From contig NZ_UGHK01000002.1 in assembly GCF_900450705.1 (NCBI RefSeq), positions 434,001-498,000 of the forward strand: 64,000 bases of DNA, in the 5' to 3' direction. Both the position numbers and the translations under genes were made by a program. This DNA comes from Avibacterium paragallinarum (lineage in GTDB: Bacteria > Pseudomonadota > Gammaproteobacteria > Enterobacterales > Pasteurellaceae). The notes below the pieces were generated by a model. The model searched no databases. It had not been told where the DNA came from and saw only the letters and a list, made by a program, of their open reading frames with translations. This document shows positions 1 to 64,000 of the stretch, piece by piece (the first letter of the stretch is position 1; every line of letters begins with the position of its first letter).

Positions 1-41
1 TCGTGGCTGTGTTACCAAAAGGTTCATTAAAAAGCCTTTAA
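1..41 (+). CDS. yajC: YajC, C-terminal end (partial)
   Basis: The first 41 bases encode the last 13 residues of a protein ending VLPKGSLKSL and a TAA stop, matching the conserved C-terminus of YajC, the small single-span subunit of the SecDF-YajC preprotein translocase accessory complex. It lies 34 bp upstream of secD, the universal arrangement. Only the end is visible, so the call rests on this tail and on position. Confidence 0.8.
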   Translation, partial: VAVLPKGSLKSL

Positions 42-75
42 TTTTTAACTTTTCCGCAAGGGAACAGGAAAATCT

Positions 76-1926
76 ATGTTAAATCGTTACCCTTTATGGA
101 AGAATATAATGGTGATCCTCGTGGTCGCCATTGGTGTTTTATACTCCCTTCCAAATCTTTACGGCGAAGATCCTGCCGTTCAAATTTCAGGAACTCGTGG
201 CCAAGAAGCCAACACTACAACCCTTAGCAATGTGCAAACGCTTCTTAACGAAAATCATCTCACTACAAAATCCATTAAATTAGAAAACGGTTCTATTCTT
301 GCTCGTTTTCATAATACAGACGATCAATTACTTGCCAAAGATAAAATCAGCGAGAAATTAGGCAATAATTATTCTGTGGCATTAAACCTCGCCCCAGCTA
401 CGCCAAAATGGTTGGCAGATATTGGTGGAAACCCGATGAAATGGGGCTTGGACTTGCGTGGTGGTGTTCGCTTCTTAATGGAAGTAGATATGAATACTGC
501 TCTTACCAAACGTCAAGAACAGTTGCAAGATGGGCTATATGCAGAATTACGCAAAGCAAAATATCCATACACTAACATTCGTGCGGGTGAAAATTATAGT
601 ACCTTGATCACCTTGAAAAACCCTGATCAACTTTCTAGCCTTCAGCGGTTGCTACGCCAAGCTCACCCGAATTTAGTCGTCAATGAAGTGTCTAATAACA
701 CCCTTTCGTTGGCACTTTCTGATGCAGCACTCAATGAAACTCGTGATCACGCCATTGAGCAAAACTTAAGCATTTTACGTCGCCGTGTCGAAGAACTTGG
801 CGTTTCTGAGCCAGTCATTCAACGTCAAGGGGCAGATCGTATCGTGGTTGAATTGCCGGGTGTGCAAGATACCGCACGAGCAAAAGAAATTTTGGGGGCA
901 ACTGCCACTTTAGAATTTCGCTTAGTCAATCAAAATGCCAATGTTGATGCCGCAATGCGTGGTATGCTACCTTCAGATTCTGAAGTAAAATTTGACCGCA
1001 ATAATCGCCCTGTGGTGTTGTATAAACGTGCGGTATTGGGCGGCGATCATATTATCAACGCGTCATCTGGTATGGATCAACACACTGCCAGCCCACAAGT
1101 AAGCGTAACGCTAGATAGCGAAGGTGGGGATATTATGTCGCAAACCACCAAAATGAATCTGAAAAAGCCAATGGCTACCTTATATGTAGAATATAAAGAT
1201 AGTGGCAAAAAAGATGAAAACGGCAAAACCCTCCTTACTAAACATGAAGAAGTGATCAATATCGCCACAATTCAAGGGCGTTTTGGTAGCCAATTCCAAA
1301 TTACAGGGATTGATAGCCCAAGCGAAGCACAAAATCTGGCAGTATTGCTCCGTTCTGGTGCATTAACCGCACCAATTCAAATTGTGGAAGAACGCACCGT
1401 CGGGCCATCTCTTGGGGCGCAAAATGTTGAACAAGGCTTACAAGCTGGGCTTTGGGGCTTAGCGATCACCCTGCTCTTTATGGTGATTTACTACAAAGTA
1501 TTCGGCTTGTTCGCAAGCCTTGCATTACTTGCAAATATGGTCTTGCTTGTGGGCTTAATGTCCTTATTACCAGGGGCAACCCTCACGATGCCAGGGATTG
1601 CGGGGATTATCCTCTCAGTGGGAATGTCCGTTGATGCCAACGTGCTGATCTTTGAGCGTATAAAAGAAGAACTCCGCAACGGAAGAAGCGTGCAGCAAGC
1701 CATTAACGAGGGCTACAACGGGGCGTTTAGCAGTATTTTTGATGCCAACTTAACCACAATTTTAACCTCTATCGTCCTTTATGCTGTGGGAACAGGGCCG
1801 ATTAAAGGCTTCGCCATTACCCTTTCACTTGGGGTCGCGATCTCAATGTTTACCGCAATTACAGGAACGCGAATGCTCGTCAATTTCCTTTACGGCGGCA
1901 AACGTGTAGAGAAATTATCAATCTAA
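76..1926 (+). CDS. secD: Protein translocase subunit SecD
   Basis: SecD is the larger subunit of the RND-type SecDF complex that uses the proton gradient to complete export through SecYEG. At 616 aa it has the usual length. It has an N-terminal membrane segment (about residues 8-28), a large periplasmic region with the conserved WGLDLRGG motif, and five C-terminal membrane helices with SVGMSVDANVLIFERIKEE. The ATG follows a purine-rich GGAACAGG stretch. It sits between yajC and secF in one operon. Confidence 0.97.
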   Translation: MLNRYPLWKNIMVILVVAIGVLYSLPNLYGEDPAVQISGTRGQEANTTTLSNVQTLLNENHLTTKSIKLENGSILARFHNTDDQLLAKDKISEKLGNNYSVALNLAPATPKWLADIGGNPMKWGLDLRGGVRFLMEVDMNTALTKRQEQLQDGLYAELRKAKYPYTNIRAGENYSTLITLKNPDQLSSLQRLLRQAHPNLVVNEVSNNTLSLALSDAALNETRDHAIEQNLSILRRRVEELGVSEPVIQRQGADRIVVELPGVQDTARAKEILGATATLEFRLVNQNANVDAAMRGMLPSDSEVKFDRNNRPVVLYKRAVLGGDHIINASSGMDQHTASPQVSVTLDSEGGDIMSQTTKMNLKKPMATLYVEYKDSGKKDENGKTLLTKHEEVINIATIQGRFGSQFQITGIDSPSEAQNLAVLLRSGALTAPIQIVEERTVGPSLGAQNVEQGLQAGLWGLAITLLFMVIYYKVFGLFASLALLANMVLLVGLMSLLPGATLTMPGIAGIILSVGMSVDANVLIFERIKEELRNGRSVQQAINEGYNGAFSSIFDANLTTILTSIVLYAVGTGPIKGFAITLSLGVAISMFTAITGTRMLVNFLYGGKRVEKLSI

Positions 1927-1927
1927 G

Positions 1928-2905
1928 GTGGTTACTGTGAGTTTATTAACACAAAATAAAAAAGTGCATCAATATAAAGGGGTTATTCTGCCTTTTCGGT
2001 TTACGCCATTTATGAAATATCGCCTTATCGGCTATATTTTCTCATTTATTATTACTGCACTTTGTATTACAAGCATCATAACCAAAGGCTTTAACTGGGG
2101 CTTGGATTTTACTGGGGGAACGGTGGTGGATACCCACTTTTCTCAGCCTGCAGATCTGGAAAAAATCCGTGCCACCTTAAAAGCAAATGGCATTGAAAGC
2201 CCATTGGTGCAAACCACTGGCGGCGTGCGTGATGTGATGATCCGCCTGCCTGCCTCTGCGGGCGGGGCGGATATTGGGACGCAAATCAAAGGAATGCTAA
2301 GTCAGCTAGACAGCGATATTCAAATTCGTAGTGTCGAATTTGTGGGGCCAAATGTGGGTGAGGAACTCACTCAAGGAGCGATTTATGCCACATTGATTAC
2401 GCTCTTAATGCTACTTGCTTACATCGCATTCCGCTTTGAATGGCGTTTATCCGCTGGCGGGATTGTGGCACTTGCTCACGATGTGATCGTAACGCTCGGC
2501 GTGTTTTCTTATTTTCAAATTGAAATGGATCTCACTTTCGTCGCGGCAATTCTTTCTGTGGTGGGCTATTCCCTAAACGATAGTATCGTGGTTTTTGACC
2601 GCGTGCGTGAAAATTTCCGCAAAATTCGCCGTATTGACACGGTGGAAATCATTGACATTTCACTCACTCAAACCTTATCAAGAACCTTAATGACCTCGAT
2701 CACAACCCTTTTTGTGGTGATCGCGTTATTTGTGTTTGGCGGCCCAACCATTCACAGCTTCTCCCTTGCCCTATTAATCGGTATTGGATTTGGTACATAT
2801 TCCACCATCTATATCGCGATTAGTATCGCACTCGATCTCGGCTTAAAACGTGAGCATATGATTATTCAAAAAGTGAATAAAGACGATATTGATGAAATAC
2901 CGTAA
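1928..2905 (+). CDS. secF: Protein translocase subunit SecF
   Basis: SecF pairs with SecD in the inner membrane. The 325 aa chain has an N-terminal helix, the WGLDFTGGT motif after it, a short periplasmic domain and a five-helix C-terminal bundle with SVVGYSLNDSIVVFDRVREN. The frame opens with GTG one base after the secD stop; an in-frame GTG at 1937 is an alternative start. A hairpin built from two inverted uptake signal sequences follows the stop. Confidence 0.96.
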   Translation: MVTVSLLTQNKKVHQYKGVILPFRFTPFMKYRLIGYIFSFIITALCITSIITKGFNWGLDFTGGTVVDTHFSQPADLEKIRATLKANGIESPLVQTTGGVRDVMIRLPASAGGADIGTQIKGMLSQLDSDIQIRSVEFVGPNVGEELTQGAIYATLITLLMLLAYIAFRFEWRLSAGGIVALAHDVIVTLGVFSYFQIEMDLTFVAAILSVVGYSLNDSIVVFDRVRENFRKIRRIDTVEIIDISLTQTLSRTLMTSITTLFVVIALFVFGGPTIHSFSLALLIGIGFGTYSTIYIAISIALDLGLKREHMIIQKVNKDDIDEIP

Positions 2906-2912
2906 AAATTCC

Positions 2913-2938
2913 ACCGCACTTTTCTTATAAAGTGCGGT
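2913..2938. terminator. Inverted USS pair after secF
   Basis: ACCGCACTT and AAAGTGCGGT form a hairpin 7 bp after the secF stop. A clean U-run is lacking on the plus strand, while a short T stretch follows on the minus strand. Such paired uptake sequences commonly serve as terminators in Pasteurellaceae. Confidence 0.6.
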
Positions 2939-3013
2939 CTAAAAAAAGACTAAAATTGATCTGCACCCCAAAAGTTAGACTAAACAACCAACTGATTAAG
3001 GTGCAGATTTTTT

Positions 3014-3523
3014 ATGACTAAATATACTCAACGTTTCAAACAACAAGTGCTCGACTTTTATCATCAAAATGGAAAAAACCGTTCGCTTACTCGCCAGTAT
3101 TTTCAGCTTCCCCAAAGCACGTTAGCACGTTGGATTGCGAAATTTAATCATAATGGAATCAATGGATTAGCTGTGTTAGGTAAAAAACGATGTTATTCTG
3201 TTGAGTTTAAATTAAAGGTTATTCAAGCTATCAAAAAAGGCCAGTGCTCCGCTGAAGCCGCCTGCTTTCACTTTGATATCCCCAGTTCAGGGATAATTAG
3301 TCAATGGTTGCAACGCTTTGAAAAACAAGGTATAGATGGGTTATTACTCAAACCTAAAGGTCGTCCAAGTATGAAACTCAACTCACCTAAAATGCCACCA
3401 ACGCCCAAAACAGAAGAAGAACGCTTGCGTTACCGAATTTTGGAATTAGAAGCGGAGAATGCAATGCTAAAAAAGTTGCAGGAACTCAACCAACAAAAAA
3501 TGCAGAAAAAGCCGTCATCGTAA
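3014..3523 (+). CDS. IS3-family transposase OrfA
   Basis: OrfA (169 aa) is the DNA-binding half of the transposase. It carries two helix-turn-helix segments (about residues 8-45 and 63-105) and a C-terminal leucine-zipper-like coiled coil (about 133-160). A canonical -1 slippery heptamer, A AAA AAG, lies at 3469-3475 in the correct phase, so an OrfAB fusion is expected by programmed frameshifting. Confidence 0.92.
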
Positions 3524-3546
3524 ATGCCTTACGCTCGCGTTTCCCG

Positions 3547-4353
3547 TTGGAATTGTTACTCAGGCTAATCGGATTGGCACGCAGTTCGTTCTTTTATCAT
3601 CTCAAGCCAAAGTCGGATAAAAATGTAGCGATTTCACAGAAAATAGAGGAAATTTATCGCAAAAATGACGAAAATTATGGTTATCGTCGAATTACCTTGG
3701 AATTAAGGAAATACTTGATTATCAACCACAAAAGGGGGCAAGCGATAATGCAACGTTTGGGGTTAAAAGGAAAAAGTAAGCAGAAAAAATATCGTTCTTA
3801 CCAAGGCAAAGTGGGACACATTGCCGATAATCTGTTGCAACGGGATTTTACGGCAACGATGCCGAATGAGAAGTGGGTAACGGATATCACCGAGTTCAAA
3901 TGTGCGGAAGGCAAAGTGTATTTATCGCCGATTAAAGACTTGTTTAATAACGAAATTATTGCTTATGATGTGGCGAGAAGTCCGAATTTTGAGCAGATAA
4001 CCAGAATGTTGACCCAGGCGGTGAACCGATTAGCGGGGGAAAAACCGATACTGCATTCCGACCAAGGGTGGCAGTATCAAATGATGGGTTATCGGGAGAT
4101 ATTGAAAAAACACGGTATTAAGCAAAGTATGTCGAGAAAAGGCAATTGCCTTGATAATGGTGCGATGGAAAGCTTTTTCGGGCGATTGAAGACGGAATGT
4201 TACTTTGGCAAGCGGTTTGAAACCTTTGAACAGCTTGAAAAAGTGATTCACGAGTACATTCATTACTACAACAATGAGCGTATTCAAGTGAAGCTCAAAG
4301 GACTAAGCCCTGTGGAATACAGAACTCAGTCCTTGAATGAAATTAGAATATAG
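3547..4353 (+). CDS. IS3-family transposase OrfB (DDE integrase)
   Basis: OrfB carries the rve-type DDE catalytic core. Visible are an N-terminal HTH_21-like segment ([13 protein letters not shown]), the first Asp in WVTDITEFK, the second in [10 protein letters not shown], and the final Glu in [13 protein letters not shown]. The listed start is a TTG; the frame is open upstream to the OrfA slippery site at 3475, so the functional product is probably the OrfAB fusion. Confidence 0.93.
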
Positions 4354-4375
4354 TCTAACTTTTTGGGGGCAGATC

Positions 4376-4474
4376 AAATTTGACCGCACTTTCTGCGGCA
4401 AAGGTTTCGACTAAATCATAGCGGCTGTCGCCTTTCATTCCTGCGAACGCAGGGCGTTGAAATGATTCGTACAT
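4376..4474 (-). pseudogene. Phage capsid cement/decoration-like protein, N-terminal fragment
   Basis: From an ATG at 4474 the minus strand encodes 33 residues starting MYESFQRPAFAGMKGDSRYD before the IS3-family element cuts the frame. In phages with DUF1073 portals and DUF2213 proteins this position is taken by a small structural (cement) protein ahead of the major capsid gene. That assignment is from memory of such modules and is tentative; the truncation is seen directly. Confidence 0.55.
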
Positions 4475-4485
4475 TGCTGTTCTCC

Positions 4486-5541
4486 TTATTGATTACGGCT
4501 GGCAAGCATTGCCGCACGACCTGTTAATTTTTCACCTTTTTGCCCATCTTGGGTAAAGGTTTGTGTTACTTGGCTACGTTGCGAACCTAACGCGTCTTGG
4601 CGAGATTTTGCTTCAGCCATCGCCATATCAAAAGCCGCTTCAATATAGGCATCAGATTTTTGCGATAAATCCGCTCCATCTTGACGAATAGCCCCAATCA
4701 CCGCTTCGCGTAAAGCACGATCTGAGCTATCCGCTTTCACGTCGACCTTATGGGCTTTTGCAATACCTTCTAACTCAACGCGGGCTTTGGCGATATTCAC
4801 CGCATCTTGTTTGATCTTTTCCATCTCCATTTCAAGGCTTTTTACTTTCGCTTCTAACGCATCTGCCCGAGCGGTTTCTTTATCCTTTTCAGCAACCGCA
4901 TTAGCGGCATCTTGTTTCAATTTATTAAATTCAACAATCACCTCAGGGGCGGCTTGATAAGTAATGCCGCTATCTAGGCGAATATCTGAAAGTTTTGTTT
5001 CACTCATTTGAGGTTCTCCATCTTCACGAAATTCTACGGCATCTGCCGCGTCCATATTGAGCTTTGCATCACCTGCACGCCCACGTTTTACGATAGCTAA
5101 ATGATTCGGCTTAATATTGCGTTGAATCGCATCATAAGGCTCGCCGTCCTCAGTAATGCCACTTTTATGCTCAAGCTCTACCGCATAGCCTACCGATAAT
5201 TCTTTTTTGCCAAAATCCACGGCTTGGGTATTATGGATCACCACCTCCGCCGTTAAATGTTTGCCATCTTGCTTGCCCTCAGATAACACAGACCCCACCA
5301 CCAGATGGGCGTTATCTTTTGTAATCACCCCGTGATGATCATCTGTGATCGGAATGCCTTTATATAGCCTTAAACTATCAGCATTAAAGACTTCCTCAGG
5401 CGGGCGATATTCTCGCCGTACCGTGCCATCAGGCAACTGATAAAGAAAAACCCCAGTCCTTGTTAGAACTGGGGTATCAAAAATAAACCCGTTATCATCT
5501 CGCCTTGCTTGTATCGCACGGCGATCGTATCGCATTACCAC
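4486..5541 (-). CDS. DUF2213 phage protein (putative prohead protease/scaffold)
   Basis: The 351 aa protein has an N-terminal DUF2213-like region (about residues 4-175, with ITDDHHGVIT and NHLAIVKRGRAG) and a long charged coiled-coil segment (about 205-270). DUF2213 proteins occupy the capsid maturation protease/scaffold position in tailed-phage head modules. Start: GTG at 5541, two bases after the stop of the preceding HD gene and 8 bp from a GGAGG; an ATG at 5535 is the alternative. It lies in the same minus-strand operon as terminase, portal and MuF. Confidence 0.8.
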   Translation of the reverse strand: MVMRYDRRAIQARRDDNGFIFDTPVLTRTGVFLYQLPDGTVRREYRPPEEVFNADSLRLYKGIPITDDHHGVITKDNAHLVVGSVLSEGKQDGKHLTAEVVIHNTQAVDFGKKELSVGYAVELEHKSGITEDGEPYDAIQRNIKPNHLAIVKRGRAGDAKLNMDAADAVEFREDGEPQMSETKLSDIRLDSGITYQAAPEVIVEFNKLKQDAANAVAEKDKETARADALEAKVKSLEMEMEKIKQDAVNIAKARVELEGIAKAHKVDVKADSSDRALREAVIGAIRQDGADLSQKSDAYIEAAFDMAMAEAKSRQDALGSQRSQVTQTFTQDGQKGEKLTGRAAMLASRNQ

Positions 5542-5543
5542 GG

Positions 5544-5969
5544 TTAGTCCTCCGCTAATAAAAAATCCATTGCCATTAAATATTTATTTCGCCTCGCTAT
5601 ATCTTTTTCCGTAATTTGCACTAATCTCGTTAAATCAGCATTATGTGTTAAGTCAGCAATCTTAACCCATCTTGCAATCGGACTTTGTTTAACACGGCAT
5701 AAATAATCCTGATAATTTTCACCAGATCGTTTAGAAATAGCCTCCACGGCATCGGAAATAACTTGTCCAAATTCAGAAGCAATATGATTAAGTGTTATAG
5801 ACGTATCTTCTACGCTATCGTGTAGCCAAGCTACTGCTATCATTTCATCAGTTGGATTATGTAGATTATTTACAACCGCTTGCAAATGCCCTACATAAGG
5901 CTTTCCCGCTTTATCTACCTGATCACGGTGCAAAGCCCTTGCTAACTGTTCTGCTTTTTTGGCTAGCAT
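5544..5969 (-). CDS. Small HD-domain hydrolase, RelA/SpoT-hydrolase-like
   Basis: This 141 aa protein has the order typical of stand-alone (p)ppGpp hydrolases of the SpoT/MESH1 type: HRDQVDKAGKPYVGHL near residues 14-29, the metal-binding HD plus ED in WLHDSVEDT (about 48-56), and KIADLTHNAD (about 103-112). No synthetase or TGS domain is present. It sits between the MuF-PRTase reading frame and the DUF2213 gene, with its stop 2 bp before the next start. Its DNA is visibly richer in A+T than terminase and portal. It could be an alarmone hydrolase, another nucleotide hydrolase, or an immunity factor for the preceding PRTase-like domain; the last is inference. Confidence 0.8.
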   Translation of the reverse strand: MLAKKAEQLARALHRDQVDKAGKPYVGHLQAVVNNLHNPTDEMIAVAWLHDSVEDTSITLNHIASEFGQVISDAVEAISKRSGENYQDYLCRVKQSPIARWVKIADLTHNADLTRLVQITEKDIARRNKYLMAMDFLLAED

Positions 5970-5984
5970 TTAATGATCCTTAAT

Positions 5985-6019
5985 AGAACCCCTGAAAATT
6001 TATGCGTTTCAGGGGTTCT
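5985..6019 (-). promoter_or_regulatory. Perfect 13-bp-arm hairpin ahead of the HD gene
   Basis: AGAACCCCTGAAA and TTTCAGGGGTTCT form a perfect stem with a 9-base loop between the MuF frame and the HD start. The hairpin ends 15 bp before the HD ATG, and AAGGAT follows it as ribosome binding site. A strong U-run is lacking, so it may be an attenuator, a processing site or a weak terminator. Confidence 0.6.
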
Positions 6020-6070
6020 TTATGAAAACTAAATTAACTCATTGCCATCATTTCATAGTAAGCATTTCGT

Positions 6071-6187
6071 TTACTTTCTTGCAAGGATCGTATTTCGGAC
6101 TTCGTCAGGTGTTTTACGTGAGTTGAGTATGAATCTTGCTTCCCATTCCGTGAGCTTTGAGAAGTCATAGCCGAACTCTTGAATCCA
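6071..6187 (-). pseudogene. C-terminal tail of the MuF-PRTase frame after a second TAG
   Basis: In the same frame as the PRTase segment, right after the TAG at 6188-6190, 38 further codons run to a TAA at 6071-6073. They begin WIQEFGYDFSKL and contain TEWEARFILN. There is no start codon or ribosome binding site of its own, so this reads as the natural C-terminus of the upstream protein cut off by an amber mutation (TGG to TAG would be one base). Read through both TAG codons, the protein would be about 532 aa. Confidence 0.6.
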
Positions 6188-6907
6188 CTAGTTTTCAATT
6201 TCTCCATACTTACTCCTTAATTCTAATAATGTATCTCTTGACAGTCTCAATTGTACTGAATATTGTTTCCCAGTTAAAGCATAAGAACCTAAAACTTTCC
6301 CATTATTTGTTTCAATGTACCCTTTTAGGCTCGCTAATGTCCCACCCTGAGTTTGAGTATCATCTAATATAATGGCTAACTTTTGGGGGACATCGCCACT
6401 AAATTTAGGTGTATAGATTAATCTATGCCAACCATCACTACCAGTACGAGAAACTTTTGTGGACTGCACAATAGACAAATCAACAGGCACATTCAATCTT
6501 TTTCCAATAACTGTTGCAACAGCAATTGGAATCATATTTCTACCCGCACTCTCTTCCGCGTGAACCGGCACTAAAATAACATCTTTACCCTGTATCATTT
6601 TTTCCAGTTTAGAAATGGCATCGTCAGAAACAAGATCCTTAGCGAGATTATACGCCTCTCCCACACAGCCAGACTTTGCCCTTTCATATAGAGGGTGTGA
6701 GGTTGCCTCACCTAATTTTCTGTCAATTATTGTATCTGGGAAATCATCATCCCATTCACTACGCATACTAATTTTACTTTTTGCGGTTAGGGGTGTTCGA
6801 ATTATAGCATTTTTAACGGACTTTTCTTCATTATTAAGATTAGTTGCTGCAACAGCAGCTGTCGCAACAACATTACCTTGACTAACCAACTCCTCAAACT
6901 CCGGCAA
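6188..6907 (-). CDS. Phosphoribosyltransferase-like domain, C-terminal part of MuF protein
   Basis: About 239 codons encode a type I phosphoribosyltransferase-like fold. The central motif IILDDTQTQGGT matches the PRPP-binding loop pattern (hydrophobic strand, two acidic residues, Gly-rich T loop), with VPVHAEESAGRN as a preceding strand-loop. The segment is in phase with the MuF frame (6941-7669), separated only by a TAG and 11 codons that include LCRC, a typical MuF ending. It is therefore the C-terminal domain of a MuF protein rather than an independent gene; the TTG at 6907 has no ribosome binding site. MuF proteins with variable C-terminal enzymatic domains are known as phage polymorphic toxins; toxicity here is inferred. 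Confidence 0.65.
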   Translation of the reverse strand: MPEFEELVSQGNVVATAAVAATNLNNEEKSVKNAIIRTPLTAKSKISMRSEWDDDFPDTIIDRKLGEATSHPLYERAKSGCVGEAYNLAKDLVSDDAISKLEKMIQGKDVILVPVHAEESAGRNMIPIAVATVIGKRLNVPVDLSIVQSTKVSRTGSDGWHRLIYTPKFSGDVPQKLAIILDDTQTQGGTLASLKGYIETNNGKVLGSYALTGKQYSVQLRLSRDTLLELRSKYGEIEN

Positions 6908-6940
6908 TACCGCCTCCGCACTACAACGGCATAAAATCGG

Positions 6941-7669
6941 CTACCTAGGGTGTCCGTCATCAGGGGGATTGTCCCAGCGAAATTCCTTTCCCTCTCGTTC
7001 AATGTGTGATAAACGTTCCCGTTCATCTAAACTGCCACGCCAGATATAGGATTTTACGCCGATATTTTCTTGACGTAATTGGGTGAGTCGTCCGTTGAGC
7101 TTGCCGATTTGATCGCGTGCAATTAACGTTGCACGGCGTTTAGGAATATCAAGGAGCTTTTCTAAATCCGCCGCAAGGCTTTTATAGCTTTCGCCTTTGC
7201 GTAGTGCTTCAACCATTCGATAACGTAGTTTTTCGTGTAACTGCTGCGGTACCGTTTTAATTAAACTAATATTCTGCCATTCAGCGAGCTTTAACGCCTC
7301 ATCAAGCCAAGGCTCTGATACAAAAATATCCACTTTGTACGCAGATTTTAGCACTTTGTGAAATTGTTTCTTGTTAAACTCTGCCGTTTGCGACAGGAAT
7401 TGTCGCACAGCAGGGCGAATGTCATTATCACGGGTGTAAAAGGTGGTTGCCTGTAACAATTCGGTTAGCCATTGCTCTAAAATCTCAATGCTGTCATCTT
7501 GGCGTAGCATTCTCTTTAAGTGCGGTGCAATTTCAGGCAGTTTTTTTCTTGCTGTATCACTAATTTGCTTGGCGATAGCTTGCAAATACTTCACATACTC
7601 CCGCTCAATCGCCTCAGGAAACAGCCACCGTTTTTGCTTTTTGGGCTTTTTGATAGTCGTTAATGTCAT
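6941..7669 (-). CDS. Phage head morphogenesis protein, MuF/SPP1 gp7 family (stop-interrupted)
   Basis: These 242 codons match the MuF/gp7 minor head protein domain: an N-terminal helical region, then the signature ARDQIGKLNGRLTQLRQ, YIWRGSLDERER and FRWDNPPDDGHP. The family motif continues with a CRC cysteine pair, which is present in frame (PILCRC) just after the TAG at 6941-6943. CAG to TAG is the simplest explanation. The start at 7669 overlaps the portal gene by 56 bp. MuF proteins are few-copy capsid-interior proteins near the portal. Confidence 0.82.
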   Translation of the reverse strand: MTLTTIKKPKKQKRWLFPEAIEREYVKYLQAIAKQISDTARKKLPEIAPHLKRMLRQDDSIEILEQWLTELLQATTFYTRDNDIRPAVRQFLSQTAEFNKKQFHKVLKSAYKVDIFVSEPWLDEALKLAEWQNISLIKTVPQQLHEKLRYRMVEALRKGESYKSLAADLEKLLDIPKRRATLIARDQIGKLNGRLTQLRQENIGVKSYIWRGSLDERERLSHIEREGKEFRWDNPPDDGHPR

Positions 7670-8921
7670 CTTCGCTTACCTCTGGCAAAGCCGCCGCTGT
7701 AATCCCCAATTCTTCTGCAATTTGCTGCCGTAATTCTTGCGTTGATAATGCCCCGCTATCTACTAAGTCAATCAGCCGTCCGATTTCTGCTTTGGCGGCT
7801 TCGGCATTCAATTTACGGGCTTCCGCTTGCTCTTTATCTGTTGGCGTATTGAGTGATGGAAAGTGAATTTGCCAGTTTTCAAATGGCTTAATATGTTTTT
7901 GCAACATCATCAATTCAATCAACCGCTCTAGTACAGGTTTGATTTTGTGCTGCTGGATACCCTCAATCAGGTCATAATAGCTCTCAAAATCACTTTTTCC
8001 TGTGGCGTTCATTCCTTTTGCTGATTGCCCGAATAAAATTGCCACGGGAATATTCACATCTGCCGAGATGGCGATTTTGAACTCATCAAGCACATCAACG
8101 ATGCCATTTAAATCAGCGTTTAAAATGGTGTAATCATCTTCAAAATCTACCGCCACCCCGTTTAGTAGATTGCGCCCCCGTTCAACAAGGTTAATCCGCT
8201 CTCTAATCTGATCTTCTAAACCGTTACCGATGGCAAGGGCAAGCCCTTTCATTTTATGCACGGCTTGCTGTTTACGCTCCAGAATTAATGATGACCAAGT
8301 GAGCGATGTTTGATAATCACGGATTTTTTGATACGCTGTCTTCACGACACTACGCCCAACCCAATGCAACCCTTTTTTTAATCGCTCAGGCATTGGATCT
8401 CCACCCATAAATAACAAGCGGCTTTCGTGAATTTCCACTTGGCTTTCAAGAGAGCCATTCACCGCCCCAATATTGAGGCGGTAGGTTTCAAACCGCCCAT
8501 AATTGGTTTGGCGTGGATCTAAATAGCGTCTTGTTGTCGGTGAAATTTGACTTAAATCAAACACCCTCACCTCATCAATGCGATTGAGTTTATTGATGTT
8601 CAACGGCTCGCTGAGCTTCGCCCCGTCATCGGTTAAAAGCAACATCACCGAGCCACCGAATAGCCGCGACCAACGCACCATATCCGCCAAGGCTGGCAAA
8701 ATTTTCAGGCGATCAAGGTCATTGAAAATCACGTTATCCTCATCACCTTCAATCTCAACAGAACGAGAAATCGCCGCATCGGCTGGCATATCTACCACCC
8801 GAGCCGCCAACCCACCTAGTTCATACAGGGTTAAATCCAAAAGTGCGGTGCTTTTTTGTGGTGTTTTTTGAAAGTGGTTTAGCCCTAAGGCATCGGCATA
8901 GCCGTCTTGGTTAAATGGCAT
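7614..8921 (-). CDS. Phage portal protein, DUF1073 family
   Basis: This 435 aa protein matches the DUF1073 family of phage portal-like proteins, with DMPADAAISRSVEIEGD near residue 42, LFMGGDPMPERL near 163 and ILFGQSAKGMNATGKSDFE near 300. The C-terminal helical segment (about 355-430) is charged. It sits 2 bp after terminase large and before MuF, the usual head-module order. Portals form the dodecameric DNA entry ring. The alternative family label (Acb1-like N-terminal domain) does not change the positional call. Confidence 0.82.
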   Translation of the reverse strand: MPFNQDGYADALGLNHFQKTPQKSTALLDLTLYELGGLAARVVDMPADAAISRSVEIEGDEDNVIFNDLDRLKILPALADMVRWSRLFGGSVMLLLTDDGAKLSEPLNINKLNRIDEVRVFDLSQISPTTRRYLDPRQTNYGRFETYRLNIGAVNGSLESQVEIHESRLLFMGGDPMPERLKKGLHWVGRSVVKTAYQKIRDYQTSLTWSSLILERKQQAVHKMKGLALAIGNGLEDQIRERINLVERGRNLLNGVAVDFEDDYTILNADLNGIVDVLDEFKIAISADVNIPVAILFGQSAKGMNATGKSDFESYYDLIEGIQQHKIKPVLERLIELMMLQKHIKPFENWQIHFPSLNTPTDKEQAEARKLNAEAAKAEIGRLIDLVDSGALSTQELRQQIAEELGITAAALPEVSEDDINDYQKAQKAKTVAVS

Positions 8922-8923
8922 AA

Positions 8924-10273
8924 TTAACTACCTAATCCAATAAATCGTGATAACACATCGTCTTTCGGGGCAAAGCACATCACCAAGGCATCCGCTTTAT
9001 TTGGTGAGGGGATGCCCCGTTTTTTCATTTCTTTTTTGCTCTCGACTTTCACGCGCCCGTTATTGTCATAATCCACATAAGGGCGGGATAACTCCGCTTT
9101 TAAATAATCCAGATCGTGAATTTGCGATGAAAGGCTGATTAGCTCATCAACGGGATAGCTTTCCTGATACTTGATGGCTCGATAGGTTTTGTAAAAGCGA
9201 TCTCGCAGCCGCCACCACGCTTGAGCCTTGATATTGGCGAACATATCTCGATTGGTTTTACCGAAAACATATTCTTCTTCAGGTTCAAACACCGCCCCGC
9301 CTGCATTAAACCCATTAATCACGAGCCTTTTATCTTTAATGCGGTTGTAATGGGCTTTCACTCCTGCCCCAACGCCAATGCTATCAAATACAATTTCATC
9401 AGCGTTAAACTCAATGGCGTTGAGCCTTGTGCGATCCGCACTGGCAATCACATCATCGCCTTTCCATTCATCAACCCGTAGCACCACTGAACCGTGCGAA
9501 AACGCATTGGCATTTGCATCAGCCCCTTCATCAGCCACATCAAAGCCGACAATTTTTCTGCCTTCAGGTTTAAACCCGAGTTGAATATGTGCATCAACGG
9601 CGGCATCAATCCATACGGGCTTAATGATCACTTTATCGCTATCTGCAACGGGTTCCCCCTCCCAAATATGCCGATAAAGCTCATAATCTTTCGCCTTGCA
9701 ATCTTCCATTTCTAATCGCAAGGTTTCGGGGAAAAAGGGATTATCTGTGAAATTAACTTTAATCAGGACAATATCGCTTGGCGGCGAAACAACAAAGCGT
9801 TGATAAGTATCATCAAGAATATTTTTCGGGTTAAAGGAAACCCAAATTTCAGAATATTCTTTCCGAATAGTTGGGATTAAAATTTCCCAACTCTCTTTTG
9901 ACACATTTTCGGCTTCTTCCACCCAGCAAATATCAATCCCCTCAAGGGATTTAATTTTAGTTGGGTTATTTTTGATGCCGTAAAACAGGAAAATCGCCCC
10001 CGTTTTAAGGTTGTAGATTTTGTTTTTCTGCACATCAAATTCGGCTTGATAGCCATAGCGTTCGATTGTATCGGCAAGTAACTGAATCACCGAATCACTA
10101 ATCGAGTTCTGTAATTCCCTTGCACACAAAAAACGGATTGATAATCGGCGGGCAATTTCAATTAACAGCCTCGCTATCGTCCAAGACTTACCACTACCAC
10201 GCCCACCATAAGCCACTTTGTAGCGATGAGGCTCAATAAAAGGCAAAAATTTACTAATCAGCTTCTGCGTCAT
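8924..10273 (-). CDS. Phage terminase large subunit
   Basis: This 449 aa packaging motor has an N-terminal ATPase with Walker A ([11 protein letters not shown], about residues 22-32), Walker B plus catalytic Glu (DICWVEEAE, about 131-139) and a SFNPK coupling motif. The C-terminal RNase H-like nuclease begins at [14 protein letters not shown]. It starts within the end of the terminase small gene (20-bp overlap) and is the second gene of the minus-strand head operon. Confidence 0.93.
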
Positions 10274-10615
10274 CTGAAAATAAATCCCTTAATGAGCCTA
10301 ATGCCATAGAGCCATCGCTTGAGGTTAAATCTACTTTTTGGCTGAACATTCCTAAATGCTTGCCAAGTAATTCAAACGCCTTATTAGCCCCAGTTGGTTC
10401 AAACACAAAACATCGGTCATCTACCGCTTGCGTTGTTCCCTCTTGGGCGTTTTTAATTACAGTAGTAATGGTTAATGGCTTCTTACCTGTACATATAGCG
10501 AGATATTCTTGCAGATCATTAATAATCCCATCAACCGTTAAATTATGGCGTTGTTTATGTTTATCTTGTAATGCTTCAATACGGAGTGCGATCGGAGTGT
10601 CCTTTAATAATTTTT
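10254..10615 (-). pseudogene. Phage terminase small subunit, 5' end removed by IS1016
   Basis: An open frame with no start runs from the IS1016 edge to TAG at 10254. It reads LLKDTPIALRIEALQDKHKQ, then a region with VDGIINDLQEYL, ending [12 protein letters not shown]. This is the C-terminal two-thirds of a Terminase_2-type small subunit, which recognises phage DNA for packaging. The N-terminal DNA-binding domain is missing, replaced by the insertion element. It overlaps the start of terminase large. Confidence 0.78.
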
Positions 10616-11334
10616 GGGGCTGTCCTAGATAACTAGACTAAACTCCCTTTAACCAATTGTTTTAAAATAGAAATTTGACTTTTTATGTTGCTGTAATTAA
10701 AACGCCATTCACATTCCTTTAAATAAAGCTCAAAATGCGCTTTTGGGATACCATTAAATTTGCGTAAATGGCGTTTTGCTTGGCTCCAAAAATTCTCAAT
10801 TCCGTTAATGTGGTTATGATTTTCAGCAAAATGTGTGCTGTGATTGATACGAAAATGACTAAATTCACTCACATCAAGCACGTCATAACTACGATAATTA
10901 TCGGTGTAAACAATACTATCAGGCTTTACCTGCTCCCGAATAATGGGTAACAAGGTGGCAGATTGCGTATTTGGAACCGCAACGGTATAAACCTTGCCAT
11001 TGCACTTGAGAAGCCCGAATACCGCAATTTTCCCTGCCGCACCACGACCACGTTTGCCTTTGCGAGCACCGCCAAAATAACTTTCATCGGCTTCAATTTC
11101 ACCTTCAAACATCTCTAAGTGAAGGCTGTTTTGATAGATGAGTTGGCGTAAACGATGAAAGTAATATGCGGCAGTCGTTTTGTTTACATTGACTAACTCT
11201 GCTGCTGTCCTTGCAGTAACACCTGCAACAAATAGCTCAATGAGTTTATTTTGTTTGTGCTGACTTAGACGACTTTTTCTCATTGGTTCATTCTAACCTA
11301 AATAGATTTTTTAGTTGTTATCTAGGACAGCCCC
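10616..11334 (-). mobile_element. IS1016-like (IS1595 family) element, copy A
   Basis: This 719 bp element is bounded by inverted repeats GGGGCTGTCCTAGATAAC. Its transposase is on the minus strand. The 8 bp to the left (TAATTTTT) and right (TAATGATA) do not match, unlike the perfect duplication around copy C. The element lies at the junction between oppositely oriented phage blocks, so it probably marks a recombination or deletion endpoint rather than a simple insertion. Confidence 0.92.
10633..11283 (-). CDS. IS1016-like transposase (ISXO2-type DDE), copy A
   Basis: This 216 aa transposase has an N-terminal helix-turn-helix (about residues 5-40) and an ISXO2-like DDE domain with GEIEADESYFGGARKGKRGR, VYTDNYRSYD and HNHINGIENFWSQAKRHLR. 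It is nearly identical to the other two copies; one visible difference is Cys after LLK, where copies B and C have His and Arg. Confidence 0.93.
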   Translation of the reverse strand: MRKSRLSQHKQNKLIELFVAGVTARTAAELVNVNKTTAAYYFHRLRQLIYQNSLHLEMFEGEIEADESYFGGARKGKRGRGAAGKIAVFGLLKCNGKVYTVAVPNTQSATLLPIIREQVKPDSIVYTDNYRSYDVLDVSEFSHFRINHSTHFAENHNHINGIENFWSQAKRHLRKFNGIPKAHFELYLKECEWRFNYSNIKSQISILKQLVKGSLV

Positions 11335-11335
11335 T

Positions 11336-11665
11336 AATGATAAAACCTTAAAAGCACTGAAAGAAATGGTTGATGGACAAAAACGTCCATTATGGTTGCC
11401 TGATGTGGCTGGTGTGGCACCAGCGACTATTCTCGGTCATCAATATGTTATTGATCAAGGTATCGCAGATATTGCTGCAGGAGCAAAATTTGTTTATTTC
11501 GGTGATTTTAGTCGTTTCGTGATCCGTCGCGTATCAGGTATGACATTACGTCGTCTGGTAGAGCGTTATGCTGAGTTTGATCAAGTAGGCTTTTTAGCCT
11601 TCCACCGCTTTGACTGCGTGCTTGAAGATGCTTCGGCAATCAAAGCATTGGCAGGTAAAGGTTAA
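11336..11665 (+). pseudogene. Phage major capsid protein (HK97 type), C-terminal fragment
   Basis: Reading in from the IS1016 edge, 109 codons starting NDKTLKALKEMVDGQK match the end of an HK97-fold major capsid protein, including YFGDFSRFVIRRVSG and VGFLAFHRFDC, motifs common near the C-terminus of that family. The N-terminal two-thirds, including any delta domain, is gone. Connector genes follow directly, as in HK97-like modules. The apparent start at 11315 lies inside the IS and is not real. Confidence 0.78.
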
Positions 11666-11704
11666 TGTATAAAGCGGCCAAACGGCCGCTATTAAGGGGT
11701 AAAA

Positions 11705-12028
11705 ATGGACATTACGTTAGATGAAATTAAATTGCAGTGTCGAATCGATGGGAATGAAGAAGATGAATTGCTGAAAGTATTTTTAAGATCTGCTAAAGCA
11801 ATGATTGAGAATCATACGAATCGCAAGTTATTTTCAGAATTACCAATTGATAATGCCCCAGATAACGCACTTGAAGTGGGTGCGGATCTGAAAATCGCTA
11901 TTTTGATGTTGGTTGCTTATTTGTACGAAAATCGTAGCGGGGTTAATGAGCTAAATCAGGCTAAATATGCATCTTTTCCGCCAGCAGTCAAAATGATTGT
12001 CGAACGTTATACCTATATAGCAATTTAG
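11705..12028 (+). CDS. Head-tail connector protein (gp6-like)
   Basis: This 107 aa protein resembles the HK97 gp6-like DNA-packaging/connector family: it opens with MDITLDEIKLQCRIDG, and has FLRSAKAMIENHTNR and a central helix with ILMLVAYLYENRSG. It follows the capsid fragment after a small GC-rich hairpin and precedes the head-closure gene by 10 bp. It would form a ring under the portal. Confidence 0.85.
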   Translation: MDITLDEIKLQCRIDGNEEDELLKVFLRSAKAMIENHTNRKLFSELPIDNAPDNALEVGADLKIAILMLVAYLYENRSGVNELNQAKYASFPPAVKMIVERYTYIAI

Positions 12029-12038
12029 GGAAAATACA

Positions 12039-12362
12039 ATGAATATTGGAAGATTGCGCCATCGAATTACCCTACAGCAGCAAATTAACACCCAAAACAA
12101 CTACGGTGCATTGGTTACCGAATGGCAAGATGTTGTTAGATGTTGGGCGGAAGTCAAACCCTTAACGGGGAAAGAATATTTTTCCGCGCAACAGGTGCAG
12201 TCGGAAGTTACCATGCAAATTTGGTTACGTTATCGGGCAGGCATTACGCCCACAATGCGGGTGGTTTTTGGCGAACGGCATTTTGAGATTGTTGAAGTGC
12301 TGAATTACCAAGGACGAAACACCGCATTGCAACTGTTATGTAAGGAAAAAGTCAATGGCTAG
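12039..12362 (+). CDS. Phage head closure protein (gp16 family)
   Basis: This 107 aa protein starts NIGRLRHRITLQQ and has WQDVVRCWAEVKPLTGKEYF, typical of SPP1 gp16-like head-closure proteins, short beta-barrels between connector and tail. It overlaps the next gene by 8 bp, as expected in a compact late operon. Confidence 0.87.
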   Translation: MNIGRLRHRITLQQQINTQNNYGALVTEWQDVVRCWAEVKPLTGKEYFSAQQVQSEVTMQIWLRYRAGITPTMRVVFGERHFEIVEVLNYQGRNTALQLLCKEKVNG

Positions 12363-12834
12363 CACGGTCAAAGTGGAAGGATTAAGGGTGTTGTCGGCAG
12401 CAATGAAAGAACTCGGCCGAAAAGCAAGCAACCGTATTGCCGTTAAAGCAATGCGCAAAGGTGGGGCGATTGTACGCGACAAAGCACGCACTAACGCCCC
12501 AACCTTAAAAGAGAAAGTGCCGCACCGACGTGCAGGTACATTAAAAAAAGCCATTCAATCCAAGACCAAAGTCGGTCGAAATGGCAAAACTAACACCTAT
12601 ATTGGTGTAAAAAAGCTTTCGGGTAAACAAATCGAAAAGTTTAAAGCCAAAGCACAGAAAGGCGGGGCATATAACCCTAACGATCCGTATTATTGGCGAT
12701 TTGTTGAGTTCGGCACATCAAAAATGCCGGCACGCCCTTTCTTGCGCACAGCGTTTGAACAAACGAAAGACCAAGCCGCCAATGCCATTATTACCACCTT
12801 ACGAGAGGAAATCTTAAGGGAAGGAAACAAATGA
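12355..12834 (+). CDS. HK97 gp10 family phage protein
   Basis: This 159 aa basic protein carries the HK97-gp10 pattern: VEGLRVLSAAMKELGRKAS, a Lys/Arg-rich middle and YYWRFVEFGTSKMPARPFLR near residue 120. Members act at the head-tail interface as tail completion or terminator-related proteins. It overlaps both neighbours (8 bp upstream, 4 bp downstream), indicating translational coupling. Confidence 0.88.
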   Translation: MASTVKVEGLRVLSAAMKELGRKASNRIAVKAMRKGGAIVRDKARTNAPTLKEKVPHRRAGTLKKAIQSKTKVGRNGKTNTYIGVKKLSGKQIEKFKAKAQKGGAYNPNDPYYWRFVEFGTSKMPARPFLRTAFEQTKDQAANAIITTLREEILREGNK

Positions 12835-13175
12835 TCCAACACGACTTATTTAACGCCCTGTCGCCTTTGGTTGCAGGGCGTTGTTTTTATGAAGTGATCC
12901 CTGATACCAATACGCCCCATCCCGTCATTGTGTATCAATTCCCCACCATCACCCCAAATTCTGCCCTAGAAGATGGGGATTTAGATGATTACCAAGTGCA
13001 AATCGACATTTACAGCAATCAAGTTGATGACATCTTTAACTTGCGCGAAGCATTGTTTGAAGCGGTAGAAGATGAATTTGATTTTGCAGAACGGTTATCT
13101 GATTTTAGTGATTATGAACCCGATACAAAACTACACCGTCGTGTAGTGATGTATCAAATAGCTTATGGAGAATAA
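12831..13175 (+). CDS. DUF3168 phage tail completion protein
   Basis: This 114 aa protein matches DUF3168: MIQHDLFNALSPLVAGRCF at the start and DYQVQIDIYSNQVDDIFNLR in the middle. Such proteins act as tail terminator or completion proteins. It overlaps the gp10-family gene by 4 bp and is followed 2 bp later by the tail tube gene. Confidence 0.85.
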   Translation: MIQHDLFNALSPLVAGRCFYEVIPDTNTPHPVIVYQFPTITPNSALEDGDLDDYQVQIDIYSNQVDDIFNLREALFEAVEDEFDFAERLSDFSDYEPDTKLHRRVVMYQIAYGE

Positions 13176-13177
13176 CT

Positions 13178-13834
13178 ATGGCCACACAAACCACCCCATT
13201 TCAGGGGACAAAATTTTATATCGGCAAGGGGGTTGAAGCGGAGAAAAATATCACCGCGTGCGAAATCACCCCTAATGCCAAAATCACCGTCGCCAATAGC
13301 GGTTACAAAAAAGGGGATTTGCTCCGCATTACTGGGCTTGGCTCGTTAGACGGCTACTACCCTGTTAAAGATGTTCAAACCAATGACATCATTTTTGCCG
13401 ATGAAGTGAATTGGGCAGACCAAGACAAACCAACCGTGTTTACCAATGCCAAAGTAGCGCGGGTAATTTGGTCAAATAACTTCTGTGCCATCACAAATAT
13501 TGAAGGTGATGGGGATACATTAACAGAAGAAGATGTGACCACAATGTGCAGTGAAGGCACAGAAACTGAACCAGGCGATATTGAGTTTGGTAACGTAAAA
13601 CTCACCTTTCGCTATGCTCCTGCAACAGAGATACAAGCTGATCTGCGCAAAAAATTCTTTGCTAAAGAAACGTTTCCCTGGATGCTGGTGTTAAAGAATA
13701 AACAGGGTTCATTGTATGGAACTGGATTTATTCAAACTGGAGTTAATTGGAGCGGCGAAGTAAAAGGTAAGTTTGAATCTGGTGTAACGATCAAAAAATC
13801 AAAACGTGATTACCATTTACCTGTAAATGCGTAA
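13178..13834 (+). CDS. Phage major tail tube protein
   Basis: This 218 aa protein sits in the tail tube position of a siphovirus module, between the tail completion gene and the gpG/GT chaperones. Beta-rich sequence with IEFGNVKLTFRYAP and FESGVTIKKSKRDYHLPV is consistent with a lambda gpV-like tube subunit. Recognition is by position plus general character rather than an unmistakable motif. Confidence 0.7.
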   Translation: MATQTTPFQGTKFYIGKGVEAEKNITACEITPNAKITVANSGYKKGDLLRITGLGSLDGYYPVKDVQTNDIIFADEVNWADQDKPTVFTNAKVARVIWSNNFCAITNIEGDGDTLTEEDVTTMCSEGTETEPGDIEFGNVKLTFRYAPATEIQADLRKKFFAKETFPWMLVLKNKQGSLYGTGFIQTGVNWSGEVKGKFESGVTIKKSKRDYHLPVNA

Positions 13835-13892
13835 TTGTTTTAAATTAGGCTGCTGTATGGGCGGCCTTTCATTTCTGATAAGGATAAAAAAA

Positions 13893-14309
13893 ATGGCTAT
13901 TGGCACTCGTGAATCATTATTGGTAGAAAATCAACCAAAACTGCAGAAAGTAAAAATTGGTAATACGGAGTATTTTATCCGTGAGTTTAGTGTGGGAGAT
14001 ATGAATCACAGTTTATATGCGCAACAAAAAGTGCTGTGCGATCTCGCTGAAGAACAAGGGATTGAATTAAATTATGATGATCCTGAAGAATTAGTTAAAC
14101 AACTTAGTAAAGTTTATGATCCTTATCGATTGGCGAGAAACCTAGCTATTCGTTTATGTGATGAAAATGGAAATAATCTATTTGATTTTGAAAATATAGA
14201 GGATTTGAAAGCCTTATCAAAACTTGATAAATCTGTTTCAGAAGAATTGAGTCGTGCATTAATGGGAGAACAGCCAAAAAACTCACAGACCGACGCAAGT
14301 TCCAAATAA
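13893..14309 (+). CDS. Tail assembly chaperone (gpG-like)
   Basis: The ATG at 13893 follows AAGGAT and gives 138 aa; the longer frame from 13827 overlaps the previous gene and has no ribosome binding site. The protein contains EYFIREFSVGDMNH and DLKALSKLDKSVSEEL and matches lambda gpG-type chaperones that load the tape measure. A canonical -1 slippery site near its end leads into the gpT-like frame, giving a GT fusion. Confidence 0.82.
   Translation: MAIGTRESLLVENQPKLQKVKIGNTEYFIREFSVGDMNHSLYAQQKVLCDLAEEQGIELNYDDPEELVKQLSKVYDPYRLARNLAIRLCDENGNNLFDFENIEDLKALSKLDKSVSEELSRALMGEQPKNSQTDASSK
14276..14282 (+). promoter_or_regulatory. Programmed -1 ribosomal frameshift site (A AAA AAC)
   Basis: In the gpG frame the codons CCA AAA AAC make the ideal heptamer A AAA AAC. 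A -1 slip continues into the frame reading LTDRRKFQIILSLALGK, which joins without a stop to the gpT-like segment. This reproduces the lambda G/GT arrangement. Confidence 0.85.
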
Positions 14310-14584
14310 TTCTCAGTCTTGCGTTGGGTAAAACACTGGTTGAAATCGAGACAATGCCTGAATCACATTTTCAGGAATATATGCTATTTTATGAAGAACA
14401 GCCTTTTGGCTTATGGCGTGAAGATTATCGTACAGCCCAAATATCACATTTGTTGGCAGCTATCCATCGTGATCCAAAACAAAAAGCAACAACACTGAAT
14501 GAATTAATGCCTTTTTTTATTGAAAGGAATGTAGAAGATGGTAGCGATGATGACGGTTCAGAATCTTATCTAGCCAATCGTTAA
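14282..14584 (+). CDS. Tail assembly chaperone extension (gpT-like part of GT)
   Basis: About 100 codons are reached by -1 frameshifting from gpG. The segment has RRKFQIILSLALGKTLVEIE, then YEEQPFGLWREDYRTAQI, which resembles gpT-type C-terminal domains that bind the tail tube. The apparent TTG start at 14324 has no ribosome binding site and cuts off conserved residues, so expression as a fusion of about 230 aa is favoured. Confidence 0.8.
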   Translation, partial: LTDRRKFQIILSLALGKTLVEIETMPESHFQEYMLFYEEQPFGLWREDYRTAQISHLLAAIHRDPKQKATTLNELMPFFIERNVEDGSDDDGSESYLANR

Positions 14585-14655
14585 ATATCTATTGCCTTGT
14601 AATTCACTAGGCAATATAATGAATTTAATGATATTAGTAAATAAAGGAAAGAAAA

Positions 14656-14895
14656 ATGCTAGTTGATTTCATCCTGTTTTGGGCAAAAGTATTTTTTGGT
14701 ATATTAATTGCATTAGGTTCACTCTTTCTATTATTTGCAGTTGATATTAAATATATTTTTGCTTTCTTTGGTATTTTCGTGCTTTCTTTTTTGGTGCGGT
14801 TGATTATGGTATTCGTTCAAACGAAGAAATATTATGCTGAGTTAGAAAAAATAAAGCAGGAACAAGTGCGTGTAAAATACGTTATCATCAACTAA
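14656..14895 (+). CDS. Small membrane protein in phage tail region
   Basis: A 79 aa protein with two strongly hydrophobic stretches (about residues 5-30 and 33-55) and a charged C-terminal tail. GGAAAG precedes the ATG. I do not recognise the family. It lies between chaperone and tape-measure genes, followed by a terminator-like hairpin at 14913-14940. It could be a moron or superinfection-exclusion gene; this is a guess from position. Confidence 0.6.
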   Translation: MLVDFILFWAKVFFGILIALGSLFLLFAVDIKYIFAFFGIFVLSFLVRLIMVFVQTKKYYAELEKIKQEQVRVKYVIIN

Positions 14896-14912
14896 AAACA
14901 ATTTTTTGAAAG

Positions 14913-14940
14913 AAGCTCGCATTATGGCGAGCTTTTTTAT
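14913..14940 (+). terminator. Hairpin with U-run before tape measure gene
   Basis: AGCTCGC and GCGAGCT form a stem with a short loop followed by TTTTTTAT, a rho-independent terminator shape. It lies just before the tape-measure start at 14951, so it would separate the small membrane gene from the following gene or reduce read-through. Confidence 0.6.
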
Positions 14941-14950
14941 TGGGGGAAAT

Positions 14951-16173
14951 ATGTCATCGCTTGGCAGTTTAAACATTAGATTAGGATTAGATAGCGTTCA
15001 ATTTCAGCAAAGCCTTAGCAAGTCCGCTTATCAGTCTCAAAAATTCGCAAAACAATTTGAAGTCAATCTCTCTGCTGCACAAAACAAAGCAAGACAATTC
15101 TCTGAACGAACAACCGAATACCTTAATAATATCGAACGCGCGGCAATCTCAATTAATAAAACAACGAGTAGAACATTTTTTACAAGCATAGCAAGTTGGG
15201 CTGGTAACAACTTGTCATCTGCGGCATCGCAAACATTGAGATATGCTGATAGTTACACCGAATTGCAAAATCGGATGAGATTAGTAACAGATAGCCAAAA
15301 TGAAATGGCTGCGGTAACTAATACTGTATTTGATATTTCATTACGCACTAACCAGGCAGTAAGCGCAACTGCGGAAGTGTACCAGCGCTTTGCAAAAAAT
15401 GCGGAACAACTCGGATTATCACAAGAGAATGTTGCTTCGCTCACTGAAACGGTTTCCAAATCAGTTGCTATGTCCGGTGCAAGTGCCGCATCTGCGGAAG
15501 CGGCATTAATGCAATTTGGTCAAGCAATGGCAAGTGGTGAATTACGTGGAGATGAACTAAATTCTGTGATGGAGCAAACCCCAGCACTAGCACAAGCGAT
15601 CGCTGATGGATTGGGTGTAAGTGTTGGTACTTTAAAAGATATGGGGAAAAATGGTGAGCTTCAGATCAGTAAAGTGATTGCAGCCCTTCAAAAAGTTAAA
15701 TCTTCAGTTGATTCGGATTTTGAAAAACGTGTCAAAACCTTATCAATGTCCTTTACCAATCTTGAAACATCAATGATCCAATTTGCGGGGCAGGTTGATA
15801 CAGCCTATGGAGTTACACAGAAACTCGGGCAAGGCGTAGAGTTTGTTGCTGAAAACCTTGATGTGCTCATCAAAGCAACGGCAGTTTTTATTGGTGCTTT
15901 AGCAGTTGGTCATATTACCAAGTATTCTCTTTCTCTTGGTCAAAAAGCCCTTCAGCACGCTAAAAATACTATTGCTGTAACAAATGAAACAAAAGCAATT
16001 TATGCTAATGCCGTTGCAATGCGTACTGCGGCTCAAACAGAAATGGCAAGCCTTGCGGCACAGTTGAAATTAACCCAATCTGAAAAAACTCGTCATGCAT
16101 TACGCGAACAAATGAAAGTTCAAGCGGCACAAATTATTGCATTAACTAAAGAAGAAGCCATCGCAAAACAAAA
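14951..16173 (+). pseudogene. Phage tail tape measure protein, truncated by IS1016
   Basis: The ATG at 14951 follows GGGGG; the longer frame from 14906 begins in the hairpin. The 407 remaining codons include LNIRLGLDSVQFQQSLSKSA, a coiled-coil region and the tape-measure domain with MAVTNTVFDISLRTNQAV-type sequence, SGASAASAEAALMQFGQAMA and LRGDELNSVMEQTP. The C-terminal part, with membrane segments, is lost at the IS edge. Tape measures set tail length. Confidence 0.85.
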
Positions 16174-16892
16174 GGGGCTGTCCTAGATAACAACTAAAAA
16201 ATCTATTTAGGTTAGAATGAACCAATGAGAAAAAGTCGTCTAAGTCAGCACAAACAAAATAAACTCATTGAGCTATTTGTTGCAGGTGTTACTGCAAGGA
16301 CAGCAGCAGAGTTAGTCAATGTAAACAAAACGACTGCCGCATATTACTTTCATCGTTTACGCCAACTCATCTATCAAAACAGCCTTCACTTAGAGATGTT
16401 TGAAGGTGAAATTGAAGCCGATGAAAGTTATTTTGGCGGTGCTCGCAAAGGCAAACGTGGTCGTGGTGCGGCAGGGAAAATTGCGGTATTCGGGCTTCTC
16501 AAGCACAATGGCAAGGTTTATACCGTTGCGGTTCCAAATACGCAATCTGCCACCTTGTTACCCATTATTCGGGAGCAGGTAAAGCCTGATAGTATTGTTT
16601 ACACCGATAATTATCGTAGTTATGACGTGCTTGATGTGAGTGAATTTAGTCATTTTCGTATCAATCACAGCACACATTTTGCTGAAAATCATAACCACAT
16701 TAACGGAATTGAGAATTTTTGGAGCCAAGCAAAACGCCATTTACGCAAATTTAATGGTATCCCAAAAGCGCATTTTGAGCTTTATTTAAAGGAATGTGAA
16801 TGGCGTTTTAATTACAGCAACATAAAAAGTCAAATTTCTATTTTAAAACAATTAGTTAAAGGGAGTTTAGTCTAGTTATCTAGGACAGCCCC
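16174..16892 (+). mobile_element. IS1016-like (IS1595 family) element, copy B
   Basis: 719 bp with the same inverted repeats as copies A and C. The left flank AAACAAAA and right flank ATTTAAAT do not match, so no target duplication is present. On its left the tape measure is cut; on its right a different phage frame begins part-way. A deletion between two IS copies, removing the tape-measure end and the tail-tip genes, is the simplest reading. Confidence 0.92.
16225..16875 (+). CDS. IS1016-like transposase (ISXO2-type DDE), copy B
   Basis: 216 aa, same architecture as copy A with His after LLK (Cys in A, Arg in C). HTH at the N-terminus, DDE-type residues in EADESYFGG, VYTDNYRSYD and the H-N-H-I-N-G-IENFW region. 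The frame is intact and could be active. Confidence 0.93.
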   Translation: MRKSRLSQHKQNKLIELFVAGVTARTAAELVNVNKTTAAYYFHRLRQLIYQNSLHLEMFEGEIEADESYFGGARKGKRGRGAAGKIAVFGLLKHNGKVYTVAVPNTQSATLLPIIREQVKPDSIVYTDNYRSYDVLDVSEFSHFRINHSTHFAENHNHINGIENFWSQAKRHLRKFNGIPKAHFELYLKECEWRFNYSNIKSQISILKQLVKGSLV

Positions 16893-16894
16893 AT

Positions 16895-17092
16895 TTAAAT
16901 TATGGGATGGCAGGACAAAAAACGCTGACAACCAATGTTTCTGGGGTGATCTTGTCAACCCCATCTGGGTTTGAATTTGCGCTTGAGAGGTTAAGGCCAG
17001 AGATTCACATTGATGGGAACACAATAAGTTGGAAGTGGGTGCCTTGTGGTGGCGTTTATGCGGAAGATGTTGCAATGGTCGTGTTGGGGTAA
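16895..17092 (+). pseudogene. Phage protein fragment after IS1016 (unrecognised)
   Basis: The frame is open from the IS edge through an ATG at 16907 to TAA. It encodes about 65 residues, including GQKTLTTNVSGVILSTPSG and WKWVPCGGVYAEDV. Because it is open upstream into the IS boundary it is probably the end of a larger tail-tip or host-specificity protein. Family not recognised. The next gene starts 3 bp later. Confidence 0.5.
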
Positions 17093-17095
17093 AAA

Positions 17096-18014
17096 ATGGA
17101 TTTTGGAATTTATGCTGCGGGGTTGCCATTTAATTTAGATAAAGAAAGATTGATTAGAATTGTTGATACAATAGATATTAGCGATAAATCTTTTAAAACT
17201 AAATGGCTGGATTTACCGAATATCCCTGTAGGAACACCTTTAGGTGATATATTGGTTTTTTCAAATGCTTGTTATGTTAAATATGGTGATTTTGAAGAAA
17301 AATTTTATAGAAATCCAAACGGGGAACTTGTATTTGAAGGGATTCAAGCCATTGCACCACCACAAATAAGGGTTCGGCAAAACAAATATCAGATTTTAAT
17401 TTGTGGGCATTTACCCACACTAGTAGATAATTGGTTATATAATAATAAATTAGAAAAAGCGCAATGGTTTAAAAATCCCCAATACGATCTAAGGAATACA
17501 CGATATCCAATACAAGAGGTTAATATAAAACTAAAAATTGGTGTTGTGATACGCTCGATCCCCTCACATTTAATCCCTAAATATGGTATTGCCACATACT
17601 CAAGCCAAGGGGAGTGTGTGTATTGCAGTGGAATAAATGGTATTGTCAATGTGAATAGGATAATCCCATTGGATCTTCCGTCTTTTTGCATCAAATCGGA
17701 TGTTAGTCCCGCAGATTTTTATCGCAAGACTAAAATAGTGAATAAATGGCTTATGGCGGATGAATATGTATTACTTAATACGATCGGTCACGAAGATTCT
17801 TCTTTTAGTTCTTGGAGTGGTGGGGGGGCGGGTTGATTACCACGCAGGCATAATCTCTATCGGCGTTGGGGCGGGAGGACGGCTCATATCAAAATATAGT
17901 ATTCTTTTTGGTAGTTACGCAAAAAGAAAGCGGACATCATCAAGATACTCCAACGGCATATATGAAAATGTTCAGTTCACCAATCCTTATGCTTTAACTA
18001 TAAAAATAACCTAA
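17096..18014 (+). pseudogene. Phage tail-region protein with frameshift in a G7 tract
   Basis: The ATG at 17096 opens 246 codons that stop shortly after a run of seven G (17822-17828). Removing one G joins the frame to the downstream open frame (GGRVDYHAGIISIGVGAGG to a TAA at 18014), giving about 305 aa. The C-terminal Gly-rich stretch and basic tail belong naturally to the same protein. I do not recognise the family; position suggests a tail-tip or fibre-associated protein. The indel may be real, phase-variable or a sequencing error. Confidence 0.55.
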
Positions 18015-18026
18015 TTTAATTAAACC

Positions 18027-18051
18027 AACCGCCCTCGTGGCGGTTTTTTTT
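18027..18051 (+). terminator. Rho-independent terminator
   Basis: AACCGCC and GGCGGTT form a 7-bp stem around CTCGT, followed by a T8 run. It lies 13 bp after the preceding phage gene and before the last one. Confidence 0.85.
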
Positions 18052-18074
18052 ATCTCAACAAGAGGAAACTACTT

Positions 18075-18404
18075 ATGAAATACATCGAAAAACAAATCGA
18101 AGACGCCCGCACAGGGGCGAGCGTGAATTATCACGAAGTAACAGGATTGCAAGTGGACTATCTGAATAACTCTACTTACATCACAATGGCATCTTATGTG
18201 TCTAAGGCTAAAAAAGAGGCGGGTAAAGAGGTATTGTCGATCAATACTTTTACTATCCCGAGCGTGCCTGATTGGTCACAAATCCCGTACGAGTGGGCAT
18301 TATCTGAATTAGTCAAAGCGCAGCCAGAAGATTATGTGCCAGAGGACTATAAGGGCTATGTTAATCCTTATCTCTTTGCAGGTGGTAAGGTTAAAGACAA
18401 TTAA
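18075..18404 (+). CDS. Phage tail-associated hypothetical protein
   Basis: A 109 aa soluble protein preceded by AAGAGG. It contains YHEVTGLQVDYLNNSTYITM and IPYEWALSELVKAQPEDYVP. I recognise it only as a type of small protein at the distal end of Pasteurellaceae prophage tail operons, with no known function. It is the last gene before the attachment-site remnant and is followed by a USS-containing hairpin terminator. Confidence 0.6.
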   Translation: MKYIEKQIEDARTGASVNYHEVTGLQVDYLNNSTYITMASYVSKAKKEAGKEVLSINTFTIPSVPDWSQIPYEWALSELVKAQPEDYVPEDYKGYVNPYLFAGGKVKDN

Positions 18405-18412
18405 TAATCAAG

Positions 18413-18441
18413 ATGGCCGCATAAAAGTGCGGTCATTTTTT
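18413..18441 (+). terminator. Terminator with USS at end of phage late operon
   Basis: GGCCGCA and TGCGGTC pair around TAAAAG, followed by ATTTTTTG. The 3' arm contains AAAGTGCGGT, an uptake signal sequence. Confidence 0.7.
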
Positions 18442-18464
18442 GATAATGAAAGAGAGGGAATTTT

Positions 18465-18484
18465 AGTTTGACGTAAGTTTGACG
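18465..18484. repeat. Direct repeat AGTTTGACG x2, 11-bp spacing
   Basis: AGTTTGACG occurs at 18465-18473 and 18476-18484, one helical turn apart, about 110 bp before the tRNA fragment. Phased short repeats near an attachment site fit integrase arm-type sites, but no integrase is present to support this. Confidence 0.35.
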
Positions 18485-18595
18485 AAATGCGTGTAAAAAG
18501 GCGAGAAATGTTGATAATTAGGTGGGATAAAATTATAATGATTAGACGATTAGGTCATTGATTTAATTAATAATTATAGATATTTATAACGGATA

Positions 18596-18653
18596 GGATT
18601 CAAAATCCGCCGCCCTTAAAAGCGTGCCGGTTCGAGTCCGACCACTGGCACCA
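18596..18653 (+). other. tRNA-Leu(CAA) 3' fragment (phage attachment-site remnant)
   Basis: GGATTCAAAATCC followed by variable arm, a TpsiC arm with GGTTCGAGTCC and a 3' end TGGCACCA match the 3' part of tRNA-Leu(CAA) from the anticodon stem onward. Upstream bases (ATTTATAACGGATA) do not give D-arm or acceptor 5' strand, so the gene is incomplete. A 3' tRNA segment starting at the anticodon stem is the classic duplicated core at the distal end of a prophage. The intact tRNA and integrase are not in the window. Confidence 0.85.
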
Positions 18654-18901
18654 ATCCCATCATAGACACTTTCAATTATTATTCCCGATTTTAGGAAAAT
18701 CAGCATTTTAGTTCTATAATCTCTTTTTATATCCATCCCCTAATAGAGAAAATCATTGTGAATCCTATCTATTCTTGATTTGCATAAATAAAATCTGTGA
18801 TACTAATCCTGTAGTAAAAATAGTTATATATGATATTCCACTCAACATTCTATCTTATTTCTAAATTTAAATAAGCCTACTCCCGAATCATAGAGAAATA
18901 A
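18654..18901. other. Intergenic, no gene seen
   Basis: Between the attachment-site remnant and the mdh terminator. AT-rich, with no open frame of note, no RNA signature and no strong promoter that I can see. Confidence 0.6.
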
Positions 18902-18940
18902 TAAAAAAGCGTGGTTGATAACTCCTTTACCAACCACGCT
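18902..18940 (-). terminator. mdh terminator
   Basis: AGCGTGGTTG and CAACCACGCT form a 10-bp perfect stem. Read on the minus strand it is followed by TTTTTTAT, placing it about 55 bp after the mdh stop. Confidence 0.88.
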
Positions 18941-18994
18941 AATACTTACAGTTAAAAAACACGTTACTCGAATAGAAGTAACATTAATTTAAAA

Positions 18995-19930
18995 CTAGCT
19001 ATTAATAAATTTCTCTCCTAACTCAATATCCGCACGTAATGTTGGGAGCATTGCTTCTAGGGCGTTTTGTTCAAAGGCACTTAGCTCGCCAATTGGGAGG
19101 ATTTCTTCCACCCCCTCTTTGCCTAAGCGGACAGGTTGGGCGAAGAAGCGAGCATATTTGCCATCACCCTCAACATAGCTGCACTCCACCACAGTTTCAC
19201 CACTTAAGCCTTTTACTAATGAACGAGCAAAACGGGCGGCAGCTTGTGCCATAGATAAAGTTGCTGACCCGCCACCTGCTTTGGCTTCCACCACTTCAGT
19301 CCCTGCATTTTGGATACGTTTTGTCAATGGGGCGATTTCTTCCTCTTTCCATTCCGCATATTGCACTTGCGACAATAAAGGCAAGATCGTAACGCCTGAG
19401 TGTCCACCAATCACTGGTACTGCGGTACGAGAAACATCAAGATTTTTTAACTCAGCCACAAAGGTTTCTGAGCGAAGCACATCAAGAGTAGTCACACCAA
19501 ATAATTTACGCTTATCATACACCCCAGCTTTTTTCAACACTTCTGCCGCAATCGCAACAGTGGTATTCACAGGGTTGGTGATGATACCGATACAAGCTTT
19601 CGGGCAAACTTGAGCGACTTTTTCCACCAAATTACGCACGATACCCGCATTAATGTTGAACAGATCTGAGCGATCCATACCTGGTTTGCGGGCAACACCT
19701 GCGGAAATTAGCACCACATTAGCCCCTTCTAGTGCTGGCGTAGGATCTTCACCTGCAAATCCCTGTACTTTTACCGCCGTAGGAATATGGCTTACATCTG
19801 CCGCTACGCCAGGAGTTACTGGGGCAATATCATATAATGATAATTCTGAACCTGCCGGCAATTGTAGCTTTAATAACAAAGCCAAGGCTTGACCAATACC
19901 ACCAGCAGCACCTAAAACAGCAACTTTCAT
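18995..19930 (-). CDS. mdh: Malate dehydrogenase (NAD)
   Basis: Oxidises malate to oxaloacetate with NAD in the TCA cycle; cytosolic. The 311 aa chain starts with the NAD-binding [20 protein letters not shown], has the substrate-binding [12 protein letters not shown] (about residues 80-91), NPVNTTV and the catalytic His in [12 protein letters not shown]. Length equals that of proteobacterial Mdh. It is divergent from argR, as in E. coli and Haemophilus. Confidence 0.98.
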
Positions 19931-20091
19931 TTAATACTCCTCATTTCTAGCTATAAATTAATCGCCTTGGATTTTAGACTTATCTCATTACAAATTCAAA
20001 CAGAGAAATTCAATACTGAGATCTAACTCAAACTTTTTGTAAAAAATCTCTCATTTTTAAGACCGCATTTTTTCACGCATTACTTTCAACT

Positions 20092-20117
20092 TGCATAAAA
20101 GTGAATTTTTATGCACA
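20092..20117 (+). promoter_or_regulatory. Putative ARG boxes upstream of argR
   Basis: TGAATTTTTATGCA at 20102-20115 fits the TGAATNNNNATTCA-type ARG box with one mismatch. An overlapping TGCATAAAAGTGAA lies at 20092-20105. Tandem ARG boxes ahead of argR would give autoregulation, known in E. coli. The divergent mdh promoter lies in the same interval. Confidence 0.5.
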
Positions 20118-20155
20118 ATTTATGCAAAATCATAATCATAGAAAATGTAATCCCA

Positions 20156-20623
20156 ATGGCACAAGAAAAAATTGACAACTTAATCCTCGCCTTTAAAGAA
20201 CTTTTAGCTCAAGAGCGTTTCGGCTCGCAGGGTGAAATTGTCACCGCCCTGCAAAACTTAGGCTTTAGCAATATTAATCAGTCTAAGGTGTCAAGAATGC
20301 TGACAAAATTTGGTGCAGTACGTACACGCAATAGCCGAATGGAAATGGTCTATTGCCTGCCAAATGAATTAAGCGTTCCCACCTCCAGCAGTCCATTAAA
20401 AAATTTAGTCATGGATATTGACCATAATGATTTTCTTGTGGTTGTAAAAACTAGCCCTGGGGCGGCTCAGCTTATCGCTCGCTTGCTTGATTCCGTCGGC
20501 AAAAGCGATGGCATTCTCGGCACGATTGCAGGTGATGACACGATTTTTATCACCCCCACGGCCGACACCTCCATTTTGCAGTTAATGCAATGTGTTCAAG
20601 AGCTGTTTGAGCGTTCATTGTAA
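20156..20623 (+). CDS. argR: Arginine repressor ArgR
   Basis: Hexameric, arginine-dependent regulator of arginine metabolism. From the ATG at 20156 it is 155 aa, the family length; the longer frame from 20111 would overlap the operator region. It has a winged-helix N-terminus with [15 protein letters not shown] and [20 protein letters not shown], and a C-terminal arginine-binding domain with [14 protein letters not shown] and [11 protein letters not shown]. Its stop overlaps the next start (TAATG). Confidence 0.96.
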
Positions 20624-21516
20624 TGAATATTTTACTCACTGGCGGCACGGGCTTAATTGGCTCTGCCTTGATCCCGCTACTGTTGGCGAAACAACACCAG
20701 CTTTGTGTTTTAACCCGTCAAATTCAGCCGCTTCACTTCCCAAAAGGCGTAAAGAAAATCAATGACTTAGCTGAATTTCAACAGTTAAATGATTTTGATG
20801 CGGTGATTAATTTGGCAGGCGAACCCATTTTCGATCATCGCTGGACTGCCAAGCAAAAAGCGGAACTTTTCACCAGCCGTGTAAACTTAACCCAAAATCT
20901 GACCGCACTTATCAATCGAAGCGACAACCCGCCCCATACCTTTATTTCGGGATCAGCTTCAGGCTATTACGGCGATCATCAAGATCACTGGATCGATGAA
21001 AACTCGCCAGCTGGCACAGCTTTTCCCTCACAACTTTGCCAGCAATGGGAAGCTGCTGCTCAACAAGCCAACACCCGCGTTTGTTTGTTACGCACTGGTA
21101 TGGTGTTTAGCCTTAATGGTGGTGCATTCCCCAAAATGCTAGCATTATACCGTTTCGGATTAGGCGGAAAACTGGGGAGCGGCAAACAATATTGGGCTTG
21201 GATCAGCTTGCAAGATATGATCTCAGGCATTCTCTTTCTATTAGAAAATCCACAATGCAAGGGAGCCTTCAACTTCTCCGCCCCACAGCCTATCACGAAT
21301 CAAGATTTTAACCTACAACTCGGTGAATATCTAAACCGCCCGCATTTTGCCAATGTTCCTGCTTTTCTATTACGCATTTTTTTAGGCGAACGAACCCAGC
21401 TATTATTAAACAGCCAGCGAATATCGCCAAAGAAATTACGCGATGCAGGCTTTCAATTCAATATATCAAATTTTCAAGACTTCCTAACTGTAGAATTAAA
21501 AAATAAAAATCGTTAA
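20623..21516 (+). CDS. yfcH: SDR-type epimerase family protein YfcH
   Basis: The 297 aa protein begins with a Rossmann GGTGLIGSAL motif and matches the TIGR01777/SDR39U1 family: INLAGEPIFDHRWTAKQK, FISGSASGYYG with the SDR Tyr, and a C-terminal domain of unknown function (AFNFSAPQPITNQDF). Substrate unknown. One-base overlap with argR (TAATG) suggests translational coupling. Confidence 0.88.
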   Translation: MNILLTGGTGLIGSALIPLLLAKQHQLCVLTRQIQPLHFPKGVKKINDLAEFQQLNDFDAVINLAGEPIFDHRWTAKQKAELFTSRVNLTQNLTALINRSDNPPHTFISGSASGYYGDHQDHWIDENSPAGTAFPSQLCQQWEAAAQQANTRVCLLRTGMVFSLNGGAFPKMLALYRFGLGGKLGSGKQYWAWISLQDMISGILFLLENPQCKGAFNFSAPQPITNQDFNLQLGEYLNRPHFANVPAFLLRIFLGERTQLLLNSQRISPKKLRDAGFQFNISNFQDFLTVELKNKNR

Positions 21517-21713
21517 GCCGCCCTATTTAATAGGGTTATGGGGTGGCTGAACAAGCACAAAGTGTGTTACCTAAAATTTTCTATTGTTATCAAGGTGAGA
21601 AATGGCGATAATAACAAGCTATATTTTGCTTAATGCTAACATATTTATTTAACCACTGAGCTTTCCACAATACAGAAGAATAACGAAAGAGAAAGCAACG
21701 GATAAAAACGCTT

Positions 21714-22295
21714 ATGACCGACTATATTTTACTGATAATTAGTACCGCACTTATCAATAACTTTGTCCTAGTGAAATTCCTAGGGCTTTGTCCTTTTATG
21801 GGGGTGTCAAAAAAAATTGAAACCGCCATTGGAATGGGGCTTGCGACAATGTTTGTGCTAACCGTTGCCTCCCTTTGCTCTTACTTAATCGATCATTATT
21901 TGCTTACACCATTTAATGGGATTTTTTTACGCACGCTTTCCTTTATTTTGGTGATTGCCGTGGTGGTGCAATTTACTGAAATGGTTATCCACAAAACCAG
22001 CCCAACACTCTATCGCTTGCTTGGTGTCTTTTTGCCCTTAATCACCACCAACTGTGCGGTGTTGGGCGTGGCGTTGCTCAATGTAAACTTAGCCCACACG
22101 CTTACCCAATCTGTGATTTATGGTTTCGGTGCGTCCTTAGGGTTTTCTTTGGTACTGGTGCTGTTCGCCTCTTTGCGTGAACGCCTTGCTGCCGCTGATG
22201 TGCCAATGCCATTTCGCGGGGCTTCCATTGCGTTAATCACCGCGGGCTTGATGTCCCTTGCCTTTATGGGTTTTGCGGGTTTAGTGAGAGCCTAA
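21714..22295 (+). CDS. rsxA: Electron transport complex subunit RsxA
   Basis: First gene of the Rsx (Rnf-like) membrane complex that couples electron transfer to ion movement and, in E. coli, keeps SoxR reduced. 193 aa with six hydrophobic segments and the conserved [20 protein letters not shown]. The start follows an AAAGAGAAAG stretch. It is followed one base later by rsxB in a six-gene operon with nth. Confidence 0.96.
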
Positions 22296-22296
22296 G

Positions 22297-22890
22297 ATGA
22301 GTTTATCCAGTATTTTAATTGCGATTACACTACTTGCGATCATTTTTGGCATTATCCTCGGCATCGCCGCGGTAAAGCTAAAAGTGAAAAGTGATCCCAT
22401 TGTTGAAAAAATTGATGCCTTACTGCCCCAAAGTCAATGCGGGCAATGTGGTTACCCTGGTTGTAAACCCTATGCGGAAGCCATCGCTCAAGGCGATGTG
22501 ATCACCAAATGTATCCCTGGTGGGCAGCCTTTAGTGGTGAAAATTGCGGATTTACTCGGCGTTGATGTGCCATCCATCGAATTTGATGAAGAAGATAACA
22601 CGCCAAAGGTTGCGATAATTCACGAAGATATGTGCATTGGTTGCACAAAGTGCATTCAGGCTTGCCCTGTTGATGCCATTATCGGCACAAATAAAGCGAT
22701 GCACACGGTGATCCCCGATCTTTGCACGGGCTGTGAACTTTGCGTAGCCCCTTGCCCAACAGATTGTATTTCAATGATAAAAGTCGAAAAAGGCATTGAT
22801 GAATGGGATTGGAAATTCGATCCCAACTTAGTCATTCCTGTGGTAGAAATCACCGAGAACAAAAGCAAGAATGAGGTGAATAATGGCTGA
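22297..22890 (+). CDS. rsxB: Electron transport complex subunit RsxB (ferredoxin)
   Basis: 197 aa with an N-terminal membrane anchor, a four-Cys cluster motif CGQCGYPGC (about residues 49-57) and two 4Fe-4S ferredoxin motifs, [12 protein letters not shown] and [12 protein letters not shown]. It moves electrons within the Rsx complex. It overlaps rsxC by 8 bp. Confidence 0.97.
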
Positions 22891-25528
22891 TGAAACCGAT
22901 GTATTAAACAGATTTAATTCGGGTAGATTATGGGACTTTGACGGTGGCATTCACCCGCCCGAAATGAAATCTCAGTCCAACCAACGCCCTATTCAGCCTG
23001 CCATTGAGGTGGATTGCTACTATATTCCCGTCAAGCAACACGCGGGCAATGCGGGAAATTTGCTCGTTCAAGTGGGCGATCAGGTGCTGAAAGGGCAACC
23101 GCTGACCCGTGGTGAGGGCTTACGAGCCTTACCCGTTCACGCCCCGACTTCAGGCAAAGTTATCGCCATTTCCCCTTATGTCGCCGCTCACCCTTCGGGG
23201 CTGGCGGAGCTCACCATTCAAATTCAAGCGGACGGCAAAGATCAATGGCGAGAACAGCACCCTATTGAGGATTTCCTCTGCCAAACGCCAGCCCAGCTTA
23301 TCGAAACCATTTATCAAGCAGGAATTGCGGGGCTTGGCGGTGCGGTGTTCCCAACGGCTGCCAAAATTCAGTCCGCCGAAAACAAGGTGAAATTGCTGAT
23401 TATTAACGGGGCTGAATGCGAGCCTTATATCACCTGCGACGATCGCTTAATGCAAGATTATCCTGCTGAGATCATCGAGGGCATACGCATTTTACGCTAT
23501 ATTTTACGCCCCGAAAAAGTGGTAATCGCCATTGAAGACAACAAACCACAAGCCATTCAAGCCCTCAAACACGCCTTAAAAGGGGCAAATGATATTGAGG
23601 TGCGAGTGATCCCCACCAAGTATCCCTCAGGGGCGGCTAAACAGCTAATCCAAGTGCTGACAGGGGTTGAAGTGCCGAGCGGGCAACGTTCCTCAAGCAT
23701 TGGCGTATTAATGCACAATGTCGGCACCGCCTTTGCGATTAAAAGAGCGGTCATCAATGACGAGCCTTTGATCGAACGCGTGGTAACCCTCACAGGCGAT
23801 AAAATTCCCCACAAAGGCAACCACTGGGTACGTTTCGGCACGCCAATTTCCGCTCTGTTGCAACAGGTGAGCTATCAATATGACGCCCGTTTTCCCGTGT
23901 TTATGGGCGGGCCGATGATGGGCTTTACCCTCCCCCATCTCAATGCCCCCGTAACCAAAGTTACCAACTGTCTGCTCGCTCCCGATCATTTTGAGTATGC
24001 CGAGCCTGAGCCAGAACAAGCCTGCATTCGTTGCTCTGCCTGCTCCGATGCTTGCCCTGTGCATTTAATGCCACAACAGCTTTACTGGTTCGCTCGCAGT
24101 GAAGATCATCAAAAATCAGAGCAATACGCTCTGCAAGATTGCATTGAATGCGGTATTTGTGCCTATGTTTGCCCAAGCCACATTCCGCTGATCCAATATT
24201 TCCGTCAAGAAAAAGCGAAAATTTGGGAAATCAAAGCACAGGCACAAAAATCTCACGAAGCCAAGCTACGCTTTGAAGCACGTCAAGCTCGTTTAGAAAA
24301 AGAAGAACAAGCCCGCAAAGCTCGCACGCAACGAGCCGCTGAAGCTCGCCGTGAAGAAATTGCCAAACAGCAAGGCATCGATCCTGTTCAAGCCGCCTTG
24401 GAACGTTTGAAAGCGAAAAAACAAAGCGAAGCCGAGCAATCCCCCGAGGTAAAAACCTTTGTTGATGAAAAAGGTCAGCTCCAACCTGATAACGCCGAAA
24501 TTATGGCACAGCGTAAGGCTCGCCGTTTAGCCCGTCAGCAAGAAGCACAAGGGAAAGCCTTACTCAGCACAGAGGGCAATCTTGCTCCAAATGCGGTAGA
24601 GGGAAATCCGAAAAACGAAAGTGCAGTAGAAAAAACGCCTGAAAATCCGACCGCACTTGATCCGAAAAAAGCCGCTATCGCTGCGGCGATTGCCAGAGCG
24701 AAAGCGAAGAAACAAGCACAAGCGGGAAATTCCGCCACTGCTGAAAATTCAGAAAAACAAAATGCTGAACTGAGTACGGTAGAGCAAAATACAGAAACAG
24801 CAGAAGCAAATACACAAAGCGAAAGTGCGATCGAAAAAACGCCTGAAAATCCAACCGCACTTGATCCGAAGAAAGCCGCTATCGCTGCGGCGATTGCCAG
24901 AGCCAAGGCGAAAAAACAAGCTCAAGCGGGAAATTCCGCCACTGCTGAAAATTCAGAAAAACAAAACGCTGAACTGAGTACGGTAGAGCAAAATACAGAA
25001 ACAGCAGAAGCAAATACACAAAGCAAAAGTGTGGTAGAAAAAACGCCTGAAAATCCGACCGCACTTGATCCGAAAAAAGCCGCTATCGCTGCGGCGATTG
25101 CCAGAGCCAAGGCAAAGAAACAAGCCCTAGCGGGAAATTCCGCCACAGAAAATCAGGAAAAGCAAAATACTGAATTGAATACGGCGGCAGAAAATCTTAG
25201 CTCGCAAGCGGAAATCAAGGCTTCGCATTCTTTGCAACAGTCCGATCGTACAATGCTTTCGCTAGATCAGAAAAATGCGGTGGAAAATGCACTTAATTCG
25301 ATTAAAGCGGGGTTGGATACAACGGAGCAGACGATCTCGATGATTCAGGCGACGAGTAGCCCATCGGGTAATGCTCAATCTCGCGTCGCAACACCTGAGA
25401 AAGGCGAAACGCAAGAAAAAATGGCTGAAAATCTGACCGCACTTGATGCTAAAAAAGCGGCGATCGCGGCGGCGGTGGCAAGAGCCAAAACCAAGAAACA
25501 AGCAAGAGAACAACATATTAAAGAATAA
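22883..25528 (+). CDS. rsxC: Electron transport complex subunit RsxC, long repeat-bearing form
   Basis: Large peripheral subunit. The core (about residues 1-450) has the Gly-rich [15 protein letters not shown], the NADH/FMN-binding region and two 4Fe-4S motifs [12 protein letters not shown] and [12 protein letters not shown]. The remaining 430 residues are a charged helical tail containing copies of [17 protein letters not shown] within a 68-aa repeat. A variable Ala/Lys-rich tail is known in RsxC of gamma-proteobacteria; the tandem repeat here is long and carries embedded uptake signals. Confidence 0.95.
24632..25172 (+). repeat. 204-bp tandem repeat in rsxC tail, each with a USS
   Basis: Units begin at 24632, 24836 and 25040; the third is partial. 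Each encodes [20 protein letters not shown] and following Lys/Gln-rich sequence of 68 residues. The codons for T-A-L in NPTALDPKK are ACC GCA CTT, so every unit holds an ACCGCACTT uptake signal (24650, 24854, 25058). A degenerate fourth copy of the [13 protein letters not shown] motif with its own signal lies at 25436. Confidence 0.93.
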
Positions 25529-25538
25529 GGGTTTATCA

Positions 25539-26612
25539 ATGTTTAAGATGATGAGTTCGCCCCACACCCATTCGGGCAAATTAACCGCTCGCATTATGCT
25601 ATGGGTGATTGCGGCGATGCTGCCCGCACTGGTGGCACAAATTTACTATTTCGGATTTGGGGTGTTAGTTCAATCTGCCCTCGCCATTAGCTTGGCGGTG
25701 CTACTAGAATTGCTGGTGACCCATTTACGCCGCAAGCCTCGTTTGTTTTACATTCGCGATTTTAGCGTCGTTCTCACGGCATTGATTTTAGCTATGGCGA
25801 TCCCGCCTTATGCCCCTTATTGGGTGATTTTAATCGGCATATTTGGGGCGGTGCTCCTCGGTAAACACGTTTATGGAGGCTTGGGGCAAAACCTCTTTAA
25901 CCCTGCGATGGTGGGTTATGTGATTTTGCTGATTTCTTTCCCTGTGCAAATGACAGCTTGGCTTCCCCCTGTGCAATTATTAAACGAACCGCCTAGCCTA
26001 AGCGATGCTTACCAGTTGATTTTTCACGGGCTGACAAGCGATGGCTTCACGTTGCAACAGCTCACCAATTCCATTGATGGGATCACCCAAGCCACGCCGT
26101 TAGATTCCGTAAAAACCGCGTTGAAAATGAAAATGGAATTGAGCCAGATTAATCAATCGCCGATCTTTACCGTCTCGCCGTTCACAATGGATCTCAATTT
26201 AGGGCTAGGCTGGGCGGCGGTGAATCTTTGCTTCCTATTAGGTGGGCTTTTCCTGATTTGGAAAAAAATCATTCATTGGCATATTCCCGCCGCATTTTTG
26301 CTTTCAATGTTACTCATTAGCACTTTGCATTGGCTGTTTTCTGCCACTGCCCCAAGCCCGCTGTGGCAATGGTTTAGCGGGGCAACGATGTTCGGTGCAT
26401 TCTTTATCGCCACTGACCCTGTAACAGCGTCTATCACGCCAAAAGGAAAATGGATTTTTGGTGGGTTGATTGGTTTGTTAGTCTGCCTTATTCGTGCCAA
26501 TGGAAACTACCCCGATGGCGTCGCCTTTGCTGTGTTATTGGCGAACATTTGCGTGCCATTAATTGATCATTACACCCGCCCCGTGGTGAGCGGGCATAAA
26601 AAACGAGGTTAA
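25539..26612 (+). CDS. rsxD: Electron transport complex subunit RsxD
   Basis: Integral membrane subunit with covalently bound FMN. The ATG at 25539 follows AATAAGGG and gives 357 aa, the usual length; a longer upstream frame overlaps rsxC and is not real. Multiple hydrophobic helices and the flavin-attachment region [18 protein letters not shown] are visible. Spacing to rsxG is one base. Confidence 0.96.
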
Positions 26613-26613
26613 T

Positions 26614-27246
26614 ATGCAAACTGCAAAAATGAGTGGACGTTATGGGCTTCTGCTCGGCTCAGTCGCTTTAATCTGTACCGCACTTTCCGCTGGGGTTTAT
26701 TTTTTGACGAAAACACCGATTGAAGCTGCAGTGGCCAAGCAACAAGAAGAATTGTTCGCTCAGATCATTCCTCCGAAGGATTACGATAATGATTTGTTAG
26801 CGAGTTGCTACAAACCTACTTTTCCGCAAGCACAAAATGTGCGAATTACTAAACTTTGTGAGGCCAAAAAAGCTCAGCAAGCCATCGCTTATCTGTATGA
26901 AACCATTGCCCCAGATGGCTACTCTGGCAACATTCGCTTTTTGGTTGGCGTAACCCCTGAGGGGGAAATTTTGGGCGTACGCGTCCTTGAACATAAAGAA
27001 ACACCGGGACTAGGGGATAAAATTGATTTGCACGTTTCTAACTGGGTTTTGAGCTTCAATCACAAGAAAATTAATAAAACAAATTTATCTCAATGGGCTG
27101 TAAAACAAGATGGCGGCACGTTCGATCAATTTACAGGGGCGACCATCACACCACGGGCGATCGTCAATCAAGTCAAACGTTCCGCATTGTTGCTATTAGA
27201 TTATCTTCATCAGGAAAAGCTGGAGGGGCATAGTGGAAACGACTGA
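26614..27246 (+). CDS. rsxG: Electron transport complex subunit RsxG
   Basis: 210 aa with an N-terminal membrane anchor and a periplasmic FMN-binding domain. The flavinylation motif is [12 protein letters not shown], with the modified Thr in TGAT. Also visible is [15 protein letters not shown], conserved in the family. It overlaps rsxE by 14 bp. Confidence 0.96.
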
Positions 27247-27931
27247 AATAAAAAATAGCGAAAAAACTGACCGCACTTTGATTTCAGAAAAAACGAGCCA
27301 ATGGCAACTTTTGTTCAAACAAGGCTTTTGGCACAATAATCCTGCGTTGGTGCAACTGCTCGGGCTTTGTCCGTTGCTGGCGGTGTCTAGCTCGGTGAGC
27401 AACGCACTAGGCTTGGGACTTGCTACCATTGCGGTGTTGATGTGTACGAATTTAGTTGTGTCGCTCTTCCGCCGCTATATTCCGCACGCCATACGCATTC
27501 CCATTTATGTGATGATTATCGCCACCACGGTTACCATCGTGCAATTAATAATGAATGCTTACACTTACAGCCTTTATCAATCCTTAGGGATATTCATTCC
27601 ATTGATCGTAACCAACTGTATTGTGATTGGGCGTGCGGAGGCCTTTGCGTCTAAAAATAGCCTTTGGCTTTCATTGTTTGACGGCTTTGCGATGGGTGTG
27701 GGTATGACTTTCAGCCTCTGCTTGCTTGGGGCGATGCGTGAAGTGATTAGCACGGGCAAATTGTTCATTGGAATGGAAAACCTTTTGGGGGGCTGGGCGA
27801 AATCGCTCCATTTGACGTTATTTCAACTTGATAGCCATTTCCTACTCGCCATTTTACCGCCAGGGGCATTCCTTGGTTTAGGCATTATTTTAGCCATTAA
27901 AAACGTCATTGATCATAAAAGTAATAAATAG
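27233..27931 (+). CDS. rsxE: Electron transport complex subunit RsxE
   Basis: 232 aa membrane protein paralogous to RsxA, with [20 protein letters not shown] and [21 protein letters not shown] start inside rsxG, preceded by GGAGGGG, so translation is coupled. It directly abuts nth. Confidence 0.95.
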
Positions 27932-28567
27932 ATGAATAAACAAAAACGTATTGAAATTTTAACGCGACTGCGGGATCAAAATCCCCACCCCACCACTGAA
28001 TTACATTATAATTCGCCCTTTGAATTATTAATTGCGGTGATTTTATCGGCACAAGCCACTGATAAAGGGGTGAATAAAGCCACGGCGAAACTTTTCCCCG
28101 TTGCCAACACGCCACAAGCGATTTTAGATCTCGGCGTAGAGGGGCTGAAAAGCTATATTAAAACCATTGGGTTATTTAATAGCAAAGCGGAAAACATTAT
28201 TAAAACCTGCCGTGATTTAATCGAAAAACATCAAGGAAAAGTGCCTGAAAATCGCACCGCACTTGAAGCACTCGCAGGCGTGGGGCGAAAAACCGCAAAT
28301 GTGGTGTTAAACACCGCATTTGGACACCCAACGATCGCCGTTGATACTCACATTTTTCGCGTCTGTAACCGCACCAACTTCGCACCAGGAAAAACCGTGT
28401 TACAAGTGGAAGAGAAATTGCTTAAAGTCGTCCCTGATGAATTTAAAGCAGACGTGCATCATTGGCTTATTCTGCACGGACGATACACTTGCATTGCTCG
28501 CAAACCCCGCTGTGGCTCTTGCATTATTGAAGATCTTTGTGAATACAAAGAAAAAACCGAAAGTTAA
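27932..28567 (+). CDS. nth: Endonuclease III
   Basis: Bifunctional DNA glycosylase/AP lyase for oxidised pyrimidines. 211 aa with the helix-hairpin-helix LAGVGRKTANVVLN carrying the catalytic Lys, the Asp in AVDTHIFRVCNR, and the C-terminal 4Fe-4S cluster ligands CIARKPRCGSCIIEDLC. Position after rsxE is conserved in gamma-proteobacteria. Confidence 0.97.
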   Translation: MNKQKRIEILTRLRDQNPHPTTELHYNSPFELLIAVILSAQATDKGVNKATAKLFPVANTPQAILDLGVEGLKSYIKTIGLFNSKAENIIKTCRDLIEKHQGKVPENRTALEALAGVGRKTANVVLNTAFGHPTIAVDTHIFRVCNRTNFAPGKTVLQVEEKLLKVVPDEFKADVHHWLILHGRYTCIARKPRCGSCIIEDLCEYKEKTES

Positions 28568-28576
28568 AGGTAACTT

Positions 28577-29944
28577 ATGACAACCCAAAAATCTGAACGA
28601 CAAACTTGGTCAAGCCGACTGACCTACATTATGACGGTGGCAGGAGCAACCGTTGGTTTCGGTGCAACTTGGCGTTTCCCTTATCTCGTTGGGGAAAACG
28701 GCGGCGGGGCTTATGTGCTTCTGTTTTGCATTGCAATGATTGTAATCGGTATTCCAATGATCTTAGTAGAAAACGTGATCGGACGACGTTTACGCGTTAA
28801 TTCCATTGATGCCTTTGCGGATAAACTCACCAGCAAACCGCATTCTAAATATTGGAAAATCATCGGCTATATGGGGCTACTCGGGGCGTTCGGCATTATG
28901 GCATATTATATGGTGCTTGGCGGCTGGGTGATGAATTATATCATCAGCCTCATTTCGGGCAGCCTTGATATTTCCACCACTATCACCAAAGACTATGCTA
29001 AAACCTTTTATGAGCAAAGTATCAGCAACAGCCCGCTACAAATCGCGGTTTACACCTTTATTTTCGTTGCGATTAATTATGTAATTCTCGCCAAAGGCAT
29101 CATCGGCGGAATTGAACGCTCTGTGAAATACTTAATGCCGTTGCTTTTTATCTTCCTTATTGGAATGGTAATCCGCAACATTACCCTACCTGGGGCGGCA
29201 GAGGGGATTATTTATTATCTCAAGCCTGATTTTTCCAAAATCACCCCGCAACTGTTCATTATGGTACTAGGGCAAGTGTTTTTCGCCTTGAGCTTAGGGT
29301 TTGGCGTGCTTATCACCCTGTCAAGCTATCTCAGTAAAGAAGAAAATTTAGTACAAACTGCGGTTATCACAGGCTTCACCAATACGATTATTGCTGTGTT
29401 AGCGGGCTTTATGATTTTTCCTTCGCTCTTTAGCTTTGGCATTGAACCAAATGCAGGCCCAACCCTCGTATTCCAAAGCCTGCCGATCGTATTTTCCCAT
29501 TTATGGGCAGGACGAATTTTTGCGATTATTTTCTTTAGCTTACTGTTGATCGCAGCTCTAACCACCTCAATCACCATTTATGAAGTGATTATTACCTCAC
29601 TACAAGAAAAACTTAGAATGCGTCGCGGAAAAGCCATTCTTTTAACCTTAGGAAGTATATTCCTTTTCGGCAACATTCCGTCAATTTTAAGTGATAGCCT
29701 ACTAAAAGATTTCACCATTTTTGGCAAAAGCATTTTCGATGCCTTTGATTATGTGAGTGGAAATATTCTCTTTTTACTCACTGCACTTGGCTGTGCCATT
29801 TTCGTGGGTTTTGTTCTCAAAGATGAGGCGAAAAAAGAACTGTCAAGCAACCCTAATTCAACGTTTACTACAATTTGGTTTAATTATGTGAAATATGTTG
29901 TACCTTTAATTATTGTAGTAATCTTCATTAGTAACTTAATCTAA
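28577..29944 (+). CDS. Sodium-dependent transporter, NSS (SNF) family
   Basis: 455 aa membrane protein with about 11-12 helices. The family signature is at the N-terminus: WSSRLTYIMTVAGATVGFGA followed by WRFPYLVGENGGGAYVLLF, the sodium and substrate site of LeuT-fold NSS transporters. Substrate, probably an amino acid, cannot be told. It follows nth by 9 bp with AAAGGTAA as ribosome binding site and ends at a strong terminator. Confidence 0.92.
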   Translation: MTTQKSERQTWSSRLTYIMTVAGATVGFGATWRFPYLVGENGGGAYVLLFCIAMIVIGIPMILVENVIGRRLRVNSIDAFADKLTSKPHSKYWKIIGYMGLLGAFGIMAYYMVLGGWVMNYIISLISGSLDISTTITKDYAKTFYEQSISNSPLQIAVYTFIFVAINYVILAKGIIGGIERSVKYLMPLLFIFLIGMVIRNITLPGAAEGIIYYLKPDFSKITPQLFIMVLGQVFFALSLGFGVLITLSSYLSKEENLVQTAVITGFTNTIIAVLAGFMIFPSLFSFGIEPNAGPTLVFQSLPIVFSHLWAGRIFAIIFFSLLLIAALTTSITIYEVIITSLQEKLRMRRGKAILLTLGSIFLFGNIPSILSDSLLKDFTIFGKSIFDAFDYVSGNILFLLTALGCAIFVGFVLKDEAKKELSSNPNSTFTTIWFNYVKYVVPLIIVVIFISNLI

Positions 29945-29945
29945 C

Positions 29946-29975
29946 AAAAAAGGGCAGAAATTCTCTGCCCTTTTA
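29946..29975. terminator. Bidirectional terminator between NSS transporter and uup
   Basis: AAAAGGGCAGA and TCTGCCCTTTT form a stem with A-run before and T-run after, serving both converging genes. Confidence 0.9.
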
Positions 29976-29988
29976 TTTTATATCGCGT

Positions 29989-31917
29989 TTACCCCACCAT
30001 ATTTTTCTTTTCTTCCAATTCTTCCCAACGCAGAAACGCCATTTCAAGTGCTTGTTCCGCTTCGGCGAGTTGTTGCAGTTTGTCAGAAGTGTACTGATGA
30101 TCTTGCTGGAAAAAATTGGGATCAGATACTTCCTGTTGAAGTGCGGTGATTTTTTCTTCTAGTTTTTCTAATTGCTGCGGTAGCTGTTCTAGCTCACGTT
30201 GTTCATTGTACGACAATTTTACGGGACGATTTTTATTCGGCTTATAAGAAACTTTCTCCAATTCCGCCGCACTTTCATTTTTCGGTGTTTTTTCCGCGTT
30301 CGCTGCTTTCTGAGCGAAATAATTGGCTTGCTGCTGTTTTGCGTCAAAGAAGCCACCGACATATTTATTAATCACGCCCTCGCCCTCAAACATATAGCAT
30401 TCGGTCGCGGTGTTATCAATAAATTGGCGATCGTGGCTCACAATCAGCAACGTGCCTTGGTAGTCCGTAAGCAATTCTTCAAGCAACTCTAAGGTTTCTA
30501 CATCAAGATCATTGGTGGGTTCGTCCAAAATCAGCAAATTATTTGGCTTGAGCAATAATTTAGCTAACAATAAGCGGTTGCGTTCCCCGCCCGACAGGGC
30601 TTTCACTGGCACCATCGCACGCTTTGGGGGGAATAAGAAATCTTGCAAATAGCCTAAAACGTGGCGTTTCACTCCATTCACTTCAATATCTTGCTTGCCG
30701 TCTGCCACATTATCCATCACGCTTTTCTCGGGATCGAGATCGGCTCGGTATTGGTCAAAATAGGCGATGTCTAATTTTGTTCCGCACTTAATCCGCCCTG
30801 AAGTGGGCTGAATTTCCCCCAGTAATAGCTTGATTAAGGTGGTTTTACCAATTCCATTTGCACCGACGAGGGCGATTTTATCCCCGCGTAAAATGGTGCT
30901 AGAAAAATGAGAAACCAGCTTTTTACCCGCAATTTCATAGCTGACATCTTCCAATTCAAACACAATTTTGCCTGAACGCGTGGAATTATCCACTTGCAAT
31001 TTTGCCCCGCCAAGCACTTCGCGACGTTGCTGTCGCTCCATTCGCAAGGCTTTTAATGCTCTCACTCGCCCCTCATTGCGGGTACGTCGAGCTTTAATAC
31101 CCTGACGAATCCAAACTTCTTCCTGTGCTAATTTTTTATCAAACAGTGAATTTTGCAAGGCTTCTACGCGTAAATTTTCTTCTTTTTCAATAAGATATTT
31201 GCCATAATCGCCAGGATATGACACTAATTTGCCGCGATCTAAATCCACAATGCGGGTTGCCATTTTGCTGATAAATACACGGTCGTGAGAAATAAAGATG
31301 ATCGAACCTGCAAAATTAAGCAAGAAATTCTCCAACCATTCAATGGCTTCCACATCAAGGTGGTTGGTGGGTTCATCCAAGAGCAACACATCGGGATCAC
31401 AAACCAACGCACGAGCCAAAGCGGCTTTACGCAACCAACCGCCTGAGAGTTCCGACAATGGCATATTCGGCTGAAGCCCTAATTTTTCGAGGGTTTCGCG
31501 GATTTTATTTTCAAATCGCCAACCATCGGCGTGTTCTAACTGCGATTGAATTTCTGCCAAGCGGTTTAATGTACTGTCGTGATATTCTTGCTCTAATAAA
31601 TCTGAAGTGCGGTGATATTCTTTCAATAAATCTGCTAAATGAGCGATCCCCTCCGCTACATAATCAAACACATTCCCCTGTGCATTACGCGGTGGATCTT
31701 GTTCTAAACGTGAGATAACAAGATCTCGCTCAAACTGCAATCGCCCATCGTCCATCACCATTTCGCCGGCGAGAATTTTCATTAATGTAGATTTCCCCGC
31801 TCCATTGCGACCAACAAGACACACCCGCTCCCCCGCTTCAATAAAAAGATCAGCGTGATCTAACAATGGGTGATCGCTGAATGATAAATAACCATTGGTT
31901 AAGCTAATAAGTGCCAA
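29989..31917 (-). CDS. uup: ABC-F ATPase Uup
   Basis: 642 aa cytosolic protein with two ABC ATPase domains (Walker A GRNGAGKSTL near residue 37 and GANGIGKTTL near 352; signatures LSGGWLRKAALA and LSGGERNRLLLA). The linker with ARRTRNEGRVRALKALR and a C-terminal coiled coil (about 560-640) mark the Uup subfamily. Uup acts on ribosomes and also affects DNA metabolism and transposon excision in E. coli. Confidence 0.95.
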   Translation of the reverse strand: MALISLTNGYLSFSDHPLLDHADLFIEAGERVCLVGRNGAGKSTLMKILAGEMVMDDGRLQFERDLVISRLEQDPPRNAQGNVFDYVAEGIAHLADLLKEYHRTSDLLEQEYHDSTLNRLAEIQSQLEHADGWRFENKIRETLEKLGLQPNMPLSELSGGWLRKAALARALVCDPDVLLLDEPTNHLDVEAIEWLENFLLNFAGSIIFISHDRVFISKMATRIVDLDRGKLVSYPGDYGKYLIEKEENLRVEALQNSLFDKKLAQEEVWIRQGIKARRTRNEGRVRALKALRMERQQRREVLGGAKLQVDNSTRSGKIVFELEDVSYEIAGKKLVSHFSSTILRGDKIALVGANGIGKTTLIKLLLGEIQPTSGRIKCGTKLDIAYFDQYRADLDPEKSVMDNVADGKQDIEVNGVKRHVLGYLQDFLFPPKRAMVPVKALSGGERNRLLLAKLLLKPNNLLILDEPTNDLDVETLELLEELLTDYQGTLLIVSHDRQFIDNTATECYMFEGEGVINKYVGGFFDAKQQQANYFAQKAANAEKTPKNESAAELEKVSYKPNKNRPVKLSYNEQRELEQLPQQLEKLEEKITALQQEVSDPNFFQQDHQYTSDKLQQLAEAEQALEMAFLRWEELEEKKNMVG

Positions 31918-31985
31918 AATTATTCCTTACTTTTAATGCAAATAATGGGTATTTTAACAGGTCTTGAGGGGATTGAGTAGAAAGG

Positions 31986-32016
31986 AAAAGTGCGGTATTT
32001 TTCAACCGCACTTTTT
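31986..32016. terminator. Inverted USS pair between gntK and uup
   Basis: AAAGTGCGGT and ACCGCACTTT form a hairpin with a T-run on both sides, adjacent to the gntK stop. Confidence 0.75.
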
Positions 32017-32537
32017 TATAACAGCGGTTTGAGTGCGTTTACGCAACGTTCTACCACCTCATTAAAAGAACCATCAATATCGATATGGATCACATCGGGT
32101 TCGTCAGCTTGTGGGGTTTCGAGTGTGTCAAACTGGCTTTTAAGCATTTCTGTTTTCATATAATGCCCTTTACGCTGTTTCATTCTTTCTAAAACTAGCT
32201 CAAAGCTGCCTTCTAAAAAGAGAAATTTTACGTTTTCATTTCCCGCACGAATGCGATCGCGATACTTTTTCTTTAATGCCGAACAAATGATAATGCCTAC
32301 TTCACTTTTCTGTTCAAGGCTAAATGCAGCATCATTAATTCGTTCTAACCAAGGTGCACGGTCTTCATCGTTAAGCGGTTGCCCACTTCCCATTTTGATA
32401 ATGTTCGCACGAGGATGAAGATCATCGCCGTCAATAAGTTTTAAACCTAAACGATGACATACTTCTGTGCCAATAGAGGTTTTTCCCGTACTAGATACCC
32501 CCATTAAAATAACACTTTTACCTTTTGCTTTCTCCAT
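32016..32537 (-). CDS. gntK: Gluconokinase
   Basis: Phosphorylates gluconate to 6-phosphogluconate. 173 aa with P-loop GVSSTGKTSIG (about residues 13-23), DGDDLHPRANIIKMGSGQPL and DEDRAPWLERIN typical of GntK. It is divergent from a gluconate permease across a 275-bp interval containing CRP and GntR-type sites. Confidence 0.95.
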   Translation of the reverse strand: MEKAKGKSVILMGVSSTGKTSIGTEVCHRLGLKLIDGDDLHPRANIIKMGSGQPLNDEDRAPWLERINDAAFSLEQKSEVGIIICSALKKKYRDRIRAGNENVKFLFLEGSFELVLERMKQRKGHYMKTEMLKSQFDTLETPQADEPDVIHIDIDGSFNEVVERCVNALKPLL

Positions 32538-32599
32538 TTTAATTCCTATACTCTGAATTTCATTTTATTTTACTAACCATAACAAAAAATCAGAATTAG

Positions 32600-32614
32600 A
32601 GTTACTGGTAACAT
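32600..32614. promoter_or_regulatory. GntR-type operator 1
   Basis: GTTACTGGTAAC (32601-32612) is a near-perfect palindrome matching the core of the E. coli GntR operator ATGTTACCGGTAACAT. It is about 65 bp from the gntK start. No gntR gene is in the window. Confidence 0.65.
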
Positions 32615-32621
32615 TGCATTC

Positions 32622-32637
32622 TGTGATCATTATCACA
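32622..32637. promoter_or_regulatory. CRP (cAMP receptor protein) site
   Basis: TGTGATCATTATCACA matches the CRP consensus TGTGA-N6-TCACA in all ten conserved positions. Placed between divergent gntK and the permease, it predicts catabolite control of gluconate use. Confidence 0.85.
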
Positions 32638-32740
32638 AATTTTTAACAAGAATAGGGATTTTCTTCCTAATTATTTGAATTTAGTTAGAGATTTAACTAA
32701 TAATATGCGGAACTATTTTACCTTAATGAAATAATTGTTA

Positions 32741-32754
32741 TGTTACGGGTAAAT
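32741..32754. promoter_or_regulatory. GntR-type operator 2
   Basis: TGTTACGGGTAAAT matches the GntR core TGTTACCGGTAACA with two changes, about 58 bp upstream of the permease start, where a repressor would block its promoter. Confidence 0.55.
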
Positions 32755-32812
32755 TAGCCATTCGTTCTTGCCTTTGGTAAAGAAATTAAGAATCAAATAT
32801 TAAGGATATTGT

Positions 32813-34162
32813 ATGTTGATTTTCACACTAATTGCTTCCGTATTACTGTTGCTTTTATTGATTATGAAATTCCGCGTTCACGCATTTGTGGCATTAATTA
32901 TTGTGAGTTTACTCACAGCCTTAGCAACAGGCGTACCATTCAACCAAATTCTACCTACCCTTACAAAAGGTTTTGGCGGCACATTAGCCTCTGTTGCATT
33001 ATTAGTGGGTTTAGGGGCGATGATCGGGCGTTTGCTTGAAATCACTGGCGGTGCAAAAGTCTTAGCAGATACGCTCATTAATAAATTTGGTGAGAAAAAC
33101 GCACCTTTTGCATTAGGCGTTGCCTCTTTGCTCTTTGGCTTCCCGATTTTCTTTGATGCGGGCTTAGTGGTAATGCTGCCGATTATCTTTAGCGTAGCCA
33201 AACGCTTTGGCGGCTCAATATTACGTTATGCGTTCCCTGCGGCTGGGGCTTTCGCTGTAATGCACGCCTTTGTTCCCCCTCACCCTGGCCCTGTTGCGTC
33301 AGGCGATTTATTAGGGGCAAATATGGGCTTATTAGTCATTGTCGGGCTAGGCTGTGGCATTCCCACTTGGTATATCGCCAGCTATTTATTTAGCCAATAT
33401 TTAGGCAAAAAAGTGATGGTTGAATTGCCAAAAGCCTTCCTTAACGCTAATGCCATTAATGAAACTGCGGTGCAAAATCCACCAAGTTTTGGTAAGATCA
33501 TCACCATTTTACTATTACCTTTAGTATTAATTTTATTCGATACAGGGCTAAATACCCTTTCTGTAACAGGCGTAGTTGATGGCTCACAAACTTGGGTTCA
33601 AGCCTTACGTTTATTAGGCAAAACGCCCGTTGCTCTGTTAATCACCTTGCTTGCTACGATTTTATTACTGAAAGATCAACGCAGTAATGAACAAATTGAG
33701 AAAATTTGTGATAACGCACTCGGTCCAATCTGCTCCATTGTTCTCGTAACTGGGGCTGGCGGTATGTTTGGCGGCGTATTGCGTGCCAGTGGCATTGGTG
33801 ATGTGCTTTCCTCAATGTTAGCGGACACAGGTATGCCCGTGATTGTCGCCGCCTTTATTATTTCAATGGCGTTGCGTGTGGCACAAGGGTCTGCAACGGT
33901 AGCATTAACCACCACCTCAGCACTCATCGCTCCAACTATCGCTGCCACAACAGGGTTAAGTCAATTCGATTTATGCTTTATTGTAATCGCCATCGCCTCA
34001 GGGGCAACGGTGTTCTCACACGTTAATGACAGCGGTTTCTGGCTAGTTAGCCGTTTTTTAGAAATGGATACCAAAACCACATTAAAAACCTGGACAGTGC
34101 TAGAAACATTAATTGGTTTTACTGGCTTCGCTTTTGCGTTGGTGGGAAGTTTCTTGCTGTAA
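32813..34162 (+). CDS. Gluconate:H+ symporter, GntP family
   Basis: 449 aa inner-membrane permease with about 12 helices. Family motifs include VGLGAMIGRLLEITGGA near residue 64, FGFPIFFDAGLVVMLPII near 107 and RVAQGSATVALTTTSALI near 358. Divergent from gntK, so it very likely imports gluconate. The start follows TTAAGGATATTGT. A hairpin terminator follows. Confidence 0.92.
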   Translation: MLIFTLIASVLLLLLLIMKFRVHAFVALIIVSLLTALATGVPFNQILPTLTKGFGGTLASVALLVGLGAMIGRLLEITGGAKVLADTLINKFGEKNAPFALGVASLLFGFPIFFDAGLVVMLPIIFSVAKRFGGSILRYAFPAAGAFAVMHAFVPPHPGPVASGDLLGANMGLLVIVGLGCGIPTWYIASYLFSQYLGKKVMVELPKAFLNANAINETAVQNPPSFGKIITILLLPLVLILFDTGLNTLSVTGVVDGSQTWVQALRLLGKTPVALLITLLATILLLKDQRSNEQIEKICDNALGPICSIVLVTGAGGMFGGVLRASGIGDVLSSMLADTGMPVIVAAFIISMALRVAQGSATVALTTTSALIAPTIAATTGLSQFDLCFIVIAIASGATVFSHVNDSGFWLVSRFLEMDTKTTLKTWTVLETLIGFTGFAFALVGSFLL

Positions 34163-34168
34163 TCACAA

Positions 34169-34222
34169 ATCGTCGTTTGATTTCAACATAATGTTGCCTT
34201 ATTTGAAAACTTAAACGACGAT
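34169..34222. repeat. Intergenic palindrome, related to the one at 36210
   Basis: ATCGTCGTTT (34169-34178) and AAACGACGAT (34213-34222) are perfect inverted arms around a 34-base AT-rich loop containing CAACATAATGTTG. The left arm plus GATTTCAACAT resembles GATTGCAACAT in the element after trxB, suggesting a small repeat family. Confidence 0.5.
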
Positions 34223-34238
34223 AATCTATTTTATAAAC

Positions 34239-34281
34239 TGCGGTGGTTTTAGAAAAAGTTTTCCAAAAACCACCGCACTTT
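34239..34281 (+). terminator. Terminator of the gluconate permease gene
   Basis: TGCGGTGGTTTT and AAAACCACCGCA form a long stem followed by CTTTTGTT. The 3' arm ends in an ACCGCACTT uptake signal. Confidence 0.8.
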
Positions 34282-34325
34282 TGTTACAATCTATGACAAT
34301 TTTTGTAACTCAAATTGGAGTGAAA

Positions 34326-35177
34326 ATGAGCCATTATATTCTTGATATTACCGAGCAAAATCTCACTGAGGTTTTACAGCAAAGCCAGCAAATGCCGTTG
34401 GCATTGGTGTTTTATGCACCGAGCCACGCGGATTCCCTTTCTTTTACTCAAGTGCTTGAACGCTATGTGGACAAATACCAAGGGCAATTTGTGTTAGGCA
34501 AGATCAACTGTGAAACAGAGCAAATGGTCGCCGCACAGTTCCGCATTCAAGCCTTGCCGACAACCTATTTATTCAAAGAAGGGCAAGCCCTTGATGCGTT
34601 CCAAGGGGCATTAGATGAGGCTACCTTAGAACAGCATTTAAGCCTGATTTTACCCAAAGAAGAAGAGATCAAATTTAATCAGGCGTTAGATTTTCTCAGT
34701 GTGCAAAATTACGATGCTGCATTGCCGTTATTAAAAGAGGCGTGGGAGGCTTCGGAGCATAAAAATAGCGATATTGCCTTGCTTTATGCGGAAACCTATA
34801 TCGCGATGAAAAAAGTTGAACCCGCTCAGGAAATTTTAAATCGCATTCCCTTGCAGGATCGCGATAGCCGTTGGCAAGGGTTACAAGCACAAATTGAATT
34901 ATTAATTAAAGCAGCGGATACCCCAGAAATTCAGCAGTTACAGCAAGATTTTGCGAAAAATCCAAGCCCTGAAATTGCCTTAAAACTGGCATTACAACTT
35001 CACCAAGCCCATCGCAATGAAGAAGCCTTAGACTTATTATTTAGCCTATTAAAACAAGATCTTACGGTGCTGAATGGCGAAGTGAAGCAGGAATTTTTAT
35101 CGATTTTAGCGGCGATTGGCAACAACGATCCGATTACCAATAAATATCGCCGATTACTGTATTCGTTGCTCTATTAA
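34326..35177 (+). CDS. ybbN: YbbN/CnoX-like thioredoxin-fold co-chaperone
   Basis: From ATG 34326 (preceded by TTGGAG) the protein is 283 aa: a thioredoxin fold (about residues 6-105, with ALPTTYLFKEGQALDAF) followed by TPR-like helical repeats, the YbbN layout. The longer frame from 34281 starts inside the terminator and is not used. The usual active-site position reads FYAPSHADS, with no cysteine, so redox activity is unlikely; a holdase or chaperonin-linked role is known for the family. Confidence 0.88.
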   Translation: MSHYILDITEQNLTEVLQQSQQMPLALVFYAPSHADSLSFTQVLERYVDKYQGQFVLGKINCETEQMVAAQFRIQALPTTYLFKEGQALDAFQGALDEATLEQHLSLILPKEEEIKFNQALDFLSVQNYDAALPLLKEAWEASEHKNSDIALLYAETYIAMKKVEPAQEILNRIPLQDRDSRWQGLQAQIELLIKAADTPEIQQLQQDFAKNPSPEIALKLALQLHQAHRNEEALDLLFSLLKQDLTVLNGEVKQEFLSILAAIGNNDPITNKYRRLLYSLLY

Positions 35178-35232
35178 TCGCTTTAAGATCGCAAAAAGGT
35201 ATAATATCTCGGCGTTTTCACTTATTAATTAG

Positions 35233-36192
<960 letters not shown>

Positions 36193-36209
36193 TCGCGGGC
36201 GGCACATTA

Positions 36210-36298
36210 GATAGTCGTTTTGATTAAAAATAAGACAAAGCGTTGCTCCGCCAATAGCAAGAAGCAACGAAATATGATGTTGCAATCAAACGACTATC
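36210..36298. repeat. Nested palindrome between trxB and cydD
   Basis: Outer arms GATAGTCGTTTTGATT (36210-36225) and AATCAAACGACTATC (36284-36298) enclose inner arms CGTTGCT (36241) and AGCAACG (36273). The outer arm with adjoining GCAACAT resembles the palindrome at 34169. No protein-coding signal. Possibly a small mobile palindromic repeat or a transcript-processing element. Confidence 0.5.
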
Positions 36299-36347
36299 AA
36301 ATGAGGCACAGCTCTTCTTTTTATTTTTACCTCAACCTTAACGCATT

Positions 36348-38111
36348 ATGGATAAAGCTCGCCAACGGCATTTACAAAAATGGTTGCGAACGCAACAACA
36401 ACCAATAAAAAAATTACTCGGGCTGAATATTTTACTCGCCAGCCTCTCATCTATCGTTCTTGTTGCTCAAACCTATGTACTGGCAACACTCTTACATCAG
36501 CTCATTATTGAGAAAGCCCCAAAACAGGATCTCATCGGTTATTTTATCGCCTTAATTTTTGGCTTTGCTTTGCGGGCGGCAATCCTGTGGTTACGCGAAC
36601 GCTTAGGCTTTAAGTGCGGTCAAAAATTGCGCCATTTTATCCGCCAACAGATTTTTGCTAAGCTCCATCAAGTTGGACCTGCAATGATCAATCAAAAACC
36701 CGCGGGAAGCTGGGCAACCATAATGTTGGAACAAGTGGAAAACTTGCATAATTTTTATGCCCGCTATTTACCACAACAAGCCCTTTCGGTCATCGTTCCA
36801 CTGATTATTTTAATTGCGGTGTTTCCGCTCAACTGGGCTGCGGGGCTAATTTTATTACTCACCGCCCCTCTCGTGCCGATTTTTATGATCCTCGTTGGCA
36901 TTGCCGCGGCAGACAGCAGCCAAAAAAATATGCAAACTTTGGCGAAACTGAGCGGGCAGTTTTTAGATCGCTTGCGTGGGCTGGAAACCTTGCGTCTATT
37001 TAATAAAACTCAAGAACAAACCGAGCATATTGAAGACGCCACCGAAGCCTTTCGTGAAACCACAATGGACGTACTGAAAATGGCGTTTTTATCCTCTGCG
37101 GTTTTAGAATTTTTCACCTCCATTTCCATTGCTTTAATGGCGGTGTATTTCGGGTTTAACTATCTGGGCGAGTTGGATTTTGGATCTTATGGCACGCCAA
37201 TTACGCTGTTTATCGGCTTTTTCTGCCTTATACTCGCCCCTGAGTTTTATCAGCCCTTGCGTGATCTCGGCACTTATTATCACGATCGTGCAGCGGCAAT
37301 CGGAGCAGCAGATGCCATTGTGGAATTTCTGGAACAACCAAGCCTAAACGCACCAGAAAACGCTCCACAAGATTTTCACCCCAATGAGGCGATTGCCATT
37401 ACCGCACAAGATCTTGTAGTGCTATCACCACAGGGCAAGCCACTCACTCAACCTCTGAATTTTCATTTACCTGCGAACAGCTACACCGCTTTAGTCGGGC
37501 AAAGTGGTGCGGGGAAAACCTCGCTCATCAATACCCTACTCGGCTTTTTAGACTATCAGGGCAGTTTAAAAATCAATGGCATTGAGTTGTGCGAAATCCA
37601 CAAAACTCAATGGCGTAATGCTATTGCTTGGGTAGGGCAAAACCCATTGTTACTGCAAGGTAGCATTCGAGAAAATTTATTACTTGGTGGTATCAATGCC
37701 AGTGAAAATGCCATTCGACACGCCCTACAACAAGCCCAAGCGGCAACATTCACGGAAAAATTGGAGCTGGATAGCGAAATTAAAGAAGGGGGCATTGGGC
37801 TTTCTGTTGGGCAGGCACAACGTTTAGCCATTGCACGAGCCTTGTTGCGTCCGCGTCATCTTCTCTTGCTTGATGAGCCTACCGCTAGCCTTGATGCACA
37901 GTCTGAAAATTTGGTGCTTTCCGCCTTGCAAAAAATCAGCCGTGAACAAACCACATTGATGATTACGCACCGCATTGAAGATCTTAAACAATGTGATGCC
38001 ATTCTCGTAATGCAACAAGGGCAGATTGTTCAACAAGGCAATTTTGCCACGCTACAACATCAGGGCTTTTTTGCCGAACTTCTGGCTCAACGTAAACAGG
38101 ATATTAACTAA
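36348..38111 (+). CDS. cydD: ABC transporter CydD (glutathione/cysteine exporter, cytochrome bd assembly)
   Basis: 587 aa half-transporter of CydDC, which exports reduced thiols to the periplasm and is needed for cytochrome bd assembly. N-terminal six-helix domain, C-terminal ATPase with Walker A GQSGAGKTSLI, signature LSVGQAQRLAIARALL (S-V-G-Q instead of S-G-G-Q), and LLLLDEPTASLD. It overlaps cydC by one base. Confidence 0.95.
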   Translation: MDKARQRHLQKWLRTQQQPIKKLLGLNILLASLSSIVLVAQTYVLATLLHQLIIEKAPKQDLIGYFIALIFGFALRAAILWLRERLGFKCGQKLRHFIRQQIFAKLHQVGPAMINQKPAGSWATIMLEQVENLHNFYARYLPQQALSVIVPLIILIAVFPLNWAAGLILLLTAPLVPIFMILVGIAAADSSQKNMQTLAKLSGQFLDRLRGLETLRLFNKTQEQTEHIEDATEAFRETTMDVLKMAFLSSAVLEFFTSISIALMAVYFGFNYLGELDFGSYGTPITLFIGFFCLILAPEFYQPLRDLGTYYHDRAAAIGAADAIVEFLEQPSLNAPENAPQDFHPNEAIAITAQDLVVLSPQGKPLTQPLNFHLPANSYTALVGQSGAGKTSLINTLLGFLDYQGSLKINGIELCEIHKTQWRNAIAWVGQNPLLLQGSIRENLLLGGINASENAIRHALQQAQAATFTEKLELDSEIKEGGIGLSVGQAQRLAIARALLRPRHLLLLDEPTASLDAQSENLVLSALQKISREQTTLMITHRIEDLKQCDAILVMQQGQIVQQGNFATLQHQGFFAELLAQRKQDIN

Positions 38112-39841
38112 TGCGAACTCTTTTGCCATTTTTACGTTTATTTAAACACGCCAAATTTGTGCTGTTTTTAGGCTTACTACTAATGATAACGGGGCTTGCC
38201 GCCAGCATTGGTTTATTAACCGTGTCGGGCTGGTTTCTTGCCGCTACCGCTCTTGCGGGTGCAGGAAGTTTATTTAACTTTTTCTATCCCTCTGCCACCG
38301 TGCGAGGGCTGGCAATCGGGCGGACGGTCGCACGTTATTTTGAAAAAATCGTTACGCATGATGCCACATTTAGAATCCTTGCTAAATTGCGTGTGCAAGT
38401 GTTCAAAAAAATCATTCCGCTTAGCCCTGCGGTATTAAATCGTTATCGTAATAGCGATTTGCTCAATCGTTTAGTGGCTGATGTGGATACATTAGATAGC
38501 CTTTATCTTCGCCTACTTGCCCCATTTACCAGTGCGGTGGTTGTAATCGGCTTTTTAACGCTCGGCTTGAGCTTGTTTAATCTCACTTTAGGGCTTTCCT
38601 TTGGTGGAATTTTGTTGGTGTTGGTCTGTGTTATCCCCACATTGTTCTATCATCTGGGCAAAAAATTCGGTCATCAGCTTACCCACGCACGGGCGGCATA
38701 TCGCACGCAATTTGTCGAATTTATCCAATCTCAAGCGGAATTATTGCTGTTCAACGCGGAACAACCGCTTAAACACAAACTTGATGCCACTGAACAGCAA
38801 TGGCAACAATTACAACAAAAAGAAGCCAATTTAAGCGGATTTTCCACCGCACTTATGCTATTGGCAAACGGGCTTTTACTGGTATTTACGCTATGGTTCG
38901 CCGCCGATGCGGATTTTGGCAATGATCAATATAGCCCTGCGATCATCGCGCTTTTTGCCCTCGCCTCATTAGCAGCCTTTGAAATTCTAATGCCTTTAGG
39001 TGCAGCTTTTCTGCATATCGGGCAAGTGATGGCGTCCGCACAACGCATTACGGACATCACCGACCAAGCCCCTTTAGTGCAATTTCACGGAGAAAAAACG
39101 CTTGAAAAAAGCACCGCACTTTCTATTAAGCTGCAGGATTTGTTTTTTACCTATCCCGAACGTCAAGACATTGCGTTAGAAAAGATTAATCTTGATATTC
39201 CGCAAGGCAGGAAAATTGCGATTTTAGGCAAAACGGGAAGCGGAAAATCTACCTTATTACAGCTTTTAGTACGAAATTATGCTCCTACACATGGCGAAAT
39301 TTTCCTTGCGGATCAACCGATTGAAAGCTATACAGAGCCGAGTTTGCGTGAGCAAATTTGCTTTTTAACTCAGCGAATCCATATTTTTAGTGATACCTTA
39401 CGCAATAATTTACAACTGGCAAATCAGCAAGTCATTCAAGATGAAGCGATGATCGAGGTGTTAAATCAAGTAGGATTAGGTAAATTATTAAATCAAGAAG
39501 AAGGCTTAGATTTGTGGCTTGGCGATGGCGGTCGCCCTCTTTCTGGTGGGGAACAACGCCGCTTAGGTTTAGCACGTGTATTGTTAAATCAAGCCCCCAT
39601 TTTATTGCTTGATGAGCCGACCGAAGGATTAGATCGCGAAACAGAACGCCAAATGTTGCAACTGATTCTCAACCGCAGCAAAGACAAAACCTTAATGATG
39701 GTAACCCATCGCCTGACCGCGATAGAACAATTTGACTGCCTTTGCGTGATTGACGAAGGAAAGCTCATCGAACGAGGAGATTATCAAACATTGATAACAA
39801 AAGAAAATGGATTTTTCAGGCAATTAGTAGAACGTATCTAG
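38111..39841 (+). CDS. cydC: ABC transporter CydC
   Basis: 576 aa partner of CydD, with six N-terminal helices, Walker A GKTGSGKSTLLQLL, signature LSGGEQRRLGLARVLL and ILLLDEPTEGLD. The start overlaps the cydD stop (TAATG), indicating coupling. It converges on the ffs RNA gene 27 bp after its stop. Confidence 0.95.
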   Translation: MRTLLPFLRLFKHAKFVLFLGLLLMITGLAASIGLLTVSGWFLAATALAGAGSLFNFFYPSATVRGLAIGRTVARYFEKIVTHDATFRILAKLRVQVFKKIIPLSPAVLNRYRNSDLLNRLVADVDTLDSLYLRLLAPFTSAVVVIGFLTLGLSLFNLTLGLSFGGILLVLVCVIPTLFYHLGKKFGHQLTHARAAYRTQFVEFIQSQAELLLFNAEQPLKHKLDATEQQWQQLQQKEANLSGFSTALMLLANGLLLVFTLWFAADADFGNDQYSPAIIALFALASLAAFEILMPLGAAFLHIGQVMASAQRITDITDQAPLVQFHGEKTLEKSTALSIKLQDLFFTYPERQDIALEKINLDIPQGRKIAILGKTGSGKSTLLQLLVRNYAPTHGEIFLADQPIESYTEPSLREQICFLTQRIHIFSDTLRNNLQLANQQVIQDEAMIEVLNQVGLGKLLNQEEGLDLWLGDGGRPLSGGEQRRLGLARVLLNQAPILLLDEPTEGLDRETERQMLQLILNRSKDKTLMMVTHRLTAIEQFDCLCVIDEGKLIERGDYQTLITKENGFFRQLVERI

Positions 39842-39847
39842 GAAAAA

Positions 39848-39884
39848 ACGGAGAAAAGCAAGCTGGGCGGAAACCTTCCCAGCT
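39848..39884 (-). terminator. Terminator of ffs
   Basis: On the minus strand AAGCTGGG and CCCAGCTT form an 8-bp stem followed by GCTTTTC and then GTTTTTT. The 5' arm is within the 3' portion of the SRP RNA, so the terminator and the mature RNA fold are mutually exclusive. Confidence 0.6.
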
Positions 39885-39978
39885 TAATCTCGGCACACGA
39901 AAAATCTGACTTTGGCTGCTTTCTTCCGAACCTGACCGAGTAAACCAGACCTCGTTGCGAGGAACCGAGAAGGTTTCC
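39869..39978 (-). ncRNA. ffs: Signal recognition particle 4.5S RNA
   Basis: Read on the minus strand, about 110 nt begin and end with complementary GGAAACCTT / AAGGTTTCC. The apical core reads GGTCAGGTTCGGAAGAAAGC then AGCCA, matching the bacterial SRP RNA signature that binds Ffh (GGUCAGGUCCGGAAGGAAGC). Flanking TCTGGTTTACTC, CGTGTGCCGAGAT and CTCGCAACGAGG also match 4.5S RNA in order. Compared with the E. coli core, C to U and G to A occur at positions that pair, keeping the helix. It partners with Ffh in co-translational membrane targeting. Confidence 0.95.
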
Positions 39979-40200
39979 ATAACACTTATTTTCCTGTAGT
40001 GGGAAAATAAAACTCGTGCATTATGCCTCAAGTATGATCGAATTGCAAACCTTTCAAATTAAAGGGAGATTTAACTGATTAAATAACGCACGTTACCAAG
40101 GTTTAAAACAAAATAAGAGAAAATACAAGCTGTATACTGCATAAATGATGTTTTGATAAGATATGGCATTGCACAGTGTTGAATTCAAAGGCAAATAAAA
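39979..40200. other. Intergenic between ffs and lipoprotein gene
   Basis: AT-rich. It must hold the minus-strand ffs promoter near 39980-40030, where TTTTATTTTCCCACTACAGG is followed by AATAAGTGTTAT just before the RNA start. No open frame or other structure recognised. Confidence 0.45.
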
Positions 40201-40225
40201 AACCGCTGGTGTAGCGGTTCTTTAA
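40201..40225 (-). terminator. Terminator of lipoprotein gene
   Basis: AACCGCT and AGCGGTT pair around GGTGT. On the minus strand the stem is followed by a T6 run, 19 bp after the lipoprotein stop. Confidence 0.82.
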
Positions 40226-40243
40226 GTGAAAATATACTACTAA

Positions 40244-40714
40244 TTATTGCGTTTTTTTACCATACTTCTCTGCATATTCTGCTTGAAGCTTTTGTAGCTC
40301 TAGTGTAGCTTCAGTTGCTTTTTGAGTTTTTTCTTCAACTAATTTCTGAGTTTCCTCTGTAGGATTAGTGATTAACTTCAAGCCATCTTTCGCAAGTTCA
40401 GAAGACAATGACAACACAAATTTCATTTTATCTTTTAACTCATTGATTTCTTTACTATTAATGTCTAATGAGTCTAAACTTTTCTGTACTTCAGCATTTC
40501 TAACGCTTAAAGCATTCATTGCTTCTTCAATTTGCTTAATATCGCCAGTTGCCAATTTTTGTTCGTACTCTTGCTGAAATGCAAGCTGACTTTGCTGATT
40601 ATTGGCACTCCATTCAACCAATTTTTGATAATCGGCTGCTGGATCGCCTTTATTACAAGCAACTAAAAAAAACGTAAAAATAATAGTGGCACCAAATTTA
40701 ATGATTTTATTCAT
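40244..40714 (-). CDS. Predicted lipoprotein, coiled-coil rich
   Basis: 156 aa with a type II signal peptide (FFLVAC, Cys about residue 20) and a Lys/Glu/Gln-rich, largely helical mature part from about residue 30 to the end. I do not recognise a family with certainty. Start follows AAAGGAAG. It stands alone between ffs and rnd. Confidence 0.75.
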   Translation of the reverse strand: MNKIIKFGATIIFTFFLVACNKGDPAADYQKLVEWSANNQQSQLAFQQEYEQKLATGDIKQIEEAMNALSVRNAEVQKSLDSLDINSKEINELKDKMKFVLSLSSELAKDGLKLITNPTEETQKLVEEKTQKATEATLELQKLQAEYAEKYGKKTQ

Positions 40715-40832
40715 TTTATTTTCTTCCTTTAAGTAATTATTTAATAAATATAACTAGAATGAAATTAGTTAACTTTCCTCAAGTGGAATTGATTATTCTA
40801 CCCTTGATCAAGGGCAATTGCCAAGTATATAA

Positions 40833-41987
40833 TCAAAACTCTTGCAAAGTTTTATATAAAATATCACCGAACTCCTTTCTCCACCCTTTTAATAAATTGG
40901 GCAATTGATTGGGATCTTGCTCTTTTATCCAACACCATTTCATTAAACTTTCTAATCCTCGCTTACTTGCAATCACATCCATTGGCAATTCAGCCGGCGT
41001 GATTTCTTTTAATTTTTGTTGCAAAGCCTTAAGCCCTGGACGATAACGCGGATCTTCCATCAATCTAACAATTCGAGGAGGATACAGCTCTTGCGGTATT
41101 CCTTTCGCTTTATCAACAATTTGCAATATTTTTTTTCCATTATGTCGGACTTCCATTGGCAATAATCCCAATGCCAGCAATTCTGAAGTATGCTTAGGAC
41201 TATGTTTAGCGACTTGCCATAAATGCTCACTTTTAATAATGAAATTTAGTGCAACATCTCGTCTAATTCCTTCTTGTAAACGCCACTTTGCGAGCAATTT
41301 TAACGTCATTAGCTCCGCTTCATTGAGTTTCCACGCATTCGGAATATCCAAATAAGCAAATTCTTCCGACTTCGCCTTCTGGCAGTTTTCTAATAACATT
41401 TCACATTCATTCAACATCGCACTTTGCCATACCGTTTGAACTAGATACTGTTGCATTTCTTCATAAAGGAGTAATAAATACCATACATCCGCTGCGGCAT
41501 AATGTAATTGCGTATGAGACAAAGGGCGGGAAAGCCAATCTGTGCGTGATGCACCTTTATCAAGTACTAACTCAAAATAGTGCTGGATTAAACTGGCAAA
41601 GCCCATTGAATGTCCGAAACCGAGAAATTGGCTGATGACTTGCGTATCCACTAAAGGCGTGGGTAACTGTTTGAAATAATGATGAAAAATTTCTAGATCT
41701 TCTTTGCACGCGTGTAGCACTTTCAGCACATTTTGATCGGCAAGCAAAGCGATGAAAGGAGAAAAATCCGTGATCGTGAGCGGATCAATTAAGCTCACTT
41801 GCTCTCCGTCATAAAGTTGGATCAAGCCTAATTTGGGATAATAGGTTCTGGTGCGGATAAATTCGGTATCCAGTGCTACCACCTTACATTGACGTGCTTG
41901 AGAGCAAACTTTCTCCAATGCCTGATCGGAATCAATAATTTGAAAGTGCGGTGCGTTTTTTAGCTCTTTTTTTATTGGCTGAGTCAT
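40833..41987 (-). CDS. rnd: Ribonuclease D
   Basis: 3'-5' exoribonuclease in tRNA and stable RNA maturation. 384 aa with DEDD exonuclease motifs: VALDTEFIRTRTYYP (about residues 36-50), HACKEDLEIFHHYF and LHYAAADVWYLLLLYEEM. A C-terminal HRDC-like helical region follows (about 210-380). Confidence 0.94.
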   Translation of the reverse strand: MTQPIKKELKNAPHFQIIDSDQALEKVCSQARQCKVVALDTEFIRTRTYYPKLGLIQLYDGEQVSLIDPLTITDFSPFIALLADQNVLKVLHACKEDLEIFHHYFKQLPTPLVDTQVISQFLGFGHSMGFASLIQHYFELVLDKGASRTDWLSRPLSHTQLHYAAADVWYLLLLYEEMQQYLVQTVWQSAMLNECEMLLENCQKAKSEEFAYLDIPNAWKLNEAELMTLKLLAKWRLQEGIRRDVALNFIIKSEHLWQVAKHSPKHTSELLALGLLPMEVRHNGKKILQIVDKAKGIPQELYPPRIVRLMEDPRYRPGLKALQQKLKEITPAELPMDVIASKRGLESLMKWCWIKEQDPNQLPNLLKGWRKEFGDILYKTLQEF

Positions 41988-42065
41988 TGTTAATGTTCTT
42001 TTAGGTTAAAGAAAAATAGGCGAACCTTCGTCCGCCCTCTTTGACTGTTCAAGATTAATTGACGC

Positions 42066-43754
42066 TTAATTCGCGGGGCGTTTTGCCAATTCTTCTTCAC
42101 GCAAGACGCGGCGTAAAATTTTTCCTACGTTAGATTTTGGCAATTCATCACGAAATTCAATCTCTTTCGGCACTTTATAGCCAGTGAGATGTTGGCGGCA
42201 ATGTTGGCGAAGCTCATCACGGGTCAAACTTTCGTCTTTTTTTACCACAAACACTTTGATGGTTTCACCCGATATTTCATTTGGCACGCCGATCGCCACC
42301 ACTTCTGCCACTTTATAATTGAGCATAATCACATCTTCAATTTCGTTAGGGTACACATTAAAGCCCGATACAATAATCATATCTTTTTTGCGATCCACAA
42401 TCCGCAGGCTATAAGATTCGTCCATAATCACGATGTCCCCTGTGGCGAGCCAGCCGTCTTTCAGCACTTCTGCGGTGGCTTCAGGGCGTTGCCAATAACC
42501 TTGCATTACTTGATCGCCTTTTACCCAAAGCTCACCCGCTTCGCCTAATTGGGCTTCTTCGCCATTCTCTTTGAGAATTTTAATATCCGTATTTGGCACA
42601 GGCACGCCGATCGTGCCGTTATGCTTCACCACATTAATCGGGCAAGCGGCGATGAGCGGTGAACATTCTGTCATTCCGTAACCTTCGATAATGTTACAGC
42701 CTGTGGTTTCGTGCCAGCGAGTCGCGACAGATTGCTGTATCGCCATTCCACCGCCTACGGACAGTTTCAGTGATGAGAAATCTACTTCTTTGAAATTTTC
42801 ATTATTTAACAAGGCATTAAATAAGGTATTCACGCCAGTAATCGCGACAAAGCGGTGCTTCTTCATTTCCTTCACAAAGCCGTCAATATCCCGTGGATTA
42901 GTGATTAAAATCGCGGTAACACCTAATTCAATAAACAATAAGCAGTTTACTGTTAAGGCAAAAACGTGATAAAGCGGCAAGGCAAGAATGGCTTTGCGTT
43001 CTTTGCTATGATCACCAACGAAAGGATAAGCAATCCATTTGGCTTGAAAAACATTGGTAATAATGTTGTGGTGCGAAAGCATAGCGCCTTTTGCCACGCC
43101 TGTTGTTCCCCCTGTATATTGCAGAAAGGCGAGATCATTGGCAGAAATCTGCGGGCGGACATATTGGCGGAATTTCCCCACAGCTAGCACTTCACGGAAG
43201 GTAACCGCGTGTGGCAATTTATATTTTGGCACGAGCTTTTTAATGTATTTCACCACGAAATTTACCAGCGTGCGTTTACCAAAAGAAAGCTGATCGCCCA
43301 TTCGGGTTAAAATAACGTGTTTCACTTCTGTATTGAACACCACTTTTTCAAGGGTTGAAGCGAAATTTGACACCACCACAATGGCTTTCGCCCCGCTGTC
43401 TTGGAGCTGATGTTCTAGCTCTCGCGGAGTGTAAAGCGGATTAACGTTCACCACCACCATTCCCGCTCGCAAAATGCCGAACAGGGCGATAGGATATTGC
43501 AATAAATTAGGCATCATTAATGCCACAGGATCGCCTTGTTGCAACTTTAATTCATTTTGCAAATAGGCAGCAAAAGCTCGGCTGCGTTCTTCCAGTTTAC
43601 GAAAGGTTAAAACTTGCCCCATATTAATATAAGCAGCACGATCTGGGTGTTCACGCACGGCTTTGTCGAACATATCTAAGATATTTTCATAGGCAGAAGT
43701 GTCAATATGCTTTTCCGCACCTTCTGGATAATTGATAAACCAAGGCTTTTCCAT
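42066..43754 (-). CDS. fadD: Long-chain-fatty-acid--CoA ligase
   Basis: 562 aa acyl-activating enzyme that makes acyl-CoA from fatty acids, ATP and CoA. AMP-binding motif [20 protein letters not shown] (about residues 213-232), GYGMTECSP, and C-terminal [20 protein letters not shown] and [11 protein letters not shown]. Upstream of rnd as in E. coli. Confidence 0.95.
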
Positions 43755-43839
43755 TTGTTATCCTTTTTCTCTTGGGTTAAATTGTGGGGATTTTATCACT
43801 CGCGTTGCGATGTGCCAAATCTTGCTTTTTTGTTCTCGG

Positions 43840-44550
43840 CTATTCCCGCCCTGGGAGTTTTTTCCACGTTACTTCGTTGCGTAAATAAACTGGCTCAATC
43901 TCTACCGCACTTATCCATTGTTTTTGCCAATATTGAGGCAAGGCAAGGGGAAGCATTGCACGGGCTGAAGGTAATAAAATCTCGCTCGACTTCGCCCAAG
44001 TTAGCCCTTCTAACTGAACATAAGCCTGCCAGCCTGTTCCCACTTTCATTCCATTTTCAACCATTTTAGCTTGCTCTAAGACACGTTCTGGCGAACACAC
44101 TTGCTCTGCCACCACAGGCTGCCAAGAAAAAAACGTGCCAAAATCTGACCGCACTTTTTCCCCGTGAAGTTGGCTGAAATAGACTTCATTCATTCTTGCG
44201 TCAATGGCACAAAGCACCTCCGTTGTGCCGTATTGCTCATAGGCTTGCTGTGCCATTGCGGTGAGGTTAGAAATGGGAATAGCGGGCAAATCCGCCCCCA
44301 ATGCCAAGCCTTGTGCAATGCCAGCTCCCACTCGCACCCCCGTAAAGCTACCCGGCCCTCGCCCAAACACGAGAGCATCGACTTGCTTGAGCTGAAGCCC
44401 CGACTGGCTCAAAATTTCATCAACCATTGGCAAAATGCGTTTTGTGTGGGTGCGTTGTGCCAGTTCGTCTAAATGGGTGATTTCCCCTTTATGCAATAAG
44501 GCAACGGAACAAGCTTCCGTTGAAGTATCTAAAGCTAGTAAGGTTGTCAT
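43840..44550 (-). CDS. tsaB: tRNA t6A biosynthesis protein TsaB
   Basis: 236 aa ASKHA-fold partner of TsaD needed for N6-threonylcarbamoyladenosine in tRNA. N-terminal LALDTSTEACSVALL, conserved GRGPGSFTGVRVGAGIAQGLA near residue 63. Its start overlaps the yoaA stop by 4 bp, the conserved order. Confidence 0.95.
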   Translation of the reverse strand: MTTLLALDTSTEACSVALLHKGEITHLDELAQRTHTKRILPMVDEILSQSGLQLKQVDALVFGRGPGSFTGVRVGAGIAQGLALGADLPAIPISNLTAMAQQAYEQYGTTEVLCAIDARMNEVYFSQLHGEKVRSDFGTFFSWQPVVAEQVCSPERVLEQAKMVENGMKVGTGWQAYVQLEGLTWAKSSEILLPSARAMLPLALPQYWQKQWISAVEIEPVYLRNEVTWKKLPGRE

Positions 44551-46469
44551 TCTTTTTTCTCAGTTAAAAATTGGATTACAGTATTTAAATCTCGAGTTCG
44601 TTTGGCGTTGGGCAAACTTTTCAAAAAAGTTTCGCCGTAAGATCGCATTACTAAACGGCTATCGCAAATAATCACCGCACCGCGATCGGTAACATCGCGA
44701 ATCAATCGCCCTACCCCTTGTTTTAAAGTGATCACCGCTTCTGGAATTTGGATTTCATTAAAGGGATCTTTGCCTTGCAAACGGCAATCTTCCATACGGG
44801 CTTTGAGCAGCGGCTCATCGGGAGCAGTGAAAGGCAATTTATCAATAATCACTAAAGACAATGCCTCGCCTCGCACATCAACACCTTCCCAAAAACTTGA
44901 TGTCGCCACTAAAACGGCGTGCGATTGGGTAGTGAATTGTTCCAGCAATTTCGTTTTCGCCGTTTCGCCTTGCAACAAAATCGTGAGATTGCTATGTTCA
45001 CGGAAAAAATCCGCCAGCCCCCGCATCATCACATAAGAGGTACAAAGCACAAAGCAACGCCCCTGATTTCTTTCGATGATCGGCAACAGCATTTTCCCTA
45101 GCTGAGTTTGGGTATCCGCACGATTTAATGCAGGCAGATAACGCGGCACACACAGCAAGGCTTGTTCAGGATAATTAAACGGGCTAGGCAAGATTTTCTG
45201 TGTCGCCTTTTCAATGCCTAAACGTTGGCAAAAATGCTCAAATGTGCCGCCCACTTCTAAGGTGGCAGACGTAAAAATCCACGCGGCTTCTTTGCTGTTG
45301 AGCTGTTCGCCAAATTTATCCGCAACCGTCAAAGGCGTGATGTGCAAGCCAAAGCCTCGCCCCAAGGTTTCATACCAATAACAATAGCCCACCAAATGGC
45401 TTTCTTGCAGGCGTTTCAGCATTAATTGGATTGCCCCAATTCGCTCAAAAATGCTATCTAGCGTTTGCGAACGTCCTAACGAGAGCTTCACCACTTCGGC
45501 TAAAAATGCCAGCTTTTCTTGCAATAATTCGACATTTTTTTGCACCGCACTTTGCTGATAAAGAGTTCGCCAGTTGCCCCGTTGATTACCCTCACCAAGC
45601 AATAAGCGGAAATCTTGCACCAATTTGAGCAAATTATCCGCTGCCACGCCAAGCTGTTTTAAATCTTTCAATTCGGTGCGATAAACAATATTCGCATCTT
45701 TGCATAAATCAAAAAATTGGCGAGCGGTGAGAGATTGCCCAAAATATTGGCTTGCAATATCCGCGAGCTGATGGGCTTCGTCAAAAATAATAGCTTGTGC
45801 ATTAGGAATAAGCTCACCAAAGCCACTTTCTTTCACTGCCATATCGGCGAAAAATAAATGATGGTTCACCACCACAACATCGGCATTTAATGCTTTTTTG
45901 CGTGCAGCTGCCACATAGCAATCGCCGTAATTCGGGCAGTCGGAGCCTAAGCAGCTTTCCGTCGTGCTAGTCAGTTGCGGTAAAATGGGGCTATCTTCAG
46001 CGATCTCGACACATTCGCTTAAATCCCCCGTTTTGGTGGCATTGTTCCATTTTCGCACCTTGCTAAGATCCGCCAGCACGGAGCGATCACCCAACACGCC
46101 TTGTGCAATCACCTGATCCAAGCGTTCAAGGCAAAGATAATTGGATCGCCCTTTAAGCAAGGCGATTTTCCCCGTGTAATTCAAGGCTTTTTTAATGGCA
46201 GGCAGATCGCGATTAAACAACTGATCTTGCAGATTTTTTGAGCCCGTGGAAATAATGGTCTTTTTCCCCGCAAGCAACGCAGGCACTAAATAAGCAAAGG
46301 TTTTGCCTGTGCCTGTTCCTGCTTCCACCACAAGGGCTTCTTTCGCCGAAATCGCCTGAGCCACAGCCTGTGCCATTTCTAACTGTTCAGCACGCGGACG
46401 AAATCCCTTAATATGCTGACTTAGCACGCCCGTTTCCGCAAAGGCGTTAATCACATTTTGGCTATCCAT
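44547..46469 (-). CDS. yoaA: ATP-dependent helicase YoaA (DinG/XPD family)
   Basis: 640 aa superfamily 2 helicase: Walker A EAGTGTGKTFAYLVP (about residues 44-58), an iron-sulphur cluster Cys set (CLGSDCPNYGDC near 168), DEAH box FDEAHQLAD and the C-terminal motif GVGRLIRDVTDRG. Linked to repair of replication damage in E. coli. It is divergent from the thioredoxin-like gene, with a 31-bp dyad between. Confidence 0.93.
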   Translation of the reverse strand: MDSQNVINAFAETGVLSQHIKGFRPRAEQLEMAQAVAQAISAKEALVVEAGTGTGKTFAYLVPALLAGKKTIISTGSKNLQDQLFNRDLPAIKKALNYTGKIALLKGRSNYLCLERLDQVIAQGVLGDRSVLADLSKVRKWNNATKTGDLSECVEIAEDSPILPQLTSTTESCLGSDCPNYGDCYVAAARKKALNADVVVVNHHLFFADMAVKESGFGELIPNAQAIIFDEAHQLADIASQYFGQSLTARQFFDLCKDANIVYRTELKDLKQLGVAADNLLKLVQDFRLLLGEGNQRGNWRTLYQQSAVQKNVELLQEKLAFLAEVVKLSLGRSQTLDSIFERIGAIQLMLKRLQESHLVGYCYWYETLGRGFGLHITPLTVADKFGEQLNSKEAAWIFTSATLEVGGTFEHFCQRLGIEKATQKILPSPFNYPEQALLCVPRYLPALNRADTQTQLGKMLLPIIERNQGRCFVLCTSYVMMRGLADFFREHSNLTILLQGETAKTKLLEQFTTQSHAVLVATSSFWEGVDVRGEALSLVIIDKLPFTAPDEPLLKARMEDCRLQGKDPFNEIQIPEAVITLKQGVGRLIRDVTDRGAVIICDSRLVMRSYGETFLKSLPNAKRTRDLNTVIQFLTEKKE

Positions 46470-46519
46470 TTATCCCAGTTAAAAAATAAAAATCAAAATT
46501 GGGCGTATTCTAACAGAAA

Positions 46520-46550
46520 AACGCTATACAGTGTTGTACTGGATAGCGTT
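46520..46550. promoter_or_regulatory. 31-bp dyad between yoaA and the thioredoxin-like gene
   Basis: AACGCTAT and ATAGCGTT are outer arms, with CAGT and ACTG inside, around a 5-base centre. It lies in a 150-bp divergent intergenic region, so a terminator is not needed there; an operator or transcript leader structure is possible. It does not fit the LexA consensus. Confidence 0.45.
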
Positions 46551-46619
46551 ATTGTTAATTTACAAATCAAAAAATATTGAATGCTATATTCTGTGGTAAC
46601 ATAGCACGTCAATTTTTTT

Positions 46620-47120
46620 ATGGATAACAGAATGCAATTAAGAAATAGTCTAAAACTTGGTTTATTAAGTGCGGTGCTTTTTTTGCTTATTTCTTGTAAA
46701 GACCAAACTGCCAACATCGGCAGCCAAGCCCCTGATATTGCTGCTTTTGATTTGCAAGGCAACAAGGTGGAATTAAGCCAATTTACTGGGAAAAAATTGC
46801 TCATCAATTTTTGGTCAGAAACCTGTGGCATCTGTATTGTTGAAATGAAATTATTACAGCAATTTTCCCAAAGCTATCCCGAACACTTACAACTTTTAGC
46901 CATTAATATTGATGGTGAACGCGGTAACACGCAAGCTGTCGCAGAAAAAAATCAACTCACACTGCCGATTGCCAAAGATCAGCTTAATATCACGGCTGAA
47001 CGTTATCAGTTAGTTGGCACACCGACATCATTCGTGCTTGATCCTAAAGGAAAAATCCTTTATAAATTCGAGGGCTTAATCCCTGAGGACGAATTACGAA
47101 AACTATTTGAGGAAAAATAA
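46620..47120 (+). CDS. TlpA/ResA-like thioredoxin lipoprotein
   Basis: 166 aa from the first ATG (46632 is an alternative start). Signal sequence with lipobox LLISC, then a thioredoxin fold with active site ETCGIC and cis-Pro region VGTPTSFVLD. Probably membrane-anchored in the periplasm and involved in thiol chemistry. It overlaps the next gene, a small cytochrome c, by one base, which hints at a role in cytochrome reduction or maturation. Confidence 0.85.
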   Translation: MDNRMQLRNSLKLGLLSAVLFLLISCKDQTANIGSQAPDIAAFDLQGNKVELSQFTGKKLLINFWSETCGICIVEMKLLQQFSQSYPEHLQLLAINIDGERGNTQAVAEKNQLTLPIAKDQLNITAERYQLVGTPTSFVLDPKGKILYKFEGLIPEDELRKLFEEK

Positions 47121-47434
47121 TGAAAGGTTACGCTTCTACTCTATTTTTTATTGCAGGCTCGCTATTGGCGCTCAACAGCCACGCTAATGAAAGCCTTGAG
47201 CATACGCAAAAAATTTTTAATCGCTCTTGTGCAATGTGCCACGGCAAACAAGGGGAAAAATCAGCATTAAATCAATCTGCAATTATCAATAGCTTAAAAA
47301 CTGAAGAAATTCTCACCGCACTTGAAAAACGTAAGGCGGGGGAGATTGTCGGTGCAGGAAATGCGGCGAAATCTCGTTTAAGTGAAGAAGAAATGAAAGG
47401 ATTAGCGGAATACATTCCAACATTGAAAAAATAA
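47120..47434 (+). CDS. Small class I cytochrome c
   Basis: 104 aa with a signal peptide (cleavage near NSHANES) and a single heme c motif CAMCH at about residues 36-40, with C-terminal KGLAEYIPTL carrying no clear distal Met; the axial ligand may be elsewhere. Periplasmic. Translationally coupled to the thioredoxin-like lipoprotein. Confidence 0.85.
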   Translation: MKGYASTLFFIAGSLLALNSHANESLEHTQKIFNRSCAMCHGKQGEKSALNQSAIINSLKTEEILTALEKRKAGEIVGAGNAAKSRLSEEEMKGLAEYIPTLKK

Positions 47435-47443
47435 CATTAATGA

Positions 47444-47477
47444 AAAATCGGGCTACGTTGAATAGCCCGATTTTTTT
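47444..47477. terminator. Bidirectional terminator between cytochrome and nhaA
   Basis: AAAATCGGGCTA and TAGCCCGATTTT form a 12-bp stem followed by a T-run, preceded by an A-run, serving two converging genes. Confidence 0.92.
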
Positions 47478-47485
47478 ATCTCATA

Positions 47486-48658
47486 TTATCCCTTAGATTT
47501 CGTACAAACTTTTAGTAAGAAATAACCACCTACCGCTGAAATGGCTGAACCAAGTAAAATACCTACTCGAGCAAAGCTTGCCATTTCACTTGCCCCATCG
47601 CCACCAAAGGCAAGACCCGCTAAGAACATTGACATAGTAAAACCAATACCGCAGAGCAAGGCAATGGCGAAAATCTGTTTAAAATTAATTCCTTCAGGTA
47701 ATTTTGCAATACGGAATAATACAGAAAGATAACTAAACAAAAAGACACCCAATGGTTTTCCCAGTAATAGCCCTAAGATCACGCCTAAAGTGAGCGGTGA
47801 GCTTAAGGTGTCTAACCCCATTCCTGATAAGGATACCCCAGCATTGGAAAAGGCGAATAACGGTAAAATAAAGAAAGAACACCAAGGGGCTAAAATATGT
47901 TCCATATCGTGCAACACTTTTCTGCCGTTTTTGCCTTTGAGCGGAATACTAAAACCGATGATAACGCCAGCAAGCGTGGCGTGTACGCCTGATTTCAACA
48001 CCGATATCCATAATATTAAACCAACAATGGCATAAGCCCCTAAATTGGAAACCTTAAAGCGATTAAGTAAGATTAATCCAATAATCGCAATGCTAGCGAG
48101 AATTAATGCTCGTGTACTCAAATCATGTGAGAAAAATAATGCGATAACAATAATTGCTCCTAAATCATCAATGATCGCCAGTGCAAGTAAAAAGACTTTT
48201 AAGGCAAAAGGCACGCGACTACCAAGCAATCCTAGCACGCCTAACGCAAACGCAATATCCGTTGCCATCGGGATTGCCCAACCACCTTGATATTGTGGTG
48301 TGTCTTTCGTTATCAACCAGTAAACTAATGCGGGAACAATCATTCCTCCTAGTGCTGCAATCGCGGGAAAAATGGCTTTTTGATAACTTGAAATCGCCCC
48401 TGTAAGTAATTCTCTTTTTACTTCTAAACCCACAAGGACAAAAAACACTGCCATAAATCCATCATTGACCCACATAAATAAAGGCTTATTAATTTCTACA
48501 ATGGAACCAAATTGGATCACGACGGGAGCATCAAGAAAACTAAAATAAAAACGACTTAATGGGGTATTAGCAAGTAATATCGCAAATGCAGCAAAAAACA
48601 ATAAAAGCATTCCTCCCGCAGCTTCTAGTTTCATAAAATACCGAATATATCGAACCAT
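47486..48658 (-). CDS. nhaA: Na+/H+ antiporter NhaA
   Basis: 390 aa electrogenic antiporter with 11-12 helices. Family motifs [28 protein letters not shown] and the paired ion-binding Asp residues in [17 protein letters not shown] (about residues 161-177) are intact. Length equals E. coli NhaA. Confidence 0.96.
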
Positions 48659-48851
48659 TAATCTCTCCTAAATAAAATAGTGAACATAAAACACACAATG
48701 GATAATTTATTGATGATGAAATATTATCTCTCATTTTTTCTAACATATAAAAGAAAAATGGGTCAATATCAATCACCAAATTTTTTTCAATCATTAAATA
48801 ATTTTTGATTTTTTATTCAATTTTTAACCCTATTTTTCTACTAAAATATAA

Positions 48852-49570
48852 GGGGCTGTCCTAGATAACAACTAAAAAATCTATTTAGGTTAGAATGAAC
48901 CAATGAGAAAAAGTTGTCTAAGTCAGCACAAACAAAATAAACTCATTGAGCTATTTGTTGCAGGTGTTACTGCAAGGACAGCAGCAGAGTTAGTCAATGT
49001 AAACAAAACGACTGCCGCATATTACTTTCATCGTTTATGCCAACTCATCTATCAAAACAGCCTTCACTTAGAGATGTTTGAAGGTGAAATTGAAGCCGAT
49101 GAAAGTTATTTTGGCGGTGCTCGCAAAGGCAAACGTGGTCGTGGTGCGGCAGGGAAAATTGCGGTATTCGGGCTTCTCAAGCGCAATGGCAAGGTTTATA
49201 CCGTTGCGGTTCCAAATACGCAATCTGCCACCTTGTTACCCATTATTCGGGAGCAGGTAAAGCCTGATAGTATTGTTTACACCGATAATTATCGTAGTTA
49301 TGACGTGCTTGATGTGAGTGAATTTAGTCATTTTCGTATCAATCACAGCACACATTTTGCTGAAAATCATAACCACATTAACGGAATTGAGAATTTTTGG
49401 AGCCAAGCAAAACGCCATTTACGAAAATTTAATGGTATCCCAAAAGCGCATTTTGAGCTTTATTTAAAGGAATGTGAATGGCGTTTTAATTACAGCAACA
49501 TAAAAAGTCAAATTTCTATTTTAAAACAATTGGTTAAAGGGAGTTTAGTCTAGTTATCTAGGACAGCCCC
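48852..49570 (+). mobile_element. IS1016-like (IS1595 family) element, copy C, with TSD
   Basis: 719 bp with terminal repeats GGGGCTGTCCTAGATAAC. The flanks are AAATATAA on both sides (48844-48851 and 49571-49578), a perfect 8-bp target duplication. This is a simple transposition, unlike copies A and B. It lies in the nhaA-nrdA intergenic region, about 200 bp upstream of nrdA. Confidence 0.95.
48903..49553 (+). CDS. IS1016-like transposase (ISXO2-type DDE), copy C
   Basis: 216 aa, full length. It differs from copies A and B at a few positions (Cys near residue 5 and in HRLCQLIY, Arg after LLK), showing the three copies have diverged slightly. Confidence 0.93.
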   Translation: MRKSCLSQHKQNKLIELFVAGVTARTAAELVNVNKTTAAYYFHRLCQLIYQNSLHLEMFEGEIEADESYFGGARKGKRGRGAAGKIAVFGLLKRNGKVYTVAVPNTQSATLLPIIREQVKPDSIVYTDNYRSYDVLDVSEFSHFRINHSTHFAENHNHINGIENFWSQAKRHLRKFNGIPKAHFELYLKECEWRFNYSNIKSQISILKQLVKGSLV

Positions 49571-49725
49571 AAATATAAACATCATAAACAGAAAAATTAG
49601 ATTTATTATTTTTTCTTATGTATAAAGAACTTATTTTCTGTCAAGATTGAGATGAAAAATAACAGAAAATTTTATACTTGCAGTTTTCCCAATAACCCAT
49701 TATCTTGTATCCAATTTTCTATAAC

Positions 49726-49741
49726 CTACTAGATATTGTGT
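49726..49741 (+). promoter_or_regulatory. Putative NrdR box upstream of nrdA
   Basis: CTACTAGATATTGTGT matches the NrdR consensus ACACWATATATWGTGT at 13 of 16 positions, 31 bp before the nrdA ATG. NrdR boxes usually come in pairs; I see no convincing second one. Confidence 0.5.
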
Positions 49742-49772
49742 TTTAGTACAATACCAACAAATCGGATACTCT

Positions 49773-52043
49773 ATGAATAAAGCGATGATGGTCACCAAAC
49801 GTGACGGAAAACAAGAACCCATCAATTTAGACAAAATTCACCGAGTGATTACTTGGGCGGCTGAAGGGTTAGATAATGTTTCAGTATCTCAAGTAGAGCT
49901 GCGTTCTCACATTCAATTTTATGAAGGTATTCGCACTTCAGATATTCACGAGACTATTATTAAAGCGGCAGCGGATCTCATCAGTAAAGAAACCCCTGAT
50001 TATCAATATTTAGCGGCTCGCCTTGCAGTATTCCATTTGCGTAAAAAAGCCTATGGACATTTTGATCCACCACGTCTTTACGATCACGTTAAAAAATTGG
50101 TCCGTTTAGGGAAATATGATGAAGCCCTTTTAACCGATTATAGCCGTGAAGAATGGGACGAAATGGACGGTTTTTTAGATCACTGGCGTGATATGACTTT
50201 CTCTTATGCGGCGGTGAAACAGCTTGAGGGGAAATACCTCGTGCAAAATCGCGTTACCGGCGAAATTTATGAATCCGCACAGTTTTTATATATCTTAGTG
50301 GCGGCAAGTTTATTTTCTAACTATCCGAAAGAAACCCGTTTAGATTATGTACGTCGTTTCTATGATGCGACTTCCACATTCAAAATTTCGCTTCCTACGC
50401 CAATTATGGCGGGAGTGCGTACGCCTACACGTCAATTTAGTTCCTGTGTGCTAATTGAATGTGGTGATAGTTTAGATTCAATTAATGCTACTGCATCTGC
50501 CATTGTGAAATATGTATCGCAACGTGCGGGGATTGGTATTAATGCGGGGGCAATTCGTGCCTTAGGTAGCCCAATTCGTGGCGGTGAAGCATTCCATACG
50601 GGCTGTATTCCGTTCTATAAGTATTTCCAAACTGCAGTGAAATCTTGCTCGCAAGGTGGCGTACGTGGTGGTGCGGCGACCGTTTACTACCCGATTTGGC
50701 ATTTAGAAGTCGAAAGCCTATTGGTATTAAAAAATAACCGTGGCGTGGAAGATAACCGTGTTCGCCATATGGATTACGGTGTACAGCTCAATAAATTAAT
50801 GTATCAACGCTTAATCAAAGGTGGCGAAATCACCTTGTTTAGCCCTTCTGATGTGCCAGGGTTATATGAAGCGTTCTTTGCTGATCAAGATGAATTTGAA
50901 CGTCTTTATACCCAATACGAACAAGATCCAAACATTCGCAAACGTAGCGTAAAAGCCGTTGAACTGTTCTCACTATTAATGCAAGAACGTGCTTCAACAG
51001 GGCGTATCTATATTCAAAACGTGGATCACTGTAACACACATTCCCCATTTGATCCGAGTGTTGCTCCCGTGCGTCAATCAAACCTTTGTTTAGAAATTGC
51101 ACTGCCAACAAAACCGCTTTCTCACATTCACGATGAAGAAGGGGAAATTGCTCTTTGTACCCTTTCCGCCTTTAACTTGGGAGCAATTCAACACCTTGAT
51201 GAGCTGGAGGAACTGGCAGATCTCGCCGTGCGTGCATTAGATGCACTGTTAGATTACCAAGATTACCCTGTTCCTGCGGCAAAACGTAGCTCACTCGCTC
51301 GCCGTTCATTAGGTATTGGGGTGATTAACTATGCGTATTATCTCGCGAAAAATGGCGTTCGCTACTCTGATGGCAGTGCCAATGACCTCACTCACCGCAC
51401 TTTCGAGGCAATTCAATACTATCTTTTGAAAGCCTCAATGAATTTAGCCAAAGAGCTTGGAGCTTGTGAATATTTCAATCAAACCACGTATGCACAAGGC
51501 ATTTTACCGATTGATACTTACAAGAAAGATGTGGATAGCCTCACCAAAGAGCCATTGCATTACGACTGGGAAACCTTGCGTCAAGAAATCAAAACCATTG
51601 GCTTGCGTAACTCCACACTGACAGCCTTAATGCCATCAGAGACCTCATCACAAATTTCTAATGCCACCAATGGTATTGAACCACCACGTGGACACGTGAG
51701 TATTAAAGCCTCAAAAGACGGCATTTTACGCCAAGTTGTGCCAGATTATGAAAACTTAAGCGACAATTACGAATTATTATGGGACATTCCAAATAACGAT
51801 GGCTACTTACATCTGGTTGGGATTATGCAAAAATTCGTTGATCAAGCCATTTCAGCTAACACAAACTACGATCCTCAACGTTTTGAAGACGGCAAAGTGC
51901 CAATGAAAGTGCTATTAAAAGATTTATTAACTGCTTATAAATATGGATTAAAAACACTTTACTATCAAAATACTCGCGATGGTGCAGAAGACAGCCAAGA
52001 AGATCTTGATGACAGTTGTGCTGGCGGGGCTTGTAAAATTTAG
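49773..52043 (+). CDS. nrdA: Ribonucleoside-diphosphate reductase class Ia, alpha subunit
   Basis: 756 aa catalytic subunit making dNDPs. An N-terminal ATP-cone (about residues 5-95), the active-site region with SSCVLIECGDSLDS, NLCLEIALPTKP and the C-terminal redox pair in DDSCAGGACKI are present. The next gene is not nrdB: a terminator follows and then an unrelated gene. The beta subunit must be encoded elsewhere. Confidence 0.96.
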   Translation: MNKAMMVTKRDGKQEPINLDKIHRVITWAAEGLDNVSVSQVELRSHIQFYEGIRTSDIHETIIKAAADLISKETPDYQYLAARLAVFHLRKKAYGHFDPPRLYDHVKKLVRLGKYDEALLTDYSREEWDEMDGFLDHWRDMTFSYAAVKQLEGKYLVQNRVTGEIYESAQFLYILVAASLFSNYPKETRLDYVRRFYDATSTFKISLPTPIMAGVRTPTRQFSSCVLIECGDSLDSINATASAIVKYVSQRAGIGINAGAIRALGSPIRGGEAFHTGCIPFYKYFQTAVKSCSQGGVRGGAATVYYPIWHLEVESLLVLKNNRGVEDNRVRHMDYGVQLNKLMYQRLIKGGEITLFSPSDVPGLYEAFFADQDEFERLYTQYEQDPNIRKRSVKAVELFSLLMQERASTGRIYIQNVDHCNTHSPFDPSVAPVRQSNLCLEIALPTKPLSHIHDEEGEIALCTLSAFNLGAIQHLDELEELADLAVRALDALLDYQDYPVPAAKRSSLARRSLGIGVINYAYYLAKNGVRYSDGSANDLTHRTFEAIQYYLLKASMNLAKELGACEYFNQTTYAQGILPIDTYKKDVDSLTKEPLHYDWETLRQEIKTIGLRNSTLTALMPSETSSQISNATNGIEPPRGHVSIKASKDGILRQVVPDYENLSDNYELLWDIPNNDGYLHLVGIMQKFVDQAISANTNYDPQRFEDGKVPMKVLLKDLLTAYKYGLKTLYYQNTRDGAEDSQEDLDDSCAGGACKI

Positions 52044-52077
52044 TTTATATATATCAGTAAAATGAGCAAAGTGTAAA

Positions 52078-52104
52078 GTGCGGTTAAATATAACCGCCTT
52101 TTTT
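52078..52104 (+). terminator. nrdA terminator
   Basis: GCGGTTA and TAACCGC pair around AATA, followed by CTTTTTTAC. The 5' arm overlaps an AAAGTGCGGT uptake signal. Confidence 0.82.
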
Positions 52105-52131
52105 ACTTATTATTTTATTAAGGATAAAACA

Positions 52132-53220
52132 TTGGAAGTTGATTATTTTCTTATTTTCACGCTTTGTATTATTAGCCTACAATTCTTGATTTTTGTTTTC
52201 ACAAAAACATTATCTTGGTTGTATGTTAAAAACAGCACACTTTCCTATCGGCTTTTTGTTGCAAGTCTCTACATAAGTATTAATAGCATTTTCTTACTTA
52301 CCGTATTCCATATTTATCCAATGTTTCGTATTGGTGCATTTATTCTGGTGATACTCCTTTTTTCCTCCTTTAGTAGTCTGCTGTGTAGTGTTGTTTATCT
52401 ATTATTAAAAAAAACAAAATATGGTATAAAATCATACAACATATTAACTTGGCTATATCCTGTAGGTCTATGTAGCATAATTGGAACCAGCGTTTATAAT
52501 GCTTATACCCCTGTAGTCATTCACTATGAAATTGAGATAGATAAGCCTTTGTCCCCTTTACGTATCGGTATGGCAAGCGATTTGCATCTAGGACGATTAT
52601 TTGGTTGTACGCAGTTAGATAAACTTTCTCATATTATGAATAAAGAGAATGTTGATATTATATTACTGCCTGGAGATATTATGGATGACAATATTGATTC
52701 TTATATTGCAGAAAATATGTCTTCTCACCTTTCAAAATTAAAAGCTCCTCTTGGTGTTTATGCCACCCTAGGTAACCACGACTTTTTAGGAAAAGAACAA
52801 GAGATTTCTCAGGAACTCCGAAAAGTTGGTATTAGGGTTCTAATGGATAATATAGCAAATATTAATAATAGATTTATCCTTATAGGGCGTAATGATAAAT
52901 TATTCCAAAAGCGGCTAAAAACCGCACAACTTCTTGAAACAGTGAATACTAACTTGCCTATATTTCTGCTTGATCATCGTCCCAATGAAATTCTTGAGCA
53001 TTCCTTTCTTCCTATTGATATCCAAGTTTCAGGACACGCTCATAAAGGACAAATTTTTCCAGGTAATATTATTACTAAATTATTATATGATTTAGATTAC
53101 GGCTATAAAAAAATTGGTAAGGGACATTTTTTCGTTACCTCAGGCTATGGTTTTTGGGGCGTTCCTATGCGATTAGGCTCGCAATCCGAAGTATTCATTA
53201 TTGATGTAAAAGGCAAATAG
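52132..53220 (+). CDS. Membrane-anchored metallophosphoesterase (YkuE-like)
   Basis: From TTG 52132 (preceded by AAGGAT) the protein has 362 aa; the longer GTG frame begins inside the nrdA terminator. Four hydrophobic N-terminal helices are followed by a calcineurin-like phosphoesterase domain with ASDLHLGRLFG, LPGDIMDDN, LGNHDFLG, and VSGHAHKGQIFPGN. Substrate unknown. It is followed 8 bp later by a solute-binding protein gene, so the two may be cotranscribed. Confidence 0.85.
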   Translation: MEVDYFLIFTLCIISLQFLIFVFTKTLSWLYVKNSTLSYRLFVASLYISINSIFLLTVFHIYPMFRIGAFILVILLFSSFSSLLCSVVYLLLKKTKYGIKSYNILTWLYPVGLCSIIGTSVYNAYTPVVIHYEIEIDKPLSPLRIGMASDLHLGRLFGCTQLDKLSHIMNKENVDIILLPGDIMDDNIDSYIAENMSSHLSKLKAPLGVYATLGNHDFLGKEQEISQELRKVGIRVLMDNIANINNRFILIGRNDKLFQKRLKTAQLLETVNTNLPIFLLDHRPNEILEHSFLPIDIQVSGHAHKGQIFPGNIITKLLYDLDYGYKKIGKGHFFVTSGYGFWGVPMRLGSQSEVFIIDVKGK

Positions 53221-53228
53221 GAGCAAAA

Positions 53229-54278
53229 ATGAATTTATTAAATAATAAATTGAACAAAATTCTAACCGCACTTTGTTTTGGTATTCCTTTACTCTCCCCC
53301 TCACTCGCAAAAGCTGAAGGGAAATTGACGGTTTACTGTAGTGTGCAACATACAACTTGTGAAAAAATCACACAGGCATTTAGTAAAAAATACAATATTA
53401 GAACTCAATTTGTACGTAATAGTACTGGGGCAACGTTATCTAGGCTAAAAGCAGAAAAATCTAACCCTCAAGCTGATGTATGGTATGGAGGAACGATTGA
53501 TCTTCATTACCAAGCCGGTGATTTAGGTTTGCTCACACCATATCGTTCTCCCATGCAAGCTGAGACTATGCCGAACTTTAAAACACTATTAGAAAAAAAA
53601 GGTGATCTCACATCGATTATTTATATGCTCGTACTGGGTATAGGGGTCAATACAAAAAAATTTGATGAACTGAATATCAAAGAATACCCAAAATGCTGGA
53701 AGGATTTATTAGATCCTCGTTTAAAAGATCAAATCCAGATACCTGATCCTCAACTTTCTGGAACAACTTATACACTAATCAGTACGCTGATCACACTTTG
53801 GGGGGAAGACAAAGCTTTTGAGTTTTTAAAACAGCTGGATCACAATGTTTCACAATATTTAAAAAGTAACCAAGTAACGAGCAATCTCGCCCGTGGAGAA
53901 AGTGCTGTTACCGTAGGATTCATTCATAGTTACGCTACGGAAAAAGAAAATGGTGCCCCCGTAGAAGCCATTTTGCCTTGCGAAGGAGATAGTTATTCTT
54001 TGGGGGGAATGAGTATTATTAGAGGAGCCAGAAACTTGGACAATGCAAAATTATTTGTAGATTGGGCTTTATCCAAAGATGCCCAAGAAATCCCTTGGAA
54101 AGAAGCTAAAGTTTACCAAATTCCAACTAACATTTATGCTGAAGCATCCCCTAATTCAATCGATCCAAAAACCTTAAAATTAATGGATATTGATTTTGAA
54201 CGATTTGGGAATGCAAATGAAGGGAAAAGACTCATTCATAAATGGGTAGAAGAGATTAAATTAAAAAACTCAAACTAA
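53229..54278 (+). CDS. ABC transporter solute-binding protein, AfuA-like (orphan)
   Basis: 349 aa with a signal peptide (cleavage near LAKAEG) and a family 1 extracellular solute-binding fold: LTVYCSVQHTTCEKITQAFS, STGATLSRLKAEKSNPQADV and a C-terminal domain with SYSLGGMSIIRGARN. This resembles Pasteurellaceae AfuA proteins, annotated as ferric-binding but shown in Actinobacillus to bind hexose phosphates. No permease or ATPase gene is adjacent. Preceded by AGGAGC. Confidence 0.82.
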   Translation: MNLLNNKLNKILTALCFGIPLLSPSLAKAEGKLTVYCSVQHTTCEKITQAFSKKYNIRTQFVRNSTGATLSRLKAEKSNPQADVWYGGTIDLHYQAGDLGLLTPYRSPMQAETMPNFKTLLEKKGDLTSIIYMLVLGIGVNTKKFDELNIKEYPKCWKDLLDPRLKDQIQIPDPQLSGTTYTLISTLITLWGEDKAFEFLKQLDHNVSQYLKSNQVTSNLARGESAVTVGFIHSYATEKENGAPVEAILPCEGDSYSLGGMSIIRGARNLDNAKLFVDWALSKDAQEIPWKEAKVYQIPTNIYAEASPNSIDPKTLKLMDIDFERFGNANEGKRLIHKWVEEIKLKNSN

Positions 54279-54353
54279 CTTCATCAGTATAAAAGCAATA
54301 TTGGCAGATAATGCATATCTGCCAAGTAAATCTGTTTTCGCACAGAAGCTTTT

Positions 54354-55412
54354 CTATATTCCTGTTCTCCCAGTTCCTTTAAGACAACGAAGTACGATAG
54401 TTTCTATACTTTCTTCCGCTTGCTTACCTAATTTTTGTACCAAAGATTTTTTCACTTTGTATTTCACTGCAAGTACTGTCTTTACCTTAATTGCTTGTAA
54501 AATAAGATCATCACTGGTTGTAATCTCATCAATCAAATTTAACTTCAATGCTTGTTGCCCAAACCAATGCTCTCCCGTTGCAATCTGTTCTACATCAATC
54601 TGTGGACGATGCTGTACTACAAATTGTTTAAATAATTGATGGGTTTCCTCCAATTCTTTCTGAAATTTCTGCTTACCTTTATCCGTATTCTCCCCTAATA
54701 ATGTTACGGTGCGTTTATATTCACCGGCTGTCATTACATCTACATCTACATCGTGTTTTTTTAAGAGACGATGAATATTTGGTACTTGTGCCACGACCCC
54801 TATCGATCCAATAATGGCAAATGGTGCGGCAATAATTTTATCCGCCACGCACGCCATCATATAACCACCACTCGCAGCCACTTTATCTACCGCTACAGTT
54901 AATTTTATCTGATGCTGCTTTAAACGTGCTAATTGTGATGCAGCTAAACCATAACCATGCACAACCCCGCCTGGGCTTTCTAAACAAAGTAAGACTTCAT
55001 CTTCTGGCTTTGCTACAGCAATAATTGCACTCACTTCTTCGCGAAGAGCCGCGGTTTCTGAAGCTAAAATATCCCCTTTAAAATTCAAAACAAATAAATG
55101 CGGTTTCCGTTCATTTCTTGCATCTTTCCCTGTTTTACACTTTTCTTTTTCTGCTTTGGCTTTTTGTTTTTCTTCTTTTTTACGTACCTTTTCCGTATAT
55201 TTTAATACCTCTTCAGAAAGATGAAAGTCCGCTAATCGTTTCACATTTTTTTGATATTCTTGTGACAAATCTGTAACTACTAACTCCCCTACTTGATGCA
55301 TTTTTTTCTGCTTAAAGGAAAGTATCACCACTATAAAAGCAATGATTACCAAAAATAATGTCAGTATCTCTAAAATAAATAAACCATAGCCTACCGCTAA
55401 TTCCGACCACAT
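54354..55412 (-). CDS. sohB: Inner-membrane protease SohB (S49)
   Basis: 352 aa serine protease of the signal-peptide peptidase family. N-terminal membrane helix (about residues 8-30), Lys-rich linker, then the S49 domain with LCLESPGGVVHGYGLA, the nucleophile region KVAASGGYMMAC and IIGSIGVVAQVPN. Length equals E. coli SohB. Confidence 0.94.
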   Translation of the reverse strand: MWSELAVGYGLFILEILTLFLVIIAFIVVILSFKQKKMHQVGELVVTDLSQEYQKNVKRLADFHLSEEVLKYTEKVRKKEEKQKAKAEKEKCKTGKDARNERKPHLFVLNFKGDILASETAALREEVSAIIAVAKPEDEVLLCLESPGGVVHGYGLAASQLARLKQHQIKLTVAVDKVAASGGYMMACVADKIIAAPFAIIGSIGVVAQVPNIHRLLKKHDVDVDVMTAGEYKRTVTLLGENTDKGKQKFQKELEETHQLFKQFVVQHRPQIDVEQIATGEHWFGQQALKLNLIDEITTSDDLILQAIKVKTVLAVKYKVKKSLVQKLGKQAEESIETIVLRCLKGTGRTGI

Positions 55413-55548
55413 AATCTGTCCTTATACTTAAATAAAATGGAAGTACGATCATAACGGATTTTTAGCAAAGTGCAATTTTCTACTGATTATTCACAATTAA
55501 GAAAAAATCTTTTTCCATCTCTTTTATTTACTAAAAATATATAGGCTC

Positions 55549-55554
55549 TATAAT
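55549..55554 (+). promoter_or_regulatory. Likely -10 of azoR promoter
   Basis: TATAAT lies 37 bp before the azoR ATG. The -35 region is not clear. Transcription would now run into the IS3-family element. Confidence 0.4.
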
Positions 55555-55591
55555 GCCCCGCATTACGATAAACAAAAATTAAGGTTTTATT

Positions 55592-55625
55592 ATGCAAAAA
55601 GTATTAGTTTTAAAATCCAGCATTT
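55592..55625 (+). pseudogene. azoR: azoR 5' fragment (split by IS3-family element)
   Basis: ATG at 55592 opens MQKVLVLKSS, the N-terminus of an FMN-dependent NADH-azoreductase. After 10 codons and the bases ATTT it is cut by the IS. The frame resumes at 57044 with the same ATTT: removing the element and one ATTT restores [11 protein letters not shown], the flavodoxin-fold phosphate-binding loop. Confidence 0.9.
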
Positions 55626-55647
55626 GATCTGCCCCCAAAAAGTTAGA

Positions 55648-56454
55648 CTATATTCTAATTTCATTCAAGGACTGAGTTCTGTATTCCACAGGGCTTAGTC
55701 CTTTGAGCTTCACTTGAATACGCTCATTGTTGTAGTAATGAATGTACTCGTGAATCACTTTTTCAAGCTGTTCAAAGGTTTCAAACCGCTTGCCAAAGTA
55801 ACATTCCGTCTTCAATCGCCCGAAAAATCTTTCCATCGCACCATTATCAAGGCAATTGCCTTTTCTCGATATACTTTGCGTAATACCGTATTTTTTCAAT
55901 ATCTCCTGATAACCCATCATTTGATACTGCCATCCTTGGTCGGAATGCAGTATCGGTTTTTCCCCCGCTAATCGGTTCACCGCCTGGGTCAACATTCTGG
56001 TTATCTGCTCAAAATTCGGACTTCTCGCCACATCATAAGCAATAATTTCGTTATTAAACAAGTCTTTAATCGGCGATAAATACACTTTGCCTTCCGCATA
56101 TTTGAACTCGGTGATATCCGTTACCCACTTCTCATTCGGCATCGTTGCCGTAAAATCCCGTTGCAACAGATTATCGGCAATGTGTCCCACTTTGCCTTGG
56201 TAAGAACGATATTTTTTCTGCTTACTTTTTCCTTTTAACCCCAAACGTTGCATTATCGCTTGCCCCCTTTTGTGGTTGATAATCAAGTATTTCCTTAATT
56301 CCAAGGTAATTCGACGATAACCATAATTTTCGTCATTTTTGCGATAAATTTCCTCTATTTTCTGTGAAATCGCTACATTTTTATCCGACTTTGGCTTGAG
56401 ATGATAAAAGAACGAACTGCGTGCCAATCCGATTAGCCTGAGTAACAATTCCAA
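55648..56454 (-). CDS. IS3-family transposase OrfB, copy 2
   Basis: 268 codons with the same DDE core as copy 1. The final Glu is in [13 protein letters not shown] (copy 1 has GAMESFFGR). A handful of other substitutions are visible, such as Tyr for Cys in the TEFK-A-E region. Confidence 0.92.
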
Positions 56455-56477
56455 CGGGAAACGCGAGCGTAAGGCAT

Positions 56478-56987
56478 TTACGATGACGGCTTTTTCTGCA
56501 TTTTTTGTTGGTTGAGTTCCTGCAACTTTTTTAGCATTGCATTCTCCGCTTCTAATTCCAAAATTCGGTAACGCAAGCGTTCTTCTTCTGTTTTGGGCGT
56601 TGGTGGCATTTTAGGTGAGTTGAGTTTCATACTTGGACGACCTTTAGGTTTGAGTAATAACCCATCTATACCTTGTTTTTCAAAGCGTTGCAACCATTGA
56701 CTAATTATCCCTGAACTGGGGATATCAAAGCGAAAGCAGGCGGCTTCAGCGGAGCACTGGCCTTTTTTGATAGCTTGAATAACCTTTAATTTAAACTCAA
56801 CAGAATAACATCGTTTTTTACCTAATACAGCTAATCCATTGATTCCATTATGATTAAATTTCGCAATCCAACGTGCTAACGTGCTTTGGGGAAGCTGAAA
56901 ATACTGGCGAGTAAGCGAACGGTTTTTTCCATTTTGATGATAAAAGTCGAGCACTTGTTGTTTGAAACGTTGAGTATATTTAGTCAT
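56478..56987 (-). CDS. IS3-family transposase OrfA, copy 2
   Basis: 169 aa, nearly identical to copy 1 (Arg for His in CFRFDIPSS). It encodes the HTH region and coiled coil and, like copy 1, should make OrfAB by -1 frameshifting at A AAA AAG. Confidence 0.92.

Positions 56988-64000: not shown

Follow-up and report, generated by a model that had tools for sequence, protein, structure and literature searches.

An Aph1-family hydrolase gene behind a MuF-PRTase gene in an Avibacterium paragallinarum prophage is very probably an orphan immunity gene left by toxin-tip exchange

As described by Paulet et al. (2025, PMC12226406), the Apk2 module combines MuF-Apk2tox, which makes (p)ppApp, with IapK, which blocks the toxin, and Aph1, which hydrolyses (p)ppApp; when tested in E. 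coli, Aph1 encoded by prophages of M. haemolytica and P. multocida counteracted Apk2tox, and did so across species. MuF proteins that instead carry a ComF-like PRTase as C-terminal domain were recorded in Proteobacteria prophages by Iyer et al. (2017, PMC5512222), whose passages on these fusions present them as possible injected effectors and report no HD partner there. Regarding the fate of immunity genes, the tip and immunity gene of Serratia Rhs toxins are exchanged by recombination, and the old immunity gene is kept downstream, where it has been shown to protect against rivals (PMC10539506). Besides these systems, XccSAH is a promiscuous small hydrolase of the Mesh1-L subgroup that cleaves several alarmones and has no toxic synthetase partner (PMC9765508).

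The gene aph1 considered here lies in a prophage within a 64,000-nucleotide stretch of the Avibacterium paragallinarum genome, referred to as the window. Its product resembles Aph1, the adenosine 3'-pyrophosphohydrolase of Apk2 modules (PMC12226406; 7smg), in length, HD motifs, fold and MuF locus; however, the window locus lacks Apk2tox and IapK, and aph1 stands behind a MuF-PRTase gene with only the last iapK codons before it. This MuF-PRTase has the architecture of the published fusions, but the gene is broken. The likeness to Serratia lies in an immunity gene kept downstream of an exchanged tip, although the Serratia toxins are type VI Rhs proteins while that of the window is a phage head protein, and protection by Aph1, which degrades the toxin product, should be broad, unlike that of Serratia Rhs immunity (PMC10539506). 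XccSAH shares with the window Aph1 the lack of a toxic synthetase partner but, unlike it, is not found in a toxin-immunity slot (PMC9765508). The features of the locus are as follows.

6071 to 7669, minus strand: MuF-PRTase gene, broken by TAG codons at 6941-6943 and 6188-6190; an intact copy is present in L030.
6034 to 6207, minus strand: conserved +1-frame overlapping ORF at the PRTase 3' end, 57 aa, with AAGGAG just before its ATG; candidate small partner of the PRTase.
5985 to 6019, minus strand: hairpin, remnant of the terminator behind MuF-PRTase, its T tract replaced by the scar (comparison with L031).
5970 to 5984, minus strand: scar matching the iapK 3' end, attaaggatcattaa, with the last codons I-K-D-H-stop (13 of 14 consensus positions); holds the likely aph1 ribosome-binding site.
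5544 to 5969, minus strand: aph1, intact, 141 aa; Aph1-family small alarmone hydrolase, predicted (p)ppApp 3'-pyrophosphohydrolase.
5541 to 5986, minus strand: 446-bp block (scar plus aph1), absent from an otherwise collinear Gallibacterium salpingitidis prophage (comparison with L031).
4486 to 5541, minus strand: head-maturation protease (DUF2213), the next phage gene, from profile matches.

The aph1 frame runs from ATG to stop uninterrupted, and its product carries all the SpoT/MESH1-type HD landmarks (H28, H50-D51, E54-D55 and D106), residues that are invariant in two alignments and that show the metal and catalytic positions of a RelA/SpoT-type HD domain to be conserved. Together with matches to Pfam HD_4 (1.5e-8), phrog_990 'metal-dependent phosphohydrolase' (1.4e-49) and NCBIfam spoT_relA (9e-14), this bears out the initial annotation, which had described a 141-aa HD protein with SpoT/MESH1-like motifs in AT-rich DNA; the GC content of the region is 0.37-0.39, against 0.43-0.46 in its flanks. 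Its emphasis on ppGpp, in turn, has to be given up, as the best solved sequence match is 7smg, the (p)ppApp hydrolase of Bacteroides caccae (E 1.3e-27), and the family mostly stands behind the (p)ppApp synthetase Apk2tox. The structure was predicted from alignments with rows of the window and related loci only, phage-record rows being left out; the model (pLDDT 96.3) fits 7smg with a Z of 23.1 and an rmsd of 1.1 over 137 residues, followed by PaSAH (19.1), MESH1 (17.6) and SpoT (15.7). The protein is closest to a solved (p)ppApp hydrolase in both sequence and fold, and a ppGpp-specific hydrolase is therefore not favoured. Its nearest phage relatives, at 57-61% identity, belong to Aggregatibacter phage S1249 and to Pasteurella and Mannheimia phages, and these are HD genes adjoining MuF-Apk2tox. 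From sequence, predicted fold and gene context, the window HD protein is Aph1, the (p)ppApp hydrolase of the Apk2-IapK-Aph1 module, with its activity predicted. Between the window and L030, the aph1 copies differ by no synonymous and one nonsynonymous change, so few differences that they say little about selection.

The prophage around this intact gene is decaying. Both halves of the MuF-PRTase gene are spanned by phrog_324, with phrog_22413 covering the PRTase part, and the model of the C-terminal domain (pLDDT 83) has ComF as its top fold match, followed by other PRTases. The gene is one open frame from end to end in the L030 relative and, because that copy is open at 96.5% DNA identity, the window gene is a recent pseudogene; amber readthrough or recoding of the two TAGs is improbable, as sense codons occupy both places in the closest relative. 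About 100 nt separate MuF-PRTase from aph1 and contain a 13-bp hairpin (z of -5.8 for the 76 nt around it), while scans for promoter and terminator consensus around aph1 performed no better than shuffles. The initial annotation was thus right in placing the HD gene behind MuF, although it does not follow directly and the MuF frame is interrupted; likewise, the capsid genes said to resume after it hardly do so, as one head-maturation protease gene is followed by an IS element (3014-4353) and host secDF (76-2905). This IS element and a second one at 10633-11283 interrupt the prophage to either side of the head gene cluster.

Concerning the neighbours of Aph1, the HD protein, the PRTase and three MuF backbones served as queries to collect loci, which were scored by profile HMMs and dereplicated at 95% DNA identity, giving 24 Aph1 groups and 19 PRTase groups. 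Apk2tox and IapK stand directly upstream of Aph1 in 19 of the 24 Aph1 groups, another toxin/immunity pair (here named Tox2/Imm2, Imm2 being DUF7675) in two, and the PRTase in one, that of the window lineage only; two further groups are chromosomal, outside prophages. In S1249, 1152AP2 and Pmp13 the HD gene comes after a MuF gene and then a small gene of some 72 codons, and these arrangements are Apk2/IapK/Aph1 modules of the kind studied in PMC12226406. The view that a small alarmone hydrolase of immunity type occupies the immunity position of a phage polymorphic toxin is upheld. That HD genes might occur regardless of the MuF C-terminal domain agrees with the data in part, since at least three kinds of domain have Aph1 behind them, but Apk2tox dominates; an HD gene beside any MuF is rejected, as no Aph1 was found within 4.5 kb at MuF loci with an unclassified or missing C-terminal domain (some of which have less flank). 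Apart from these phage loci, three chromosomal loci of one genus (L308-L310, genus g36) hold an Aph1-like hydrolase beside a CorC-like gene outside any prophage, with the frame split in one genome.

In the window itself, the domain encoded directly upstream of aph1 is a PRTase and not Apk2tox, and only the last codons of iapK remain in between. On both sides of the locus, a prophage of Gallibacterium salpingitidis (L031/L101) aligns collinearly with the window, at 80.6-82.3% DNA identity, but it lacks window positions 5541-5986, so that L031, the closest MuF-PRTase relative, is without exactly the 446-bp block. In L031, MuF-PRTase ends in a canonical terminator that includes a T tract; in the window the terminator stem is kept, but attaaggatcattaa has taken the place of the T tract and leads into the aph1 ATG. 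The 15 bases correspond to the iapK end that precedes aph1 in intact modules (e.g., L046, L022 and L004). Scored against a 14-base consensus of the iapK end, the window reaches 13, while none of 814 other gene starts, taken from the window and related loci as the null, reaches 11. The same kind of scar (11/14) is seen in L073 and L091, where Tox2/Imm2 precede Aph1. Part of this conservation may be functional, because the scar also contains the ribosome-binding site.

Intermediate states of such an exchange are also observed. In L056 the order is MuF-Tox2/Imm2/Apk2tox/IapK/Aph1, with Tox2/Imm2 placed ahead of a surviving Apk2 module; L046 has the same order plus a displaced PRTase remnant downstream of Aph1; and in L091 and L073 it is reduced to MuF-Tox2/Imm2/Aph1. 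Moreover, a single MuF backbone, 98% identical over about 263 aa, carries the PRTase in L037 and Tox2 in L046 and L091. In the tree, whose bootstrap is not fully settled, the window Aph1 groups with the Apk2-linked L055/L019 (92/94), and the orphan Aph1 of L091 with the Apk2-linked L069 (94/93). Three different prophage contexts, each with its own MuF backbone, retain an orphan Aph1. Regarding the cognate toxin, no Apk2tox was found in the genome of the window by a query that does find its source genome (G026), and a full Apk2 module is present in one of seven genomes of the genus (L022). The window aph1 has the marks of an orphan immunity gene, downstream of an exchanged tip and with the cognate toxin absent.

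The reading that best accounts for these observations, and that is very probably correct, is that aph1 is an orphan, product-degrading immunity gene left by toxin-tip exchange and not the partner of its present PRTase neighbour. The gene would have entered the head-gene slot of the phage within a MuF-Apk2tox/IapK/Aph1 module; recombination may then have put a PRTase tip, together with the terminator of that tip, in place of the toxin tip, or may have brought Aph1 in behind a PRTase tip, which would leave aph1 and the last iapK codons as the only residue. Its product is predicted to strip the 3'-pyrophosphate from (p)ppApp, returning ADP or ATP. Because its target is the product that the toxin makes, and not the toxin itself, Aph1 need not be matched to any one toxin (PMC12226406) and could protect against all those that make (p)ppApp, which would explain its retention. 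As no Apk2tox was found in this genome, while one of the seven genomes of the genus has the full module, the rivals against which the orphan could shield the lysogen would be other phages or bacteria with (p)ppApp-making toxins, by analogy with the orphan Rhs immunity protein of Serratia. Both the enzyme family and the kind of situation, an orphan immunity gene after tip exchange, are known; the present locus adds an example from a phage MuF toxin.

For the window copy, a passive relic is a serious if less probable alternative, given how far the prophage has decayed and that a hairpin lies ahead of aph1: the origin would be the same, and aph1 would now be an inert remainder in a decaying prophage. 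The two stop codons in MuF-PRTase and the IS elements on both sides agree with it, and the hairpin may cut aph1 transcription; on the other hand, the aph1 frame and all its catalytic landmarks are intact, and orphans are retained in three prophage contexts. This alternative is compatible with orphan immunity as to origin and differs only on present use, which is uncertain, as is expression, because the prophage is decaying and cut by IS elements.

The initial annotation had taken the HD protein and the PRTase domain for a cognate pair, the latter making or altering a nucleotide that the former destroys. The two do adjoin in two near-identical alleles (the window and L030), and ppGpp-binding proteins of PRTase fold are among the fold matches (PurR, 7rmw; XPRT, 6w1i), so that a nucleotide link is conceivable. 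Yet Aph1 lies directly downstream of the PRTase in only one of the 19 PRTase groups, that of the window (one other group, L047, has only 212 nt of downstream flank, too short to judge), MuF-PRTase occurs without HD in G. salpingitidis, Haemophilus and other Pasteurellaceae, and PRTase loci without HD are found in Moraxella and Acinetobacter; in addition, the hairpin separates the two genes. The pair is not conserved, the outcome that the annotation itself had named as contrary to its proposal, and these counts speak against pairing, as do the vacant site in the nearest relative and the remnant of iapK before aph1. A nucleotide-based partnership is accordingly very improbable, and there is no support for regarding PRTase and HD protein as a new toxin-immunity system.

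A likelier candidate for the PRTase partner is the putative product of the overlapping ORF at 6034-6207. An ORF of this kind, in the +1 frame, occurs in 76 of 86 PRTase loci (L031, L032, L037, L107, L105, L008, L119 and L121 among them, besides the window); it opens within the 3' end of the PRTase gene and extends 26-101 nt beyond the PRTase stop codon. The loci span Pasteurellaceae as well as Acinetobacter, Moraxella and two distant genomes, and the conserved core of the ORF resembles LTxSEIxSLR. Within the overlap, synonymous change is reduced in several of five pairs (combined p of about 3e-4), a moderate signal because one of the five is poorly aligned upstream. In L126, L143 and L073 this tail forms the in-frame C-terminus of an immunity-like protein, and a family-model search with the ORF product gave no convincing match.

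That the phage uses the enzyme to lower host (p)ppGpp in infection or lysogeny, unrelated to toxins, can hardly be maintained, for although the SpoT-like motifs and the partnerless XccSAH (PMC9765508) would allow it, the (p)ppApp hydrolase 7smg is clearly closer than SpoT and MESH1, and Aph1 family members in these phages stand behind (p)ppApp toxins.

Other MuF genes show further variety. Related backbones bear an ADP-ribosyltransferase (L241) or a PBECR3 nuclease (L209) as tip, and the window's own backbone carries in L126 (3530-4416) and L143 (5720-6559) another C-terminal domain, lacking a convincing Pfam match and followed by a helical immunity-like protein. Intein-like insertions occur at a conserved MuF-domain cysteine in L003 (2504-4777, Aggregatibacter phage S1249) and in another prophage, L091 (1877-4753), with Pfam Intein_splicing scores of about 1e-6, below the curated cut-off. 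Behind the MuF genes of L046, L056 and L073, displaced toxin/immunity cassettes and PRTase remnants form Rhs-like arrays.

Under the preferred reading of orphan immunity, what appeared to be a new toxin-immunity pair clearly illustrates how an immunity gene is retained when a phage structural toxin has exchanged its tip, with the serial cassette arrays in these three loci representing exchange caught in intermediate states. Tentatively, MuF loci might be Rhs/CDI-like tip cassettes, in which tips are stacked and exchanged, Aph1 persists as an all-round defence against (p)ppApp toxins, and the overlapping ORF, not the HD gene, is the true PRTase partner. If retained Aph1 does protect lysogens, the resistance that prophages confer against a class of phage and type VI toxins would be broad and would act at the level of the product.
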